DNA from: an uncultured Roseobacter sp.
GTDB lineage: Bacteria > Pseudomonadota > Alphaproteobacteria > Rhodobacterales > Rhodobacteraceae
Reading direction: 5' to 3'
Assembly: GCF_947499265.1 (NCBI RefSeq)
Contig: NZ_CANMNK010000001.1
Coordinates: 891,001-955,000, forward strand
Length of the DNA: 64,000 nt
The notes beneath the pieces were generated by a model. That model saw nothing but the letters and a program-made list of their open reading frames with translations, was not told the DNA's origin and searched no databases. How positions within the stretch are numbered: the stretch's first letter is position 1; the number at the start of each line of letters is the position of its first letter. Both the position numbers and the translations under genes were made by a program. Positions 1-64,000 of this stretch are shown here, one piece after another.

Positions 1-704
1 GGGTCGGAACTGGGGTCCAGAAAGGTGTCGATGCGGCGGAACTGGTAATCCTTGATCAATTGCCACGGCGTGCCGCGCGACTGAAAGACCGTCGCGATCA
101 GCCCGATGACGCTGGCCAGGACAGCCGCGAAATAGGCCCAATGCACGCCAGCCAGGAACATCAAACCGCCACCAGCGGCGAGCAGAAGGATGGACGTGCC
201 AAGGTCCGGCTGGCGCAAGACCAGGAATGTGGGGATGATGATGATCAAAACCGGCAGGATGACCCAAAATGGATGGGATGTCTTTTTGACGGGCAGCCAA
301 TCGTAATAGGCCGCCAGAAACATCACCAGCGTGATTTTCATCAATTCGGACGGTTGCAGGCGCATGAACCCCAGATCGATCCACCGCTGCGCGCCCATGC
401 CAACGGTGCCGAAAAGTTCAACCGCCACCAGCAGGGCCACTGTGCCGAGATAGGCGATGCCCGCAAGCGACCGCCAAAACCAGATTGGCACCATGGCGAC
501 ACCGATCATCAGCACAAACCCCATCACGAAACGCTTCATTTGCGGTTCGGCCCACGGGCTGAAAGAACCGCCCGCAACGGAGTAGAGCATCAGGAAACCA
601 GCGCCTGAAATCGATGCCAGCAAAATCGCCACGGGCCAGTTCAGATAGAGTATCTTGCGCAACCCGGTTGGTGCGGTTTTGACGGCATATTCAAGATAGC
701 TCAT
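1..704 (-). CDS. rodA: Rod shape-determining protein RodA (3' end cut by window edge)
   Basis: RodA is the SEDS-family glycosyltransferase that polymerises peptidoglycan strands during cell elongation, working in the inner membrane with the class B PBP encoded just upstream. About 234 codons are visible, reading from ATG at 704 toward position 1, so the C-terminal part lies outside the window. Several hydrophobic segments are visible together with the SEDS signatures RWIDLGFMRLQPSELMK (residues 107-123) and RQPDLGTS (164-171). The start codon overlaps the mrdA stop as ATGA, which argues for translational coupling inside one mre-mrd operon. Identification is secure; only the length is unknown. 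Confidence 0.95.
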   Translation of the reverse strand, partial: MSYLEYAVKTAPTGLRKILYLNWPVAILLASISGAGFLMLYSVAGGSFSPWAEPQMKRFVMGFVLMIGVAMVPIWFWRSLAGIAYLGTVALLVAVELFGTVGMGAQRWIDLGFMRLQPSELMKITLVMFLAAYYDWLPVKKTSHPFWVILPVLIIIIPTFLVLRQPDLGTSILLLAAGGGLMFLAGVHWAYFAAVLASVIGLIATVFQSRGTPWQLIKDYQFRRIDTFLDPSSD

Positions 705-2644
705 GCTTGATCCTGCCCCGAAAAGACGGCCTGCGGCTGGATCTGGCGCAGTTTTTCCTGTTGTGCTTCAATGCGTTCGCGATCTTTGGCGGGATAGGCT
801 TCGAGTGGCGGTGGCCCACCGGCCAACGCCTGGAGCGTGATGTCACGCGCGATGGGGGCTGCTGCCTTCGACCCGCCGCCGCCGTGTTCCACAACAACCG
901 CGACCGCATATTTCGGGGTCTCCACCGGTGCGAAATTCACAAAAAGCGCATGATCGCGGCGTTCCCATGGCAGGTCCTCGTTGCGGATCACGCCCGCGCG
1001 GCGTTCTGCTGCGGTGATGTTGCGCACCTGGCTGGTGCCGGTCTTGCCCGCCATGCGCATCGTGTCGTCAATGATGCGTGATCCGTAAGCCGTGCCCCGA
1101 CGGTCATTGACCACCGCATTCATCGCGCGCCGCATCTTGCGCAGGTTGTTTTCGTTCATCCCGAGGTTTTCGCCACCGCGTTCGGGGGTTTCGACGCCAT
1201 CGACAGATTTAATCAGCCGCGGTTCGACCGACCGACCCGTGGCCAGTCGTGCGCTCATCACGGCCAATTGCAGTGGCGAGGCCAGCATGAAGCCCTGTCC
1301 GATCGAGACGTTGACCGTGTCGCCGACCCGCCAGCTTTGTCCGTAGGTCGAGGATTTCCACTCCATCGTGGGCGCCAGGCCCTGCGCCACCGCAGACATG
1401 GGCACATCGTGCTTGATGCCCAGCCCAAACCGTTTCGCCATTGCGGAAATCTTTTCAATCCCAATTTTGACGGCAAGATCATAGTAGTAAACGTCGCAGG
1501 ACCGCTTCAGCGAGGTTTGCAGATCCACCCACCCGTGGCCCGCGCGTTTCCAACAGTGGAACCTGCGGCCCGACACCGTGAGGTGCCCCGGGCAGTACAC
1601 GGTTTCATCCGGGCCGATCAGCCCTGCCTCAAGGGCCGCCATCGCCGTCATCATCTTGAAGGTGGATCCGGGCGGGTAGAGACCCTGCACCGTTTTACTG
1701 GCCAGGGGGCGGTATTTGTTTCCGGTTAGGGTGTTGTAATCCTTGACGGAAATGCCGCGCACAAAAAGGTTGGGATCAAAGGTCGGCGCCGAGGCGCAGG
1801 CGACCACATCGCCGTTGTCGCAGTCGATCACCACGGCGCTGGCGCTCTCTTCGCTCAGCCGTGCCTGGACATACCCCTGCAGATTGGCATCGATGGTCAG
1901 CTGCAAGTCCGATCCGGGCGTGCCTTCGCGGCGGTCCAGCTCGCGCATGACGCGCCCCGCTGCGTTGACCTCGACGCGTTTCGCACCTGCCTTGCCACGC
2001 AGCAAAGGTTCCAGTTTGGTCTCGACCCCCACTTTTCCGATCTGAAACCGCGGAATGCGCAGCACCGGTTCAGGGTCCTCGATCTTTTCAAGGTCATAGT
2101 CAGACACGGGGCCAACATACCCCAAGACATGCGCAAAATCAGAGCCCTGCGGGTAAACACGGCTCAACCCGACCTCAGGCGTGACGCCGGGCAGGGCGGG
2201 CGCATTGACCGAAACGCGGCTGATGTCGTCCCAACTGACATCCTCGGCAATGGTAACCGGCAGGAAGGAGGGGGAGCGCTTCAACTCCAGCTTGGTCCGT
2301 TCGAGTGTCTCTGCGTCCAAGGGGACAATCGTGGAGAGCTTTTCCAGGACCGCATCGGTATCACCTGCGTCCTCCCGCACAATAACGATGCGGTAAGAAG
2401 GCGCGTTCTGGGCCAGCCGCACGCCGTTGCGGTCGAACACCTCCCCGCGCGAGGGCGGGATCAGACGGACGTTGATGCGGTTTTCTTCAGCCAGCAGGCG
2501 GAATTGATCGGCCTGATCCACCTGCAAAAAGCGCATGCGCGCCGCCAGGCCGCCAATAAACAGCAACTGCGCGCCACCCAAGAGGGCCGCGCGCCGCGAA
2601 ATGCGGCGGTGACTGTAATCTGTTTCTGCGCGGGTTTTTTTCAT
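701..2644 (-). CDS. mrdA: Penicillin-binding protein 2 (peptidoglycan transpeptidase)
   Basis: Class B PBP that cross-links new peptidoglycan during elongation, paired with RodA. The 647-residue protein has a short basic N-terminus, one membrane anchor at about residues 18-36, and a PBP dimerisation domain beginning with RLIPPSRGEVFDRNG (60-74). The transpeptidase domain has its SxxK nucleophile motif STFK at 327-330, an SxN-type motif SCD at 382-384, and KTGTS at 534-538. Length and motif order are normal for PBP2. ATG 2644 has a GGAGG box 7 nt upstream. It follows mreD by 31 bp and overlaps rodA by 4 bp, so it belongs to the elongasome operon. Confidence 0.96.
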   Translation of the reverse strand: MKKTRAETDYSHRRISRRAALLGGAQLLFIGGLAARMRFLQVDQADQFRLLAEENRINVRLIPPSRGEVFDRNGVRLAQNAPSYRIVIVREDAGDTDAVLEKLSTIVPLDAETLERTKLELKRSPSFLPVTIAEDVSWDDISRVSVNAPALPGVTPEVGLSRVYPQGSDFAHVLGYVGPVSDYDLEKIEDPEPVLRIPRFQIGKVGVETKLEPLLRGKAGAKRVEVNAAGRVMRELDRREGTPGSDLQLTIDANLQGYVQARLSEESASAVVIDCDNGDVVACASAPTFDPNLFVRGISVKDYNTLTGNKYRPLASKTVQGLYPPGSTFKMMTAMAALEAGLIGPDETVYCPGHLTVSGRRFHCWKRAGHGWVDLQTSLKRSCDVYYYDLAVKIGIEKISAMAKRFGLGIKHDVPMSAVAQGLAPTMEWKSSTYGQSWRVGDTVNVSIGQGFMLASPLQLAVMSARLATGRSVEPRLIKSVDGVETPERGGENLGMNENNLRKMRRAMNAVVNDRRGTAYGSRIIDDTMRMAGKTGTSQVRNITAAERRAGVIRNEDLPWERRDHALFVNFAPVETPKYAVAVVVEHGGGGSKAAAPIARDITLQALAGGPPPLEAYPAKDRERIEAQQEKLRQIQPQAVFSGQDQA

Positions 2645-2675
2645 TTCCAGCCTCCGGCAGGGACATCAGGATGGG

Positions 2676-3215
2676 TCACGCGCGCCCTCCCGATGCATCA
2701 AGGTCACCCGGTGTCGTTTTGCGCACCCCCATCAGGCCATGGGTGATTGCGACAACCAGTGGGTAAAACAACATTGTCATCACCGTCTCGAAGACCGTCA
2801 AGCCAAAGGGTGGCAATTCCACCAGTGTGATGATCAAACCCGCACGATAGCCGACCGTTATGCCTGCGATCAGGATGCAAACGCTCAGCCATTCGCTGGC
2901 AAACCCGGTGTCGCGCAGCCCGCGGGCGCGCCCTTTCAGGCTTTCACAGGCCAAAAGGGCCAGAACGGCCCAGAGCCCGGGGGGGCGTTGCAACAACAGG
3001 TCTGCCAGCAGAAACATGAGGGCGAGCAAGACGGATGGCACATATTCCGGGCGCCGCAGTGACCAGGCGAAGGCGAAGGCCAGCAGCAGATCCGGCCCCA
3101 CCCACCTGCGGGGGGTGGTCTCCAGCGGCAGCAGGTGGAAAAACAAAATGATACAGACCAGCATGGCAAAGCCCAACCGCATGGTCCACAAACGTGTCAG
3201 GGGCAACCCGGTCAC
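2676..3215 (-). CDS. mreD: Rod shape-determining protein MreD
   Basis: Small integral membrane protein of the elongasome that links MreC/MreB to the PBP2-RodA synthase. The 179-residue product is almost entirely hydrophobic with five to six likely membrane segments and little sequence conservation, as usual for MreD. Assignment rests on size, topology and position between mreC and mrdA. The chosen start is GTG at 3215, which overlaps the mreC stop as GTGA and implies coupling; an internal ATG 11 codons later is an alternative. Confidence 0.88.
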   Translation of the reverse strand: MTGLPLTRLWTMRLGFAMLVCIILFFHLLPLETTPRRWVGPDLLLAFAFAWSLRRPEYVPSVLLALMFLLADLLLQRPPGLWAVLALLACESLKGRARGLRDTGFASEWLSVCILIAGITVGYRAGLIITLVELPPFGLTVFETVMTMLFYPLVVAITHGLMGVRKTTPGDLDASGGRA

Positions 3216-4114
3216 TGGCTCACCTCGTCCTGCGCGATTTGAGGTTGTGGCGGGAGCTGCGGCCCGATGATCCGCGCCGTGTCAGAAACGGGATCGGTTC
3301 CATGATGGCGTAGGACGCGAAGGAATTCGAGGCGCTGATAGTCTGCGGCGAGCCTGACGCGCAATTTCCCGCTGGGGTCCGCCGCCACCTGGCCGATGAG
3401 CAATCCCGCCGGAAAGACACCGCCGTCCCCGGAGCTGATAACCCGGTGCCCCGGGCGCACCACATCGCTGTCTTCCAGAAACTCAATCGGGGGCGCTGCG
3501 GAGTTGTCACCCGAGACGATGACACGCTGACCTGAGGGTTGAATGACTGCCGGAATGCGGCTGGAGGCATCGGTGAGCAGGATCACCCGGGCGGTGTTCT
3601 GGCCCACGCCGGAAATGCGGCCCACAACCCCAATCCCGTCCATGGTCGCCCAGCCGTCAACAATGCCGTCGCGGGCGCCGACGTTCAGCAGGACGGACTG
3701 GCGGAAGGGCGAGCCGCTATCGGCCAGGACCACGCCGGTGATATAGGTCAGCCGCGGGTCGAGCCGGACATTGTTGAGATCCAGCAGCCGAGCGTTTTCC
3801 TGTTCCAGCTGAAGCGCGGCCTCTTTCCAAGCCTGCATCCGGCGCAGCTCTGACCGTAATTCGCTATTTTGCTCGGCAAGCCTCTGATAACTCTGGAAAT
3901 CCTTCAGCAGGTTGATGGTGCCAGTCACCGGGGCCATCGCCCAATCGAGGCCCGGCACAAAGCGATCGGTTACCTGCGCCCGAAACCGCTCCACCCGGGG
4001 GCTGTCAATGCGCCAGACCAGAAATATTCCGAGCAGACACAGCACCAGAACACCCAGCAGCAACCGGCGAACAGGGCCGGTGTAGTCGCTGCTGTTAGAT
4101 CGGTCCTTTGCCAT
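3212..4114 (-). CDS. mreC: Rod shape-determining protein MreC
   Basis: Periplasmic scaffold of the elongation machinery, anchored in the inner membrane and thought to activate PBP2. The 300-residue protein has a basic N-terminus, one transmembrane helix at about residues 17-34, a coiled coil at roughly 75-112 (ending QLEQENARLLDL), and the beta-rich MreC core with VGARDGIVDGWATMDGIGVVG. ATG 4114 has AGGAGA about 9 nt upstream. It lies 71 bp downstream of mreB and overlaps mreD, in the order mreB-mreC-mreD that is standard for rod-shaped proteobacteria. Confidence 0.95.
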   Translation of the reverse strand: MAKDRSNSSDYTGPVRRLLLGVLVLCLLGIFLVWRIDSPRVERFRAQVTDRFVPGLDWAMAPVTGTINLLKDFQSYQRLAEQNSELRSELRRMQAWKEAALQLEQENARLLDLNNVRLDPRLTYITGVVLADSGSPFRQSVLLNVGARDGIVDGWATMDGIGVVGRISGVGQNTARVILLTDASSRIPAVIQPSGQRVIVSGDNSAAPPIEFLEDSDVVRPGHRVISSGDGGVFPAGLLIGQVAADPSGKLRVRLAADYQRLEFLRVLRHHGTDPVSDTARIIGPQLPPQPQIAQDEVSQ

Positions 4115-4185
4115 TCTCGCTGTCTCCTGCCCTCGAACAGGCAGGGCAAACCTGCCGCTGATGAGGGTGCTATCCCGTGCCGCGT

Positions 4186-5295
<1,110 letters not shown>

Positions 5296-5470
5296 TTAGG
5301 CGCTAAAGGGTGAAAGGGGCGTTAACGTTGATCGTGGCGACATGTTGCTTTTTCGAATCTTTTATGATTCCGGTCTGATCGTCACATCTCTCATAAACCT
5401 GAAGCGATGCAGTCAATGCGGTTCAGTGACAACCGATCCCGATTGCATCGCAAAACGTGGATTACATCCA

Positions 5471-5986
5471 ATGACAAACCGAAAAATGACCCTGCTCGCT
5501 GTTTTGGCTGGGTTGACTGCTTGCGCGCCTGTTGACGCTCCGCCAAAGGCGCCCGCGTCGACGCCTCCCGGACCTGATGCGCGACCTACCCTGCCAGCCG
5601 AATTGCCTGCCGCAAGGGTCACAAACCTGCCGTCCTATACTTATACGTCGCGGAAATTCCGAAATACTGGCGTTCCCAAGAGTGAACGGGATGCGGCGAA
5701 CCTGGCTCCGGAAGTGGGGGATAAGACATTCAAGCCAGCGGAGATGAAAATCATTCAGATTGATGACTACCGCATCGGCCTTAAACACGTGCGGTCCGAC
5801 ATATACGACTTCATTGTTGTTCAGCATCGCGGTGCAGATACCTTTGGTGCCGGGAACCGCGGCAATCCATGGCACTATGTCGCGCCGCCCTATGTTGAAG
5901 CGGCGACTGATTGCGACATATCCGATTCCTATTTCAGGCGCGGCGGTGGTCTGCCCGCTTCAAGAATCTTTGTTCTGGATTGCTAG
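5471..5986 (+). CDS. Predicted lipoprotein of unknown function
   Basis: 171-residue product whose N-terminus (MTNRKMTLLAVLAGLTACAP) is a lipoprotein signal peptide with lipobox LTAC, so cleavage before Cys18 and lipid anchoring are expected. A Pro-rich linker follows, then a folded region with two cysteines near the end (EAATDCD and the C-terminal FVLDC) that could form a disulfide. The frame is open upstream to 5342, but ATG 5471 is preferred because it starts exactly at the signal peptide. No known domain was recognised. It is divergent from mreB and convergent with leuA. Confidence 0.8.
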   Translation: MTNRKMTLLAVLAGLTACAPVDAPPKAPASTPPGPDARPTLPAELPAARVTNLPSYTYTSRKFRNTGVPKSERDAANLAPEVGDKTFKPAEMKIIQIDDYRIGLKHVRSDIYDFIVVQHRGADTFGAGNRGNPWHYVAPPYVEAATDCDISDSYFRRGGGLPASRIFVLDC

Positions 5987-6005
5987 AGCTTCCTAGAGCC
6001 CGTCC

Positions 6006-6039
6006 GACGAACCGTTAGGGCAATGCCCAGCGGTCCGTC
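6006..6039. terminator. Nested hairpin between convergent genes
   Basis: Imperfect inverted repeat GACG-AA-CCG with CGG-TC-CGTC, enclosing GGGC-AAT-GCCC. It sits 20 bp after the lipoprotein stop and 14 bp before the leuA stop, a likely place for a shared transcription end. There is no T-run, so an intrinsic-terminator role is uncertain. Confidence 0.3.
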
Positions 6040-6052
6040 GTCTAAATGAGCC

Positions 6053-7621
6053 TCAGCTTACGTCTTTATAGCTGATCTCGCGTTTGTCCTTGCCGCCCTT
6101 TTCGCGACGGACGAGCAGCCGATTGAGCGCGTGGATATAGGCCAGCGCCGAGGCGACAACGGTATCGGTATTGGCCGACTGGCCGGTCACGATGCGCCCG
6201 TCTTCTTCCATGCGTACGGATACCGTCGCCTGTGCGTCAGTTCCTTCAGTGACGGCGTGCACCTGGTAAAGCTGCAGGCGCGCGGTATGCGGCACCAGGG
6301 CCTTGATGGCATTGAACGACGCATCGACGGGGCCATCGCCGGTTTGCGCGGTCGAATGCGTGTCGCCGTCGATCTCCATCACCAGATCGGCCTGTTGCGG
6401 CCCGTCCGTGCCACAGATCACCTTCAGCGACTTGAGCTTCAACCGGTCGTTTTCCGGATCTGAAGATGTGCGCATCAGCGCGATCAGGTCATCGTCGTAG
6501 ATTTCCTTCTTGCGGTCCGCCAACTCCTTGAAGCGCACAAACACGTCCTTGAGCTGGTTGTCGCCCAATTCAAACCCGAGGTCTTCAAGCTTTGACCGCA
6601 ACGCCGCGCGCCCCGAATGTTTGCCCATCACCAGGTTCGTTTCAGACAGCCCCACGTCCTCGGGGCGCATGATCTCGAAGGTCTCCGCGTTTTTCAGCAT
6701 GCCGTCTTGATGAATGCCGGATTCATGGGCAAAGGCGTTCTTGCCGACAATCGCCTTGTTGAACTGCACCGGGAACCCGGAGACGGTCGCGACGCGGCGG
6801 GAGATGTTCATGATCTTGGTGCTGTCGATGCCGGTCTGGTAGGGCATGATGTCGTTGCGCACCTTCATCGCCATGACGACTTCTTCAAGCGCTGTGTTGC
6901 CCGCACGTTCCCCCAGGCCATTGATCGTGCACTCAATCTGGCGCGCCCCCGCTTCGACGGCGGCGAGGCTGTTGGCCGTCGCCATGCCGAGATCGTTGTG
7001 GCAATGGGTGGCAAATGTAATCTCATCCGCGCCCGGCACACGCCGCAGCAACATGGCGATCAGCTCTGCACTTTCGCGCGGCGCCGTATAACCGACCGTA
7101 TCGGGGATATTGATTGTCGTGGCGCCGGCCTTGATGGCAATCTCGACCACCCGGCAAAGGTAATCCTCTTCCGTACGTGTCGCATCCATCGGCGACCACT
7201 GCACATTGTCGCAGAGATTGCGCGCATGGGTCACCGTTTCATGAATGCGATCCGCCATCTGATCCATATCGAGGTTGGGAATGGCGCGGTGCAGAGGCGA
7301 GGTGCCGATAAACGTATGAATACGTGGACGGCGCGCGTGTTTCACCGCTTCCCAACACCGATCGATATCGCCGAATTGCGCGCGGGCAAGCCCGCAGATC
7401 ACCGATGTCTGCGCCATCTTGGCAATCTCGGAAACGGCGGCGAAATCGCCTTCGGAAGCAATGGGGAAACCGGCTTCGATGATGTCGACGCCCATCTCGT
7501 CCAGGAGCCCGGCGATTTCGAGCTTTTCGGCATGGGTCATGGTCGCACCCGGGGATTGTTCGCCATCGCGCAACGTGGTGTCAAAAATCAGGACGCGGTC
7601 CTGTTTGGATTTATCTGTCAT
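6053..7621 (-). CDS. leuA: 2-isopropylmalate synthase
   Basis: Catalyses the committed step of leucine synthesis, condensing acetyl-CoA with 2-oxoisovalerate. The 522-residue protein starts at ATG 7621 (MTDKSKQDRVLIFDTTLRDG); the open frame extends 16 codons further but lacks family similarity there. Motifs include DTTLRDGEQSPGA, the metal-binding histidines in THCHNDLGMATANS, NGLGERAGN, and GKNAFAHESGIHQDG; a C-terminal leucine-binding regulatory domain (VCGTDGPQQADLV onward) is present, so feedback inhibition by leucine is expected. A 26-codon Leu-rich leader and a hairpin lie upstream (7656-7780), pointing to attenuation as a second level of control. Confidence 0.97.
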   Translation of the reverse strand: MTDKSKQDRVLIFDTTLRDGEQSPGATMTHAEKLEIAGLLDEMGVDIIEAGFPIASEGDFAAVSEIAKMAQTSVICGLARAQFGDIDRCWEAVKHARRPRIHTFIGTSPLHRAIPNLDMDQMADRIHETVTHARNLCDNVQWSPMDATRTEEDYLCRVVEIAIKAGATTINIPDTVGYTAPRESAELIAMLLRRVPGADEITFATHCHNDLGMATANSLAAVEAGARQIECTINGLGERAGNTALEEVVMAMKVRNDIMPYQTGIDSTKIMNISRRVATVSGFPVQFNKAIVGKNAFAHESGIHQDGMLKNAETFEIMRPEDVGLSETNLVMGKHSGRAALRSKLEDLGFELGDNQLKDVFVRFKELADRKKEIYDDDLIALMRTSSDPENDRLKLKSLKVICGTDGPQQADLVMEIDGDTHSTAQTGDGPVDASFNAIKALVPHTARLQLYQVHAVTEGTDAQATVSVRMEEDGRIVTGQSANTDTVVASALAYIHALNRLLVRREKGGKDKREISYKDVS

Positions 7622-7655
7622 GTCTGGTTCTTTCGATTTTCTGCTGTTTTTGCCT

Positions 7656-7706
7656 GGCGCGCTGCACATCCCTCTGAGCGGGCGCGCCGAAGGGCACGCT
7701 CAGAGG
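7656..7706 (-). promoter_or_regulatory. Candidate leuA attenuator hairpins
   Basis: In the leuA transcript a perfect 10-bp stem pairs CCTCTGAGCG (7706-7697) with CGCTCAGAGG (7680-7671). Its 5' arm contains the stop codon of the leader peptide. An alternative stem pairs GGCGCGC (7688-7681 region) with GCGCGCC (7662-7656), overlapping the loop and 3' side of the first, so the two can exclude each other. No U-run follows, so the outcome may be translational or Rho-dependent rather than intrinsic termination. Structure is seen; function is inferred. Confidence 0.6.
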
Positions 7707-7780
7707 CGGGTTAGCAGCAGAGCGGCGGCAGGGCGCAAAAAGGTGCGCGGGCAGGGTGCGATATGTGAAATCGGTGCCAT
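7700..7780 (-). CDS. leuL: leuA leader peptide (26 codons, Leu-rich)
   Basis: A short ORF, ATG 7780 to TGA 7700, begins MAPISHIAPCP and ends AAALLLTRL. Four of its last six codons are leucine (CTG CTG CTA ACC CGC CTC), followed immediately by TGA inside the 5' arm of the 7671-7706 hairpin. This is the arrangement of classical amino-acid attenuation leaders, where a ribosome stalled at Leu codons changes the downstream fold. No Shine-Dalgarno is evident; a TATAAA hexamer ends 7 nt before the ATG, so the message may be leaderless, as known for trpL of Sinorhizobium meliloti. The symbol leuL is by analogy. Confidence 0.72.
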   Translation of the reverse strand: MAPISHIAPCPRTFLRPAAALLLTRL

Positions 7781-7787
7781 GCGCCCG

Positions 7788-7793
7788 TTTATA
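7788..7793 (-). promoter_or_regulatory. Candidate -10 element for the leu leader transcript
   Basis: TATAAA on the minus strand ends 7 nt before the leader ATG at 7780, which would put the transcription start at or within one or two bases of that ATG. The matching -35 region (TTCCCA or CTTCCC, 16-17 nt upstream) is poor, so the promoter is tentative. Confidence 0.4.
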
Positions 7794-7894
7794 CCGCCCC
7801 TTGCGTAAATGGGAAGGTGGTTTTTTTGGCATTTGCAATCCGCGGCCCTCCGCTCGGACTTGAAGCAGGGCCGCCCTCTTCTAAGTCGCTCAGG

Positions 7895-8560
7895 ATGAAT
7901 AGAGTTTTGATTATCGGGGCCTCCGGTGGCATTGGCAGTGCGGTGGCAGCGACCTGCCGCCTGCGCGGCGATGAGGTGGTGACATTATCGCGGTCGGAAG
8001 ATGGGTTCGACATCACGGATGAGCCGTCTGTTTCCGCGCATCTGGAGGCGGTTCAGGGGGTGTTCGACCTTGTGCTGGTTGCAACCGGTGCCCTTGAAAT
8101 TGGGGGCGCGGCCCCCGAGAAATCCATCAAGTCAGTCACTGCAAAGGCGATGATGGATCAGTTTGCGCTCAATGCGCTGGGGCCTGCATTGGTGCTGCGC
8201 CATGCGGCGGCTTTGTTGCCGCGCGACAGGCCTGCCGTGATGGCCGTGCTGTCGGCGCGGGTGGGGTCCATCGGGGACAATCGGATTGGCGGATGGGTCA
8301 GCTACCGCAGCGCCAAGGCGGCGGTGAACCAGATCGTCCATACCACCGCCATTGAGCTGACACGCACGCATAAACACTCGATTTGCGTGGCCCTTCATCC
8401 GGGCACGGTCGCCACGCCTTTCACCGAGAAATATCTGGGCCGGCACCCTTCCGTGCCTGCTGAGGAAGCGGCTGAAAACCTATTGCGGGTGATCAGCGGC
8501 CTGAGCCCCGATCAGACCGGCGGGTTTTATGATTGGGCGGGTAAGGAGGTGCCGTGGTGA
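7895..8560 (+). CDS. SDR-family NAD(P)-dependent oxidoreductase
   Basis: Short-chain dehydrogenase of 221 residues. The N-terminal MNRVLIIGASGGIGSAVAA is the Rossmann dinucleotide-binding motif (GASGGIG, 8-14), and a catalytic Tyr-x3-Lys is seen in GWVSYRSAKAAVNQ, preceded by the LSARVGS active-site Ser strand. I start at ATG 7895, which begins exactly at the Rossmann strand; the open frame before it has no family character. The substrate cannot be told. Its stop overlaps the start of the photolyase gene (GTGGTGA), so the two are co-translated, a pairing that may reflect shared light or stress regulation. Confidence 0.88.
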   Translation: MNRVLIIGASGGIGSAVAATCRLRGDEVVTLSRSEDGFDITDEPSVSAHLEAVQGVFDLVLVATGALEIGGAAPEKSIKSVTAKAMMDQFALNALGPALVLRHAAALLPRDRPAVMAVLSARVGSIGDNRIGGWVSYRSAKAAVNQIVHTTAIELTRTHKHSICVALHPGTVATPFTEKYLGRHPSVPAEEAAENLLRVISGLSPDQTGGFYDWAGKEVPW

Positions 8561-10083
8561 GCCGTCTGGTGCTGGTGTTGGGCGACCAGTTGAGCATGGG
8601 GTTGAGCGCGCTTCGTCAGGCGGACCGGGACAGCGATATTGTTGTCATGGCTGAGGTCGCAGAAGAGACCGCATATGTGAAGCATCACCCCAAGAAGATC
8701 GCCCTGATTTTCGCTGCGATGCGCAAGTTTGCCGCGCGGCTGCGCGAGGACGGTTGGGACGTCCGCTATGCGCAGCTGGACGACACGCAGAACGCAGGCT
8801 CCATCGTTGGCGAATTGCTGCGGCGGGCCGAGGAGACCGGCGCATCGGAAGTGCTGGTCACCGAACCCGGCGAGTGGCGGTTGATCGACAAGCTCAAACA
8901 CGCACCGATTAAGACCCATATCCTGCCGGATGACCGTTTCATCGCCTCACATCAGGAGTTTGAAGACTGGGCGCAGGGGCGCAAACAATTGCGGATGGAG
9001 TATTTCTATCGCGAGATGCGGCGCAAGACGGGGTTGCTGATGCAGGGCGCCGACCCGGTCGAAGGCAAGTGGAATTTCGATCATGACAACCGCAAACCCG
9101 CGCCGGATGAGGTGGATTTCAAAGGCCCCATGGAATTCCAGCCAGATGAGACGGTGGAGGAGGTGCTCGACCTGGTCGAGGCGCGGTTTGACGGGCATTT
9201 TGGCCAGCTACGACCCTTCTGGTTTGCGACCACCGAGGGGGAGGCCCGCCGGGCGCTGGCGCATTTCATCTCCAATGCTCTGCCGAAATTTGGTGATTAT
9301 CAGGATGCGATGCTGGCGGAGAACCGGTTCCTGTATCACGCGGTGATTTCGGCCTATATCAACATCGGTCTGCTGGACCCGCTGGAGGTCTGTGAGAAAG
9401 TCGCAGCGGCTTATGCCGCGGGTGACGTGCCGATCAATGCCGCCGAAGGGTTCATCCGGCAGATCATCGGCTGGCGTGAATACATGCGTGGCATCTATTT
9501 CCTGGAAGGACCTGACTATCCGGCGCGCAATGAATTGGGGCACGACCGCGATCTGCCGGATCTGTTCTGGGGGGCTGAGACGCAGATGCAGTGCCTGTCG
9601 AAAGCGGTGGCGCAGACACGCGATGAAGCCTACGCACACCACATCCAGCGCCTGATGGTCACGGGAAATTTCGCGCTTCTGGCTGGTATTGATCCGGGGC
9701 AAGTGCATGAATGGTATCTGGCGGTCTATATGGACGCGTTTGAATGGGTGGAAGCGCCCAACACCGTTGGCATGAGCCAGTTTGCCGATGGTGGGATCAT
9801 CGCGTCGAAACCCTATGTGAGCAGCGGCGCCTACATCAACCGGATGTCTGACTACTGCAAAGGCTGCGCCTATAGCGTGTCGAAGAAAACGGGGGAGGGT
9901 GCGTGCCCGTTCAACCTGCTCTACTGGCACTTTCTGGATCGCCACCGGGACCGTTTCAAGAGCAATGCGCGCATGGGCAACATGTACCGCACCTGGGACC
10001 GGATGGACGCGGACCGGCGCGAGACCGTGCTCGCGGAAGCGGAAGGTTTTCTGAAACGCCTGGAGGCGGGCGAAACCATCTGA
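8554..10083 (+). CDS. FeS-type bacterial cryptochrome/photolyase
   Basis: DPRP-family photolyase (FeS-BCP), the group containing Agrobacterium PhrB, a (6-4) photolyase, and Rhodobacter CryB. The 509-residue protein opens with VLVLGDQLS, and four cysteines that would hold the [4Fe-4S] cluster are at 347 (MQC), 435 and 438 (YCKGC) and 451 (GACPFN); the 3 and 13 residue spacing matches PhrB. FAD-domain signatures such as GWREYMRGIY and WYLAVYMDAFEWVEAPN are present. GTG 8554 or GTG 8557 both overlap the SDR stop. It probably repairs UV photoproducts or senses blue light; which of the two cannot be decided here. Confidence 0.92.
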   Translation: MVSRLVLVLGDQLSMGLSALRQADRDSDIVVMAEVAEETAYVKHHPKKIALIFAAMRKFAARLREDGWDVRYAQLDDTQNAGSIVGELLRRAEETGASEVLVTEPGEWRLIDKLKHAPIKTHILPDDRFIASHQEFEDWAQGRKQLRMEYFYREMRRKTGLLMQGADPVEGKWNFDHDNRKPAPDEVDFKGPMEFQPDETVEEVLDLVEARFDGHFGQLRPFWFATTEGEARRALAHFISNALPKFGDYQDAMLAENRFLYHAVISAYINIGLLDPLEVCEKVAAAYAAGDVPINAAEGFIRQIIGWREYMRGIYFLEGPDYPARNELGHDRDLPDLFWGAETQMQCLSKAVAQTRDEAYAHHIQRLMVTGNFALLAGIDPGQVHEWYLAVYMDAFEWVEAPNTVGMSQFADGGIIASKPYVSSGAYINRMSDYCKGCAYSVSKKTGEGACPFNLLYWHFLDRHRDRFKSNARMGNMYRTWDRMDADRRETVLAEAEGFLKRLEAGETI

Positions 10084-10300
10084 ACGGGGCGCGCGGTCGG
10101 ATATTGGCCCAGGCGCGCCGAAGCGAGGTTAACGTCCGCGTCTCATGGCAAAAGCGACGTCGGTATCACGTCGGTGCGGGTGTCGGTATCGGGTGAGGTC
10201 AACGAAGCGTGCTTAACTCTTTCGAAGCGCGTATGAGGCATCGCTTGGGCGTTCCCGGCGTCGTAGTCGATCTCAGGGCGGTCCTGTCAACAACCCTCAG

Positions 10301-10329
10301 TTGAGAAAATTCGGAATCCGTGCTAATTC
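10301..10329 (+). promoter_or_regulatory. Candidate sigma-70 promoter of the 10353 gene
   Basis: TTGAGA (10301-10306), 17-nt spacer, TAATTC (10324-10329). The predicted start of transcription near 10336 is just upstream of ATG 10353 and downstream of the earlier in-frame GTG at 10320, supporting the later start. The preceding 10084-10300 holds no gene I can support. Confidence 0.45.
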
Positions 10330-10352
10330 TCATTCTTTTTGGGATTTTGAAC

Positions 10353-11549
10353 ATGAGCATTGCAGAGCTATTGGCGACTATTAGTCAGACAGAAGCCGGA
10401 ATGGCCCTCTTTTCAGCGGGGCTTGGCGGCGTTTCGATCATGGTATCCAACCTTTACGGAGGCGCGAAGACGCGCCTTGAACGAAAGCGAACGGCCAAGC
10501 TGCAGGATCAATTTGACGGATTACTGGACTCCGTCGGTGGCCAGAGGGTCAGCGCCATCAGATCGTCCCTGCTCATGATAAAGACCTTCGATACATTTGC
10601 GGACAGCGTCTCGAAGGGGGAGAGAAAACAGGTGTCGCTGGTGTCGGCAGGCGGCGGGGCGGTGTTGGTGTTTTTGGGGCTGATCGTTCGGGGGCCGTCA
10701 CCCACAGAAGACGGGGGTGGGTCAGACGGCCAGTCGTGGACGCCGCTCGTGCTGAAGACGGCTGATGCGTGGTTGCAGAGCGACGTTGTCCTTCCGCTGC
10801 TTGCCATTGCCTTGGTGTTTGTGCTCCTCACCCAGGTCAGCGGTGGATTGTACCTTTGGTTCTCGGGCAGAGTGAGGGAGCAGCTTGACGTATTCTTGCC
10901 AGCCGACGTCGATCCGGCGAACGACTTCCTCAGCGACCTGCGCAAGCTCAAAAAAGACAAGATGAGCTACAAGCAGGCCAAGATCGATGTCGAATGCCGA
11001 TTGATGGCCAGCATGATCGAGGTGATGGAATCGGAAAGTGTGCGCAGCAGACTGGCGCCCAAACGCTTTGTCGGCGCTGCCCCGAAAAATCCCGAGGAAC
11101 CTTCCGAATGGGAAGAGCGCGCTAGCAAGATCGTGGATCAATTCCCCGCGCTAGACGAGGTCCGTGCGCACCTGGCCGACATCGAGAAGAAAATGCACGG
11201 CCGCACGGACGGCCAATCCACTTTTGGCATTGCCACCAAGCGGGCCTTTCACAAGCTCTATTTTGATTCAGATGGCATGTTTGCGTGGTCGGAGACCTTG
11301 TTACGTGAGGATGTCATGGCTCCGATAGAGGAGTTTGAACGAAAAAGCCTTTGGAAGCGGGGATGGTTGAAACTCACCGGGCGGGCCCCGTCCAGTGAAG
11401 ACCGCAAGCGATTGGAACAGCAACGCATCAACCTGGATCTGAGGCCGGGACAGGCAAAGGATGCGGCTGTGCCCGAGACGGAGGCGTCCAGAGAGACGCT
11501 GAAGAAAGCCGGGGCACCACGATCTTCAGGTCTCGATACGCGAGAGTAG
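10353..11549 (+). CDS. Membrane protein of unknown function
   Basis: 398-residue protein not recognised as any named family. Hydrophobic stretches lie near residues 16-37 (AGLGGVSIMVSNLYG), about 95-115 (GGGAVLVFLGLIV) and about 145-170 (LLAIALVFVLLTQVSGGLYLW). The long C-terminal half is charged, partly helical and probably cytosolic (RKLKKDKMSYKQAKIDVEC, EVRAHLADIEKKM). An in-frame GTG at 10320 is rejected because it falls inside the likely promoter. It stands alone between the photolyase and the convergent MORN gene, whose stop is 29 bp away. A signalling or membrane-stress role is possible but unsupported. Confidence 0.72.
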   Translation: MSIAELLATISQTEAGMALFSAGLGGVSIMVSNLYGGAKTRLERKRTAKLQDQFDGLLDSVGGQRVSAIRSSLLMIKTFDTFADSVSKGERKQVSLVSAGGGAVLVFLGLIVRGPSPTEDGGGSDGQSWTPLVLKTADAWLQSDVVLPLLAIALVFVLLTQVSGGLYLWFSGRVREQLDVFLPADVDPANDFLSDLRKLKKDKMSYKQAKIDVECRLMASMIEVMESESVRSRLAPKRFVGAAPKNPEEPSEWEERASKIVDQFPALDEVRAHLADIEKKMHGRTDGQSTFGIATKRAFHKLYFDSDGMFAWSETLLREDVMAPIEEFERKSLWKRGWLKLTGRAPSSEDRKRLEQQRINLDLRPGQAKDAAVPETEASRETLKKAGAPRSSGLDTRE

Positions 11550-11578
11550 GTGGTTTGGCAGATGCGGGCGCGCGTATG

Positions 11579-12967
11579 TCAGCCGCCGTCGGTCAGTGCA
11601 CCGTTTTCCCAGTCGCCCGTCGCTTCTTCGCCGGTGGCATAGCGCATGGTGCCGGTGCCCTGGCGTTTGCCCGCCTTGAACGTCCCCTCGTATACGTCGC
11701 CATTGGCATAGGTGGCGATGCCCTGGCCCTCGATCTCGCCGTTTTGCCATGCGCCTTCATAGACAAAACCGCTGGGCATGGTGATCTTGCCGATGCCGTG
11801 GCGCTGCCCATTCTCAAAAGACCCGACATAGATTGTGCCATCTGGGTAGGTCGCAGTGCCCTCGCCCTGGCGCTGACCGTCGACCCAGTTGCCGTCGTAT
11901 TTGTACCCATCCGCGTAGGTCATGACGCCCTGACCGTGGTTGCGGGCGTTGCGAAATTCACCCTCATAGACCACGCCATTGGTATAGGTCGCCTTGCCGG
12001 TGCCATCGATCACGCCGGTTTTCCACGCCCCTTCATAGGTCGAGCCATCCGGGTAGGTGATCAGACCTTCGCCATCGGCCAGCCCATCGGAAAACGCACC
12101 GATATAGACCGAGCCATCGGGATAGGTCACGCGGCCCTGTCCCTCGATCTCGCCCGCGACCCAGGAGCCGGTGTAGGTGTATCCGTCCTGTGCCGTAAAG
12201 GTACCCTGACCTTCGCGCAGGTCATTGGTAAACTCGCCCTCATAGGTGTCACCATTGGCGTAGATCACCTTGCCGACGCCTTCGCGCCGGCCACTGGACA
12301 GCTGACCTTCGTAGACATCGCCATTGGCCTGCGTCAGCTTGCCGGTGCCGTCGATCTGCCCATCCCGCCAAAGCCCGACATAGATCAGCCCGTCCGGCAT
12401 CGTCAGCGTGCCCTCACCCGCGCGTTTGCCCGCACGGATTGCCCCTTCATAGACCGCGCCGTCGGGATAGGTAATGGTCCCGATACCCTCTTTGACACCA
12501 TCTATCCAGTCGCCTTTGTACTCATAGCCGCCGGGGCTCTGCATGGTGCCCTTGCCATGATGCTTGGCATTGCGGAACTGACCTTCGTAACGCACGCCAT
12601 TGGCATAAAGCGCGATGCCCGATCCCATGATCGCACCCGACTGCCATTCACCCTCGTAGGTACCACCGTCAGCAAAGGTGATCTTGCCGAACCCGTCCGG
12701 TTTGCCCTTGGCAAAAATCCCCTCGTAGACCGACCCGTTGGGAAAGCGCGCGATGCCTTCGCCCTTGATCTCACCATCCATCCACTGGCCGGTGTATTCG
12801 TACCCGTTCGGTAGCTTGTAGGTGCCGGTGCCGTGCTGGACCCCGCCGCGGAACGTACCTTCGTACACACCACCATCGTCATATTGTTTGGTGAGCACCT
12901 GCCCGTCCTGCGCCAAAAGTGGTGCAGGAAGGAAGGCAAGGCAAAAGATCAGGCGTCGAATGAACAT
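11579..12967 (-). CDS. Secreted MORN-repeat protein
   Basis: 462-residue protein with a Sec signal peptide (MFIRRLIFCLAFLPAPLLAQ) followed by about 19 tandem MORN repeats of 23 residues each, pattern YEG-x4-G-x3-G-G-x7-G (for example VYEGTFRGGVQHGTGTY). Nothing but repeats follows, so the mature protein should be one long beta-solenoid-like hairpin array in the periplasm. MORN arrays bind proteins or membranes; the partner is unknown. ATG 12967 has AAGGG 7 nt upstream and starts the signal peptide; the frame remains open 47 codons further without coding character. Convergent with the 10353 gene and divergent from nadE. Confidence 0.9.
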   Translation of the reverse strand: MFIRRLIFCLAFLPAPLLAQDGQVLTKQYDDGGVYEGTFRGGVQHGTGTYKLPNGYEYTGQWMDGEIKGEGIARFPNGSVYEGIFAKGKPDGFGKITFADGGTYEGEWQSGAIMGSGIALYANGVRYEGQFRNAKHHGKGTMQSPGGYEYKGDWIDGVKEGIGTITYPDGAVYEGAIRAGKRAGEGTLTMPDGLIYVGLWRDGQIDGTGKLTQANGDVYEGQLSSGRREGVGKVIYANGDTYEGEFTNDLREGQGTFTAQDGYTYTGSWVAGEIEGQGRVTYPDGSVYIGAFSDGLADGEGLITYPDGSTYEGAWKTGVIDGTGKATYTNGVVYEGEFRNARNHGQGVMTYADGYKYDGNWVDGQRQGEGTATYPDGTIYVGSFENGQRHGIGKITMPSGFVYEGAWQNGEIEGQGIATYANGDVYEGTFKAGKRQGTGTMRYATGEEATGDWENGALTDGG

Positions 12968-13148
12968 GAGTACCCTTGGGTTTGTCTTTGCGAATAAACA
13001 CATGGCCGAACCCCCGAACGGCCCTTTCCGGAACTTAGGCAAAGGGCGCTCCGGGGGCAACGCTCTTTTGTCGCAATAGGTGGGGATGGGCTTTCCACCA
13101 ACGCCCAATCTGCTACATCACAGCTATTCAGGCAAAAGGGCCGGGCAC

Positions 13149-14807
13149 ATGTCGGATCGTTTTCGTATCACTTTGGGGCAGTTGAACCCGACGGTTGGGG
13201 ACCTGAAAGGCAACGCGGTTCTGGCGCGCAAAGCCTGGGAAGCGGGGCGCGACGCGGGGGCGCAGCTGGTGGCGTTGCCGGAGATGTTCATCACCGGTTA
13301 TAACGCGCAGGATCTGGTGATGCGGCGCGCGTTTCAGCTGGATGCCGCACGGGTCATCGAAGAACTGGTGGCCGAATGTGCCGACGGCCCCGCCCTGGCA
13401 ATTGGCGCGCCCTGGGTGGAGGGCACGAAGCTTTACAACGGCTATCTGATCCTCAAGGGCGGCAAAATCTCAAGCCAGGTGCTGAAACATCATTTGCCGA
13501 ATGAGACGGTTTTCGACGAGGTGCGTATCTTTGATGCGGGTCCATTGGGTGGCCCTTATTCCGTGGGCAATTCGCGCGTCGGATCGCCGATCTGCGAGGA
13601 TGCCTGGCATGAGGACGTTGCGGAAACGCTTGCGGAGACAGGCGCGGAATTCCTTTTGGTTCCAAATGGTTCACCCTACTACAGGGGCAAGTTCGAGACC
13701 CGGTTGAACCACATGGTCGCGCGGGTCGTCGAGACGGGTTTGCCGGTCATCTACCTCAATATGGTGGGGGGGCAGGATGATCAGGTGTTTGACGGTGCCT
13801 CATTTGCGCTCAACCCCGGCGGGGTGTTGGCGGTGCAACTGCCGGTGCTGGAGGAAACGCTTTCGCACATCGATCTGGAGCGCACAGGCGAAGGCTGGCG
13901 CGTCGTTGCCGGAGAAAAAGCGGCACATCCCGACGTCTGGGAGCAGGACTACCGCGTTATGGTGACATCGCTACGGGATTATTGCCGCAAAACCGGGTTC
14001 GGCAAGGTGTTGCTGGGGTTATCGGGCGGGGTGGACTCCGCGCTCGTGGCGGCCATCGCGGTGGACGCATTGGGTGCCGATAACGTGCGCTGCGTGATGC
14101 TGCCTTCTGAATATACTTCCAAAACGTCGCTTGAGGATGCCGAGGCCGTGGCAAAGGCACTGGGCTGCCGGTACGATTATGTTCCGATCTCAGAAGGGCG
14201 TGCAGCCATCACCCAAACGCTGGCCCCTTTGTTCGAGGGGCTTGAGCCGGATTTAGCCGAGGAAAACATCCAATCGCGCCTGCGTGGGCTGTTGTTGATG
14301 GCGCTGTCGAACAAATTTGGCGAAATGCTGCTGACGACCGGCAATAAATCCGAGGTCGCGGTGGGCTATGCCACCATCTATGGCGACATGGCGGGCGGCT
14401 ATAATCCGATCAAGGACCTCTATAAGACGCGTGTGTTCGAGACCTGCCGCTGGCGCAATGCCAACCATCGCGACTGGATGATGGGGCCTGCGGGTGAGGT
14501 GATCCCGCCGCGGGTCATCGAAAAACCGCCCTCTGCGGAATTACGTGCCGACCAGAAAGACAGCGACAGCCTGCCTGATTACCCCGATCTGGATGCCATG
14601 CTGGAGATTCTGGTGGATCAGGCCGGGTCGATCGAGGATTGCGTGGCCGCGGGGTTTGATCGGGATGTCGCCAAGAAGGTCGAGCATCTGATCTATATCT
14701 CCGAATACAAACGCTTCCAATCCGCGCCGGGCGCTCGGCTGACCAAAGGGGCGTTCTGGCTGGACCGACGGTACCCGATTGTGAACCGCTGGCGCGATCC
14801 ATCCTGA
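13149..14807 (+). CDS. nadE: Glutamine-dependent NAD+ synthetase
   Basis: Last step of NAD synthesis: amidation of deamido-NAD+ with glutamine as nitrogen donor. The 552-residue protein has an N-terminal nitrilase-type glutaminase domain with catalytic triad Glu45 (LPEMFITGY), Lys113 (LKHHLPN) and Cys149 (ICEDAWH), then an ATP-pyrophosphatase domain with SGGVDS from residue 292. Start ATG 13149 (MSDRFRITLGQLNPTVGD) fits the family; the frame extends 23 codons upstream. The two-domain form is complete and of normal length. It is divergently arranged with the MORN gene. Confidence 0.96.
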   Translation: MSDRFRITLGQLNPTVGDLKGNAVLARKAWEAGRDAGAQLVALPEMFITGYNAQDLVMRRAFQLDAARVIEELVAECADGPALAIGAPWVEGTKLYNGYLILKGGKISSQVLKHHLPNETVFDEVRIFDAGPLGGPYSVGNSRVGSPICEDAWHEDVAETLAETGAEFLLVPNGSPYYRGKFETRLNHMVARVVETGLPVIYLNMVGGQDDQVFDGASFALNPGGVLAVQLPVLEETLSHIDLERTGEGWRVVAGEKAAHPDVWEQDYRVMVTSLRDYCRKTGFGKVLLGLSGGVDSALVAAIAVDALGADNVRCVMLPSEYTSKTSLEDAEAVAKALGCRYDYVPISEGRAAITQTLAPLFEGLEPDLAEENIQSRLRGLLLMALSNKFGEMLLTTGNKSEVAVGYATIYGDMAGGYNPIKDLYKTRVFETCRWRNANHRDWMMGPAGEVIPPRVIEKPPSAELRADQKDSDSLPDYPDLDAMLEILVDQAGSIEDCVAAGFDRDVAKKVEHLIYISEYKRFQSAPGARLTKGAFWLDRRYPIVNRWRDPS

Positions 14808-14898
14808 CGCACCAGGCGCCCTCGATGCTTACGCGGATGTGATTTGTCTGACGTGGCGCGACGCGCCACAGTCCGCTTGAATTTTGAGAGGACAGTTC

Positions 14899-15708
14899 AT
14901 GCGATTATTGCCAGTGCTTGGCGTAACCCTTGGCCTTTTTGGCGCGCCTGCTGTGGCGTGCGGCCCGGATACGGATTGCCAGTTGGGCGACCGCCACTAC
15001 CGCATTGCCATGCCAGAGGGCCACGATGGTGCGACACCCGTCCCGGCGCTGGTTTTCTCCCATGGGTATCGCGGATCGGCTCAGGGCGTGATGCGCAATG
15101 GCTCGCTGCGGCGCATGGCCTCAGAGATGGGGGTCGCCTTGATTGCCGTGAAGTCCCAGGACGATGATTGGGTGATCCCGAATGCGCCGCGGCATCTGGA
15201 CACCGATGGTGCGGTCGAATTCGACTATTTCGATGCGGTGTTGGAGGATGCTACCAATCGTTTTGCCATCGATGCGTCGCGGATCGTGGCCACAGGGTTC
15301 AGCGCGGGCGGCATGATGACCTGGAACCTGGCCTGTTCGATGAGCGACCGCTTTGCGGGCTTCATCCCGATCTCGGGCACTTTCTGGCTGGAGCCGCCCG
15401 AGACCTGCGCCGGGCCTGTCGCCAGCATCATCCACATCCACGGCACGAGCGACCGGACGGTGCCGCTGAACGGGCGGGTGATCGGCCCTACGAAACAGGG
15501 CGAGGTCAGCGCGGCGCTGGAGATGTACCGCGACTACGGCAAGTTCGAACCGCTTGGGCAGGCGACCTATGGCGACCTGGCGTGCACCGAGGAGGACAAC
15601 CTGGCGGGCGATACGCTGAAATTCTGCCTCTTTGACGGCGGGCATTCATTTCGGACGGAATTCGTCCGTTTCGCCTGGGAGCAGTTTGAGAAAGTGGGGC
15701 GGCTCTAA
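14899..15708 (+). CDS. Secreted PHB-depolymerase-family esterase
   Basis: Alpha/beta hydrolase of the polyhydroxybutyrate depolymerase/LpqC type, 269 residues with a signal peptide (MRLLPVLGVTLGLFGAPAVA). The nucleophile elbow is GFSAGG with Ser135, an aspartate lies in IHGTSDRTVP and a histidine in DGGHSF, giving a full catalytic triad; the oxyanion segment is FSHGYRGS. Cysteine pairs suit a periplasmic protein. ATG 14899 has GAGAGGA 8 nt upstream. The true substrate could be a short polyester or a feruloyl-type ester; the sequence does not decide. Confidence 0.87.
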   Translation: MRLLPVLGVTLGLFGAPAVACGPDTDCQLGDRHYRIAMPEGHDGATPVPALVFSHGYRGSAQGVMRNGSLRRMASEMGVALIAVKSQDDDWVIPNAPRHLDTDGAVEFDYFDAVLEDATNRFAIDASRIVATGFSAGGMMTWNLACSMSDRFAGFIPISGTFWLEPPETCAGPVASIIHIHGTSDRTVPLNGRVIGPTKQGEVSAALEMYRDYGKFEPLGQATYGDLACTEEDNLAGDTLKFCLFDGGHSFRTEFVRFAWEQFEKVGRL

Positions 15709-15727
15709 GCCACCGCCCCAACAGAAA

Positions 15728-16657
15728 TCACAGCATCAGTTGGTAGCTGTGCGGCGCATAGGCGAAGCCGTCGCCGCGTTTTTCGACATAGCCGATCCCG
15801 GGCCAGGGCATGTGATAGCCGATAAAGGCGGTCTTGTCGGTCGCCATCATGTCGAGAATCCGGCGCCGGGTTGCGGCTGCTGCCGCTTTGTCCATGTCGA
15901 ATTTCACTTCCCAATCGGGATGCGCGAGCGACCACACATAGTGGTTGGCAAAATCCGCACCGATGACCAGCTGGGTGCCGCCGTCTTCGACCATATAGGT
16001 CATGTGCCCGGGCGTGTGCCCAAAGGCCGCCATGGCGGTCAGCCCTGATGCCACATCACCGCCATCCTCAAGGAAGGTAAACTGATCCGCGAAGGGCTCG
16101 ATCTTGGCCTTGAAGTTGTCGTTATCCGCTGTGGCCCAGGCGTCAAATTCCGCGCGGCCGGTCACGAGACGTGCGTTGCTGTAGGTCGCGGCGCCATCTT
16201 CTGTGGTCATACCGCCAATGTGGTCGCCGTGCATATGGGTGATGACCACCGCATCCACCTGATCGGCGGTGTAGCCTGCGGCCTCCAGCGCCGAAGTTGT
16301 GCCCGCAGCGGAGAGCCCGGTGTCAAAAAGCACCAGCTCGGACCCGGTGTTCACGACCGTGGGCGTGAAGAAGAACTGCGACACATCGGTGGGCAGATTG
16401 GCCTCTGCCGACACCTCGGCGAATGTATCGGCATCCACGTTGAGACCAAAGATATTGTGCGGGCCTTCGACAGCACGGGTGCCCGCAAGCAGCGTGGTGA
16501 CTTCGAAGCCACCGACTTTGACCCGATTGAACGGGCTCATGCCCACGCCCTGCATCGGCGCTTCGGCGCGGGCGATCCCGGTTGTTGCAGCCGCAAGGGG
16601 CAGGGCAGCCGCACCCGCGAGTGCCGCGCGACGGGAGAGGTTGATCTGATCTGACAT
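15728..16657 (-). CDS. Tat-exported metallo-beta-lactamase-fold hydrolase
   Basis: 309-residue MBL-fold enzyme with a twin-arginine signal peptide (NLSRRAALAGAAALPLAAA), so it is exported folded, probably with metal already bound. The zinc motif THMHGDHIGG supplies His141, His143, Asp145 and His146, with later ligands in FGHTPGH and GADFANH. The closest architecture is the AHL-lactonase/alkylsulfatase-like branch, but substrate is not deducible. ATG 16657 has AAAGGAAAG upstream. It ends 20 bp from the convergent esterase stop and is divergent from the DUF1801 gene. Confidence 0.87.
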   Translation of the reverse strand: MSDQINLSRRAALAGAAALPLAAATTGIARAEAPMQGVGMSPFNRVKVGGFEVTTLLAGTRAVEGPHNIFGLNVDADTFAEVSAEANLPTDVSQFFFTPTVVNTGSELVLFDTGLSAAGTTSALEAAGYTADQVDAVVITHMHGDHIGGMTTEDGAATYSNARLVTGRAEFDAWATADNDNFKAKIEPFADQFTFLEDGGDVASGLTAMAAFGHTPGHMTYMVEDGGTQLVIGADFANHYVWSLAHPDWEVKFDMDKAAAAATRRRILDMMATDKTAFIGYHMPWPGIGYVEKRGDGFAYAPHSYQLML

Positions 16658-16762
16658 GATCACTTTCCTTTTGTGTTGGACTCTTCGCAAGATAGTGTGC
16701 CGTTGTATCCTGCCCATGTAAAACAGGGACAACCCGATCATTTTTTCGCGAGGAGGACCGAT

Positions 16763-17173
16763 ATGACCGACGCGCAAGACGTCCCGCGTTTCCTGAACGA
16801 CGTGACACCGGAGCGGCGTCATCGCGAAGCCGCGGTCCTGAACGCGTTGTTTCAGGAGGTCACCGGCTGGCAGCCGAGGCTCTGGTCGGGCAGCATTCTG
16901 GGCTATGGCACCTATGACTACACCTATGCATCCGGTCGCTCGGGGACCTTTCTTGCGACGGGCTTTTCACCGCGCAAAGCCAGGCTTTCGGTCTACATCA
17001 TGCCCGGCTACGCCGATTTCGGGCAGATTCTGGCCGATCTGGGCAAACATAAGACCGGAAAATCCTGCCTCTACATCAACAAGCTGGAGGATGTGGACAT
17101 GCAGGTTCTGAAAACGCTGATCCGGGCCGGTCTCGACGATCTGGCCACCCGCTGGCCGGTGGTGCCGACATGA
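16763..17173 (+). CDS. DUF1801-family protein
   Basis: 136-residue soluble protein. The central part (GYGTYDYTYASGRSG, LSVYIMPGYADF, and GKSCLYINKLEDVD) carries the DUF1801 signature, a small fold of unknown biochemical role often found near regulators. GAGGAGGA precedes ATG 16763. It is followed after 60 bp by gltX on the same strand; whether they are co-transcribed is unclear. Confidence 0.82.
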   Translation: MTDAQDVPRFLNDVTPERRHREAAVLNALFQEVTGWQPRLWSGSILGYGTYDYTYASGRSGTFLATGFSPRKARLSVYIMPGYADFGQILADLGKHKTGKSCLYINKLEDVDMQVLKTLIRAGLDDLATRWPVVPT

Positions 17174-17233
17174 GGGGATCGCTGGACAATTGCACGCCCC
17201 TGTGACACCACGCGCCCCAACAGGAGACACCAG

Positions 17234-18559
17234 ATGACCACCACCCGTTTTGCCCCGTCGCCCACCGGCTACATCCATATCGGCAACCTGCGCACGGCAC
17301 TGATGAATTACCTCATCGCGCGCAAGGCGGAGGGGACATTCATCCTGCGCATCGACGACACCGATCCGGAACGCTCCAAGGAAGAATATGTTGACGGGAT
17401 CAAGCAGGATCTGGAATGGCTGGGCCTGCATTGGGACCGAGTCGAGCGGCAATCCGAACGGCTTGATCGCTATGCGGCGGCGGCGGACGAACTGCGCGAC
17501 AAGGCCCGGTTTTACGAGGCTTTCGAGACGCCCACCGAGCTGGACCTGAAACGCAAGAAACAACTGAACATGGGCAAACCGCCGGTTTATGATCGCGCGG
17601 CCCTGGCCCTTTCGGATGCCGAAAAGGAAACGTTGCGGGCAGACCGTGGCAATGGCGTGTGGCGGTTCAAACTGGATCACGAACGGATCGAATGGCACGA
17701 CGGTATCCTGGGCGATATCTCCATCGATGCCGCCTCTGTTTCCGACCCGGTGCTCATTCGTGGGGACGGTCAGGTGCTTTATACGCTGGCCTCCGTGGTC
17801 GACGATACCGAGATGGGGGTGACCCATGTGGTGCGGGGATCCGATCACGTCACCAACACCGCCACGCAAATTCAGATCATCGAAGCGCTCGGTGGCACGG
17901 TGCCTTCTTTTGCGCATCACTCGCTGCTGACCGGACCGCAGGGCGAGGCGCTTTCCAAACGTCTGGGCACGCTTGCCTTGCGCGACCTGCGCGAACAAGG
18001 CGTCCAGCCCATGGCGCTGCTGAGCCTGATGGCGCGGTTGGGGTCGAGCGACCCGGTAGAGCTGCGTGCGGAGATGGCCGAGCTGATCGACGGCTTTGAC
18101 ATTGGCCGTTTTGGCTCAGCGCCGACAAAATTCGACGTGGAAGATCTCTTCCCGCTGACCGCCCGTCACCTTGCGGGCCTGCCATTGGAGGCCGTGCAGG
18201 ACACGCTCACCGACGCAGGTGTGCCCGCCGAGAAAGCCGCGCAATTCTGGGCGGTCACCCGCGAAAACATCACGACGCTGAAAGACCTCGCCCCCTGGTG
18301 GGTGATGATGCGCGACGGGGCGGAGCCGGAAATTGACGCCGAAGATGCCGAGTTTGTGGCTGAAGCGATGAAACTGCTGCCTGAAGCGCCATTTGACGAC
18401 CAAACCTGGGCCAGCTGGACGGCGGAGGTCAAAGCGGCCACCGGGCGCAAGGGGCGTGGTCTTTTCATGCCGCTGCGCAAAGCGCTCACCGGGCAGGCGC
18501 AGGGGCCGGATATGTCTGCGCTGATGCCGCTCCTGCAAGTGGTCAAGGCGCGGGGATGA
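17234..18559 (+). CDS. gltX: Glutamate-tRNA ligase
   Basis: Class I aminoacyl-tRNA synthetase charging tRNA with glutamate. The 441-residue protein shows the HIGH-type motif PTGYIHIGN (His15-Asn18) and the KMSKS-type motif LSKR at 240-243, with a complete C-terminal anticodon-binding domain. It is somewhat short for the family (about 465-480). Many alphaproteobacteria carry two GluRS paralogues, so a second copy elsewhere in the genome is likely, and this one could be the discriminating or non-discriminating form. AGGAGA lies about 7 nt before the ATG. Confidence 0.95.
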   Translation: MTTTRFAPSPTGYIHIGNLRTALMNYLIARKAEGTFILRIDDTDPERSKEEYVDGIKQDLEWLGLHWDRVERQSERLDRYAAAADELRDKARFYEAFETPTELDLKRKKQLNMGKPPVYDRAALALSDAEKETLRADRGNGVWRFKLDHERIEWHDGILGDISIDAASVSDPVLIRGDGQVLYTLASVVDDTEMGVTHVVRGSDHVTNTATQIQIIEALGGTVPSFAHHSLLTGPQGEALSKRLGTLALRDLREQGVQPMALLSLMARLGSSDPVELRAEMAELIDGFDIGRFGSAPTKFDVEDLFPLTARHLAGLPLEAVQDTLTDAGVPAEKAAQFWAVTRENITTLKDLAPWWVMMRDGAEPEIDAEDAEFVAEAMKLLPEAPFDDQTWASWTAEVKAATGRKGRGLFMPLRKALTGQAQGPDMSALMPLLQVVKARG

Positions 18560-18589
18560 GCACACGGCCCGCACGACAGGCTGCGGGCC

Positions 18590-19990
18590 ATGGCTGACGC
18601 TCAGGCAAAGTTCCTGACCGGCAATCTTTTTCGCCACATCACCGTGATGGCGATGACCTCCTCCCTGGGGCTCATGGCGATCTTCGCCGTTGATTTCATC
18701 GACATGATTTTCATCGCGATGCTGGGCAAGGCCGAATTGGCCGCTGCTGTGGGCTATGCGGCGGCGATTTTGTTTTTCAATACGTCCTTTGGCATTGGCA
18801 TGGCCATTGCGGCGGGCGCTCTGGTGGCCCGCTCGCTTGGGGCCGGAACCCCGGAGCTGGCTGAAGAGCGTAAGACCCACGCGCTGATCTACGGCGCGGC
18901 CTTCGGGATCATGTTCGCCGGTGCGGTCTGGATAAACCTTCCCGCGCTCGTTGCGTTGATCGGCGCGCGTGGTGAGACCGCCGCGCTGGCGCTGTCTTAT
19001 CTGCAAATCACGGTACCGGGCCTGCCATTTTTGATGGTCGGAATTATGGGGGGCGCAATCCTGCGCGCGCATGGAGATGCGCGTCGTGCGATGATGGCGA
19101 CCATCTGGGGTGGGCTGGTCAATGCCATTCTCGACCCGATCCTGATTTTCGGACTGGGTCTGGAACTGACCGGGGCGGCCCTTGCATCGGTGTCCGCGCA
19201 TATTGTGATCGCGATCACGGCCCTTGTGCCCATCATCAAACACTATGGTGGTGTCAGGCGTCCGAAACCCGCTGGCATGGCGCGTGACTTTCTGCCGATT
19301 GTGGCGATCGCCTTTCCGGCCATTCTGACCCAACTGGCAACCCCGGTGGGCCAGGCCATCGTCACCCGCACGATGGCCCAATTCGGCGAGGCTGCCGTGG
19401 CCGGCATGGCCATTGTCGGGCGGCTGACCCCGCTGTCTTTCGGGATCATATTTGCCCTGTCAGGCGCGGTGGGTCCCATCCTGGGCCAGAATTTCGGAGC
19501 CAAGGACCACCAGCGTGTGCGCAAGGGGTTCAACAACGCTGTCCTGTTCACGGGAATCGTTATTGTGCTGGTCTCCACGATCCTCTTTGCGCTGCGGTCG
19601 CAGATTGCAGACCTCTTTGATGCGACAGGTGTGACGCGCGATCTCGTATTTCTCTTTTGCGGGCCGCTGTCGCTGCTCTTTTTCTTCAACGGTGTGCTGT
19701 TTGTCGGCAATGCCGCTTTCAACAACATGGGCCGCCCGTTCTATTCCACCTTCCTGAATTGGGGGCGCAATACTGTTGGGTTGGTGCCTCTGGTCTTGCT
19801 GGGCGCGGGGCTTTTGGGGCCTGCGGGTGTGCTGATCGGCCAGGCCGTGGCCGGGGTGATCTTTGGGGTGATCGCCTGGGCGCTTGCACGGCGGGTCATT
19901 GCGCAGGCCATGGCGCGCCCGGAGCCTGTCGAAAAATCAGAATTCGGGCGGCAGGGGCGCCTCATATCGCTGCTTCACCTGCGCCGATAA
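18590..19990 (+). CDS. MATE-family efflux transporter
   Basis: 466-residue integral membrane protein with twelve predicted helices arranged as two similar halves, the MATE fold used for Na+- or H+-coupled drug and metabolite export. Recognisable segments are AIFAVDFIDMIFIAMLG near the N-terminus, PFLMVGIMGGAILRAHGDAR in the first half, and SGAVGPILGQNFGA in the second. It follows gltX by 31 bp. Its 3' end overlaps the convergent gamma-glutamylcyclotransferase gene by 54 bp; both reading frames look real there. Confidence 0.92.
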   Translation: MADAQAKFLTGNLFRHITVMAMTSSLGLMAIFAVDFIDMIFIAMLGKAELAAAVGYAAAILFFNTSFGIGMAIAAGALVARSLGAGTPELAEERKTHALIYGAAFGIMFAGAVWINLPALVALIGARGETAALALSYLQITVPGLPFLMVGIMGGAILRAHGDARRAMMATIWGGLVNAILDPILIFGLGLELTGAALASVSAHIVIAITALVPIIKHYGGVRRPKPAGMARDFLPIVAIAFPAILTQLATPVGQAIVTRTMAQFGEAAVAGMAIVGRLTPLSFGIIFALSGAVGPILGQNFGAKDHQRVRKGFNNAVLFTGIVIVLVSTILFALRSQIADLFDATGVTRDLVFLFCGPLSLLFFFNGVLFVGNAAFNNMGRPFYSTFLNWGRNTVGLVPLVLLGAGLLGPAGVLIGQAVAGVIFGVIAWALARRVIAQAMARPEPVEKSEFGRQGRLISLLHLRR

Positions 19991-20527
19991 CCGATCCAGA
20001 TGATCGTCGACCAACGCGGTTTGCGCCTTGGTCAGAACCTGATGGCGGGGGTAGATCGGATCTGCACGGTCGTTGACAATGGGGGTATCCCACCCGTCCG
20101 TCGTGTCGAAAAAGGCTTTGACGCCGGTTTCGCCAAAGACCTCATGGAACCCTTGCACAACGACGTCGAGATAGCTAAGCAGGATCATGTGGCTGTCGCG
20201 TTCAAGCTGGTGCTCGGGCGCTACCGAATAGATCGCGATATCCGGCTGAAGCGGGTGGTCATGATCCACCGCATGGCTCGCCGCGACACGGGCATATCCG
20301 CTTTCCCGCGCATCGAGCGCGGCCCAGTCCGCGCCCGGCACCGCCGCAATCAACCCCTGAATGCTGTGTCCGGGGGCGCGCACGCCGGTCAGCAGCACCA
20401 CACCGAATCGCGGCGTGGCCACCCAGGCCCTGCGCCAGCCGTTCAATGTGGCCGGGCGCGGGTCCGGGTAGTCATGGCTCTTTGTGTTAACAAGGCTACC
20501 GTAGCCAAAGAAATAAGGGTCTTCCAT
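19937..20527 (-). CDS. Gamma-glutamylcyclotransferase-family protein
   Basis: 196-residue protein with the family's nucleotide-loop-like N-terminal motif YFFGYGSLVN (residues 5-14), used to bind gamma-glutamyl groups for conversion to 5-oxoproline. Known family members act in glutathione turnover or on gamma-glutamylamines; the exact substrate is not clear. I choose ATG 20527 because it places the motif at the N-terminus; another ATG 12 codons upstream (20563) lacks a ribosome site. It is divergent from the glycine riboswitch and overlaps the MATE gene tail-to-tail. Confidence 0.82.
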   Translation of the reverse strand: MEDPYFFGYGSLVNTKSHDYPDPRPATLNGWRRAWVATPRFGVVLLTGVRAPGHSIQGLIAAVPGADWAALDARESGYARVAASHAVDHDHPLQPDIAIYSVAPEHQLERDSHMILLSYLDVVVQGFHEVFGETGVKAFFDTTDGWDTPIVNDRADPIYPRHQVLTKAQTALVDDHLDRLSAQVKQRYEAPLPPEF

Positions 20528-20624
20528 TAGAGTCTCATACCGGATTTTCGCGCAGTCAAACATTATGGTGAGGGCGGCACAAGAGACCTTGACCGATCCG
20601 CATACTTGCGCATACCGTCTGCGC

Positions 20625-20790
20625 ACATCCCGCCCGGGAGAACCGGCTGCAAAGCCGGTGCCGAAGGAGCAACCGCCCCGGAAACTCTCAGGCCACCGGA
20701 CCGTGCGGGACTGCAAAACTCTGGAGAGAGGTGCCCGATGAGGTGCCCGCCGAAGGGATAACGATCTCAGGCGAAAAGACAGAGGGGGCA
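20625..20790 (+). promoter_or_regulatory. Tandem glycine riboswitch
   Basis: Two glycine aptamers in series upstream of gcvT. Aptamer 1: P1 stem TCCCGC (20628-20633) with GCGGGA (20705-20710), containing GCCGAAGGAGCAA and AAACTCTCAGGC. Aptamer 2: P1 stem CTCTG (20719-20723) with CAGAG (20780-20784), containing GCCGAAGGGATAA and ATCTCAGGCGAAAAGACAGA. A short linker joins them, as in known cooperative glycine riboswitches. Downstream small hairpins (20797-20811; 20820-20848) may form the expression platform. High glycine should switch on the cleavage operon. Confidence 0.93.
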
Positions 20791-20864
20791 TCGAAGCGTG
20801 CAGATCGCACGTGTCAGATGCCGGTGTTTTAATCACACAATGACCGGCGCAAGGGAGAGGCCGG

Positions 20865-21989
20865 ATGAGTGAGTTGCTAAAGACGCCGCTGTTTTCGCTG
20901 CATGAAAGCCTGGGCGCGAAAATGGTGCCCTTTGCGGGCTATGCGATGCCGGTGCAATACCCGATGGGCGTGATGCAGGAACACCTGCACACCCGCAGCG
21001 GGGCGGGGCTCTTTGATGTGAGCCACATGGGGCAAGTGATCCTGTCCGGTCCGTCCTGGGAGGCGGTGGCCCTGGCGTTTGAGGCGCTGGTGCCAATGGA
21101 TGTGCTGGGGCTGGCCGATGGGCGTCAGCGCTACGGTCTTTTCACCAATGAGGCCGGGGGCATTGAGGATGACCTGATGTTCGCGCGTCGGGGCGACACG
21201 CTTTTTGTGGTGGTGAATGCGGCCTGCAAGGGCGCGGATATGGCGCGGATGCGCGCGGGTCTGCCGGATGAGATTACCGTTGAGGAATTGACGGATCGGG
21301 CGCTAATCGCGCTTCAGGGTCCGGGTGCCGCCGACGCGCTGGCCGGTCTGGATGCGCGTGCGGCGGACATGCGTTTCATGGATGTCACCGACCTCACGCT
21401 GGGCGGTCATGAGGTCTGGGCGTCACGCTCCGGATATACCGGTGAAGATGGGTATGAGATCTCTGTCGCGGCGCAGGATGCCGACGCCCTGGCGCGAACC
21501 CTGCTGGCGCTGGAGGGCGTTGCGCCCATTGGTCTGGGCGCGCGGGATTCTCTGCGGTTGGAAGCAGGCCTCTGTCTCTATGGAAACGACATTGATACCC
21601 GTACCGACCCGGTTTCCGCCGGTCTCAGCTGGGCCATTCAGAAGGTGCGGCGGCGCGGCGGGGAGCGTGAGGGTGGCTTTCCGGGCGCTGCGCAGGTTTT
21701 GGAGGCGTTCGCAAACGGACCCGACCAGCGCCGTGTCGGGCTGAAACCAGAAGGCCGCGCGCCGATGCGGGCAGGTGTCGAAATTTTCGAAACGGCAGAA
21801 GGTGGCGCACCGATTGGTGCCGTGACCTCAGGCGGGTTTGGACCAACCGTAGAGGGCCCGGTTGCCATGGGTTATGTGATGGCCAACCATGCAGTGCACG
21901 GCACGCAGCTCTTTGGCGAGGTGCGGGGCAAGCGTTTGCCGGTCGAGGTGGTCAAACTGCCGTTTGTTCCGGCCAATTTCAAACGATGA
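20865..21989 (+). CDS. gcvT: Glycine cleavage system T protein (aminomethyltransferase)
   Basis: T protein releases ammonia from the aminomethyl-lipoyl H protein and passes the methylene group to tetrahydrofolate. The 374-residue product shows VPFAGYAMPVQYP, LFDVSHMGQ and SRSGYTGEDGYEIS, the folate-binding and structural signatures, and LGARDSLRLEAGLCLYGNDI with the conserved Asp. Length is typical. It is the first gene of the operon gcvT-gcvH-gcvP, expressed from behind the tandem glycine riboswitch. A GGGAGAGG ribosome site precedes ATG 20865. Confidence 0.96.
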   Translation: MSELLKTPLFSLHESLGAKMVPFAGYAMPVQYPMGVMQEHLHTRSGAGLFDVSHMGQVILSGPSWEAVALAFEALVPMDVLGLADGRQRYGLFTNEAGGIEDDLMFARRGDTLFVVVNAACKGADMARMRAGLPDEITVEELTDRALIALQGPGAADALAGLDARAADMRFMDVTDLTLGGHEVWASRSGYTGEDGYEISVAAQDADALARTLLALEGVAPIGLGARDSLRLEAGLCLYGNDIDTRTDPVSAGLSWAIQKVRRRGGEREGGFPGAAQVLEAFANGPDQRRVGLKPEGRAPMRAGVEIFETAEGGAPIGAVTSGGFGPTVEGPVAMGYVMANHAVHGTQLFGEVRGKRLPVEVVKLPFVPANFKR

Positions 21990-22007
21990 TCAACAGGAGA
22001 TGAAGCA

Positions 22008-22367
22008 ATGAAATTCACCGAAGAGCACGAGTGGCTGCGCGAAGAAGACGGGGTCATGGTTGTGGGCATCACCATCCACGCAGCCGAGCAGCTGGGTGAT
22101 GTCGTGTTTGTGGAACTGCCCGAAGAAGGCACCACGGTCAGCAAGGATGATGAGGTTGTGGTGATCGAATCCGTCAAGGCGGCCAGTGATATTCTGGCGC
22201 CCGTGGATGGCGAGATTGTCGAGGTGAATGCGGCGCTGACGGATAACCCGGCCATGGTGAATGACGACCCGCAGGGCGAGGCGTGGTTTTTCAAGATGTC
22301 GGTGAGCGATGCCAGCCAGATGGACGAATTCATGGATGAAGCGGGCTATCAGAAGTTCATCGCGTAG
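22008..22367 (+). CDS. gcvH: Glycine cleavage system H protein (lipoyl carrier)
   Basis: 119-residue lipoylated shuttle protein of the glycine cleavage complex. The attachment lysine is Lys57 in VVVIESVKAASDI, and the fold markers EHEWLREEDG and GITIHAAEQLGDVVFVELP are present. AGGAG lies 9 nt upstream of ATG 22008, 18 bp after the gcvT stop, so it is co-transcribed with gcvT. A dispersed repeat separates it from gcvP. Confidence 0.97.
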   Translation: MKFTEEHEWLREEDGVMVVGITIHAAEQLGDVVFVELPEEGTTVSKDDEVVVIESVKAASDILAPVDGEIVEVNAALTDNPAMVNDDPQGEAWFFKMSVSDASQMDEFMDEAGYQKFIA

Positions 22368-22381
22368 GCGCGTGGTGAGAG

Positions 22382-22422
22382 GGCCGGAGCCTCCGGCGGG
22401 GATATTTTAGGCCAGAAGAAAC
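22382..22422 (+). repeat. Dispersed intergenic repeat, copy A
   Basis: GGAGCCTCCGGCGGGGATAT followed by TTTAGGCCAGAAGAAAC, located between gcvH and gcvP. Three more copies occur in this window (25322-25349, 25461-25500 inverted, 38601-38635), always just after a stop codon or close to one. The first half can fold as GGAGCCTCC. Confidence 0.85.
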
Positions 22423-22449
22423 CTGCGTGTCAGGGAAGGGAGCCAAGCC

Positions 22450-25293
22450 ATGGTGTATAAGCCGACCGAATACTTGCCATACGATTTTGCCAACAGGCGG
22501 CACATCGGGCCGTCGCCCTCCGAGATGGCGGAGATGCTGGGGGTTGTGGGCGCCGAGACGCTGGACGCGCTGATGGATGATACCTTGCCGCCCGCGATCC
22601 GGCAGAAGGACCCGTTGGACTTTGGCAAGGCGATGTCGGAGCGCGAGGTGCTGGAGCATATGCGCAAGACGGGTGCGCAGAACAAGGTGCTCACGTCGCT
22701 GATCGGGCAGGGCTATCACGGTACGGTCACACCCCCTGCGATCCAGCGGAATATCCTGGAGAACCCGGCATGGTACACCGCCTACACACCGTATCAGCCT
22801 GAGATTTCACAGGGGCGACTGGAGGCGCTGTTGAATTTCCAGACCATGGTCACGGATCTGACCGGGCTGGAGATCGCCAATGCGTCCTTGCTGGATGAGG
22901 CAACAGCCTGTGCCGAGGCGATGACGATGGCGCAGCGCGTGGCAAAGTCCAAAGCGAAGGCGTTTTTCGTGGATCGCGATTGCCATCCGCAAAACATCGC
23001 GGTGATAAAAACGCGGGCGGCCCCCCTGGCGATCGAAGTGATTGTCGGAAAGCCCTCCAGGATGGACGCCACGGCGGTCTTTGGTGCGATCTTCCAGTAT
23101 CCCGGCACCTACGGCCATGTGCACGACTTCACGGATCACATGGCGGCATTGCATGCAGCGGGGGCAATCGGGATCGTTTCCGCGGACCCGCTGGCGTTGA
23201 CGCTGCTGAAAGAGCCCGGCGCGATGGGGGCGGATATCGCTGTGGGCTCGACGCAACGGTTTGGTGTGCCGGAAGGATATGGCGGACCGCACGCGGCCTA
23301 TATGGCCTGTCGGGATGCTTATAAACGCGCCATGCCCGGTCGGATTGTGGGCGTTTCCGTGGATAGCAAGGGGAACCGCGCGTATCGGCTGTCGCTGCAG
23401 ACACGGGAGCAACATATTCGGCGGGAGAAGGCGACCTCGAATGTCTGTACCGCGCAGGCTTTGCTGGCGGTGATGGCGTCGATGTATGCCGTTTTCCATG
23501 GGCCGGAGGGGCTGAAAGCGATTGCGCAGCGCATCCACCGCAAAACCGTGCGGTTGGCTAAAGGGTTGGAGGCTGCGGGCTTTAAGGTCGATCCGCGCGC
23601 TTGTTTCGACACGATTACCGTGGATGTGGGGCCCTTGCAGTCGGCGGTTCTGAAATCGGCGGTGGATGAGGGGATCAACCTGCGCCGTGTTGGCGAAACC
23701 CGCGTTGGGATCACACTGGATGAGCGCTGCAAGCCGGCGACGGTGGAGGCCGTCTGGCGGGCCTTTGGGGTGGTGCGCGAGGACAAAGATTTCAAGCCGG
23801 ACTACCGGTTTCCTGAGGAAATGCTGCGCAGCTCGGGTTTCCTGACCCATCCGATTTTCCACATGAACCGGGCAGAGACCGAGATGATGCGCTATATGCG
23901 GCGGCTGGCGGATCGTGATTTGGCGCTGGACCGGGCGATGATCCCGCTGGGGTCTTGTACGATGAAGCTGAATTCTGCCGCCGAGATGATGCCCGTGAGC
24001 TGGCGCGAGTTTTCCCTTATCCATCCCTACGCACCCGCTGATCAGGCCAAGGGGTACAAGATCATGATCGACGATCTGAGTGCCAAGCTCTGTGACATCA
24101 CAGGGTATGATGCGATCTCCATGCAGCCCAATTCCGGGGCTCAGGGGGAATATGCGGGGCTGCTGACAATCGCCGGATATCATCGCAGTCAGGGCGAGGC
24201 GCACCGCAACATCTGCCTCATCCCCATGAGTGCACATGGGACAAATCCGGCCTCGGCGCAGATGGTCGGGTGGAAAGTGGTTGTGGTGAAATCTGCTGAC
24301 AATGGCGACATTGACCTTGAAGATTTCCGCAGCAAGGCGGCGCAGCACAGTGAGAACCTTGCTGCCTGCATGATCACCTATCCCTCCACCCATGGCGTTT
24401 TCGAAGAGACGGTCACCGAAGTTACCAAGATCACCCATGATCATGGCGGTCAGGTCTATATCGACGGCGCCAATATGAATGCGATGGTCGGCCTTAGCCG
24501 GCCGGGCGATCTGGGTGGGGATGTGAGCCACCTGAACCTGCACAAGACCTTCTGCATCCCGCATGGCGGCGGTGGTCCCGGGATGGGGCCGATCGGGGTG
24601 AAATCGCATCTTGTCCCGCATTTGCCCGGCTCTCCAACAGAGGGCGAGGGCGCTGTTTCGGCGGCACCCTTCGGGTCACCCTCCTTGCTGCCCATCAGCT
24701 GGGCTTACTGTTTGATGATGGGCGGGGATGGTCTGACCCAGGCGACCCGGGTTGCGATCCTGAATGCCAATTACATCGCCAAGCGGCTCGAAGGTGCATT
24801 CGACGTTCTCTACAAGGGGCCGTCCGGGCGCGTGGCGCATGAATGCATCATCGATGTGCGCCCGTTTGAGGCCAGTGCCCATGTGACCGTCGAAGACATC
24901 GCCAAACGCCTGATCGACTGCGGCTTTCACGCGCCAACAATGAGTTGGCCGGTGGCGGGCACGCTGATGGTCGAACCGACGGAAAGCGAGACCAAGGCAG
25001 AGCTGGACCGGTTCTGCGATGCAATGCTGGCCATTCGTGCCGAAATCGCTGCTGTTGAGGCGGGTCAGATCGATGCGGAAAACAATCCGCTGAAGAACGC
25101 ACCGCATACGGTCGAAGATCTTGTCGGGGATTGGGAGCGGCCCTACAGCCGTGAGCAGGGGTGCTTTCCGCCGGGTGCTTTTCGGGTAGACAAGTACTGG
25201 CCTCCTGTAAACCGTGTCGACAATGTCTACGGCGACCGGCATCTGGTATGTACCTGCCCGCCCATGGAAGACTACGCCGAAGCTGCGGAATAG
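22450..25293 (+). CDS. gcvP: Glycine dehydrogenase (decarboxylating), P protein
   Basis: PLP enzyme that decarboxylates glycine and loads the aminomethyl group on H protein. A single 947-residue chain, the fused form, with the cofactor lysine in [18 protein letters not shown] and the second-half signature [15 protein letters not shown]-terminal residues [14 protein letters not shown] are typical of the family. It completes the gcvTHP operon; the L protein is not in the window and is presumably shared with other dehydrogenases elsewhere. Confidence 0.97.
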
Positions 25294-25321
25294 GGGGCGC
25301 TGCCCCCGACCCTTTGGGTCT

Positions 25322-25349
25322 CCCCCGGGATATTTTGGCCAGAAGAAAC
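25322..25349 (+). repeat. Dispersed intergenic repeat, copy B
   Basis: CCCCCGGGATATTTTGGCCA then GAAGAAAC, 28 bp after the gcvP stop, preceded by a GC-rich segment GGGGGCGCTGCCCCC that can fold. It faces the inverted copy C 110 bp away, so the two converge between gcvP and the ABC permease gene. Confidence 0.85.
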
Positions 25350-25460
25350 GGCTTTTTAACCATCCTTGGGCAGCATCGATATGCGGAACAGGCGGGGACG
25401 CCGATGGCCGTGCCAGGAGAAGCAACATGTTTCTCGAGCAGGGAGCGGTTCGCGCCACTC

Positions 25461-25500
25461 CCTGTTTCTTCTGGCTCTAAATATCCCCGCCGGAGGCATT
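25461..25500 (-). repeat. Dispersed intergenic repeat, copy C (inverted)
   Basis: On the minus strand: GCCTCCGGCGGGGATATTTA followed by GAGCCAGAAGAAACAGG. It lies 9 bp after the stop of the minus-strand permease gene, so as with the other copies the motif reads in the direction of the gene it follows. Confidence 0.85.
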
Positions 25501-25508
25501 AATTCTCT

Positions 25509-28037
25509 TTATTCCTTTGCCCTCAGAACGCGAGCCGGTTTGCTGTTTACCGGCCCCCATGCAAAGGCGAGGCTTGCGAGCAGGGTGCTGAGAATGCCGC
25601 CGCAGATGATCGCCAGGGCGTAGGACCAAATGATGGTGAAATCCGTATCCATGATGTAGGTGCTGACGGCCCATCCCCCCGCAATACCCGCGGCCAATGC
25701 CACAAGTCCCGCCAAGAGGCCCAGAAGCGCGGAACGCAAAGCAAAACTCACCAGGATATTGCGGCGTGTGGTTCCCAGTGTTTTCAGCACTGCGGCCTCA
25801 TAGACGCGCGCATTTGTGCCTGCGGAGGCTGCGCCGATCAGGACGAGGAACCCGGTCAAAAGGGTAGCTGCCGCGCCATAAGAGGTGGCGGCGGCCAGCC
25901 CGCTGAGCACATCGGCAACGCGGTCGATGGCGTCGCGTACACGTACGGCGGTAATGTTGGGATAGCGGCTGCTGAGATCGCGCAAGATCTGAGCTTCGGC
26001 CTCTTCTTCTGCGTAGACGGTTGAAATGAAGCTGTGGGGTGCGCCGGACAGGGCGGAGGGGTTCATCGCCAGGATGAAGCCGATCCCGGCGGTGGAGAAA
26101 TCCACTTCGCGAAAGCTGGAAATCGTGCCGGTGATGTCGCGCCCGAGAATGTTGATGGTCAGCGTATCGCCGATGTTCAGGCCCATCTCTGCGGCTTCTT
26201 CTGCGGCAAAGCTGATCAGCGGGGGGCCGTTGTAATCTTCTTCCCACCACGACCCGGCGGTCAGGCGCGTGTTTTCCGGCATCGGGCCAGCGTATGTGAC
26301 CCCCCGATCGCCCTGAAGTACCCAATGATCGCCCGCAACATCGCGGGCCGGTTGATCGTTGATGCGGGTGATGATGCCGCGCAGCATCGGCGCGGATTGT
26401 ATGCGTTTGACCGCCTGGTCGTTGGCCAGACGGTCGGTATAGCCATCGATCTGGTCTTTCTGGATGTCGACAAAGAAGTAGGAGGGGGCCACGGCAGGCA
26501 GGTTCCCTGTGATGGCATTGCGCAGGTTGCCGTCAATTTGACCCACCGCGGCCAGCACCGACAGGCCGAGACCAAGGGACAGAACAACGGAAGCCGCCCC
26601 TTCACGCGGATCGGCGATGGCGGCCAGAGCCCACCGCAACTGAGGTTTGCCGCGGGCGACCCGTCCGCCCCGCCGCGATAGCATCCGGATCAGAAAGGCG
26701 GCCCCGGTCAGCAATAGCAGTGCGCCCGCAATGCCGCCGGCGGTCCAGAGTGTCAGCCACCAGGATCCCGAAAACCAACCGGCAAAGCCGAGCAGCAAGA
26801 CAAGCGCCGCCGCAGTCATAACCAGATATCGAAGGGCCGGTAGTTTGCGCCCGGCGCTCAGCGCATCCCGAAAAAGTGTCGCGGCCCGGATGTCTTCCGC
26901 ACGGGCCAGTGGCCAGAGGGTGAAAAGGAACGCCGTCAGCAGGCCATAAAGAACAGCCTCCAGCAGCGGGGCCGGATAGAGCGCAAAGGCGGCGGGAATG
27001 GGGAGGCGCGCCTCGATCAATGGTGCCAGCACAAGCGGCGCAACCCCGCCCAAGAGCACGCCGATGCCGACGCCCAGCACCGACAGCAGCCCGATTTGCA
27101 GGAAATAGGTCTCAAAGATCGTCGCGCGGTCGGCGCCAAGCGTCCTGAGTGTGGCGATCACATTGGTTTTGCTGGCCATGTAGGCGCGCACGGCCGAAGA
27201 TACGCCCACACCCCCGACGGCGAGACCGGAGAGGCCGACAAGCACCAGAAAGGCCCCCAGACGGTCTACGAACTCGGAGATCCCCGGCGCGCCATTGCGG
27301 GCATCGGTCCAGCGCATCCCGGTGTCTTCAAACCGGGTCTGGGCCTCTCTCTTGAGCGCGGCCAGATCAGCGTTTTCCGGCAGTTTCAGCCGGTATTTGG
27401 TTGAAAATAACGTGCCAGGTGCAAGGAGCGTCGAGTTCTCGAGGCTGGGGGTGCGCACGATGGTGCGGGGGCCAAGGGCAAACCCACCCGCTGCGCTGTC
27501 GGGTTCGCGCGCCAGCAGCGCGGTCAATCGGAAGGTCTGTGTGCCAAGGCGGAAAGTGTCGCCAACGCTGATGCCCAGACGGTCCACCAGAACCCGCTCC
27601 ATCACCGCGCCGGGTAGGCCACCTTGATCCGCGAGCGCTGCTTCCAGTGGGATGTCCGGCTCCAGCACAACGCTTCCGACCAGGGGGTAGGCGTCGTCCA
27701 CGGCTTTGATCTGCGTCAGGCCGCGCTCTGCCGTGTCCCCGTCACCCACCACGGCCATGGAACGAAAATCCACGATTTCGGACAGGCGCACGGCGGTCTC
27801 AGCCATCCAGTCTTGTTCTTCCTCCGTGGCAAAACGGTAGGTGAAATCCATCTCGGCATCCCCGCCCAGAAGGGCTGCCCCTTCCCGTTCAAGGCCCGCC
27901 TCGATGCTGGAGCGGACCGATCCGACGGCGGCGATGGCCGCGACCCCAAGGGCAAGACAGGCCAGAAAAATGCGAAAGCCCCGCAACCCTCCGCGCAACT
28001 CGCGCCGGGCGAATTTCGACGCGATGCGCAGGCTCAT
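25509..28037 (-). CDS. ABC transporter permease, FtsX/YbbP type
   Basis: 842-residue permease with a membrane anchor near residues 23-41, two large extracytoplasmic domains and two FtsX-type four-helix modules (first around residues 265-420, second at the C-terminus). This arrangement is that of YbbP-like, LolCDE-related exporters that work with a small ATPase to move or release lipophilic molecules, or to act mechanically on periplasmic partners. Its ATG 28037 overlaps the ATPase stop as ATGA. The gene next to it, a TesA-like esterase, matches the ybbA-ybbP-tesA grouping of Escherichia coli, only here the esterase is divergent. Confidence 0.9.
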   Translation of the reverse strand: MSLRIASKFARRELRGGLRGFRIFLACLALGVAAIAAVGSVRSSIEAGLEREGAALLGGDAEMDFTYRFATEEEQDWMAETAVRLSEIVDFRSMAVVGDGDTAERGLTQIKAVDDAYPLVGSVVLEPDIPLEAALADQGGLPGAVMERVLVDRLGISVGDTFRLGTQTFRLTALLAREPDSAAGGFALGPRTIVRTPSLENSTLLAPGTLFSTKYRLKLPENADLAALKREAQTRFEDTGMRWTDARNGAPGISEFVDRLGAFLVLVGLSGLAVGGVGVSSAVRAYMASKTNVIATLRTLGADRATIFETYFLQIGLLSVLGVGIGVLLGGVAPLVLAPLIEARLPIPAAFALYPAPLLEAVLYGLLTAFLFTLWPLARAEDIRAATLFRDALSAGRKLPALRYLVMTAAALVLLLGFAGWFSGSWWLTLWTAGGIAGALLLLTGAAFLIRMLSRRGGRVARGKPQLRWALAAIADPREGAASVVLSLGLGLSVLAAVGQIDGNLRNAITGNLPAVAPSYFFVDIQKDQIDGYTDRLANDQAVKRIQSAPMLRGIITRINDQPARDVAGDHWVLQGDRGVTYAGPMPENTRLTAGSWWEEDYNGPPLISFAAEEAAEMGLNIGDTLTINILGRDITGTISSFREVDFSTAGIGFILAMNPSALSGAPHSFISTVYAEEEAEAQILRDLSSRYPNITAVRVRDAIDRVADVLSGLAAATSYGAAATLLTGFLVLIGAASAGTNARVYEAAVLKTLGTTRRNILVSFALRSALLGLLAGLVALAAGIAGGWAVSTYIMDTDFTIIWSYALAIICGGILSTLLASLAFAWGPVNSKPARVLRAKE

Positions 28038-28723
28038 TCGGCGGCCCGTTCCAGAGGGGCGATCCGGCCATCGGTGAGGCGGATGACACGATCACAGCGC
28101 GCGGCAAGGCTTTGGCTATGGGTGACCAGCACCAGCGTGGCACCATGCCTGTCCCGCAGCCCGAAAAGCAGATCGATGATCGCTGTGCCGTTCGCGCCAT
28201 CGAGATTGCCCGTAGGTTCATCCGCCAAAAGGATGTCGGGGCGCGGGGCTGAGGCGCGGGCCAGAGCGACACGCTGCTGTTCGCCGCCGGACATTTGCGA
28301 CGGGTAATGATCGGCGCGGTGTGCCAGACCGACCTCGGCCAGCTCCGCCTGGGCCTTGGCAAAGGCATCTGCGTCACCCGCCAGTTCGAGCGGGGTGGCC
28401 ACGTTTTCCAACGCGGTCATGGTCGGGATCAGATGGAAGGATTGGAACACCACGCCCATGTGATCGCGGCGAAACCGCGCCAGCGCATCCTCGCTCATAT
28501 CGGTCAGGTCGTGGCCCAGAGCCGTGACCGTGCCGCCGGTGGCACGTTCCAGTCCGCCCATCAGCATCAGCAATGATGACTTGCCGGAGCCGGAAGGGCC
28601 AATCAGCCCCAGGCTCTCGCCCTTGTGAACTTCCAGCGAAATGCCATGCAGAATATCCACCCGCCCGGCATTGCCATCCAGCGATAATGCCGCATCATTG
28701 AGAGAGAATACTGGATCGGTCAT
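28034..28723 (-). CDS. ABC transporter ATP-binding protein, YbbA/LolD type
   Basis: 229-residue ATPase with Walker A GPSGSGKSS (42-50), Q-loop in VVFQSFHLIP, signature MSGGEQQRVALARA, and Walker B ILLADEPTGNLD. The GNLD ending and overall sequence place it in the MacB/LolD/YbbA group, partners of FtsX-type permeases. Start ATG 28723 is chosen because the family starts here (MTDPVFSLNDAALSL); AAGGTGA lies 12 nt upstream. It is translationally coupled with the downstream permease. Confidence 0.92.
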   Translation of the reverse strand: MTDPVFSLNDAALSLDGNAGRVDILHGISLEVHKGESLGLIGPSGSGKSSLLMLMGGLERATGGTVTALGHDLTDMSEDALARFRRDHMGVVFQSFHLIPTMTALENVATPLELAGDADAFAKAQAELAEVGLAHRADHYPSQMSGGEQQRVALARASAPRPDILLADEPTGNLDGANGTAIIDLLFGLRDRHGATLVLVTHSQSLAARCDRVIRLTDGRIAPLERAAE

Positions 28724-28776
28724 AAAGCAAGTCACCTTTGGTCGGTATACGTGTGGCATATGGAGGCTGGATCAAG

Positions 28777-29412
28777 ATGCACAAGGTTGTGATGGGGATC
28801 GCGCTGGCATGGCCTGTGGCGGCGCATGCGGATGAGGTGGTGATTGCGGCGCTTGGCGATAGCCTGACGCAAGGCTACGGGCTGGTCGCCGAGCAGGGGT
28901 TTGTGCCGCAACTGCAGGCCTGGCTCGACGGGCAGGGGGCCGAGGTGCGCCTGATTAACGCGGGCGTCTCTGGTGATACCACAGCGGGGGGCTTGAGCCG
29001 GGTGGCCTGGACGCTGACGCCGGAGGTGGACGCAATGATCGTGGCGCTGGGGGCGAATGATCTGCTGCGCGGGATCGATCCTACGGTCAGCCGCGCCAAT
29101 CTCGATGGTATTTTACAGGCCGCGGATGCGGCACAGGTTGATGTGTTGCTTGTGGGCATGGAAGCACCGGGGAATTTCGGGCCGGAATACAAGGCGGAAT
29201 TTGACGCAATGTATCCGGACCTCGCGCGCGATTACGATACGCTTTTCGCGGCGCGTTTCTTTGACGGATTGGCGGCAGAGGGAAGCGACCTGGCCTCTGT
29301 GCGCGATGATATGCAGCCCGACGGTATTCATCCGAATGCGGAGGGCGTGGCCAAGATCGTTGCAGCCCTTGGGCCGGAAGTCTTGAAATTGATTGCAAGG
29401 GCAGAGGAGTAA
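28777..29412 (+). CDS. tesA: TesA-like SGNH/GDSL arylesterase
   Basis: Periplasmic multifunctional esterase/lysophospholipase of the TesA group, 211 residues. A signal peptide (MHKVVMGIALAWPVAAHA) precedes the GDSL block ALGDSLTQGYG with Ser29; the other SGNH blocks are the Gly in NAGVSGDTTAGG, GANDLLRG, and DGIHPNAEG with catalytic Asp and His. GGAGG lies 9 nt before ATG 28777. It is divergent from the YbbA-type ATPase gene, echoing the ybbA-tesA pair of Escherichia coli and suggesting related roles in lipid processing. Confidence 0.93.
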   Translation: MHKVVMGIALAWPVAAHADEVVIAALGDSLTQGYGLVAEQGFVPQLQAWLDGQGAEVRLINAGVSGDTTAGGLSRVAWTLTPEVDAMIVALGANDLLRGIDPTVSRANLDGILQAADAAQVDVLLVGMEAPGNFGPEYKAEFDAMYPDLARDYDTLFAARFFDGLAAEGSDLASVRDDMQPDGIHPNAEGVAKIVAALGPEVLKLIARAEE

Positions 29413-29418
29413 GCCGCG

Positions 29419-30036
29419 ATGCCGGGACGCTTCTTTCTTACGTCGCCGATCGCGGATGTGGCCCGCGCCCTGGATCAGGATGTGCGTCCGGTTGCGGATG
29501 AACCTGTCCGGCATAACGTGTCCCCGGGGCAGGATATTGTGACCCTGACGCAGAAGGGATTGCAGCGCATGCGCTGGGGCATTGTCCCGGTGGGTCGGGT
29601 CGATGCACGCGGGCGTCCGGTGATGCAGACCCTGATCAACGCCCGCAGCGAAACGGTATTTGAAAAAGTCACTTTCCGCGGCACGGGCCGGGCGGTGGTG
29701 CCTCTGGACGGATGGTACGAATGGACCGGCGAGAAGCGCCGCAAAACCCCATGGGCCATCACGCCAAAATCGGGTGGATTCCTGTTTTTTGCCGCGATCA
29801 CCGACCGCTGGCAGGGACCGGGCGGCGTTGAGGTGGATCAGGTGGCGACCCTGACCTGCGCGCCCTCTGCGGATGTAGTGGACATTCATCACCGCATGGG
29901 CGTGATTTTGGAAAAGGACGACATCGGAGCTTGGCTGACCGGGTCACAGGACGCGGTGAAGCCCCTGTTCAAACCCTGGCCTGCCGGTCGTCTGCGGGTC
30001 GAAGAAGCTGTTGGTGTGGATTGGAGTGGACCCTGA
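29419..30036 (+). CDS. SRAP (YedK/HMCES)-like protein lacking catalytic Cys2
   Basis: 205-residue protein of the SOS-response-associated peptidase family, whose canonical members begin MCGR and use Cys2 to form a protective thiazolidine crosslink with abasic sites in single-stranded DNA. Here the N-terminus is MPGRFFLTSP, with Pro in place of Cys2, although the other active-site positions are kept: Asn75 (LINARSE), Glu101 (WYEW) and His157/158 (IHHRM). The start is 6 bp after the tesA stop and no alternative start restores a Cys. It may bind DNA non-covalently or have a changed chemistry. Confidence 0.88.
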   Translation: MPGRFFLTSPIADVARALDQDVRPVADEPVRHNVSPGQDIVTLTQKGLQRMRWGIVPVGRVDARGRPVMQTLINARSETVFEKVTFRGTGRAVVPLDGWYEWTGEKRRKTPWAITPKSGGFLFFAAITDRWQGPGGVEVDQVATLTCAPSADVVDIHHRMGVILEKDDIGAWLTGSQDAVKPLFKPWPAGRLRVEEAVGVDWSGP

Positions 30037-30042
30037 GCCCAC

Positions 30043-30069
30043 AAAAAACGGGCACCAGAGCGCCCGTTT
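30043..30069. terminator. Rho-independent terminator (SRAP / cold-shock gene)
   Basis: Stem AAACGGGC (30046-30053) with GCCCGTTT (30062-30069), 8-nt loop, flanked by A-runs upstream so that the minus-strand transcript ends in a U-rich tail. Lies between convergent genes. Confidence 0.8.
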
Positions 30070-30091
30070 GCATAAGTCATGATGGGGGTGA

Positions 30092-30298
30092 TCAGGCCAG
30101 AGCGAGGTTTCCCGCACTCTCGCGACCATCCCGGCCGGCTTCAACGTCGAATGTGACTTTCTGGTTGTCGGCGAGCCCTGTCAGGCCTGCGCGTTCCACT
30201 GCAGAGATATGCACAAAGATGTCTTTGCCGCCACCGTCAGGGGCGATAAAGCCGTAGCCTTTGGTTGTGTTAAACCATTTCACGGTGCCTGTGGCCAT
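30092..30298 (-). CDS. Cold-shock protein, CspA family (copy 1)
   Basis: 68-residue single OB-fold nucleic-acid chaperone. RNP1 (KGYGFIAP) and RNP2 (DIFVHISA) motifs are intact. A near-identical paralogue sits at 41941-42147; the two differ at only a few positions and share a conserved leader. ATAGGAGAC supplies a strong ribosome site 8-9 nt before ATG 30298. Expression is probably controlled post-transcriptionally through the structured leader. Confidence 0.96.
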   Translation of the reverse strand: MATGTVKWFNTTKGYGFIAPDGGGKDIFVHISAVERAGLTGLADNQKVTFDVEAGRDGRESAGNLALA

Positions 30299-30350
30299 TC
30301 CCGTGTCTCCTATAAAATGCTGCCCGCGGAATGCGGCAACCTGGCTCGGT
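30299..30350 (-). promoter_or_regulatory. Cold-shock mRNA leader hairpin, copy 1
   Basis: On the minus strand GTTGCC-GC and GC-G-GGCAGC pair around loop ATTCC (30340-30319), followed by ATTTTATAGGAGAC with the ribosome site. The same element precedes the second cold-shock gene with compensatory changes (see 42148-42205). The rest of this gap, 30351-30552, shows no gene. Confidence 0.6.
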
Positions 30351-30552
30351 CGAAAGCAGATCGAATGACTGGCCGGAAGGAGCTAGTGGTCGATAGTTCG
30401 TCGCGTCGCGGTTTCGATATTGAAGCAGGTGCCCCCAAAATCAAGTCAATTTCTGATGACAGCGGCGCACACGATTGCATCGGCAACTTCCCGCCAGCCG
30501 TGTATTGCCCGGCTTTTGTGCAGGGCAGTATTTTGTGCGGGCGGAATTAAAT

Positions 30553-30568
30553 TTTACCAGTTGATAAA
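30553..30568. promoter_or_regulatory. Candidate RutR operator upstream of pydX
   Basis: TTTACCAGTTGATAAA, arms of 7 with a 2-nt spacer and one mismatch. It matches the layout of the Escherichia coli RutR site TTGACCA-N2-TGGTCAA and the perfect palindrome at 34604-34619 in the same cluster. It lies 55 bp before the pydX start. Confidence 0.65.
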
Positions 30569-30622
30569 AAAATGATTCCGTGAGAGCGTTTTAATAAATG
30601 ACAAGCCAGAATGGGGAAAACC

Positions 30623-31993
30623 ATGTCCAGCGATACATTTACACCCGGAATTGTGCCCGGACGACTGGATGACGCGGCCTATGCCGAGCAGTTTTCCGAT
30701 CTGCACCCGCCCCTCGATCCGCATGAGGCGCTGGTGGCCGCGGACCGCTGCTATTTCTGCCATGACGCGCCCTGTATCACGGCCTGTCCCACAGACATCG
30801 ATATCCCACTGTTTATCCGTCAGATTGCGACAGGCACCCCGGATGCGGCGGCCAAGACGATTCTGAGCCAGAACATCATGGGCGGGATGTGTGCCCGGGT
30901 CTGCCCGACCGAACAGCTATGCGAAGAGGCCTGCGTCCGCGAGCTTGCCGAGGGCAAACCAGTGTTGATCGGACAGTTGCAGCGCTATGCGACCGATCAT
31001 TTGCAGGATCAGGGCATTCACCCTTTCTCCCGAGCCGCGGCGACCGGTAAAACGGTTGCCGTGGTGGGGGCGGGGCCAGCTGGCCTGAGTTGCGCGCACC
31101 GTTTGGCAATGTTGGGCCATGATGTCGTGGTCTATGACGCCCGGCCCAAGGCCGGCGGGCTCAACGAATACGGGATTGCGACCTACAAAACGGTTGAGGG
31201 CTTTGCGCAGGCTGAGGTGGACTGGCTGTTGCAGATCGGCGGTATCCGGATCGAATATGGCAAGGCATTGGGCCGCGAAGAGACGCTCGAGAGCCTGCGC
31301 AGCGGGTATGACGCGGTGTTCCTCGGCATGGGCCTGGGCGGCGTGAATGCATTGGGAGCCGATGGCGCGCAAAAAGAGGGCGTGGTGAACGCTGTCGATT
31401 TCATCGCCGAATTGCGTCAGGCCGAGGACGTCGCACAGGTGCCCGTAGGGCGCGACGTGGTGGTCATCGGCGGTGGCATGACGGCGATTGATGCAGCCGT
31501 GCAAGCCAAGCTGCTGGGCGCGCTGAATGTAACGCTGGTCTATCGGCGGGGCCGTGATCGGATGAACGCCAGTGTGTTTGAACAGGATCTGGCCGCCAGC
31601 AAGGGAGTGCGGATCGTCACCCATGCGGTGCCCACGGCGGTCATCGGCAATGGCGCGGTGCGGGAGATTGAATTTGACTACGTGGATGACGCGATGACCC
31701 CCACAGGCCAAACCTTGAGGCTGGCTGCGGATCAGGTGTTTCGGGCCATTGGCCAGACGCTGGTGGGTGACGGATTGCCCGCGCTGGACGGGCGCAAGAT
31801 CCAGGTGGATGCGGCTGGTCGGACATCGGTCGAAGGCGTTTGGGCGGGGGGTGATTGTGCCGCTGGGGGAGATGATCTGACGGTCACAGCGGTGGCCGAA
31901 GGACGTGATGCGGCCATGGACATTCACGCGACACTGACAGGAGCGGTGGGCTTGAACCCCGCTCTACGAAAGGAAGGCATATGGCTGATCTGA
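30623..31993 (+). CDS. pydX: Dihydropyrimidine dehydrogenase, NAD(P)H-oxidising subunit (PreT/PydX-like)
   Basis: 456-residue flavoprotein that passes electrons from NAD(P)H to the PreA-type subunit for reduction of uracil and thymine. N-terminal iron-sulfur cysteines are in CYFCHDAPCITACPTDI and CARVCPTEQLCEEAC; the FAD-binding motif is VVGAGPAGLSCAHRLA and the NAD(P) motif VVIGGGMTAIDAA. This is the GltD-like architecture of PreT. GGGGAAAACC precedes ATG 30623, preferred over an ATG four codons earlier. The stop overlaps preA by 13 bp, and a RutR-type palindrome lies upstream. Confidence 0.93.
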   Translation: MSSDTFTPGIVPGRLDDAAYAEQFSDLHPPLDPHEALVAADRCYFCHDAPCITACPTDIDIPLFIRQIATGTPDAAAKTILSQNIMGGMCARVCPTEQLCEEACVRELAEGKPVLIGQLQRYATDHLQDQGIHPFSRAAATGKTVAVVGAGPAGLSCAHRLAMLGHDVVVYDARPKAGGLNEYGIATYKTVEGFAQAEVDWLLQIGGIRIEYGKALGREETLESLRSGYDAVFLGMGLGGVNALGADGAQKEGVVNAVDFIAELRQAEDVAQVPVGRDVVVIGGGMTAIDAAVQAKLLGALNVTLVYRRGRDRMNASVFEQDLAASKGVRIVTHAVPTAVIGNGAVREIEFDYVDDAMTPTGQTLRLAADQVFRAIGQTLVGDGLPALDGRKIQVDAAGRTSVEGVWAGGDCAAGGDDLTVTAVAEGRDAAMDIHATLTGAVGLNPALRKEGIWLI

Positions 31994-33282
31994 CAAGCGA
32001 ATTCGTAGGCATCAAGAGCCCAAATCCGTTCTGGTTGGCCTCCGCGCCGCCGACGGACAAGGAATACAACGTGCGGCGCGCCTTTGATGCGGGCTGGGGC
32101 GGCGTGGTCTGGAAGACGCTCGGGCTTGACCCGCATGTGGTGAACGTGAACGGGCCCCGCTATGGCGCAATTTATGGCGCAGAGCGGCGGCTTTTGGGGC
32201 TCAACAATATTGAGCTGATCACCGACCGACCGCTGCAGACCAACCTTGATGAGATTAAGGTTGTGAAGCGCGATTATCCGGATCGGGCGATGATTGTGTC
32301 ACTCATGGTGCCTTGCGAAGAGGAGCCTTGGAAATTCATCCTGCCGCTCGTGGAAGACACTGGCGCGGATGGCGTCGAGCTGAACTTCGGCTGTCCGCAT
32401 GGGATGTCAGAGCGCGGGATGGGTTCCGCTGTGGGACAAGTACCGGAATACATTGAGATGGTAACGCGGTGGGTCAAAGCCAACACGCGGATGCCGGTGA
32501 TCGTGAAGCTGACACCCAACATCACCGATATTCGCAAACCTGCCGAGGCGGCGATGAAGGGCGGTGCCGATGCGGTCTCGCTGATCAACACGATCAATTC
32601 GATCACGAGCGTTGATCTGGACCTCTTTGCGCCGGAGCCGACGATTGACGGCAAGGGCGCGCATGGTGGCTATTGCGGGCCTGCGGTGAAACCTATTGCG
32701 CTGAACATGGTGGCAGAAATCGCACGTGACCCCGCGTTGGGGCAGGTCCCAATCTCAGGCATCGGCGGGATCACCACCTGGCGCGATGCGGCGGAGTTCA
32801 TGGCGCTTGGGGCTGGCAATGTGCAGGTCTGCACAGCGGCCATGACCTATGGGTTCAAGATCGTGCAGGAGATGATCAGCGGATTGTCCGATTACATGGA
32901 CAGCAAGGGTCTGAGTTCAGTCGATGAGATCGTCGGCCGCGCTGTGCCCAATGTCACGGACTGGCAGCATCTGAACCTGAATTACATCGCCAAGGCGAAG
33001 ATCAATCAGGACCTGTGTATTTCCTGCGGGCGCTGCTTTGCGGCCTGCGAAGATACCTCGCATCAGGCGATCGCAATGTCCGAAGATCGGACATTTACCG
33101 TCATCGACGAAGAATGCGTGGCCTGTAACCTCTGCGTTAATGTGTGCCCGGTAGAGGCGTGCATCACGATGGAGGCCATGGCGCCGGGGCTGGTCGACCC
33201 ACGCACCGGCAAAGTGGTGGAGCCTGACTACGCAAACTGGACCACCCATCCGAATAATCCCGCGGCCAAAGCCGCGGAATAG
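31981..33282 (+). CDS. preA: Dihydropyrimidine dehydrogenase, catalytic subunit (PreA)
   Basis: 433-residue FMN- and FeS-dependent subunit that reduces uracil/thymine to the dihydro forms, first step of the reductive pathway. The TIM-barrel shows KTLGLDPHVV, ELNFGCPHGMSERGMG, KLTPNITDI and GIGGITTWRDA; two [4Fe-4S] motifs close the protein (CISCGRCFAAC and CVACNLCVNVCPVEAC). The position that holds the catalytic Cys in mammalian DPD (GMGLACGQ) is Val151 here (GMGSAVGQ). Overlap with pydX implies a heteromeric enzyme made at equal levels. Confidence 0.94.
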   Translation: MADLTSEFVGIKSPNPFWLASAPPTDKEYNVRRAFDAGWGGVVWKTLGLDPHVVNVNGPRYGAIYGAERRLLGLNNIELITDRPLQTNLDEIKVVKRDYPDRAMIVSLMVPCEEEPWKFILPLVEDTGADGVELNFGCPHGMSERGMGSAVGQVPEYIEMVTRWVKANTRMPVIVKLTPNITDIRKPAEAAMKGGADAVSLINTINSITSVDLDLFAPEPTIDGKGAHGGYCGPAVKPIALNMVAEIARDPALGQVPISGIGGITTWRDAAEFMALGAGNVQVCTAAMTYGFKIVQEMISGLSDYMDSKGLSSVDEIVGRAVPNVTDWQHLNLNYIAKAKINQDLCISCGRCFAACEDTSHQAIAMSEDRTFTVIDEECVACNLCVNVCPVEACITMEAMAPGLVDPRTGKVVEPDYANWTTHPNNPAAKAAE

Positions 33283-33284
33283 GC

Positions 33285-33749
33285 TCAGCCGTCATCGCGT
33301 TTGAGAATGGGCGCGGTGGGCAGCGGATCAGGCATGGCCTGCGCACGTTCCTCGGCGCGTCGCATCGCAGCTTCGGCGGCACGTTCTGCTATGCGGTCGG
33401 CCTCACGGGCGGCTTGTAACTCCTTGGATTCCGCTTTTAGTTCAGCCTGTTGGGCTAGGTATTCAGCGGTTGGCCCTGACTGAGCCTGCGCGTCGACAAC
33501 CGATTTTGGCGCTGCCTCGACAGGCAGCATGGCGACGCGACCGCGCTTGAGGAGGGCTGCAATCTGCGCGCCCCCTGTGCCGGTTCCATTGCCCGCGCCC
33601 TGACCGGAATGATCAGATGTCATATTGGTGGATCCGCCGGATTTTGCGTCAGAAACGGGTTTGCTGACGGCGAGGCCGGCGTCTTGCCCCTCTTGCGTGG
33701 CCGGCACGGGCTGGGGCGCATATGGGCTGATCAGGGATATTGCACTCAT
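33285..33749 (-). CDS. Hypothetical protein behind CtrA-type boxes
   Basis: 154-residue protein with no recognised domain. The first half is rich in Ser, Gly, Pro and Ala and looks disordered; the second half is a long charged helix (about residues 95-140, QQAELKAESKELQAAREADR) likely to form a coiled coil. GGAG lies 9 nt before ATG 33749. It ends 3 bp from the preA stop, tail to tail. Two TTAA-N7-TTAA motifs lie 65-119 bp upstream, so cell-cycle/motility-type control by CtrA is plausible, unlike its pyrimidine neighbours. Confidence 0.78.
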   Translation of the reverse strand: MSAISLISPYAPQPVPATQEGQDAGLAVSKPVSDAKSGGSTNMTSDHSGQGAGNGTGTGGAQIAALLKRGRVAMLPVEAAPKSVVDAQAQSGPTAEYLAQQAELKAESKELQAAREADRIAERAAEAAMRRAEERAQAMPDPLPTAPILKRDDG

Positions 33750-33813
33750 GGTTCGCTCCGATCTTTAACGTCATCTGAAGCCGCCACCCGTAACTATTAA
33801 TGCGAAATGAATA

Positions 33814-33868
33814 TTAACGAGGCTTTAACGTCCGCGCCCAATTTGGTTTGCGGTTAACAAGTGTTTAA
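33814..33868 (-). promoter_or_regulatory. Two CtrA-type binding motifs
   Basis: TTAACGAGGCTTTAA at 33814-33828 and TTAACAAGTGTTTAA at 33854-33868 both fit TTAA-N7-TTAA exactly, the full CtrA recognition pattern of alphaproteobacteria. They are 25 bp apart, upstream of the 33749 gene; the second overlaps the rutR stop codon. Confidence 0.6.
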
Positions 33869-34482
33869 GGGCGCAGCAATCGGGTGAACATCGCCTCAAG
33901 ATACTGCGCGGCACCCTCGTGGCCATTGGGGTCATCCCGCAGCAAAACCTGCACCTGTGCCGCAAAATCGGCGTAGTGCTGGGTTGTTGCCCAGATCGAG
34001 AAGATCAGGTGGCGCGGGTCCACGGTGGTCAAGGATCCCTGATCCATCCACGATTGGATGACAGCGCATTTTTCTTCGAACAGGGGCTGCAAACCGGATT
34101 GCAGATGCGGGGCCATACGCGGCGCACCCTGCAGGATTTCCCCGGCAAAAAGACGGCTCTCACGCGGCAGATCGCGCGCCATGTCAAGCTTGCGCTGCAC
34201 ATAGCTGAGGATTTCCTGCAAGGGATCGCCATCGGGGTCGAGCGTCACCAAGGGTTCCAGCCAGGTTTCCATCAGCTGATTGAGCAGGGTGACGTGGATC
34301 TCTTCCTTGCCATCGAAATAGTAGAGAATATTCGGCTTGCTCAGCCCCGCAGCCTCGGCAATCTGGTCCAGCGTCGCGCCGCGATAGCCGTGCATGGAGA
34401 AGACATCGAGCGCGGCATCAAGGATCCGCCGCCGATTGCGTTGCTGGATGCGGCTGGGTTTCTTGTCGGCGCCGTCAGGCAA
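33865..34482 (-). CDS. rutR: TetR-family regulator RutR
   Basis: Repressor/activator of pyrimidine use that senses uracil or thymine. 205 residues if it starts at TTG 34482 (GGAGA lies 9 nt upstream); the frame is open further up to 34644, but RutR homologues begin about here. The N-terminal helix-turn-helix is TLDQIAEAAGLSKPNILYYF; preceding RIQQRNRRRILDAALDVFS and the C-terminal FSIWATTQHYADFAAQV are RutR signatures. It is divergent from the beta-ureidopropionase gene, and a perfect palindromic operator sits between them, so it probably controls both sides. Confidence 0.9.
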   Translation of the reverse strand: MPDGADKKPSRIQQRNRRRILDAALDVFSMHGYRGATLDQIAEAAGLSKPNILYYFDGKEEIHVTLLNQLMETWLEPLVTLDPDGDPLQEILSYVQRKLDMARDLPRESRLFAGEILQGAPRMAPHLQSGLQPLFEEKCAVIQSWMDQGSLTTVDPRHLIFSIWATTQHYADFAAQVQVLLRDDPNGHEGAAQYLEAMFTRLLRP

Positions 34483-34603
34483 GGGCGGTATCTCCGGAAA
34501 GGGGCTGCTGCAAAAACTGGCATTTTGGAATGTGAAGATACACTCCCACGGGAAACCCGCAAAAGGAAGTCTTGACTTGGCATACCCTAATCGCAATCGT
34601 GTC

Positions 34604-34619
34604 TTTACCAAATGGTAAA
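34604..34619. promoter_or_regulatory. Candidate RutR operator between rutR and the hydrolase operon
   Basis: TTTACCAAATGGTAAA, a perfect palindrome of 7-bp arms with a 2-nt spacer; an extra half-site TTGGTCAA follows at about 34629. It agrees with the RutR pattern and with the site at 30553-30568. Confidence 0.72.
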
Positions 34620-34664
34620 AATTATCATTGGTCAAAAAAAGCACCGCCAGGAAGGACCCCAGCC

Positions 34665-35915
34665 ATGCCCGCGCCCGGACAGAACCTGAAGATCAATCCA
34701 GACAGGCTCTGGGACAGCCTGATGGAGATGGCAAAGATCGGGCCCGGTGTGGCAGGTGGCAACAACCGCCAGACGCTGACGGATGAGGATGGCGAAGGGC
34801 GCGCGCTGTTTCAAAGCTGGTGCGAGGCAGCAGGCTGCGAGATGGGGCTCGATCAGATGGGCAACATGTTTGCGTGGCGTGACGGTGCAGACCCCAATGC
34901 GCTCCCCGTTTACGTGGGCAGCCATCTCGATACACAGCCCACGGGCGGCAAATATGATGGCGTTTTGGGGGTGCTTGGCGGGCTGGAGATCATCCGCACG
35001 CTGAACGATCTGAACGTACAGACCAAGCATCCGATTGTGGTGACGAATTTCACCAATGAGGAGGGCACGCGCTACGCCCCCGCGATGCTGTCCTCGGGTG
35101 TTTTTGCGGGCATTCACACGCAGGACTGGGCCTATGATCGCGTCGACGCGGAAGGTAAAAAATTCGGCGATGAGCTGCAGCGGATCGGCTGGCGCGGTGA
35201 AGAAGAAGTGGGTGCTCGCAAGATGCACGCGTTCTTCGAGCTGCACATCGAACAAGGGCCTATTCTGGAAGCCGAAGGCAAGGATATCGGTGTGGTCACC
35301 CACGGGCAGGGGCTGTCCTGGACTGAAGTGACGATCACGGGCAAAGACAGTCACACCGGCTCGACCCCGATGCCGATGCGCAAGAATGCGGGCCTGGGCA
35401 TGGCGCGGGTCTTGGAAAAGGTGGACGAGATTGCCTGGTCGCATAAACCCCACGCGGTGGGGGCTGCGGGGCATATCGATGTCTACCCGAATTCGCGTAA
35501 TGTGATCCCGGGCAAGGCGGTTTTCACTGTGGACTTCCGGTCCCCCGATCTGAGCGTGATCGAAGATATGGAGGCGCGGCTGCGGGTCGAGGGTCAGAAG
35601 ATCGCGGACGACATGGGCCTGGAAATTGCCTTTGAAAAAGTAGGTGGTTTTGATCCGGTGGCCTTTGACGAGGGCTGCGTCACCGCGATACGCTCGGCGG
35701 CGGAGCGGTTGGGCTACACCCATAGGGACCTGATTTCCGGTGCCGGACATGATGCCTGTTGGATCAACCGCGTGGCGCCCACGGCGATGGTGATGTGCCC
35801 CTGTGTTGATGGCTTGAGCCACAATGAGGCGGAGGAAATCTCCAAGGATTGGGCCATGGCGGGCACCGATGTGCTACTGCATGCGGTGGTCGAAACGGCG
35901 GAGATCGTGGGGTGA
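34665..35915 (+). CDS. N-carbamoyl-beta-alanine amidohydrolase (beta-ureidopropionase)
   Basis: Zn-dependent amidohydrolase of the M20/HyuC family, 416 residues; in this cluster it should split N-carbamoyl-beta-alanine or its methyl derivative to the beta-amino acid, CO2 and ammonia, the last step of reductive pyrimidine breakdown. Metal ligands are visible in VGSHLDTQPTGGKYDG (His88, Asp99), TNEEGTRYAP and GAGHDA. Allantoate and N-carbamoyl-L-amino-acid hydrolases look similar, so specificity rests on context. ATG 34665 has AGGAAGG upstream; the earlier open frame overlaps the operator and is unlikely to be translated. Confidence 0.92.
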   Translation: MPAPGQNLKINPDRLWDSLMEMAKIGPGVAGGNNRQTLTDEDGEGRALFQSWCEAAGCEMGLDQMGNMFAWRDGADPNALPVYVGSHLDTQPTGGKYDGVLGVLGGLEIIRTLNDLNVQTKHPIVVTNFTNEEGTRYAPAMLSSGVFAGIHTQDWAYDRVDAEGKKFGDELQRIGWRGEEEVGARKMHAFFELHIEQGPILEAEGKDIGVVTHGQGLSWTEVTITGKDSHTGSTPMPMRKNAGLGMARVLEKVDEIAWSHKPHAVGAAGHIDVYPNSRNVIPGKAVFTVDFRSPDLSVIEDMEARLRVEGQKIADDMGLEIAFEKVGGFDPVAFDEGCVTAIRSAAERLGYTHRDLISGAGHDACWINRVAPTAMVMCPCVDGLSHNEAEEISKDWAMAGTDVLLHAVVETAEIVG

Positions 35916-36235
35916 TTGCGCCTGATATGACAGTGCGGGATCGCATTTCCGCGCTGATTGAAGCAGAGCTGCAAGAGGCTGAAGCTGGCAGTGACGAGAT
36001 GTTGCGCAAGACCGCGCATGCGCTGCGTGCCGTCCTTTGTACCCCGCGTGAGACACAGGTGAATTTCTCCGGCGGGCTTGTGCAGCGGTGTTGGAGTGTG
36101 ACGCGGGGCGATGGGGACTATAGCGTGATCTACATGCCGGTTGCGGGATATTTCGCGCTCTGCGTGGAGAGTGATTTCGGACCGTTGGACATTGGGGTGC
36201 ATGGGTCTGCTTTGGGATGTTTCGGGTCTGTCTGA
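35912..36235 (+). CDS. Small hypothetical protein inside the pyrimidine operon
   Basis: 107-residue soluble protein of no recognised family. GTG 35912 overlaps the hydrolase stop as GTGA; ATG 35927 is the alternative start. The N-terminal half is helical and acidic (RISALIEAELQEAEAGSDEM) and the second half is beta-rich with aromatic residues (GDYSVIYMPVAGYFALCVES). Its position, coupled to the hydrolase and 61 bp before dihydropyrimidinase, suggests a role tied to these enzymes, but nothing in the sequence shows what. Confidence 0.7.
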   Translation: MIAPDMTVRDRISALIEAELQEAEAGSDEMLRKTAHALRAVLCTPRETQVNFSGGLVQRCWSVTRGDGDYSVIYMPVAGYFALCVESDFGPLDIGVHGSALGCFGSV

Positions 36236-36296
36236 GAGCCGGACATTGGCGTATTCAGGGCCAAGAGAACTGGTCCGCTGATATGGGAGAGACAAG

Positions 36297-37757
36297 ATGA
36301 GCAAGGTGATCAAGGGCGGTATGGTTTGTACGGCGGATCGCACGTGGAAAGCGGATGTGCTGATCGAAGGCGAGACCATCAGCCAGATCGGCGAAGACCT
36401 GAAAGGCGATGACTACATTGACGCGGAAGGGGCTTACGTGATCCCCGGTGGGATCGACCCGCACACGCATCTCGAAATGCCGTTCATGGGCACCACCGCT
36501 GCCGAGACCTTCGAGAGCGGCACTTGGGCGGCGGCAGCGGGGGGCACCACGATGGTGGTGGATTTCTGCCTGCCGGGCGAGGATGGCTCCATCAAGAACG
36601 CGATCAACGAATGGCACCGCAAATCAGCCCCGCAAATCTGCTCGGATGTGGGTTATCACATGGCGATCACCGGCTGGGATGAGAGCGTTTTCAACGAGAT
36701 GAAAGACGCGGTCGACATGGGGGTGAACTCCTTCAAGCACTTCATGGCCTACAAGGGCGCGCTGATGATCGAGGATGATGAGATGTTCGCCTCCTTCAAG
36801 CGCTGTGCCGAGCTGGGCGCATTGCCGATGGTGCATGCGGAGAACGGTGATCTGGTGGCCGAGATGCAGCAGAAGTATTTCGACCAGGGGATCACCGGCC
36901 CGGAAGGCCATGCCTATTCGCGCCCGCCGGAGTTCGAGGGTGAAGCGGCCAATCGTGCCATCACCATTGCCGACGCAGCGGGCGTGCCTTTGTACATCGT
37001 GCATGTCTCCTGTGAGCAGGCGCATGAAGCGATTAGGCGCGCGCGGCAGAAGGGCATGCGGGTGTATGGCGAGCCGCTCATTCAATTCCTGACGCTCGAT
37101 GAGTCCGAGTATTTCAACAAGGATTGGGACCACGCCGCGCGGCGGGTGATGTCGCCGCCTTTCCGTTCGAAGGATCATCAGGACAGTCTTTGGGCCGGGT
37201 TGCAGGCGGGATCATTGCAGGTGGTAGCCACCGATCACGCGGCGTTCAATACCGAACAAAAACGTGCCGGTCGCGATGATTTCCGGATCATTCCCAACGG
37301 GTCGAACGGGCTGGAGGAACGGCTCGCCGTGCTCTGGACCGAAGGGGTGGAGACGGGGCGGTTGACGCCAAATGAGTTTGTCGCGACGACCTCGACCAAT
37401 GTGGCCAAGATCCTGAACATCTATCCGCGCAAAGGCGCAATCGTTGAAGGGGCGGATGCGGATATCGTAGTGTGGGATCCGAAAATCACCAAAACCATTT
37501 CACCTTCGAACCACCATTCTGTGTTGGATTACAACGTCTTCGAAGGTTTCGAAGTGAAGGCGCAGAGCCGGTATACGCTGAACCGGGGAGAGGTGATCTG
37601 GGCTTGGGGGCAGAATTCGCAGCCCAATCCGGGCCGGGGGCGTTTCATCCCGCGGCCCGCGTTTTCCTCCGCATCGCAGGCGTTGAGCAAGTGGAAAGCG
37701 CTGACCGCACCGAAGATGATCAAGCGCGACCCGATGAATATTCCGGCGGGGATCTGA
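36297..37757 (+). CDS. hydA: Dihydropyrimidinase
   Basis: Opens the dihydrouracil/dihydrothymine ring, second step of the reductive pathway. The 486-residue amidohydrolase has metal ligands in GGIDPHTHLE (His56, His58), the lysine expected to be carbamylated in FKHFMAYKG (about residue 153), histidines in VHAENGDL and IVHVSCEQ, and the final Asp in VVATDHAAFN. Length and motifs match dihydropyrimidinases rather than D-hydantoinases in plasmids, and the neighbours agree. GGGAGAGACAAG precedes ATG 36297. Confidence 0.96.
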   Translation: MSKVIKGGMVCTADRTWKADVLIEGETISQIGEDLKGDDYIDAEGAYVIPGGIDPHTHLEMPFMGTTAAETFESGTWAAAAGGTTMVVDFCLPGEDGSIKNAINEWHRKSAPQICSDVGYHMAITGWDESVFNEMKDAVDMGVNSFKHFMAYKGALMIEDDEMFASFKRCAELGALPMVHAENGDLVAEMQQKYFDQGITGPEGHAYSRPPEFEGEAANRAITIADAAGVPLYIVHVSCEQAHEAIRRARQKGMRVYGEPLIQFLTLDESEYFNKDWDHAARRVMSPPFRSKDHQDSLWAGLQAGSLQVVATDHAAFNTEQKRAGRDDFRIIPNGSNGLEERLAVLWTEGVETGRLTPNEFVATTSTNVAKILNIYPRKGAIVEGADADIVVWDPKITKTISPSNHHSVLDYNVFEGFEVKAQSRYTLNRGEVIWAWGQNSQPNPGRGRFIPRPAFSSASQALSKWKALTAPKMIKRDPMNIPAGI

Positions 37758-37763
37758 GTTTTG

Positions 37764-38579
37764 ATGCAGGACGCCGCATTGCGACTGCCGGATGAGGGTG
37801 AAAGGCGCAGCGTGATTTCTGCCCGCCATCTGGATTTGACATTTCAGACCAATGACGGGCCGGTGCATGCGCTGAAAGACGTGTCGCTGGAGATCGAAAA
37901 AGGCGAGTTTGTCAGCTTCATCGGGCCCTCGGGCTGTGGGAAAACCACGTTCTTGCGCTGCATGGCGGATCTGGAACATCCGACGGGCGGGGAGATCACC
38001 GTCAATGGGATCAGCCCGGCAGAGGCGCGGGCCTCGCGGGCCTATGGATATGTATTCCAGGCGGCGGGGCTTTACCCTTGGCGGACGATTGCGGGCAACA
38101 TCCGGTTGCCGCTGGAGATCATGGGGTATTCCAAAACCGATCAGAACGCGCGGGTGTCCCGTGTGCTGGATCTGGTGGAATTATCGGGGTTTGAGAATAA
38201 ATTCCCTTGGCAACTCTCCGGCGGGATGCAGCAGCGCGCCTCGATTGCCCGCGCGCTGGCCTTTGATGCGGATATTCTGCTGATGGATGAACCCTTCGGC
38301 GCACTGGATGAGATCGTGCGGGATCATCTGAATGAACAGCTCTTGAAGCTCTGGGAAAGGACCGAGAAGACCATCGCCTTTGTCACCCATTCGATCCCGG
38401 AGGCGGTCTATCTGAGCACCAAGATCGTGGTGATGTCGCCGCGGCCCGGGAGGATCACGGATGTGATCGACAGCCCGCTGCCGAAAGAGCGGCCCTTGGA
38501 TATCCGCGACACACCTGAATTTCTGGAGGTGGCGCATCGGGTCAGGGAAGGCCTGCGGGCCGGGCATCTGGATGAGTGA
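37764..38579 (+). CDS. ABC transporter ATP-binding protein (NrtD/SsuB type)
   Basis: 271-residue ATPase with Walker A IGPSGCGKTTFLR, signature LSGGMQQRASIARAL and Walker B ILLMDEPFGALDE, followed by the H-loop in AFVTHSIPEA. These are typical of nitrate/sulfonate/taurine/thiamine-precursor importers. It starts 6 bp after the dihydropyrimidinase stop at ATG 37764 (a TTG one codon earlier is possible). With the two permeases and binding protein downstream it should power uptake of a pyrimidine or related ring compound. Confidence 0.94.
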   Translation: MQDAALRLPDEGERRSVISARHLDLTFQTNDGPVHALKDVSLEIEKGEFVSFIGPSGCGKTTFLRCMADLEHPTGGEITVNGISPAEARASRAYGYVFQAAGLYPWRTIAGNIRLPLEIMGYSKTDQNARVSRVLDLVELSGFENKFPWQLSGGMQQRASIARALAFDADILLMDEPFGALDEIVRDHLNEQLLKLWERTEKTIAFVTHSIPEAVYLSTKIVVMSPRPGRITDVIDSPLPKERPLDIRDTPEFLEVAHRVREGLRAGHLDE

Positions 38580-38600
38580 ACGGCAGGCATTTTGTGAGCG

Positions 38601-38635
38601 GCCCTCCGGGGGGGATATTTTGGGCCAGAAGAAGC
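38601..38635 (+). repeat. Dispersed intergenic repeat, copy D
   Basis: CCTCCGGGGGGGATATTTTG followed by GGCCAGAAGAAG, 21 bp after the ATPase stop and just before the first permease gene. Same core as copies A-C. Confidence 0.85.
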
Positions 38636-38648
38636 GGGAGGGGCGCGC

Positions 38649-39512
38649 GTGAGGCAGAGTGTCGTGCCGGTCCTGACGGTTGTCTGTGGCATTTTCCTGG
38701 TGTGGTATGTGGCTGCGATCTGGCTGAATGCGCCCTGGGCTTATGACAAGGCGACGCGCACCGGTGATGTTCTGACGACACAGACCCTGATTGCCGATAC
38801 CTGGTCTCAGGAGAAGCCGAAGCTGCCCGCGCCGCATCAGGTGGGCGCCGAGATCTGGGAGACGACGGTGGAGAAGAAGATCACCTCCAAGCGGTCGCTG
38901 ATCTATCATTCCTGGGTGACGCTGTCGGCAACCTTGCTGGGCTTTGGGCTGGGCACCGGGCTTGGGATAGCGCTGGCGGTTGGGATCGTCTACAACCGCA
39001 CGATGGATATGTCGGTGATGCCTTGGGTCATTGCCAGTCAGACCATTCCCATTCTGGCGATTGCGCCGATGATCATCGTCGTGCTGAATGCGGTTGGTAT
39101 TTCGGGTTTGCTGCCGAAAGCGATGATTTCAATGTATCTGTCGTTCTTTCCGGTGGTCGTGGGCATGGTGAAAGGGCTGCGCAGCCCGGATGCGATGCAG
39201 CTTGATCAGATGCGCACCTGGAATGCTTCGCCGTCCCAGATGTTCTGGCGGCTGCGCTTGCCCTCGTCGATGCCCTATCTCTTTACCTCACTGAAGATCG
39301 CGATGGCGGCGTCGCTGGTGGGGGCCATTGTTGGTGAATTGCCGACCGGTGCTGTTGCCGGTCTTGGGGCGCGGTTGCTGGCGGGCAGTTACTATGGTCA
39401 AACGATCCAGATCTGGTCTGCGTTGATCATGGCGGCGGTGCTGGCGGCGGCCTTGGTGGCCTTGATCGGGCTGGCGCAGCGCGTGACCCTGAAACGGATG
39501 GGCATGGCATGA
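38649..39512 (+). CDS. ABC transporter permease (importer, subunit 1)
   Basis: 287-residue inner-membrane permease of the NrtB/SsuC type. A first helix (LTVVCGIFLVWYVAAIWL) is followed by a long periplasmic stretch of about 60 residues and then five helices; the ATPase-contact EAA loop lies in DQMRTWNASPSQMFWRLRLP. Start is GTG 38649, with GGGAGGGG about 8 nt upstream. The stop overlaps the next permease as ATGA, so the two form a heterodimeric channel. Confidence 0.9.
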   Translation: MRQSVVPVLTVVCGIFLVWYVAAIWLNAPWAYDKATRTGDVLTTQTLIADTWSQEKPKLPAPHQVGAEIWETTVEKKITSKRSLIYHSWVTLSATLLGFGLGTGLGIALAVGIVYNRTMDMSVMPWVIASQTIPILAIAPMIIVVLNAVGISGLLPKAMISMYLSFFPVVVGMVKGLRSPDAMQLDQMRTWNASPSQMFWRLRLPSSMPYLFTSLKIAMAASLVGAIVGELPTGAVAGLGARLLAGSYYGQTIQIWSALIMAAVLAAALVALIGLAQRVTLKRMGMA

Positions 39513-40351
39513 TCTGGCTGGTCTTTGCGTTTGGCATCTGGGCGCTGGGCTGGTGGGTCAACACGCGATTGGCGGCATTGCCGCGGACGCGCGCCACGGG
39601 GCTTGCGATCCCGGTGATCTTTGGCCTGACGCTGATCGCGATTTGGGAAGGGGTCGTGCGCGGGTTGGAGATCAGCCCGGTGCTGCTGCCGGCGCCCTCG
39701 ATGATCGCTGCCCGGTTTGCGGCCTCGACTGGCATCCTCTGGGAAGATTTCGTGCAAACGGTGATCAAGGGAGCGCTCAGCGGCTATGTATTGGGCTGCG
39801 GCGCGGCCTTTCTGATCGCCATTCTGGTGGACCGCTTCGATTTCCTGCGCCGGGGGCTTCTGCCGGTTGGCAATTTTGTCGCGGCGCTGCCGGTGATTGG
39901 TATGGCGCCCATTCTTGTCATGTGGTTCGGTTTTGACTGGCAGTCCAAGGCCGCCGTGGTCGTGGTGATGGTATTTTTTCCGATGCTGGTGAACACGGTG
40001 CAGGGGCTATCGGACAGCTCTGCCATGCAACGCGACCTGATGCGCACCTATGCCGCGGGCTACTGGGCGACGCTCCTGAAGCTGCGCTTGCCTGCGGCGA
40101 TGCCCTTCATCTTCAACGGGCTGAAAATCGCGAGCACATTGGCTCTGATCGGTGCCATCGTTGCTGAGTTTTTCGGCTCTCCCATCCGCGGGATGGGCTT
40201 TCGGATTTCCACATCGGTGGGACAGCTTGCGCTTGATCTGGTCTGGGCGGAAATTGTTGTTGCGGCGGTGGTGGGATCAGCGTTCTACGGGCTCGTGGCG
40301 CTGATCGAACGGACGGTGACTTTCTGGCACCCGTCCCAACGAAACCAATAA
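39509..40351 (+). CDS. ABC transporter permease (importer, subunit 2)
   Basis: 280-residue partner permease with about seven helices and an EAA loop in DLMRTYAAGYWATLLKLRLP. The conserved ALPVIGMAPILVMWFGF matches the SsuC/ThiX group. It is translationally coupled to subunit 1 and lies 23 bp before the binding protein gene. Together with 37764 and 40375 it forms a complete importer in the pyrimidine operon. Confidence 0.92.
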   Translation: MIWLVFAFGIWALGWWVNTRLAALPRTRATGLAIPVIFGLTLIAIWEGVVRGLEISPVLLPAPSMIAARFAASTGILWEDFVQTVIKGALSGYVLGCGAAFLIAILVDRFDFLRRGLLPVGNFVAALPVIGMAPILVMWFGFDWQSKAAVVVVMVFFPMLVNTVQGLSDSSAMQRDLMRTYAAGYWATLLKLRLPAAMPFIFNGLKIASTLALIGAIVAEFFGSPIRGMGFRISTSVGQLALDLVWAEIVVAAVVGSAFYGLVALIERTVTFWHPSQRNQ

Positions 40352-40374
40352 AATGACCAAACAAGGAGAGTATC

Positions 40375-41364
40375 ATGGAAACGATGAAAACACTGGCGGC
40401 CGGTGTCGCCGTTGGGATGTGGGGGATGGCTGCGCAAGCGGCAGATGAGGTGACGTTGCAGCTCAAATGGGTCACGCAGGCGCAGTTTGCGGGCTACTAT
40501 GTTGCGTTGGACAAGGGATTTTATGAGGAAGAAGACCTGGACGTTACCATCAAACCCGGCGGGCCGGACATCGCGCCGACACAGGTGCTTGCGGGTGGCG
40601 GTGCCGATGTAACCGTGGAGTGGATGCCCGCGGCGCTGGCGGCACGCGAGAAGGGGCTGGGCATGGTCAATATCGCGCAGCCGTTCAAGTCTTCGGGCAT
40701 GATGCTGACCTGTCGCAAGGATGCGGGTGTGACCAGCACGGACGATTTCGCGGGTAAAACACTGGGCGTGTGGTTCTTTGGCAATGAATTTCCCTTCCTC
40801 AGTTGGATGAGTAAACTGGACATCCCCACCGATGGGTCCGACAATGGCGTGACCGTTCTGAAACAGGGGTTCAACGTGGACCCGCTGTTGCAGGGGCAAG
40901 CGGCCTGTGTGTCGACCATGACCTACAACGAATACTGGCAGGTGATTGATGCGGGCCTGAGCCCGGATGACCTGACTGTCTTCAAATATGAAGAGCAGGG
41001 CGTGGCGACGCTGGAAGACGGGCTCTATGCGCTCGAAGAAAACCTGGCGGATCCGGGGTTTGAGGACAAGATGGTGCGCTTTGTGCGGGCGTCGATGAAG
41101 GGCTGGAAATACGCCGAGGAAAACCCGGATGAGGCGGCAGAGATCGTGCTGGACAACGATGCCAGCGGTGCACAAACCGAAGAGCATCAAAAGCGTATGA
41201 TGGGCGAGATCGCCAAATTGACGGCGGGCAGCAATGGCGCGCTGGATCCGGCGGACTATGAACGCACCGTCGCATCGCTGCTGTCGGGCGGGTCCGATCC
41301 GGTGATCACAAAGGCACCGGAAGGGGCATGGACACATGCGGTCACCGACAAAGCTTTGAACTAA
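40375..41364 (+). CDS. ABC transporter substrate-binding protein (NMT1/ThiY-like)
   Basis: 329-residue periplasmic receptor with a signal peptide (TMKTLAAGVAVGMWGMAAQA region) and the NMT1/THI5-like signature LQLKWVTQAQFAGYYVALDK and VLAGGGADVTVEW. Relatives bind formylaminopyrimidine, the thiamine pyrimidine precursor, or riboflavin; in this context uracil, thymine, their dihydro forms or a related ring is more likely. AAGGAGAG lies 5-12 nt before ATG 40375. Last gene of the operon. Confidence 0.92.
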   Translation: METMKTLAAGVAVGMWGMAAQAADEVTLQLKWVTQAQFAGYYVALDKGFYEEEDLDVTIKPGGPDIAPTQVLAGGGADVTVEWMPAALAAREKGLGMVNIAQPFKSSGMMLTCRKDAGVTSTDDFAGKTLGVWFFGNEFPFLSWMSKLDIPTDGSDNGVTVLKQGFNVDPLLQGQAACVSTMTYNEYWQVIDAGLSPDDLTVFKYEEQGVATLEDGLYALEENLADPGFEDKMVRFVRASMKGWKYAEENPDEAAEIVLDNDASGAQTEEHQKRMMGEIAKLTAGSNGALDPADYERTVASLLSGGSDPVITKAPEGAWTHAVTDKALN

Positions 41365-41365
41365 A

Positions 41366-41461
41366 GCGTTTCGGGAAACCCTAAGACACCAGACCCCGTT
41401 TTCGCGTTTGAGAAGAAAGCGAAAGGGGAGGCACGGGTGATCCGTGTATTTCCCGAAACGC
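41366..41461. repeat. 96-bp inverted-repeat element
   Basis: Perfect 13-bp outer arms GCGTTTCGGGAAA (41366-41378) and TTTCCCGAAACGC (41449-41461), with an inner imperfect repeat CCCCGTTTTCGC / GCGAAAGGGG. It begins 2 bp after the binding-protein stop. It could be a terminator-like RNA, a MITE-like remnant or a structured RNA. The rest of the gap, to 41589, shows no gene. Confidence 0.7.
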
Positions 41462-41589
41462 AATAGGCGGGCTGTCAGCCAGTTGTTGCTAAAGGCCGGT
41501 GGTTGCATCGGCCTTTTTCAGCGCGTGTCTCTGGACTTTCCACGCATCGGCCCCATGTCTTGACCGTAGCCTAGGGAGTAGTTGGAACG

Positions 41590-41853
41590 ATGAGCAATAT
41601 GGAAAGTCTGGAAAGCCAATTGACAGAAAAGGAGCGTCAGGCGCGTGTGAACGCTCAGGCGTTGTCATCGATAGAAGCGGAGAACACCAAACGCGAAGCG
41701 GGTGGCTATGCCGTGATGGCGGCGGCGCTCGGCTATGGCGAGGGTGCGTTGGGCGACGGCCGTTTTGGCAAGGTGAGCCATGCGGCTAAGCTGTTCTGCA
41801 TTCTCTTTGCCATGCTGGTCCCAAGCCTGCTGGTCTGGCACGTTCTGCTCTGA
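41590..41853 (+). CDS. Small tail-anchored-type hypothetical protein
   Basis: 87-residue protein with a charged helical N-terminal part (ESQLTEKERQARVNAQALSS) and a single hydrophobic segment at the very C-terminus (LFCILFAMLVPSLLVWHVLL), the layout of a tail-anchored membrane protein. No family recognised. The ribosome site is weak (GGA only), but a strong terminator follows the stop and codon use fits the genome. Confidence 0.65.
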   Translation: MSNMESLESQLTEKERQARVNAQALSSIEAENTKREAGGYAVMAAALGYGEGALGDGRFGKVSHAAKLFCILFAMLVPSLLVWHVLL

Positions 41854-41888
41854 CCGGAACAACCACGTTTCACGAGCGCGTGGCGCAG

Positions 41889-41919
41889 AAAAAAACCGGC
41901 CCACTTGGAGCCGGTTTTT
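41889..41919. terminator. Bidirectional Rho-independent terminator
   Basis: AAAAACCGGC (41891-41900) pairs with GCCGGTTTTT (41910-41919) around a 9-nt loop, with A- and T-runs on both sides. It serves the 41590 gene on plus and the cold-shock gene at 41941 on minus. Confidence 0.92.
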
Positions 41920-41940
41920 CTATGTGTTTTTGAAAGTCGC

Positions 41941-42147
41941 TTATGCGAGGGCGATGTTGGTCGCGCTTTCACGGCCGTCACGGCCTGCTTCGATGTCGAA
42001 GGTCACTTTCTGGTTGTCGGCCAGACCTGTCAGGCCTGCGCGCTCAACAGCGGAAATATGAACGAAAACGTCCTTGCTGCCGCCGTCTGGTGCGATGAAG
42101 CCGAAGCCTTTTGTGGTGTTGAACCATTTCACGGTGCCTGTGGCCAT
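41941..42147 (-). CDS. Cold-shock protein, CspA family (copy 2)
   Basis: 68-residue OB-fold RNA/DNA chaperone with RNP1 KGFGFIAP and RNP2 DVFVHISA, differing from copy 1 (30092-30298) at only a handful of residues, mostly conservative. ATAGGAGACC provides the ribosome site for ATG 42147. Both copies end at strong terminators and share a structured leader, pointing to a fairly recent duplication including regulatory sequence. Confidence 0.96.
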
Positions 42148-42205
42148 ATCCGTGGTCTCCTATATAGATGCTATCCGCGTCGTTGCGATAGCCTGGCGTG
42201 GTCGG
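42148..42205 (-). promoter_or_regulatory. Cold-shock mRNA leader hairpin, copy 2
   Basis: On the minus strand GCTATC-GC pairs with GC-G-GATAGC around loop AACGAC, just before CATCTATATAGGAGACC. Compared with copy 1, two base pairs change as G-C to A-T and C-G to T-A and one as T-G to C-G, so pairing is kept while sequence differs. The rest of the gap to 42395 holds no gene I can support. Confidence 0.6.
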
Positions 42206-42395
42206 TCTGGATCGAAGACTGACCGTCCGTAAGAGACAGCAGGTCGAAAAAGAAAAACGTATGCGAAGCGGCATATGACAGATGACCGCCCTTCTGACAA
42301 GGAAAAGCTTCAACCGGAACGAGCGGGTTTCCGCAGATTTCGCTGTGGGTTCCGGTGCTTCCATGCATCCGGACATGTCTCGGACGGCCTCGGGT

Positions 42396-42605
42396 CTATG
42401 CGCAATGCGTCGGGGAATACTGCTGCGCCGGGTGTGATATCTGGCGCCAGATTGCAGTCGATGCGATGATGCAGGCGGATATGCTAATGCCGGTCAGCGC
42501 GTAGAGATTTAACGCGGTGAGAATCCCGACATCGAAGACAAGTGCCGCGCAAATGAACGCGACAAATCCGCAAATTCCGCCGAACAAGGTCGAAACGATA
42601 GCCAT
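42396..42605 (-). CDS. Small two-helix membrane protein
   Basis: 69-residue hydrophobic protein with two likely helices (IVSTLFGGICGFVAFICAAL and ALTGISISACIIASTAIW). ATG 42605 is preferred over an earlier in-frame ATG because GAGGAGGAAAG lies 6-16 nt before it. No family recognised. It stands alone between a cold-shock gene and a phosphatase gene. Confidence 0.72.
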   Translation of the reverse strand: MAIVSTLFGGICGFVAFICAALVFDVGILTALNLYALTGISISACIIASTAIWRQISHPAQQYSPTHCA

Positions 42606-42776
42606 TTCACTTTCCTCCTCAGTCCCATTGGAACGTGTTTCCAGTACCGTCCGAACGGAAGGCAGAATTATGGCGGCTGCGGGGTCATTATGTGTATCCG
42701 AACCCAGGGGCAGCGCGGCCAAAGCGCAGGGGTAGCAGCGATATATTGAGCGCCAACAAGCGGTCAGTTGGTGAGA

Positions 42777-43262
42777 TCAGGGGGTCACGGTGAGGCGGGT
42801 AACGGTTCGGGGGTCCGGGCCGTTCAGCTTGATCACACCAATCTCGCCATATTCTTGCGGCGCCTCCCCGGGTGCCGTTAATTCCGCCCAGATGGTGCGC
42901 AGATTGCCCTTGTTGCCTACCCATATCACGGTGCCGTTCGAGTGGTCCCGGGTCATCCTGCTGCCAGCGTATTCCTTGGGAATGATGGTGACAGGCAGAC
43001 CTGTAGCTGCGGAAAGTGGCTCGGCAGTTTCAAGGTTGCGCGCAATGTCCGGGCTGTAGATCGCATCGATCTGATAGTCTGAAAGGGCGGCGGGCAGGTT
43101 TTGCGCCCGTGCGCGCCCCCGATCATTGAGCGCATCCCCAATGCGGTCCGCGTGGCGCAGCATGATCACGGTGGTCTGCGCGGAAGTAGCGATTCCCCTG
43201 GCAACGCAACCGGCAAGCGGCGCGGCGATCAACAGCGGTAAGATGGCGCGACGGGTGAACAT
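42777..43262 (-). CDS. Histidine phosphatase-family lipoprotein
   Basis: 161-residue phosphoglycerate-mutase-like protein. The signal peptide MFTRRAILPLLIAAPLAGC carries a lipobox (LAGC, Cys19). The RHG-type motif appears as LRHADR (Arg36, His37), and the second arginine is in YSPDIARNLETAEPLS. It is short for the family, lacking much of the insert, and the second catalytic histidine seems to be absent or in TRDHSNG. Likely a surface or periplasmic phosphatase or a degenerate relative. ATG 43262 starts the signal peptide. Confidence 0.82.
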   Translation of the reverse strand: MFTRRAILPLLIAAPLAGCVARGIATSAQTTVIMLRHADRIGDALNDRGRARAQNLPAALSDYQIDAIYSPDIARNLETAEPLSAATGLPVTIIPKEYAGSRMTRDHSNGTVIWVGNKGNLRTIWAELTAPGEAPQEYGEIGVIKLNGPDPRTVTRLTVTP

Positions 43263-43377
43263 AACATCTTTGTCTCGCTGCCGGCGTTTAAAATCAAGCA
43301 AATCCATGCTTGTCGACGCGTTTGCTCTCATCGGGGAAGATCAAAAAACAGCAAAAAACGCGAAAAAGTTAAACAAG

Positions 43378-43393
43378 TGTGAACCGCTTCACA
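43378..43393. promoter_or_regulatory. CRP-type palindrome
   Basis: TGTGAACCGCTTCACA fits TGTGA-N6-TCACA exactly. It lies 116 bp upstream of the phosphatase start (minus) and 78 bp upstream of the 55-codon ORF (plus), so it could regulate either. Confidence 0.5.
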
Positions 43394-43470
43394 TACCGGA
43401 CCCCGCTATTGGTGTTGAATGAGGTTGTGAGCCGGGGTGATTTTACCTCCTCGGAAGTGGAGTAACGATT

Positions 43471-43638
43471 ATGACTTATGTAACAGATTTTTATGAAGAC
43501 CGCCGGGATATTGCCCCGGAAATCTCCCCGGTTCCGCGCACCTCTTCCTGGCGCGCAATCGGGCGCAGCCCAGTCAGCCGTCGTCCAGGCCCGAAATGTC
43601 CCTCCAAGTGGCGTTTCACCGACTGGGCTGCCCTTTAG
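43471..43638 (+). CDS. Small basic protein, 55 codons
   Basis: ATG 43471 to TAG 43638 encodes 55 residues beginning MTYVTDFYEDRRDIAPEISP, then a basic Pro/Arg-rich middle (AIGRSPVSRRPGPK) and a Trp-containing tail (KWRFTDWAAL). GGAG lies 8 nt before the ATG and a strong intrinsic terminator follows at 43685-43713, so it looks like a monocistronic small gene. The family is not recognised. The alternative is a non-coding transcript with a chance ORF. Confidence 0.6.
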   Translation: MTYVTDFYEDRRDIAPEISPVPRTSSWRAIGRSPVSRRPGPKCPSKWRFTDWAAL

Positions 43639-43684
43639 CTCCGGCAACGCGGTTTTCTCCCCCCGCGTTGCCTCTTCCCTCTTC

Positions 43685-43713
43685 GGGCCGGTCTTGTACC
43701 GGCCCGTTTTTTT
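43685..43713 (+). terminator. Rho-independent terminator
   Basis: GGGCCGGT (43685-43692), loop CTTGT, ACCGGCCC (43698-43705), then G and seven T. Ends the 43471 transcript. Confidence 0.95.
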
Positions 43714-43763
43714 GCGCGGCATGCTGGCTCGGACAGCTGTGGGGACTGGCAGCCTGCTCGAGG

Positions 43764-44003
43764 TCAGGCGCTGTTCAGAATCGACGCAATTTCATCCTTG
43801 ATCCGCATCCGTTGCTTGCGCAGCTCAGCCTCATTCAGGGAATCTGTCGGTTCCAGATTGGTCTCCGCGCGATGCACGGCGCGGTTGGCCTCGTGATAGG
43901 CGTCAGCCAGCTTTCGGAAGTGCGCATCGCTCTCGCGCAGGGCGTGAATGCGATCAGCATGCTCCGGAAAATCTGCGCTGAGCTCATGGGGGGTGTGGGA
44001 CAT
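43764..44003 (-). CDS. YdcH/DUF465-family small protein
   Basis: 79-residue, highly charged helical protein. The segment HFRKLADAYHEANRAVHRAE followed by ELRKQRMRIKDEIASIL is the DUF465 signature, a short helical hairpin of unknown function. AAGGAGCC lies about 7 nt before ATG 44003. An FNR-type palindrome is located 57-70 bp upstream. Confidence 0.9.
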   Translation of the reverse strand: MSHTPHELSADFPEHADRIHALRESDAHFRKLADAYHEANRAVHRAETNLEPTDSLNEAELRKQRMRIKDEIASILNSA

Positions 44004-44059
44004 TTCAGGCTCCTTACGTGATGTCGAACAGACGGTGGCATGGCCCCTTTGCAGCGGCA

Positions 44060-44073
44060 TTGATGTGGGTCAA
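44060..44073. promoter_or_regulatory. FNR/FnrL-type palindrome
   Basis: TTGATGTGGGTCAA fits TTGAY-N4-RTCAA, the pattern bound by FNR-family regulators such as FnrL in Rhodobacterales. It lies upstream of the DUF465 gene (minus) and 186 bp upstream of the DUF2938 gene (plus). Confidence 0.5.
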
Positions 44074-44258
44074 AACGGGCCATCGGATTGACAATTTCAC
44101 CAGTTTTTCGGGCACGTTCCGGTAGGCGCACCTTCGACGATCCAGTCCAAACCGCGGCGCGGGATGTCGCAAGAAAACGCATCGGTCCATGCATAACCGC
44201 TCTGGCGTCGACTGCGCAGAGGTGTCAGGACTGCGGTAGTCAGGCGAAGGAGTGACAT

Positions 44259-44738
44259 GTGGCAGAGAGTGTCGTGATGACCGGGGTGGTGATGGGTTTG
44301 GTTGCAACGGTGGCGATGGACCTTTGGGCGCTTGTGTTGAAGCATCTCGCGGGGCAGCCGACGCCCAATTGGGGCATGGTGGGGCGCTGGGTGGCGCATA
44401 TGCCGAACGGCCGCTTTGCCCATGACGATATCGCAGCGGCACCCCCCGTAGTGAGCGAATTGGCCCTTGGCTGGGTCTTTCACTACGCCGTTGGGCTGGT
44501 TTACGGCGTGGCGCTGGCCGTGATCATGGGGGCGGGCTGGCTTGCGGCGCCTACGTTTCTGCCAGCCTGGATTTTCGCGGTGCTGACCGTGGGGTTCGGC
44601 TGGTTCGTGCTGCACCCGGGGCTGGGCCTGGGCTGGGCGGCATCGAAAACACCGAACCCTTGGAAAGCGCGGGCGCTGAGCCTGATCGCGCATTCGGTTT
44701 TTGGGATTGGCCTCTGGGCGGGCGCATTCATTTATTAG
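44259..44738 (+). CDS. DUF2938-family membrane protein
   Basis: 159-residue protein with four predicted helices. The N-terminus VMGLVATVAMDLWALVLKHL and the central WVFHYAVGLVYGVALAVI fit DUF2938, an uncharacterised membrane family. Start is GTG 44259, with AAGGAG 7 nt upstream; an overlapping ATG in another frame stops after a few codons. Function unknown. Confidence 0.85.
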   Translation: MAESVVMTGVVMGLVATVAMDLWALVLKHLAGQPTPNWGMVGRWVAHMPNGRFAHDDIAAAPPVVSELALGWVFHYAVGLVYGVALAVIMGAGWLAAPTFLPAWIFAVLTVGFGWFVLHPGLGLGWAASKTPNPWKARALSLIAHSVFGIGLWAGAFIY

Positions 44739-44872
44739 TTGCCCGGCGCGCGCAGGGGGACTTTGCGTCGCGATGCGTGCTTCCCTGTATTAAGCTTTGG
44801 GAAAATGCTAGGCTGAAAAGGTCAGCCAAACAGGCGTCGCAGGCAAACGGCGCCCGACCAAAAGGTGCAGAG

Positions 44873-45190
44873 ATGAGTTTGCAGGACAGCCTTGGCATAT
44901 TGGCCGCGCTGGTTTTGATCGCCGCGTTTTATTGCCAGTCGCAGAAACGACTGCGCCTTATGGTGTTGCTCGCCAGCGGGCTGTTTCTAGGGTACGCGGC
45001 GCTGCTGGGGTCCGTGCCGTTGCTGATGCTCGGCGGTCTTTTAGCCGGGATCAACCTGATGCGCCTGAAGGGTATGCGCGTCGGTCGTGCCCCGACCCGC
45101 GCGACGTGGCAGATGGACCGCGACGTGCAGGACCGCGTGCGCGATATTCAGGCCGTGTCCCGATACAGCTCCGCCGGGATCGAGTTCTGA
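44873..45190 (+). CDS. Small YgjV-like inner-membrane protein
   Basis: 105-residue protein with three hydrophobic helices (LGILAALVLIAAFYCQSQKR, LMVLLASGLFLGYAALL, VPLLMLGGLLAGINLMRL) and a charged cytosolic tail. It resembles the YgjV-type family of small inner-membrane proteins with no known role. AAGGTG lies upstream of ATG 44873; the frame continues open upstream, but there it overlaps the DUF2938 gene. Confidence 0.75.
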   Translation: MSLQDSLGILAALVLIAAFYCQSQKRLRLMVLLASGLFLGYAALLGSVPLLMLGGLLAGINLMRLKGMRVGRAPTRATWQMDRDVQDRVRDIQAVSRYSSAGIEF

Positions 45191-45197
45191 CGCGGCC

Positions 45198-45518
45198 TCA
45201 GGCGTCGCGCGTGACCTCGTAGACCCAGGCGATGTAGTCGGCGTTGGCCCCGTCTATGTTCACGCGGAGGATCGGCGGTACGTCATAGGGATGCAGCGCG
45301 CGGATGGCGTCTTCGGCCTGTTGGGCCAGCGCGGCGCGGGTTTTCAGGAGGAGCGGGTGTTCCTCTTCCTGCTCGAGCTTGCCTTGCCAGGTGTAGCTGC
45401 TCTGCACGGGGGCATAGCGGTTGGAGCAGGCGACCAGGCGCTGCTCAATCAGTGCGGCGCTGATGGTGTCGGCGGTTGCGATATCGGGGCAGTTCACGAG
45501 GATGTCTATGATTTGCAT
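45198..45518 (-). CDS. cutA: Divalent cation tolerance protein CutA
   Basis: 106-residue trimeric ferredoxin-like protein. The family signatures IEQRLVACSNRYAPVQSSYTW and HPYDVPPIL are present, with typical length and no signal peptide. CutA is linked to copper/divalent cation tolerance, though its mechanism is unsettled. It is convergent with the YgjV-like gene, with 7 bp between stops. Confidence 0.93.
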   Translation of the reverse strand: MQIIDILVNCPDIATADTISAALIEQRLVACSNRYAPVQSSYTWQGKLEQEEEHPLLLKTRAALAQQAEDAIRALHPYDVPPILRVNIDGANADYIAWVYEVTRDA

Positions 45519-45593
45519 GGCCTACGTTAAGCAGTAGCACCATATGTCTTCAACGGCGTTTCGGTCATCCTGCGGAAACGCCCCGCGTTTTCG

Positions 45594-45684
45594 CCGCCCC
45601 CGACCGCCCCCTTGGGCGGGGGCGACTGCGTCTCCCCCGAGGCTGTCGCCTTCTGCGGCCTCAAACTGTCCACTGGACAGTTTG
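45594..45684. repeat. Cluster of palindromes upstream of the orphan gene
   Basis: A GC-rich hairpin (CGCCCCC at about 45594-45600 with GGGGGCG, and inner GCCCCC/GGGGGC around 45606-45623), then CAAACTGTCCA (45662-45672) and TGGACAGTTTG (45674-45684), a perfect 11-bp palindrome around one base. They resemble REP-type units. The gap 45519-45787 has no gene. Confidence 0.7.
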
Positions 45685-45787
45685 CAAGACGGCCTCCGAC
45701 CCGCGGTCTAGTTGTAGGCGCTCAACCTATTATTGCAGAATGATACTTTTACGGATACTCTCAAACCCGTAGATTGAGGGTAAGTTA

Positions 45788-46696
45788 TTGGTAGATTGTG
45801 AATTTTCACTGCGGTTTACTGGGATGTCTGCATCGCAACAAAACGCAGTACAGTTTTATGATGTAGCTCAAGCCTTGGTCGGGTTTGAACGTACAATATC
45901 TCTGACAACTCACTTGCTTCTAAACGGTGAGGTTCTGACGCAATCTCCTGCCGCGAAAGGATTTCAGGTCCATGCGGTGCCATTCGAAGAAGGCAGTTGG
46001 AGATCAAGGGCTTTGCTATCGCTTGGAACTGGCGCTTTGGCACTTGTCACAGCCGCAGGCGTCGCACCACCTGACACCGCTTTTGGATGGCTTGCTAAGT
46101 CTGCCGTTGGCTATGTCATTGAGGAGTCACTTGGTTTTCAGCCGAATTTTGATGAGACCCTTGGAGAACAGATTAAGCGCTACCGACGTCAGGAGCCGAG
46201 AACCGGAGTAAGTGATGATCTCTCGCAAGGTCGATTCGACTCGTTGATTGAGAAAGTCGAACCTGGTCTGAAGTCTATCCACCGCCCCTTGGTAAAGTCC
46301 CAAAGTGCTAACGTGGCGCAGATCGACTTCAAGGTCGGGGATCGATCTGGCACAATGGATGGCTATTTTTCGCCCGACACCTTCGAATACATTGATCGCA
46401 CTATTACGTCTGAGGACTTCAGCGAGTATTGGGGCAATATCTCTAGCTATAACACCAACACTTTCAAAGGGCGTATCTTTGTTCCATCGGAAAGGCGGAC
46501 AATACCGTTTGAATTATCTGAAACAATAAGGAATCTGCGAACAATAAACCTGGTAACAGGTAGTTTGCGATCGAACGGGAGACGCCGCGCTGCTGGAGAG
46601 CTATCTAATGAATCCGACATTTGCTTTGAGGCGCTTCGGAATGAAAGCGTCAGTGGAAGACTTAAAAGCATCTATGTCACAGATGTGAGCGCCTGA
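45788..46696 (+). CDS. Orphan protein of unknown function, AT-richer than neighbours
   Basis: 302-residue soluble protein, no family recognised. It opens with CEFSLRFTGMSASQQNAVQF and an effector- or sensor-like mix of alpha and beta, with one hydrophobic stretch (LLSLGTGALALVTAAGVAPP, about residues 75-95). Start TTG 45788 has GAGGG about 8 nt upstream; ATG 45824 is the alternative. Its codon use is clearly less GC-rich than the flanking genes, and palindromes border it on both sides (45594-45684, 46765-46834), which suggests acquisition by transfer. Confidence 0.75.
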   Translation: MVDCEFSLRFTGMSASQQNAVQFYDVAQALVGFERTISLTTHLLLNGEVLTQSPAAKGFQVHAVPFEEGSWRSRALLSLGTGALALVTAAGVAPPDTAFGWLAKSAVGYVIEESLGFQPNFDETLGEQIKRYRRQEPRTGVSDDLSQGRFDSLIEKVEPGLKSIHRPLVKSQSANVAQIDFKVGDRSGTMDGYFSPDTFEYIDRTITSEDFSEYWGNISSYNTNTFKGRIFVPSERRTIPFELSETIRNLRTINLVTGSLRSNGRRRAAGELSNESDICFEALRNESVSGRLKSIYVTDVSA

Positions 46697-46764
46697 CCAT
46701 TATCTAGCGAAGTCTCCTGCCCCAATTGTTTTTGAGTCGAGTTGATTGCACCTTATTGCGAAGC

Positions 46765-46834
46765 GGTGCGCACGCAGGTGCTTTGCACCCGCTGCCGCGC
46801 ACCCGTTGAGTTTTTGCTGGCGCAAAACTCAACG
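46765..46834. repeat. Two hairpins downstream of the orphan gene
   Basis: GGTGCGC (46765-46771) with GCGCACC (46797-46803), enclosing GCAGGTGC-TTT-GCACCCGCTGC; then GTTGAGTTTTTGC (46805-46817) with GCAAAACTCAAC (46822-46833). The second touches the ettA stop and may also end the ettA transcript, although a clear U-run is missing. Confidence 0.65.
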
Positions 46835-48490
46835 TCAACGAACGAATTTCTTATGCTTCAACCGCTTCGGCTCGAGCGCATCCGCGCCGAGCCGCCGCTT
46901 CTTGTCCTCTTCATAATCCTCGAAGTTGCCTTCGAACCATTCCACATGCGCCTCGCCCTCAAACGCGAGGATGTGCGTGCAGATCCTATCGAGGAAAAAC
47001 CGGTCGTGGCTGATGACCACGGCGCAACCCGCGAAATCGACGAGGGCGTCTTCGAGCGCGCGCAGGGTTTCGACGTCGAGGTCGTTGGTGGGTTCGTCGA
47101 GCAGCAACACGTTGCCGCCCGATTTCAGCAGGCGCGCCATGTGTACGCGGTTGCGTTCGCCGCCTGAGAGCAGGCCAACCTTCTTCTGCTGGTCGCCGCC
47201 CTTGAAGTTGAACGAGGAGCAGTATGCCCGGGAGTTCACCTCGGCATCGCCTAGTTGGATCAGTTCGGCCCCGCCGGTGATCGCCTCCCAGACATTATCG
47301 TCTGCGTTCAGATCATCGCGCGACTGGTCCACATAAGACAGATCCACCGTGTCGCCGTATTCGATGGTGCCCGCGTCCGGCTCCAGCTGGCCGGTGAGCA
47401 TTTTGAAGAGCGTGGATTTACCGGCACCATTGGGGCCGATCACGCCGACGATGCCGCCGGGGGGCAAGGAGAAGTCGAGGCCTTCGACCAACTGCTTGTC
47501 GCCCATGTGTTTAGCGAGCCCCGTGACTTCGATGACCTTGGAGCCCAGACGCGGGCCGTTGGGGATGACGATCTGGGCGCGGGAGAGTTTTTCACGCTCG
47601 GAGGTCTCCGCCATCTCGTTGTAGGCGTTGATCCGGGCCTTGGATTTGGCCTGCCGCGCCTTGGCGCCCTGCCGCATCCATTCCAGCTCGCGTTCGAGGG
47701 TTTTCTGACGGGACTTGTCCTCGCGGGCTTCCTGCTCCAGCCGTTTGGCCTTTTGCTCCAGCCAGCTGGAATAATTGCCTTCGTAGGGGATGCCCTTGCC
47801 GCGGTCCAACTCAAGGATCCAGCCGGTGATGTCATCGAGGAAATAACGGTCGTGGGTGACGATCAGGATGGTGCCCTTATAGTCGATCAGGTGCTGTTGC
47901 AGCCAAGCGATGGTTTCGGCATCCAGGTGGTTGGTGGGCTCATCGAGCAGCAGCATGTCAGGCGCTTCGAGCAGCAGTTTGCACAAGGCAACGCGGCGGG
48001 CCTCCCCACCGGAGAGGGTCTTGATGTCGGCGTCGTCGGGTGGGCAGCGCAGCGCCTCCATAGAGACGTCGATCTGGCTGTCGAGATCCCAGAGGTTGTC
48101 CGCGTCGATTTCATCCTGCAGCTTGGCCATCTCATCCGCGGTCTCGTCGGAATAGTTCATCGCCAGCTCATTATAGCGATCCAGAATGGCCTTTTTATCC
48201 GCCACGGCGAGCATCACGTTTTCGCGCACGGTCAGGTTTTCGTCGAGCTTGGGCTCCTGTGGCAGATAGCCGACGGTCGCGCCTTCGGCATGCCAGGCCT
48301 CGCCCTGAAATTCCGTGTCGAGCCCGGCCATGATTTTCATCAGCGTGGATTTACCCGCGCCGTTCACCCCCACGACACCGATCTTTACGCCCGGCAAGAA
48401 GTTCAGGTGGATGTTTTCGAAGCACTTCTTCCCGCCGGGGTAGGTCTTGGAAACACCGGACATGTGGTAGACGTATTGATAGGCGGCCAT
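46835..48490 (-). CDS. ettA: Energy-dependent translational throttle protein EttA (ABC-F)
   Basis: Soluble ABC-F ATPase that binds the ribosomal E site and gates translation according to ATP/ADP ratio. The 551-residue protein has two ABC cassettes: Walker A GVNGAGKST (41-49) and GPNGAGKST, signatures LSGGEARRVALCKLL and LSGGERNRVHMARLL, both with DEPTNxLD Walker B. The P-site-contacting linker region follows the first cassette. GGAG lies just upstream of ATG 48490. Length and motifs are normal. Confidence 0.96.
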   Translation of the reverse strand: MAAYQYVYHMSGVSKTYPGGKKCFENIHLNFLPGVKIGVVGVNGAGKSTLMKIMAGLDTEFQGEAWHAEGATVGYLPQEPKLDENLTVRENVMLAVADKKAILDRYNELAMNYSDETADEMAKLQDEIDADNLWDLDSQIDVSMEALRCPPDDADIKTLSGGEARRVALCKLLLEAPDMLLLDEPTNHLDAETIAWLQQHLIDYKGTILIVTHDRYFLDDITGWILELDRGKGIPYEGNYSSWLEQKAKRLEQEAREDKSRQKTLERELEWMRQGAKARQAKSKARINAYNEMAETSEREKLSRAQIVIPNGPRLGSKVIEVTGLAKHMGDKQLVEGLDFSLPPGGIVGVIGPNGAGKSTLFKMLTGQLEPDAGTIEYGDTVDLSYVDQSRDDLNADDNVWEAITGGAELIQLGDAEVNSRAYCSSFNFKGGDQQKKVGLLSGGERNRVHMARLLKSGGNVLLLDEPTNDLDVETLRALEDALVDFAGCAVVISHDRFFLDRICTHILAFEGEAHVEWFEGNFEDYEEDKKRRLGADALEPKRLKHKKFVR

Positions 48491-48822
48491 TTGGAGCTCC
48501 GAAGTTTGCTGTGCAGGTTGTTGCGAGGAGTGATAGCGAAGCGGGTTCGGCGGGGCAATGCGCGATGCGCAGCGCGGAAGATCTCACGGGCCTTTTGAGG
48601 GCGCTGCGCAATCGCAGCAAGAGGTGGATCATATGGAAGAGTCGCGCCCGAAGATCGAGGGCGCGCAAGTTTCGCCGTGCCTTCCAGTTTCGGACTTGAG
48701 TGAGCCAGACCGCTTGCTCACCGCTTTCGGGCAATGAGTTCGAAGTGACTTCGCTCCGCCCTTGACATTTGGCCGGGTGCGTCCGTTTCTGGGCAGCCAG
48801 TGACATCAGGACGAAAGGGCGC
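48491..48822. other. Intergenic region between ettA and nadD
   Basis: 332 bp between divergent genes. A good -35 hexamer TTGACA at 48762-48767 points toward nadD, but the partner -10 (GTTTCT) is poor. A short inverted repeat GTGAGC/GCTCAC lies near 48697-48720. Open frames here lack coding character; I see no gene. Confidence 0.4.
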
Positions 48823-49428
48823 ATGGTGCGCAACGGTTTTCCCATAGCGCGCCCGGGCGAGGTCATCGGCCTTTTGGGCGGGTCTTTTGATCCGGCGCAT
48901 GGGGGTCATGTGCATATCTCTCGCGAAGCGCTGAAACGCTTTGGGCTCACGCGGTTGTGGTGGCTGGTCAGCCCCGGCAATCCGATCAAGAAGCATGGGC
49001 CTGCGCCTCTCGCACAACGCATGGCGCGCGCGCGCGCGATCATGCAGGACCCACGCGTCCGGGTGACAGACATCGAGGCGCACCTCGGAACCCGGTACAC
49101 GGCTCAGACGCTGGCTGCACTGCAGGCCCTATATCCCGGAGTGCGGTTTGTCTGGTTGATGGGCGCGGACAATCTGGCGCAGCTGCATCATTGGCAGAAT
49201 TGGCGGCAGATCATGCGATCGGTGCCCGTCGGTGTTTTGGCACGCCCGGGCGACCGGATCTCTGCACGGATGAGCCCGGCGGCGAAACTCTTTGCGTCTT
49301 CCCGGATTGCTGGACGCGCGTCGACCTTGCTGGGTCGTGCGGAGGCCCCGGCATGGTGTTTCGTCAACGTCCCGATGGTGTCGCATTCGTCTTCGGCGAT
49401 CCGGGCTGCAGGGGGATGGCAGGCGTAA
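48823..49428 (+). CDS. nadD: Nicotinate-nucleotide adenylyltransferase
   Basis: Converts nicotinate mononucleotide and ATP to deamido-NAD+, the step before nadE (also in this window at 13149). The 201-residue protein has the nucleotidyltransferase motif [10 protein letters not shown] (residues 20-29), [12 protein letters not shown], and the C-terminal [10 protein letters not shown] (ISSTxIR-type) motif. ATG 48823 with AAAGG upstream is preferred; the open frame continues 18 codons up. It is followed by the dacB gene after 82 bp. Confidence 0.95.
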
Positions 49429-49510
49429 GCCTGCCAATACACGAGATTTTCAGAATTCGGCGCTATGCTTTCGGTTGTTTCGCTTTCCGGGCTGAGGTTT
49501 ACTTTCCGTT

Positions 49511-51004
49511 ATGACGCGTTTTTCTTCCAAATCCTCTCGCCGCGCTTTTCTTGGGGGGATGCTGGCAACCGCCGCAACGCCGCTTCTGGCGGGGGCGCCT
49601 GCGGTTTCATTGCGCCCGAAAATGCGCGCGTCAACTCTCGGCCAGCCCACCGCCGTCAATACGCTGCTACGCGACTCCCGTGTCACCGGCGATATTGTAT
49701 TTGCCGTGGCGGATGCCACGACCGGGGATCTACTGGAGGCGCGTAATGAGGCCATGGGCATCGCCCCGGCCAGTGTGACTAAGGCGATCACGGCGCTTTA
49801 TGCGCTGGACACGTTTGGGCCGACACATCGATTTACAACAACCGTCGTCGCGGTCGGTGAAATCAACAATGGCATGCTGAACGGCGACCTGGTCTTGGTG
49901 GGGGGATGCGATCCGACCATCGATACCAAGGCTCTGGCGGAACTGGCAAAGCAGCTGAAAGAGGCGGGCCTACGTGAAGTGCGCGGCAAATTCATGGTTT
50001 TCGAAAATGCGCTGAAACCTTTGCGGACCATCGATCCGGACCAGCCGGACCACCTTGGGTATAGTCCCGCGGTCTCTGGCATCGCGCTGAACTACAACCG
50101 GGTGCATTTTGAGTGGAAGCGCGGCGCGGGCGATTACAAGGTCACAATGGATGCGCGCGCTGCCCCCTACCGGCCCGATGTGACCATGGCGCGCATGCAG
50201 ATCGTTGAACGATCGACGCCTGTTTATACCTATGAGGACACCGGTGCCGTGGATAAATGGACCGTGGCCAAGGGGGCCTTGGGCAAAGAGGGGTCGCGCT
50301 GGCTGCCGGTGCGTCATCCGGGCCTTTATGCGGGTGATGTCTTTTCCACGCTGGCGCGATCGCATGGCATCGTGCTGAAAGCGCCAGCGCTTGTGGAGGA
50401 GATGCCTGATGGCACCACGGTTGCTTCGGTCAAAAGCCCGCCGCTGCGGGATATTCTGAGGGGCATGCTGAAATACTCCAACAATCTGACGGCAGAGATG
50501 GTCGGCCTGGCCGCCACCCGGCAGCGTGCGACCCGTGCGCCACGGCTGGCAGCCTCCGCGCGGCAGATGAACCTCTGGGCGATGGAGGTTTTGGGCATGT
50601 CGAACCCGGCTTTCGTGGATCATTCAGGGCTCGGCGGGGCCAGCCGGGTCAGCGCGCAGGACATGGTGCGCGCCCTGTCCGCAGTACACCGGAACGCCGT
50701 GCTGCGCCCGCTGCTGAAACCGGTACACCTTCTGGACAAAGATGGCCGGTTGACCAATGACCATCCGGTAAAGGCGGATGCCAAAACCGGCACGCTGAAT
50801 TTCGTATCCGGGCTGGCGGGCTATATCACCACACCAGAAGGGCGTGAACTTGTCTTCGCGATTTTTTGTGCGGACGAGGACATTCGGGCAACGATCACCC
50901 GCGCCAATCGCGAAAGGCCCAAGGGTGCGCGGCCTTGGGCTACGCGCGCTCGGCGCCTGCAGCGGCAATTGCTGGCAAGATGGGGAAGCGCCTACGGGGT
51001 GTGA
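49511..51004 (+). CDS. dacB: D-alanyl-D-alanine carboxypeptidase/endopeptidase (PBP4 type)
   Basis: Class C low-molecular-weight PBP that trims or splits peptidoglycan crosslinks. The 497-residue protein has a twin-arginine-like signal (SSRRAFLGGMLATAATPLL), the nucleophile motif SVTK (88-91), SNN (323-325) and KTG (425-427). A Tat-type signal is unusual for PBP4, which normally uses Sec. The catalytic set is complete, so the enzyme should be active in the periplasm. Confidence 0.94.
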   Translation: MTRFSSKSSRRAFLGGMLATAATPLLAGAPAVSLRPKMRASTLGQPTAVNTLLRDSRVTGDIVFAVADATTGDLLEARNEAMGIAPASVTKAITALYALDTFGPTHRFTTTVVAVGEINNGMLNGDLVLVGGCDPTIDTKALAELAKQLKEAGLREVRGKFMVFENALKPLRTIDPDQPDHLGYSPAVSGIALNYNRVHFEWKRGAGDYKVTMDARAAPYRPDVTMARMQIVERSTPVYTYEDTGAVDKWTVAKGALGKEGSRWLPVRHPGLYAGDVFSTLARSHGIVLKAPALVEEMPDGTTVASVKSPPLRDILRGMLKYSNNLTAEMVGLAATRQRATRAPRLAASARQMNLWAMEVLGMSNPAFVDHSGLGGASRVSAQDMVRALSAVHRNAVLRPLLKPVHLLDKDGRLTNDHPVKADAKTGTLNFVSGLAGYITTPEGRELVFAIFCADEDIRATITRANRERPKGARPWATRARRLQRQLLARWGSAYGV

Positions 51005-51047
51005 CGGCAGCATGTCGCCCCGACCCGCGTTGCGCGTTCAAAAGGTC

Positions 51048-52115
51048 TCAGCCGATGGGGTCGGGCTCGGTAGGGCGTTTGCCTTTTGACTTCGGCGAGC
51101 CGCCCTTTGGTGTGACATGCACGTTGCTTTTGTGTTTGCCCACGAAGGCGATGAAATTCCGTGTGCATTCCCATTGCGGGCCGCGCTCTTTCCAGTAAAT
51201 CACGTTGGCCTGATTTCCCGGGTTTTCGAATTTGCCAAAGACGATCGTCTGATCTTTGGTGTCGTTGTACATCGTCCACCATTTGCGATGCGCCAGGACA
51301 ATATCCGCCGCGCTGAACTTCTTGCTCACCGAAGCATCAGATCCACTGCCGAGGGTATGCTCCGCCAAAACAGCGCGCAGGACTTCGGCTGTGCCGCCGC
51401 CAGCATTGTTGCCCACCCATTGTTCGAGGATTTGCTTGTCCTGATCGAAGGCTTGCTGCAATTGCTGGGCTGCGCGCTGCTGTTTTTCCAGCTCTGCCTC
51501 CTGAGCGATCCGTGATTTGATCGCTTTGAGTTCAAAGTTATAGCTGGAGAGCGCTGTGTTTTTGTTTTCGGTCTGCACCCCTTTTTGGGTTTTGCTGATG
51601 TCGGGTTTGGCGAGCTGATTTTCGGCCTGATCGACGGTTTTCAGCAACTGGATCAACCGCTTGATCTCATCATCGAGAACGGCTTCTTCGCGGATGCCAC
51701 TTTTCAGCAGATCGTCGCGCAACTGACCCATGAACGTTGAGTTGCTCAGCGCTTTTTCGATCTCATTGGGCAGGCGCAGCATCGCATTTACCCAGTCATC
51801 CAGCCAGGCTTTGCATTCCCCCAGATCGCCAATGTCTTGCGCGGTATCGAGGATGTCGCTGCGTTCGTCCTCTGTCATGTTCAGTTTTTTCGAGATTTCT
51901 TTTAGGTAAGCCGCAAGCGCGGGGCGATCCGAGGCGAACCGCTGAACAACCGGGTTGCCCATCGCGTTGGCGGCATGCTGCAGATGCCACAAATGTGCAA
52001 CCGCAGGGCTGTTTGTCGCGATATCCGACCGCTGGACAGACCCGATGCGGTTCAGGGTTCCTTGGGAGGGTCGGGTTTGACGCTGTTGCGTCTGTTGCCT
52101 GAGCACACGGGGCAC
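51048..52115 (-). CDS. Hypothetical protein with eCIS-like N-terminal segment
   Basis: 355 residues from GTG 52115, chosen because CAGGAGA lies about 9 nt upstream; an ATG 19 codons earlier has none. The N-terminus is basic and disordered (LRQQTQQRQTRPSQG, SVQRSD) and includes SPAVAHLWHLQHAANAMGNP then VVQRF, reminiscent of the V-x-L-x2-LQ-x2-AN motifs that precede cargo domains near extracellular contractile injection systems. A central charged coiled coil (about 165-235) and a beta-rich C-terminal domain (KWWTMYNDTKDQTIVFGKF) with Lys-rich tail follow. No known family; possible toxin or cargo, by inference only. Confidence 0.72.
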   Translation of the reverse strand: MPRVLRQQTQQRQTRPSQGTLNRIGSVQRSDIATNSPAVAHLWHLQHAANAMGNPVVQRFASDRPALAAYLKEISKKLNMTEDERSDILDTAQDIGDLGECKAWLDDWVNAMLRLPNEIEKALSNSTFMGQLRDDLLKSGIREEAVLDDEIKRLIQLLKTVDQAENQLAKPDISKTQKGVQTENKNTALSSYNFELKAIKSRIAQEAELEKQQRAAQQLQQAFDQDKQILEQWVGNNAGGGTAEVLRAVLAEHTLGSGSDASVSKKFSAADIVLAHRKWWTMYNDTKDQTIVFGKFENPGNQANVIYWKERGPQWECTRNFIAFVGKHKSNVHVTPKGGSPKSKGKRPTEPDPIG

Positions 52116-52200
52116 GAAGACATCTCCTGATGGCGATCCCTTCAGAGTGCACACCAGCCATGCTTCGCGCAATGAAAAGCTGCGGCTCGCCGCTTGGCTA

Positions 52201-52623
52201 TCAGGTCAGGTGTCGCGCTCGCGCGCCGCGCTCAATCGCCGCTGCATGTAACCGGTCGAGGTTCAGCTCATACCGGATCTCTTCGAGCAGGCGCAGTTCC
52301 GCTTCATCCAGCGTGCCGTCCGCGGCAGCAACGTCACACGCGAGCGCATAGGCCGTCTCGAACAGCCGTTCGGGTAGGCTTTCGCGGATGAGGCCAAAGA
52401 GCGCATCCAGCCCGTCTTCCTGTTCAAAAAGATCAAAAACGGTCTGGCTGATCACCCCAAGCCGGTCCTCGTCATAGCCGCCAAAGATGGGCAACATCTG
52501 TACAGCAGCCTGAATCTTCACAAGTTCGGCCGTGCGGATGTCCTCGTCCGAGGCGGAAACCGCGATCATCAGGGCCACAAGGCAGTCTTGTGCGGAAAAG
52601 GCATGGGCGGGATCATCGGGCAC
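52201..52623 (-). CDS. TerB-family protein
   Basis: 140-residue all-helical acidic protein. LVALMIAVSASDEDIRTAEL and LACDVAAADGTLDEAELRLL repeat the TerB metal-binding helical motif twice. TerB domains are tied to tellurite resistance and membrane stress modules, but standalone copies are of unclear role. Start is GTG 52623 since no earlier ATG exists; its ribosome site is weak. It is 85 bp upstream of the eCIS-like gene on the same strand, so the two could share a transcript. Confidence 0.87.
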   Translation of the reverse strand: MPDDPAHAFSAQDCLVALMIAVSASDEDIRTAELVKIQAAVQMLPIFGGYDEDRLGVISQTVFDLFEQEDGLDALFGLIRESLPERLFETAYALACDVAAADGTLDEAELRLLEEIRYELNLDRLHAAAIERGARARHLT

Positions 52624-52741
52624 GGGGTTGGTTCTTTCGCTATGTTCAGTCGGGCCAGATTATTGACGGCAATGCTGCAACGCAATAGGGACGGGCGAAA
52701 CCCGGCGCATGGGGCGCGGGTATCCCAGTTTCAGGTGAGAC

Positions 52742-54316
52742 ATGTCTCAGATACGCGACGCCGCAATGACCAGCAAAGCATGGCCCTTTGAAGAAGCGCG
52801 CCGTATCCTCAAACGGTACGAAAAAGCGCCACCCGAGAAGGGACATGTGCTGTTCGAGACTGGATATGGCCCGTCCGGCCTGCCGCACATTGGGACCTTT
52901 GGCGAGGTTTTGCGTACCACTATGGTGCGTCGTGCGTTCGAGCAGATATCTGACATTCCCACCCGCCTGATCTGTTTTTCGGACGATCTTGACGGGATGC
53001 GCAAAGTGCCCGGCAACGTGCCGCAGCAGGAAATGCTGGCCGAGCATATGCATAAGCCGCTGACCTCCGTGCCCGATCCTTTCGGCACGCATGAAAGCTT
53101 TGGCCATCACAACAATGCCATGCTGCGCAGGTTCCTGGACACCTTCGGGTTCGACTATGAATTCTACTCCGCGCGCGAATTCTACCAGACCGGGCAGTTT
53201 GACGAGATCCTGAAGCGTGCAGTCGAACGCTACGACGATGTGATGAAAGTTATGCTGAAGAGCTTGCGCGAAGAGCGCCAGCAAACCTATTCGATCTTCC
53301 TGCCGATCCACCCGGAAACGGGGCGGGTACTTTACGTCCCGATGAAAAATGTGGACCCGGAAAACCACACGATCACCTTCGATGACGAGACGGGGCGCGA
53401 ATGGACGCTGCCGGTCACCGGTGGCAACGTGAAACTGCAATGGAAGCCTGATTTTGGTGCGCGTTGGGCGGCACTCGATGTGGATTTCGAAATGTATGGC
53501 AAAGAGCATGCCACCAACACGGCGATCTATGATCGGATCTGCGAGATTCTGGGCGGCAAAAAACCGGAACATTTCAGCTATGAGCTGTTTCTGGATGAGA
53601 ACGGGCAGAAAATTTCCAAGTCTTCGGGCAATGGTATTTCCATCGACCAATGGCTGACCTACGCCAGCACCGAAAGCCTGTCGTATTTCATGTATCAAAA
53701 GCCCAAAACCGCCAAGCGTATGTACTTCGACGTCATTCCCAAAGCGGTGGATGAGTACCATCAACAGCTGCGGGCCTATGAGACGCAGGATATAGTTCAA
53801 CGATTGAACAATCCAGTCTGGCATATCCATTCCGGGGAGGTGCCAAAGTCAAATATGCTGGTGCCCTTCTCTATGCTGCTCAACCTGGCGAGTGTTTCGG
53901 CGGCCGAAGACAAGTCACAGCTTTGGGGGTTCATTCAACGCTATGCGCCTGAAACCAATGCCGAAAACAATCCTGACATGGATGCGGCGGCTGGCTTTGC
54001 CGTGCGGTATTACAATGACTTCGTAAAGCCGAAAAAGACGTACCGGTTGGCGACGGATCAGGAGCGTGCAGCGCTCATCGATCTGCGTGATCAGCTCAAG
54101 GCCTATGAGGGTCCGGTCGAGGACGAAGCGTTGCAGTCCATCGTTTATGCGTGCGGGCGCAACCGGTTTGACCCCCTGCGTGGCTGGTTCACTGCGCTCT
54201 ACGAAGTGCTGTTGGGGGCAAGCCAAGGGCCGCGTTTTGGTGGGTTCATTGCGCTCTACGGCGTGCAGGAAACCGTGGCACTCATCGATCAGGCGCTCGC
54301 GGGCGACTTGGCCTGA
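52742..54316 (+). CDS. lysS: Lysine-tRNA ligase, class I
   Basis: Charges tRNA-Lys using a class I Rossmann catalytic core, the archaeal-type enzyme found in most alphaproteobacteria instead of the class II LysRS. The 524-residue protein has PHIGTFGE (His49-Thr52) and KISKS at 290-294, and the C-terminal alpha-helix cage for the anticodon. Length is normal. It is divergent from the TerB gene; no class II copy is seen in the window. Confidence 0.96.
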
Positions 54317-54384
54317 GCCAACCGCACCACTTGCCCATATGCGCGCGCGCCTTACCCTTTGTTCACACAAAGAGGAGGCGCGCG

Positions 54385-54786
54385 ATGCGCAACGTGATTT
54401 TTGCACTGCTGATCTGGCTGGGGTTGGGGAACGCGCTTCGGGCGCAGGAAGCTGATATTCAAGCCACGATTGATAGCCAGCTTCAGGCGTTCCAGATCGA
54501 CGATTTCGGGGCCGCATTCGAGTTCGCCAGCCCGAACCTGCAGCGGTTGTTCCAGACGCCCGAAAACTTCCAGCGCATGGTGACCCAAGGCTATCCGATG
54601 GTCTGGCGACCGGGCGAAGTGCGTTATCTGGAGATCCGTGAGCAGGGCGGAACATATTGGCAAAAGGTCATGATCACCGATCAGTCCGGTCGCGTGCACA
54701 TCCTGGATTATCGCATGCTGGAGACCGATGCGGGATGGCGCATCAACGGTGTGCAGATCCTCGACAGTTCTGATTTCAGCGCATGA
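54385..54786 (+). CDS. DUF4864-family secreted protein
   Basis: 133-residue protein with a signal peptide (MRNVIFALLIWLGLGNALRA) and a SnoaL/NTF2-like body: IQATIDSQLQAFQIDDFGAA, FASPNLQRLFQTPENFQRMV, and the C-terminal YRMLETDAGWRINGVQIL. This pattern defines DUF4864, of unknown function. AGAGGAGG lies about 9 nt before ATG 54385, 68 bp after lysS. Confidence 0.88.
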   Translation: MRNVIFALLIWLGLGNALRAQEADIQATIDSQLQAFQIDDFGAAFEFASPNLQRLFQTPENFQRMVTQGYPMVWRPGEVRYLEIREQGGTYWQKVMITDQSGRVHILDYRMLETDAGWRINGVQILDSSDFSA

Positions 54787-54864
54787 CCGTCACGGTGGTG
54801 TGAGCCGCATTTAACCCTTCACAGATAGGTCTGCGATTGGCGCAGCGCTGTGAAGGGAAAGATT

Positions 54865-56622
54865 ATGAACAAGGCAATCACGGATGGCGCGCAGTTGATG
54901 CCACCGCCCTTTGCGCAGGCAATTGGTGCCTTTTCGCAGGGAGATGGCACGCCGGGGTCGCAGACGTATGAGACCAGTGGCAGGATCATTTCGGACGATC
55001 CCGATTTTGGGACCTGCCTGGAATTGACCAAAACCAAGAATATCCAAACCCTCCGCTATATGGGGGAAACACCTGTGTTGCCCGGGTGTTACTTGCGGGT
55101 CTCGGCCCGGATCAAGGCTGTGAAAGGTCCACTGCCTACCGTGCGCGTTGCAGGATTTGCCGGTGGACGGGGCGGCGTGCAGATCAAAGGTATCGTGACA
55201 GCGGGCCCTGCCACTGCGATCGCCGAGGGTGACGGGGTGGTCGAGGTCTCCGCGATCGTCGGTGCGGGCGCGCGTATTGGGGTCGACATGGTTTGGGGTC
55301 GAGAGGCGCTTTACGGACATTTCGGTCTGGATTTTGCCGGGCCAAATGGTGGGGTTCTCCGGATCGAGAGTATCCGCATTGAGGATGTGACCGACATTTT
55401 CCTGCGAGATATCCTGTCGGTTGTCGACGTGCGGGATTATGGCGCTGTGGGTGATGGTGAAACCGACGACACGGCGGCTTTTGAAACGGCGATAGCGGCG
55501 GCGCAGGGGCGTCAGTTGCTGGTGTCTCGCGGACAGTTTCTATTGACCAGGCATGTGACGCTGCCCGGCCCGGTTCATTTCGAAGGCACCGTCACGATGC
55601 CGGACGATGCGGTGCTGTTGATATGCCGTGGGTTCGACCTTGCGCATTACGCTGATGCCTTCGGCAACGCAGAGCTTGGGTTGCGCAAGGGAATTCAGGC
55701 GCTTATGACCGCAGACGCACCCCGCGCTTTCGATCTTTGCGGGCGTCGTGTGGCTTTATATGCGCCGATTTGCCCGAGAGCTGTGGTGGAGTTGCCGGTC
55801 GCGTCCTCGCGCCGCGTTTTGCACAATGGTGTTTTGGTCGCGCAAGCAAGCCCCGCTTGGGAGGATGAGCGGATCCTGTCGTCCGCTACATATGACAAAG
55901 ATCAACCTACCTCGTTGACCGGTGTCGAAAACCTTTCCAGGATTTCCGTTGGCGCGTTGGTCGAGACGGAAGGGTCTGATCATGAAATCTTCGTTGCCGC
56001 GCGCGACACTGCAGCACAGCAGTTGACGTTGAGCGGGCCGCTTCCCCTTGAAAGCGGCGCGCATATGATCACGTTTCGCCGCTCAAAGTACCTATTGGAT
56101 TTCAGTAAAGTCGAACGTCTGAACGATCTGACATTGTCTGATGTTGAATTCCAGTGCGAGGCCCATACCAATGGGGTCCTCTTGGCGGCCTCGGGCAGGA
56201 ATTTTCAGATGAAAGACTGTGCAATTGCTGAACCAAGGGAGCGTGGCCTCACATCACCCGGTCAGGGCTGCACCAATTTGGTTCTGGATCGGACGGACAT
56301 CGTGACCCGCAGCGGCAAGGGGTGTATAATTACTGGTTTCAATGTGAATGGCGATGGCGCGCGCGTGCAGAATTGCACCGGATATGGTGCGCAGCCCTGG
56401 GGCGTGATTCATGGATCAAAGGTGATCGTAACTGGCAACCGTATTGCCCAGCCTGCGGGCATCGCAAAGAGCGGCGCGGGGCTGCTTCTGACCCGGCCGG
56501 ATACATCGGGTGTGGTGCAGGGGAACCATTTTGAGAATTGCCATCTCAGACAAACACCGGGCGATGAGGTTCACTACGCATCGGCGCTGGCAGTGTCCGG
56601 CAATACGGAGAGCGCGCGCTGA
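54865..56622 (+). CDS. Beta-helix protein of the pectate-lyase/GH28 superfamily
   Basis: 585-residue protein without a signal peptide. An N-terminal beta-sandwich-like domain of about 180 residues is followed by VDVRDYGAVGDGETDDTAAF, the hallmark start of right-handed parallel beta-helix (Pectate_lyase_3/GH28-related) proteins, and a series of helix rungs (VQNCTGYGAQPWGVIHGSK and similar). Similar proteins are tail-spike enzymes or exported polysaccharide lyases; no catalytic set could be assigned. ATG 54865 has AAGGGAAAG upstream. It stands alone in the window without capsule or phage genes. Confidence 0.82.
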   Translation: MNKAITDGAQLMPPPFAQAIGAFSQGDGTPGSQTYETSGRIISDDPDFGTCLELTKTKNIQTLRYMGETPVLPGCYLRVSARIKAVKGPLPTVRVAGFAGGRGGVQIKGIVTAGPATAIAEGDGVVEVSAIVGAGARIGVDMVWGREALYGHFGLDFAGPNGGVLRIESIRIEDVTDIFLRDILSVVDVRDYGAVGDGETDDTAAFETAIAAAQGRQLLVSRGQFLLTRHVTLPGPVHFEGTVTMPDDAVLLICRGFDLAHYADAFGNAELGLRKGIQALMTADAPRAFDLCGRRVALYAPICPRAVVELPVASSRRVLHNGVLVAQASPAWEDERILSSATYDKDQPTSLTGVENLSRISVGALVETEGSDHEIFVAARDTAAQQLTLSGPLPLESGAHMITFRRSKYLLDFSKVERLNDLTLSDVEFQCEAHTNGVLLAASGRNFQMKDCAIAEPRERGLTSPGQGCTNLVLDRTDIVTRSGKGCIITGFNVNGDGARVQNCTGYGAQPWGVIHGSKVIVTGNRIAQPAGIAKSGAGLLLTRPDTSGVVQGNHFENCHLRQTPGDEVHYASALAVSGNTESAR

Positions 56623-56661
56623 AACGACGATTGGACATCACCATAGGACAGATACGCGTGA

Positions 56662-57333
56662 TCAAAAATCGCGCCAGAGACCAATTTTGAGTTCGGTATC
56701 GCCATCGCCATTTGTCGGGATTTCTGCGCCGATCTGGATGGTGTATTTCCCTTTGCCGGGCTGGATCAGCAGGGAAGGGGCCACTTTGCTAAAAAGCGCG
56801 CCCTCCTGATAGGTCAAAAAGACCTGCATCATGCCCTTCAGGTGATCGTTGAACCCCAACCCGATGGTGCCGTCGAGTTTGATACGCGTCTCAAGCGTGG
56901 AGCCGGGTACGTTGATGCTGCTGTCGACCACTGCCCAGCCATAGCGCTCGCCCACTTTGATCCCGCGCCCCCATGACAGTCCGGCCTCCACGGCGGGGGC
57001 GATAACCGTGTTTTGTGACCGCGCACCGATCCCCAGATGCCACGCCCATTTATGGGTGGCGTCCGGCGCGCTCAGCGGAAATCGCGCAAAGAGGATGCCA
57101 GAGCCGGATTGTTGCAGCGTACGGTCGATGCCATAAAAGAGATCGGCGCCAATAGTGATATTGTCGCGCAGCCCATATTCCAGATAAATGCTGCCCGAGG
57201 TGTCCTTGGCTTGGGTCACGTTCCCGGATCCTGCAAGAAACCCCTTGCCCTGCTCGCGTAGCCATGGCCCGGCCTGTGCCATCTGCACGCCCGCCAACAA
57301 TACTAAAATGGCAAGCGCTACAGGACGCATCAT
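56662..57333 (-). CDS. Outer-membrane beta-barrel-like protein
   Basis: 223-residue protein with a signal peptide (MMRPVALAILVLLAGVQMAQ), then alternating amphipathic strands with aromatic girdles (SIYLEYGLRDNITIGADLFY, WAWHLGIGARSQN, KIGLWRDF at the end). A terminal Phe fits a BAM-inserted outer-membrane barrel of 8-10 strands. No named family was recognised. GGGAG lies 7 nt before ATG 57333. Convergent with the beta-helix gene, 39 bp apart. Confidence 0.78.
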   Translation of the reverse strand: MMRPVALAILVLLAGVQMAQAGPWLREQGKGFLAGSGNVTQAKDTSGSIYLEYGLRDNITIGADLFYGIDRTLQQSGSGILFARFPLSAPDATHKWAWHLGIGARSQNTVIAPAVEAGLSWGRGIKVGERYGWAVVDSSINVPGSTLETRIKLDGTIGLGFNDHLKGMMQVFLTYQEGALFSKVAPSLLIQPGKGKYTIQIGAEIPTNGDGDTELKIGLWRDF

Positions 57334-57530
57334 ACCAATCTCCCGACCGGCATCATGGTTAATGAAAGTTAACAATTGGTTACGTGTTGTGCCGGGTGTG
57401 GCGCATGTGTCTTTTGCGCAACCTGCTTTCAAATCCATTCTTTATCAGTGTGTTACGGTGCGTTTCCCGCTGGGAAGCTTTACAGGTGGCACGTGCTCGA
57501 AATTGGTTAATGCGCCTGATCTTCTGCCAT

Positions 57531-57959
57531 TCAAGCGCCCGCAGAGACCTCGCACCGACGAAAGCGGTCAACCGGTTCTGCGGCCCCGGCAAGCGGAATG
57601 TCGATTGAGGTATTCCCCAGGACCACGCGCGCCCGTTGATTGAATTGCAACCCGTTGAGCACGTTGCCAAAGCCACGGTCTGTCACGGTGAGACGTGTGT
57701 CTCCCTCGTCCAATACGTGCCTGTCGGTCGAGATGGCCAGTGCTTTCCCCCCTTCGAACTGCATCGCAAATAGCGGCGCGTTCACCCAGCCGTCGCGCCG
57801 CGTCAGGGCGATGGTATAAAGCGGTTGCGTCGGGTCATAGGTGAGTTCCACCGCGACGTCTTCAGTTTCATGCGTCAGCCGGCAGGGCAGTCCGGCGGTG
57901 AATTCCCAAGCTTCGGCGGCATTTGCGAAACAGAGGGCCATAAACAAGAAACGATGCAT
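57531..57959 (-). CDS. Hypothetical secreted protein
   Basis: 142 residues with a signal peptide (MHRFLFMALCFANAAEA) and a beta-rich domain. Two cysteines (GLPCRLTH and RRCEVS) probably form a disulfide. A nucleotide- or ligand-binding role is not visible. The protein ends with a run rich in small residues (CEVSAGA). Unknown function; expected periplasmic. It is 197 bp upstream of the barrel gene on the same strand. Confidence 0.75.
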   Translation of the reverse strand: MHRFLFMALCFANAAEAWEFTAGLPCRLTHETEDVAVELTYDPTQPLYTIALTRRDGWVNAPLFAMQFEGGKALAISTDRHVLDEGDTRLTVTDRGFGNVLNGLQFNQRARVVLGNTSIDIPLAGAAEPVDRFRRCEVSAGA

Positions 57960-58093
57960 GGGGCAAAGTTAGATCAAAACCTGGCTTTGGCCAGCCTCCG
58001 CCGTCCGGGCTGTTTCGCACCATCTGAGGGATGAAAACTGAGTTGCGCGATCCTACATCAAGGGGAACGTTTAACCTTGCAGGAGAGACACGC

Positions 58094-58330
58094 ATGAAAT
58101 GCCCCGTAGACGGAACGACGCTGGTGATCACCGACCGCAGTGGGGTCGAGATCGACTATTGCCCAGACTGCCGGGGCGTTTGGCTCGACCGGGGAGAGCT
58201 GGACAAGATCATTGATCGCAGCGCCTCCGCACCGCCGCCGCCCCCGCCGCAACAGCGCGGTTATGAGGACCGGGGCGGATACCGCAAGAAAAAGCGCGGC
58301 GGGTTCCTTGAGGATATCTTTGACTTCTAG
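58094..58330 (+). CDS. Zinc-ribbon protein (TFIIB-type zf)
   Basis: 78-residue protein with the zinc knuckle MKCPVDGTTL and YCPDCRGVWLDRGEL, which places four cysteine/acidic ligands (Cys-x-x-Asp and CPDC) in the zf-TFIIB pattern, then a proline run and a basic tail (RKKKRGG) ending EDIFDF. Such small proteins may bind nucleic acid or act as assembly factors. AGGAGAG lies about 6-9 nt before ATG 58094. Its TAG shares four bases (CTAG) with the stop of the convergent transporter gene. Confidence 0.87.
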   Translation: MKCPVDGTTLVITDRSGVEIDYCPDCRGVWLDRGELDKIIDRSASAPPPPPPQQRGYEDRGGYRKKKRGGFLEDIFDF

Positions 58331-58665
58331 GCGATACGGCTCATCAGCACCATCGACAGCAATGCGCAGGCAAGACCGGCATATTCCCGCGTGTGCAGCG
58401 TCTCGCCGAACCAGACCGCGCCGATGATCGCGAGCGCGATGAGCGTCAGCATCGAATAGGCCACGCCTGCCTGTGCCAGCGTGACGTGCTGCATGGCGTA
58501 AAACCAGAAGAGTGCCGAGACGCCATAGAGGGCCACGCCGAGGAAGACGTATGTCGAGGTGATCGTGTGGCCCGCGTCGGCAGCGGTCTTGATGGCGAAA
58601 TCGCCGATGATGACAATGAGCGCGGTGAACAGGGCGAAGGCATAGCCAAAGGCAAATTGGGTCAT
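58327..58665 (-). CDS. Small EamA/SMR-like transporter
   Basis: 112-residue membrane protein with four helices (FGYAFALFTALIVIIGDFAI, YVFLGVALYGVSALFWFYAM, GVAYSMLTLIALAIIGAVWF, LACALLSMVLMSRIA). This is the half-length EamA/SMR topology, working as a dimer, possibly for small cationic or amine substrates. ATG 58665 is chosen at the start of the first helix. Ends tail-to-tail with the zinc-ribbon gene. Confidence 0.82.
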   Translation of the reverse strand: MTQFAFGYAFALFTALIVIIGDFAIKTAADAGHTITSTYVFLGVALYGVSALFWFYAMQHVTLAQAGVAYSMLTLIALAIIGAVWFGETLHTREYAGLACALLSMVLMSRIA

Positions 58666-58776
58666 AAAAGCTCGCGGTTTGAAAAGGGTTTGGTTTGAAA
58701 TGCCGAGAGTGTAGCACAAAACCCTGCGCCGCGCATCTCTGGCCGAATTCTGGTCGCGCAGCACTCCGAGGAGACC

Positions 58777-58823
58777 AGCCGTGCTCCGCACGGCAGCGCC
58801 CGACCCTCCCCTTAGGGTCGGGC
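58777..58823. repeat. Tandem hairpins downstream of the Mrr-like gene
   Basis: GCCGTGC-TCC-GCACGGC (58779-58795 region), then GCCCGACCCT (58798-58807) with AGGGTCGGGC (58814-58823) around CCCCTT. The 10-bp second stem may end the Mrr/uvrB transcript; the pair resembles REP units. Confidence 0.65.
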
Positions 58824-58831
58824 TCTCCGCG

Positions 58832-59440
58832 TCATTCGTCTGGTGAGTCCTTCAGCTGCTGCAGCCATGCGAGAAGACCTTCACGGTCTCTGAGTTCTAA
58901 GCGGTTCGGCATGTAGTGTTCCCATTCAGACGCTACAGAAGGAGCAAAGAATGAAGTTGTGGTTATCACTGCTTTTGAGGCGTTTCTTTCCCTTGTAAGG
59001 GTTCCCATCATCGCGCGTACATCATTTGGGCTTACTCTGCGCCCTCTTTTGAACGCCTTGCATTGATCGATAATGCGCAACGCGCCAAAGCCGGATTTTT
59101 CGGCGATTACATCCATTCCGCCGTCCGCTGACTGTGAGGTAAGGGTCACAGAGAAGCCGTCCTTCTCGTAGCTTGCGGCGATAAACTCTTCGAAGCGCCT
59201 AGGATATTTTGAAAAGTCGTGCAGCAGTTTGGGATTCTGTTCGAGCTGTTTGAATATCTCCAACCAAGGAAAAGAAAGCGATCTGATTAGGTCGCCTTGC
59301 TCGACCTTCTCAGAGAGCTCAAGAATTTCAGTTGGTAGGACGAGCTCGTGCGAAAACTCATCGATTTTGGGCTTAACAGGAGATGTTACAGGTGAGCTGG
59401 AAAGCCCAAGTCCTAGGTTGGAAATACTCAGTCCTGGCAT
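58832..59440 (-). CDS. Mrr-type restriction endonuclease-like protein
   Basis: 202-residue nuclease candidate. Residues 1-80 are unassigned. The C-terminal domain has the Mrr-cat core: FEEFIAASYEKDGF (Glu84/85), GGMDVIAE (Asp110) and IDQCKAFKRG (Gln126-x-Lys128), a D-QxK variant of the PD-(D/E)xK centre, so methylated-DNA cleavage or DNA repair roles are possible. It is AT-richer than neighbours and begins 6 bp after the uvrB stop, so it is likely read on the uvrB transcript. No methylase or restriction partner is nearby. Confidence 0.84.
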   Translation of the reverse strand: MPGLSISNLGLGLSSSPVTSPVKPKIDEFSHELVLPTEILELSEKVEQGDLIRSLSFPWLEIFKQLEQNPKLLHDFSKYPRRFEEFIAASYEKDGFSVTLTSQSADGGMDVIAEKSGFGALRIIDQCKAFKRGRRVSPNDVRAMMGTLTRERNASKAVITTTSFFAPSVASEWEHYMPNRLELRDREGLLAWLQQLKDSPDE

Positions 59441-59446
59441 AAGAAT

Positions 59447-61654
59447 CTACCGCCCCTTCCGTTTCCGCTTCACCCCACCGCGCATACCGCCGCGGCCCAT
59501 CGTGCTGCGGCCTGAGGCCTTCTGCGCATCGTCGACCGCCTTCTCCACTGCGTATTGCCGGGCCATAGGATCGTCGGCGATGGCCAGATCGACCGACTCA
59601 AGCCGTTTGACCTCGTCGCGTAGGCGGGCGGCCTCTTCGAATTCGAGGTTTTCGGCGGCCTTGCGCATGTCGCTGCGCAGCCCGTCCAGAACGGCCTGCA
59701 GATTGCCGCCCGCCAGCGGATTGTCGACCTTGGCCGTGACGCGGGATTGATCCGTGTCGCCCTTGTAGAGCCCGGCGAGGATGTCTTCGACGTTCTTTTT
59801 GACCGTGGCAGGCGTGATCCCGTGTTGCTCGTTATAGGCGATCTGTTTGGCGCGGCGGCGGTCGGTTTCGGCCAGCGCGCGTTCCATCGAACCGGTAATG
59901 CGGTCGGCGTACATGATCACCCGACCCTCGGCGTTGCGCGCGGCGCGGCCAATGGTCTGGATTAGCGAGGTTTCGGAGCGCAGGAAGCCTTCCTTATCCG
60001 CGTCGAGGATCGCCACCAGCCCGCATTCGGGAATGTCGAGGCCCTCGCGCAGCAGGTTGATGCCGACGAGCACGTCAAAGGCGCCGAGGCGCAGGTCGCG
60101 CAGAATTTCGATGCGTTCGATGGTGTCGATGTCGGAGTGCATGTAGCGCACGCGGATGCCCTGTTCGTGCAGGTATTCGGTGAGGTCCTCGGCCATGCGT
60201 TTAGTCAGCGTGGTGCAGAGCGTGCGGTAGCCGTCGGCAGCGACCTTGCGCACCTCGTCGAGCAGATCATCCACCTGCATCTCGACGGGGCGGATTTCCA
60301 CCTCCGGGTCCAGCAGGCCCGTGGGACGGATCACCTGCTCGGTGAAGACACCGCCCGTCTGTTCGATCTCCCAGGACGCTGGCGTGGCGGAAACGAAGAC
60401 GGACTGCGGGCGCATCGCGTCCCATTCCTCGAACTTAAGCGGACGGTTGTCCATGCACGACGGCAGGCGAAAGCCGTGCTCGGCCAGGGTGAACTTGCGC
60501 CGATAGTCGCCCTTGTACATGCCGCCGATCTGCGGGACGGAGACGTGGGATTCGTCGGCGAAGACAATCGCGTGATCGGGAATGAACTCGAACAGCGTGG
60601 GGGGCGGCTCGCCCGGCGCGCGGCCCGTCAGGTAGCGCGAGTAGTTCTCGATCCCGTTGCAGACGCCCGTGGCCTCCAGCATCTCCAGATCGAAATTCGT
60701 GCGCTGCTCCAGCCGCTGCGCTTCGAGCAACTTGCCGTCGTTCACCAGTTGGTCGAGCCTGATTTTCAGCTCTTTCTTGATGCCGATGATCGCCTGCTGC
60801 ATCGTGGGTTTCGGCGTCACATAGTGGCTGTTGGCATAAACGCGGATCTGATCGAAAGTGTCGGTTTTTTCACCGGTGAGGGGGTCGAATTCGGTGATAG
60901 ATTCCAATTCTTCGCCGAAAAAAGACAACTTCCACGCACGGTCCTCGAGGTGGGCGGGGAAGATTTCCAGACTATCGCCGCGCACGCGGAACGACCCACG
61001 CTGAAACGCCTGATCGTTGCGGCGGTATTGCTGGGCCACGAGGTCAGCCATGACCTGCCGCTGGTCGTACATCGAACCGGTTTTGAGGTCCTGCGTCATC
61101 GCGCCATAGGTTTCCACCGAGCCAATACCGTAGATGCAGGAGACCGACGCCACGATGATCACATCGTCCCGTTCCAAAAGCGCGCGGGTGGCGGAGTGAC
61201 GCATCCTGTCGATCTGTTCGTTGATCTGGCTCTCTTTCTCGATGTAGGTGTCGGACCGCGCCACATAGGCTTCGGGCTGGTAGTAGTCGTAGTAGCTGAC
61301 AAAGTATTCGACCGCGTTGTCCGGAAAGAACCCTTTGAACTCGCCGTAAAGCTGGGCCGCCAGCGTCTTGTTGGGTGCGAGGATGATCGCGGGGCGCTGG
61401 GTCTCTTCGATGACCTTGGCCATGGTGAAGGTCTTGCCGGTGCCGGTGGCGCCTAGCAGGACCTGATCGCGCTCGCCGGACACCACGCCCTCGGAGAGTT
61501 CCTTGATCGCTGTGGGTTGGTCGCCTGCGGGCTCGAACTCGGTGGCCAGCATGAACTGCTTGCCGCCTTCAAGCTTGGGACGGCTGCGTACATCCGGCGC
61601 GGGATTGGCCATGATCGCGGGGGCTTCGGAAGAATCGGTTTGGGCGTAGGGCAT
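59447..61654 (-). CDS. uvrB: Excinuclease ABC subunit UvrB
   Basis: Damage-verification helicase of nucleotide excision repair, partner of UvrA and UvrC. The 735-residue protein has Walker [11 protein letters not shown] (Lys74), the beta-hairpin motif [10 protein letters not shown], helicase motifs DESHVSVPQ and [10 protein letters not shown], and a C-terminal UVR domain ([20 protein letters not shown]). The N-terminus carries about 25 extra residues before the usual start. No LexA-type GTTC-N7-GTTC box was found in the 81 bp upstream. Confidence 0.97.
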
Positions 61655-61735
61655 AAGCGCTCCTTGGAGTTATCTCCAAAGTGTCACGAAACGCGCGGGG
61701 TTCAAGGGGGCCACTCCCCCTCATGACAGAAACTG

Positions 61736-62464
61736 TCAGCTGGGCAGGCGGCCCGTGCGGGTCATCCGGTGACCAATCAACTGGCACCCCAGCGTGCGGG
61801 TGAGCGCATCGGTCAGTTCGTCCAAGGTCTCGGCAGAGGCATAGGTGCCGCCTGTCCGGTCGGCAAGGCAACGGGCAACTGTGGCGCGTCGCTCGTACCC
61901 TTCGTCTTGCGGATTGTCCCATCCGAAATGATCGTCCCGCACCTTGAACCCGATCACATGTACCGTCAGGTCATGCGCATCTGCGGCGAGCGTGGCTGCC
62001 AGCGCGCAAGGCTGGCCATCGCAGGTCTCCTTGCCATCGGTCAGCAGCACGATCACACCGGGGCGCGATCTGTACTCAAGCACATTCGCGGCTCGCGCCA
62101 CGGCATCGGTGAGCGGTGTCTCTCCGGCTGGCTGCAAGCGGTCCACTGCGTCGATGATCGGCCCGGCGGCTTGCGTGCGCGGGCCAAACCGCAGGTCGAT
62201 ATTGCCACAGGACGCGGTCTGACCGGGCCCGTAGATCACCAAACCCAAACGGCGCACGGAGGCGACCTGCGGAATACTGTCGTGTATCGCGCGGCGCGCT
62301 TCAAAGATGCGCGGCTCGTCCAGCAGGTTGAACCCCATTTCCGACATGGAGCCAGAACCATCAAAGACGATCATCGCATCCTCGGTGCAGCTCTGGGAGG
62401 CGGGCAGCGCCGCTGGCATCAACGCAGCGGCAAGTGTCGAGAGGGCGCGTAAGAGCAAGCGCAT
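61736..62464 (-). CDS. Secreted VWA-domain protein
   Basis: 242 residues with a signal peptide (MRLLLRALSTLAAALMPAAL) and a von Willebrand A domain: MIDAS motif DGSGS (35-39), Thr in GETPLTDAV, and Asp in LLTDGKETC. Two or more cysteine pairs suit a periplasmic fold. VWA proteins bind partners through metal; which partner is unknown. AGGAAAGG lies before ATG 62464. A perfect hairpin TGACAG-AAA-CTGTCA (61724-61738) covers the stop codon. Confidence 0.87.
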   Translation of the reverse strand: MRLLLRALSTLAAALMPAALPASQSCTEDAMIVFDGSGSMSEMGFNLLDEPRIFEARRAIHDSIPQVASVRRLGLVIYGPGQTASCGNIDLRFGPRTQAAGPIIDAVDRLQPAGETPLTDAVARAANVLEYRSRPGVIVLLTDGKETCDGQPCALAATLAADAHDLTVHVIGFKVRDDHFGWDNPQDEGYERRATVARCLADRTGGTYASAETLDELTDALTRTLGCQLIGHRMTRTGRLPS

Positions 62465-62554
62465 GGGCGGTGCCTTTCCTTGAAAAGATGCGCCACCCTC
62501 ACAGGGTAGAGGCTGCCCTGTCAATACTTCGGCAAACACGGCTGTGTCAGGCGA

Positions 62555-63361
62555 TCACAGTAATCCGAGCGTCCGAAATGAGGTCTCTTCCTTCTTGCCG
62601 ATGATCACATGGTCGTGCACCCGCACATCGATCGCCTGGCAGGCGATGACAATACTATCGGTCATGGTGACATCGGCTTCGCTGGGGGAAGGGTCACCCG
62701 AGGGATGGTTGTGCACCAAGATGAGGGCTGAGGCATTGAGTTCCAGCGCCCGCTTGACCACCTCGCGTGGATAGACCGGCACGTGATTGACGGTGCCGCG
62801 CGCCTGCTCTTCATCCCCGATGACCACGTTTTTGTTGTCGAGGAACAGAATGCGGAATTGCTCCGTGTCGCGATGCGCCATGGTCGTGCGACAATAGGTG
62901 ATCAGATCATCCCAGCCGGATAGCGCACAGCGTTCCAGCACCTTTGCCTGCGCCATCCTGTGGGCGAAAGCTTCGACCATTTTCAGTTGCAGGTAGACTT
63001 TTTTGGTCGTGCCGCGCACCTGAAGCAACCGATGCTCGGAGGCGGCAATCACCCCGTTGAGATCGCCGAAGGTAGCCAGCAGCTTCTTGGCGAGGGGCTT
63101 CACATCGATCCGCTCGATGGCATTGAAGAGCAGCAATTCAAGCAACTCATATTCTGGCATCGGCGCATGGCCACCGGTCAGGAACCGCGTTCGCAACCGT
63201 TGACGATGTCCGATATAATGAGGCGACGGACCGCCCCCATGCCCAGCGTATTCCCCAGCAGCCAGCGGTCGGGTTTCGACCCCGCTGGGAATACGACGTT
63301 CCAGTTCTTCCAACCCGCGCAGCGCGGCTTCCGAAAAGCCGTGTTTCATATCGGCACCCAT
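62555..63361 (-). CDS. radC: RadC-family JAB/JAMM protein
   Basis: About 268 residues. The C-terminal JAMM metalloprotease-like domain has HNHPSGDPSPSEAD with the H-x-H-x7-S-x2-D zinc pattern, and an upstream glutamate; the N-terminal helix-hairpin-helix (RQRLRTRFL, FGDLNGVIAASEHRLLQVRG) binds DNA. Despite the name, a role in DNA repair is not well supported, and the biochemical activity is unclear. Start ATG 63361 or ATG 63349; ribosome sites are weak for both. Confidence 0.93.
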   Translation of the reverse strand: MGADMKHGFSEAALRGLEELERRIPSGVETRPLAAGEYAGHGGGPSPHYIGHRQRLRTRFLTGGHAPMPEYELLELLLFNAIERIDVKPLAKKLLATFGDLNGVIAASEHRLLQVRGTTKKVYLQLKMVEAFAHRMAQAKVLERCALSGWDDLITYCRTTMAHRDTEQFRILFLDNKNVVIGDEEQARGTVNHVPVYPREVVKRALELNASALILVHNHPSGDPSPSEADVTMTDSIVIACQAIDVRVHDHVIIGKKEETSFRTLGLL

Positions 63362-63547
63362 TACTCTGATTGCGTTCAACTGAGTCGAATGTTGGAAAAT
63401 CAAGGTTAGCGAAATCTTAATCGGAGCAATTTTGGAAAAGATTTTCTTAAACTGCGGCTTAATCGACGCGCGTTTCGCAAAAGGTATCTTGTTCCAGCGG
63501 CATAATTCACCGATATAATGACCAAAGCCAAGTTAGGAGCACCCCTT

Positions 63548-63859
63548 ATGCGCGCACGCATTTATCAGCCTGCCAAGACCGCGATGCAGTCCGGCACAGC
63601 CAAGACGCATGGATGGGTGCTGGAATTCGCGCCGGCGTCATCGCGTGAGGTAGATCCGCTGATGGGGTGGACGTCATCCACCGACACGCAAAGCCAGGTA
63701 CGGCTAAGGTTCGATACCAAGGAAGCCGCCCTCGAATACGCGCGCGAAAAGCACATCGATGCGCAGGTGCAGGACCCCAAGAAGCGACGCCCGAATATCC
63801 GCCCTGGTGGCTATGGCGAGAATTTCGCGACAGGACGGCGCGGCGCCTGGACGCATTGA
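63548..63859 (+). CDS. NDUFS4-like complex I accessory subunit
   Basis: 103-residue protein of the ETC complex I subunit family, homologous to the mitochondrial 18-kDa (NDUFS4/AQDQ) accessory subunit found in alphaproteobacteria. [20 protein letters not shown] opens the protein, and [20 protein letters not shown] and [15 protein letters not shown] follow, with the typical Trp and basic C-terminus (GYGENF). AGGAG is about 9 nt before ATG 63548. It likely sits on the matrix/cytosolic arm of NADH dehydrogenase. The remaining 140 bp to the window end show no gene. Confidence 0.92.
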
Positions 63860-64000
63860 TGCCTCTTAAATCGGCGCAAAGTTGGCTCGGAAACCGGTAA
63901 AAGATCCCGCAAAGACGAGTCGGGACCGGCATCTAGAAGCTTTGCAGCCTCACCTGCTACCTATGATTTGAGAAGACTTATCGTGTTTTGCATTCAGCGA

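Follow-up and report, generated by a model that had tools for sequence, protein, structure and literature searches.

How is leuA controlled in a bacterium in which a short ORF ending in a run of Leu codons precedes the gene? The question is raised by a 64,000-nucleotide stretch of DNA from an uncultured Roseobacter sp. (contig NZ_CANMNK010000001.1, positions 891,001 to 955,000; here termed the window and numbered from its first letter). A preliminary description of this window, made from the sequence itself, had proposed a leucine leader peptide for leuA together with an attenuator made of two stems that replace one another. In the current study, we followed up this proposal by comparing the locus with those of its relatives.

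The leuA locus and its relatives

In the window, leuA (2-isopropylmalate synthase, 522 aa, similar to leuA-annotated records) occupies positions 6053 to 7621 of the minus strand, as do all of the leader features described below. The longest in-frame leuA ORF starts at 7669, and the in-frame ATG at 7669-7667 (-), 16 codons upstream, falls within the leader structure; because this ATG is not kept in the genus alignment, we took 7621 as the start, as in the relatives. The best Shine-Dalgarno-like match of leuA, GAAAG (7630-7634, -), lies 8 nt before the ATG and is weak. Among other records, one Streptomyces plasmid carries a 2-isopropylmalate synthase gene adjoining an MFS transporter gene.

A total of 110 loci were fetched, comprising 80 named leuA loci (the best among 596 encoding a relative) and 30 from a set of 99 genomes (90 of which matched); the window is itself one of these loci (L081). 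Most of the counts given below refer to 72 nonredundant loci, and the pairs L001/L082 and L020/L087 look like duplicates. Every one of the 110 loci carries the leader element, which adjoins leuA at 105 and, at the other 5, precedes a cupin gene ahead of leuA. Absence at these 5 loci was considered and rejected, since a covariance model placed the element further upstream in every one of them. The preliminary description had suggested alignment among relatives as a check, and its ORF, both of its stems, and the promoter do align in 19 genomes of the genus (the window's own and 18 others).

Wider searches used a covariance model (R1) and its alignment (A2), for which 37 loci were picked by eye; the match counts are lower bounds, as divergent members are missed (e.g., G041). 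With this model, matches at an E value of 0.1 were obtained in 70 of the 385 genomes searched from the class, and leuA lay downstream in each of the 30 best class matches (the window included), 25 of which are from outside the family. In a sample of the phylum, 50 of 398 genomes matched at an E value of 0.01, and all 50 were the window's own or belonged to the same family or the same class. The window's own genome gave a single match, the element itself. G041 gave no R1 match, but absence of the element there was rejected, since inspection by eye revealed a leader of the LLLLTLR variant with TATAGT 8 nt before its ATG. G750, from the same genus as G041, likewise gave no match to R1.

The leader ORF and its Leu codons

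The 26-codon ORF reported upstream of leuA is present at 7780-7700 (-) and encodes MAPISHIAPCPRTFLRPAAALLLTRL, with its TGA at 7702-7700 and Leu codons at four of its final six positions. It is kept in the genus and the family, and the stop codon was TGA at 105 of 105 loci. At least four Leu codons fall within the last nine leader codons at 69 of the 72 nonredundant loci, which supports the proposal of a leucine leader peptide for leuA. Leaders usually end in LLLL(S/T/I)RL, and at one locus (L009) no in-frame ATG was found ahead of the contig edge. A Paracoccus-like variant (L041, L045, L054, L069, and L153) ends instead in LLLLTLR; at these loci the stem termed P2 below starts with GCGCTGAGCG and has fewer pairs, and TGCC/GGCG in its loop is replaced by GGTC/GGCC.

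Leu codons 21 to 23 in the window read CTG CTG CTA (7712-7720, -). The last of these, at codon -12 from the stop (7714-7712), is CTA or CTT at 71 of the 72 loci, compared with 188 of 2,062 (9%) of the Leu codons of the leuA coding sequences. Possible explanations for this bias are pairing in the helix that we call P1 (see below) and slow decoding.

The promoter and a probably leaderless start

As the preliminary description had noted, a TATAAA box (7793-7788, -) stands 7 nt before the leader ATG at 7780. A -35-like element, CTTCCC (7811-7816, -), is found 17 nt upstream of this -10 box, and at this distance its two T's were invariant in the 43 promoters, out of the 72 nonredundant loci, that we aligned; a C directly preceded the ATG in 36 of these 43. 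An exact TATA[AG]H box occurred once each, within 160 nt upstream of the stop, at 47 of the 72 loci, and for 45 of the 47 boxes the first ATG past the box was 6 to 9 nt off and shared the reading frame of the Leu run. The two exceptions were L002, in which an out-of-frame ATG comes first, and L049, in which no ATG follows the box within 40 nt. TATA[AG]H lies 5 to 8 nt ahead of an in-frame ATG at 44 of the 72 loci. The exact box was absent at 25 of the 72 loci, several of which have near matches, such as CATAGT and TATCGT.

The simplest reading of this spacing and frame is that the leader ATG supplies the first nucleotide of the transcript (the A at 7780, -), 7 nt past the -10 box, and that the leader is probably leaderless; what had been offered as a possibility thus becomes, on comparative grounds, the probable arrangement. 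Many mRNAs of Caulobacter are leaderless (375; PMC4117421), and the Sinorhizobium meliloti trpL RNA starts at its ATG (PMC7298713). The intergenic region that holds the leuA promoter is shared with a divergent ORF (7817-8560, +) that by eye resembles a short-chain dehydrogenase.

P2 and P3 fit a pseudoknot

Downstream of the Leu run, the stem P2 is formed by CCTCTGAGCG (7706-7697) and CGCTCAGAGG (7680-7671), its 5′ and 3′ arms being CCUCUGAGCG (7697-7706, -) and CGCUCAGAGG (7671-7680, -). All 10 of its 10 pairs form in the window, and the leader stop codon lies inside its 5′ arm, just as had been described. The stem P3 extends from the P2 loop to a downstream segment, joining GGCGCGC (7688-7682, -) to GCGCGCC (7662-7656, -) in 7 bp. 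Among relatives, P2 had 10 of 10 pairs at 96 of 105 loci and 7 to 9 pairs at the remaining 9, and the best P3 helix had 5 to 11 pairs at all 105. The linkers are short: L2 measured 0 to 4 nt at 105 of 105 loci, and L3 measured 5 to 11 nt at 103 of the 105, with L027 and L030 falling outside this range and seemingly misparsed for P3 or P2.

Covariation was scored in an alignment (A1) of 68 of the 72 nonredundant loci, in which the window stands in for L081 and the reversed loci L100, L106, L107, and L108 are omitted. P2 was paired in 98.4% of its cells, with changes on both sides at the three outer pairs; its core is highly conserved in sequence, four pairs being invariant across the 68 loci. 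P3, together with a two-pair extension, was paired in 79.6% of cells, with both-side changes at two pairs. When cognate P3 pairings were compared with permuted ones across the 72 nonredundant loci, z was 6.8 and none of 20,000 permutations (which ignore relatedness) scored as high. Over the whole structure, the covariation score was 0.119, compared with 0.073 in shuffles, and 36 cells had both-side changes, compared with 14.4 in shuffles (0 of 500 as high in each case). Relative to the shuffles, neither the count of pairs changed on both sides nor that of pair types was unusual (76 and 78 of 500 as high, respectively).

P2 and P3 share no base, both covary, and the linkers between them are short, which fits an H-type pseudoknot. 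The preliminary description had treated these two stems as mutually exclusive; with no base in common, neither has to give way to the other. A small hairpin within the P2 loop, P2b, does compete with P3; in it, UGCC (7693-7696, -) pairs with GGCG (7688-7685), so that P2b overlaps the P3 5′ arm. P2b is able to form, in competition with P3, at 103 of the 105 loci, and it was paired in all 37 loci of alignment A2. P3 and P2b, which have this segment in common, both lack a U-run behind them. P2 is retained outside the family; P3 was looked for at 25 such loci (one of them misparsed) and was not found (z = -0.7).

A predicted helix linking the Leu codons to the next ribosome-binding region

The preliminary description missed a further helix, P1, which is predicted from the comparison to join the Leu codons to the ribosome-binding region of the following gene. 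In the window, it consists of 7 bp between UCUGCUG, in the Leu codons (7715-7721, -), and CAGCAGA (7640-7646, -), whose end is 18 nt from the leuA ATG; the helix misses the weak GAAAG. The fold of the window is uninformative on this point (in the minimum-energy structure, the Leu codons have other partners, and the energy computed for 7600-7780 is unremarkable, with a z of -1.35 and 22 of 200 shuffles folding as well), so the case rests on comparison. Across the 72 nonredundant loci, the cognate P1 pairing score was 16.3, compared with 12.6 for noncognate pairings (z = 9.8; 0 of 20,000 permutations, which ignore relatedness, as high). Three controls in the same pairing test gave z values of 0.1, 1.2, and 2.2, the last of these for the part of the leader that precedes the Leu run (263 of 20,000 as high).

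P1 distances could be scored at 70 of the 72 loci, as L006 and L104 gave no P1. The helix ended a median of 19 nt before the assigned ATG and lay within 20 nt of it at 43 of the 70 loci; it overlapped the leuA Shine-Dalgarno match by at least 2 bases at 12 of the 70, usually ending upstream of it. For L047 and L110, the leuA starts were set too far downstream, so that the distances recorded are too long and an overlap with the nearer Shine-Dalgarno sequence was missed. Outside the family, P1 again stood out (z = 4.4; 0 of 20,000 as high) among 25 loci, including the misparsed L126, whose stop is TAG. With L126 dropped, the Leu run makes 8 to 10 bp with AAGGA of leuA at 8 of the 24 loci, two of which (L134 and L135) are near identical.

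At seven loci, the element and leuA are separated by a cupin-like gene (named by eye; about 118 codons). These are five of the 110 (L022, L024, L042, L051, and L079, in which the leader stop is 430 to 487 nt before leuA) and two from the class search (L114 and L118); in L049, an eighth cupin match (42% identity) occupies a different place in the locus. At six of the seven, P1 comprises 8 to 11 bp and ends 5 to 8 nt before the cupin start, on what by eye is the Shine-Dalgarno sequence of the cupin gene. At the seventh (L024), it has 6 bp and ends 14 nt before the start.

A proposed mechanism and its alternatives

Taken together, we favor, at a probability of roughly 0.7, a ribosome-mediated translational attenuator that is built like the actinobacterial LEU element and operates in Alphaproteobacteria. 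Transcription would begin with the leader's start codon (at its A), and the leucine peptide would be translated from this leaderless message. When there is ample charged Leu-tRNA, the ribosome would pass the Leu codons, open P2, stop at the UGA within it, and leave, after which the P2/P3 pseudoknot would refold and the Leu codons would form P1. P1, whose 3′ arm lies on the Shine-Dalgarno sequence of the next gene or a short way before it, would presumably cause that gene to be translated poorly. If Leu-tRNA were instead scarce, the ribosome would wait on the Leu codons and occupy the P1 5′ arm, P1 would be blocked, and the gene would be translated. As its position suggests, the pseudoknot may serve to slow translation while the last Leu codons are read; its 5′ edge lies 5 to 8 nt beyond the A site when codons -12 and -15 are read.

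The preliminary description left the level of control open and pointed to the lack of a U-run, which comparison bears out: TTTT occurs within 50 nt past P2 at only 4 of the 72 loci and not in the window. This lack makes intrinsic termination unlikely, and translational control is favored because P1 sits at the ribosome-binding region of whichever gene is first. The same observations weigh against a classical transcription attenuator, in which P2 would be the antiterminator, P3 (GGCGCGC/GCGCGCC) the terminator, and ribosome position the determinant of which one forms. A Leu-run leader whose stop lies in the P2 5′ arm is what such a device would have, and that arm would be covered by a ribosome halted at the stop. 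However, the two stems have no base in common and fit a pseudoknot, no U-run is conserved, and the covariation of P1 would go unexplained. We therefore rejected this reading as very unlikely.

Termination could still depend on Rho, with the untranslated stretch past the leader stop allowing Rho to act unless the ribosome stalls. The absence of an intrinsic terminator agrees with this, and Rho was raised in PMC1262725 for cys leaders without terminators. Just 81 nt separate the leader stop from the leuA ATG in the window, however, much of it within P2, P3, and P1, and neither P1 nor its place on the cupin Shine-Dalgarno sequence would be accounted for; we consider Rho-dependent attenuation very unlikely. 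Another suggestion, made for the actinobacterial LEU element in PMC1262725, is an RNA element that binds a protein or ligand, the leader ORF being secondary. The strong conservation of the P2 core, with its four invariant pairs, is the kind of feature that a binding site would have, but a pure binding site would need neither a conserved in-frame leader with its Leu run nor the bias at codon -12 nor leaderless-type spacing, and so this reading, too, appears unlikely.

Relation to known leader elements

The layout described here is of the same kind as that of the actinobacterial LEU element. Upstream of leuA in actinobacteria, Seliverstov et al. (2005; PMC1262725) described a leader with a Leu run, a pseudoknot, a base stem that joins the Leu codons to the Shine-Dalgarno sequence, and an alternative hairpin, and they left the mechanism open; they noted, citing others, that leader mutations in Streptomyces coelicolor did not behave as in classical attenuation, and they themselves proposed a binding protein. 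Further actinobacterial examples include the Streptomyces lividans leuA leader MRFGLLLLSCRGEGL, which contains LLLL, is leaderless, and lacks a typical terminator (PMC8079986), and Corynebacterium leuA leaders with four Leu (PMC4046766 and PMC5784534). The present element shares with the LEU element the Leu-run leader before leuA, a putative pseudoknot, and the alternative hairpin; pairing of Leu codons with the Shine-Dalgarno sequence itself is predicted at a part of its loci. It differs in being alphaproteobacterial, in having its stop codon within P2, in that P1 in the window falls short of the Shine-Dalgarno match, and in that P3 was not seen outside the family. One tentative possibility, to which we give somewhat less than even odds, is that the two form a single class of attenuator spanning Alphaproteobacteria and Actinobacteria, in which the Leu codons act as an anti-Shine-Dalgarno arm, the pseudoknot as a brake on the ribosome translating a leaderless leader, and the whole follows whichever gene leads the leucine operon.

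The leaderless trpL of S. meliloti (rnTrpL/peTrpL; PMC7298713 and PMC10117765) is similar in that a leader peptide precedes a biosynthetic gene and the mRNA starts from the leader ATG. In contrast to that trp attenuator, the present element has no terminator, and its regulatory codons are predicted to form a helix with the region at which ribosomes bind the following gene. We did not find a description of the alphaproteobacterial element in open-license papers; two articles known to us from citations (FEMS Microbiol Lett 2004, 234:357, and Mol Biol 2010, 44:128) may mention it.

A second, well-conserved set of such elements in Alphaproteobacteria, which offers covariation between Leu codons and the ribosome-binding region as well as natural loci with a gene between the element and leuA, makes a ribosome-based explanation directly testable.

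In translational attenuators of the erm type, a stalled ribosome uncovers a hidden ribosome-binding site. Here, the signal would be scarce Leu-tRNA rather than a drug, and the regulatory codons are themselves the predicted pairing arm. A Leu-codon leader peptide before leuA is also found in the Leu_leader of Gammaproteobacteria (Rfam RF00512). The present element is similar in this respect, but its region gave no Rfam match even at E values of up to 10, and it represents a leaderless-type, terminator-free amino acid leader without a match in Rfam 15. When the whole window was searched at the gathering thresholds, there was likewise no match for the leader element, and the only hit was a glycine riboswitch (RF00504; 62.1 bits) at 20625-20713 on the plus strand.
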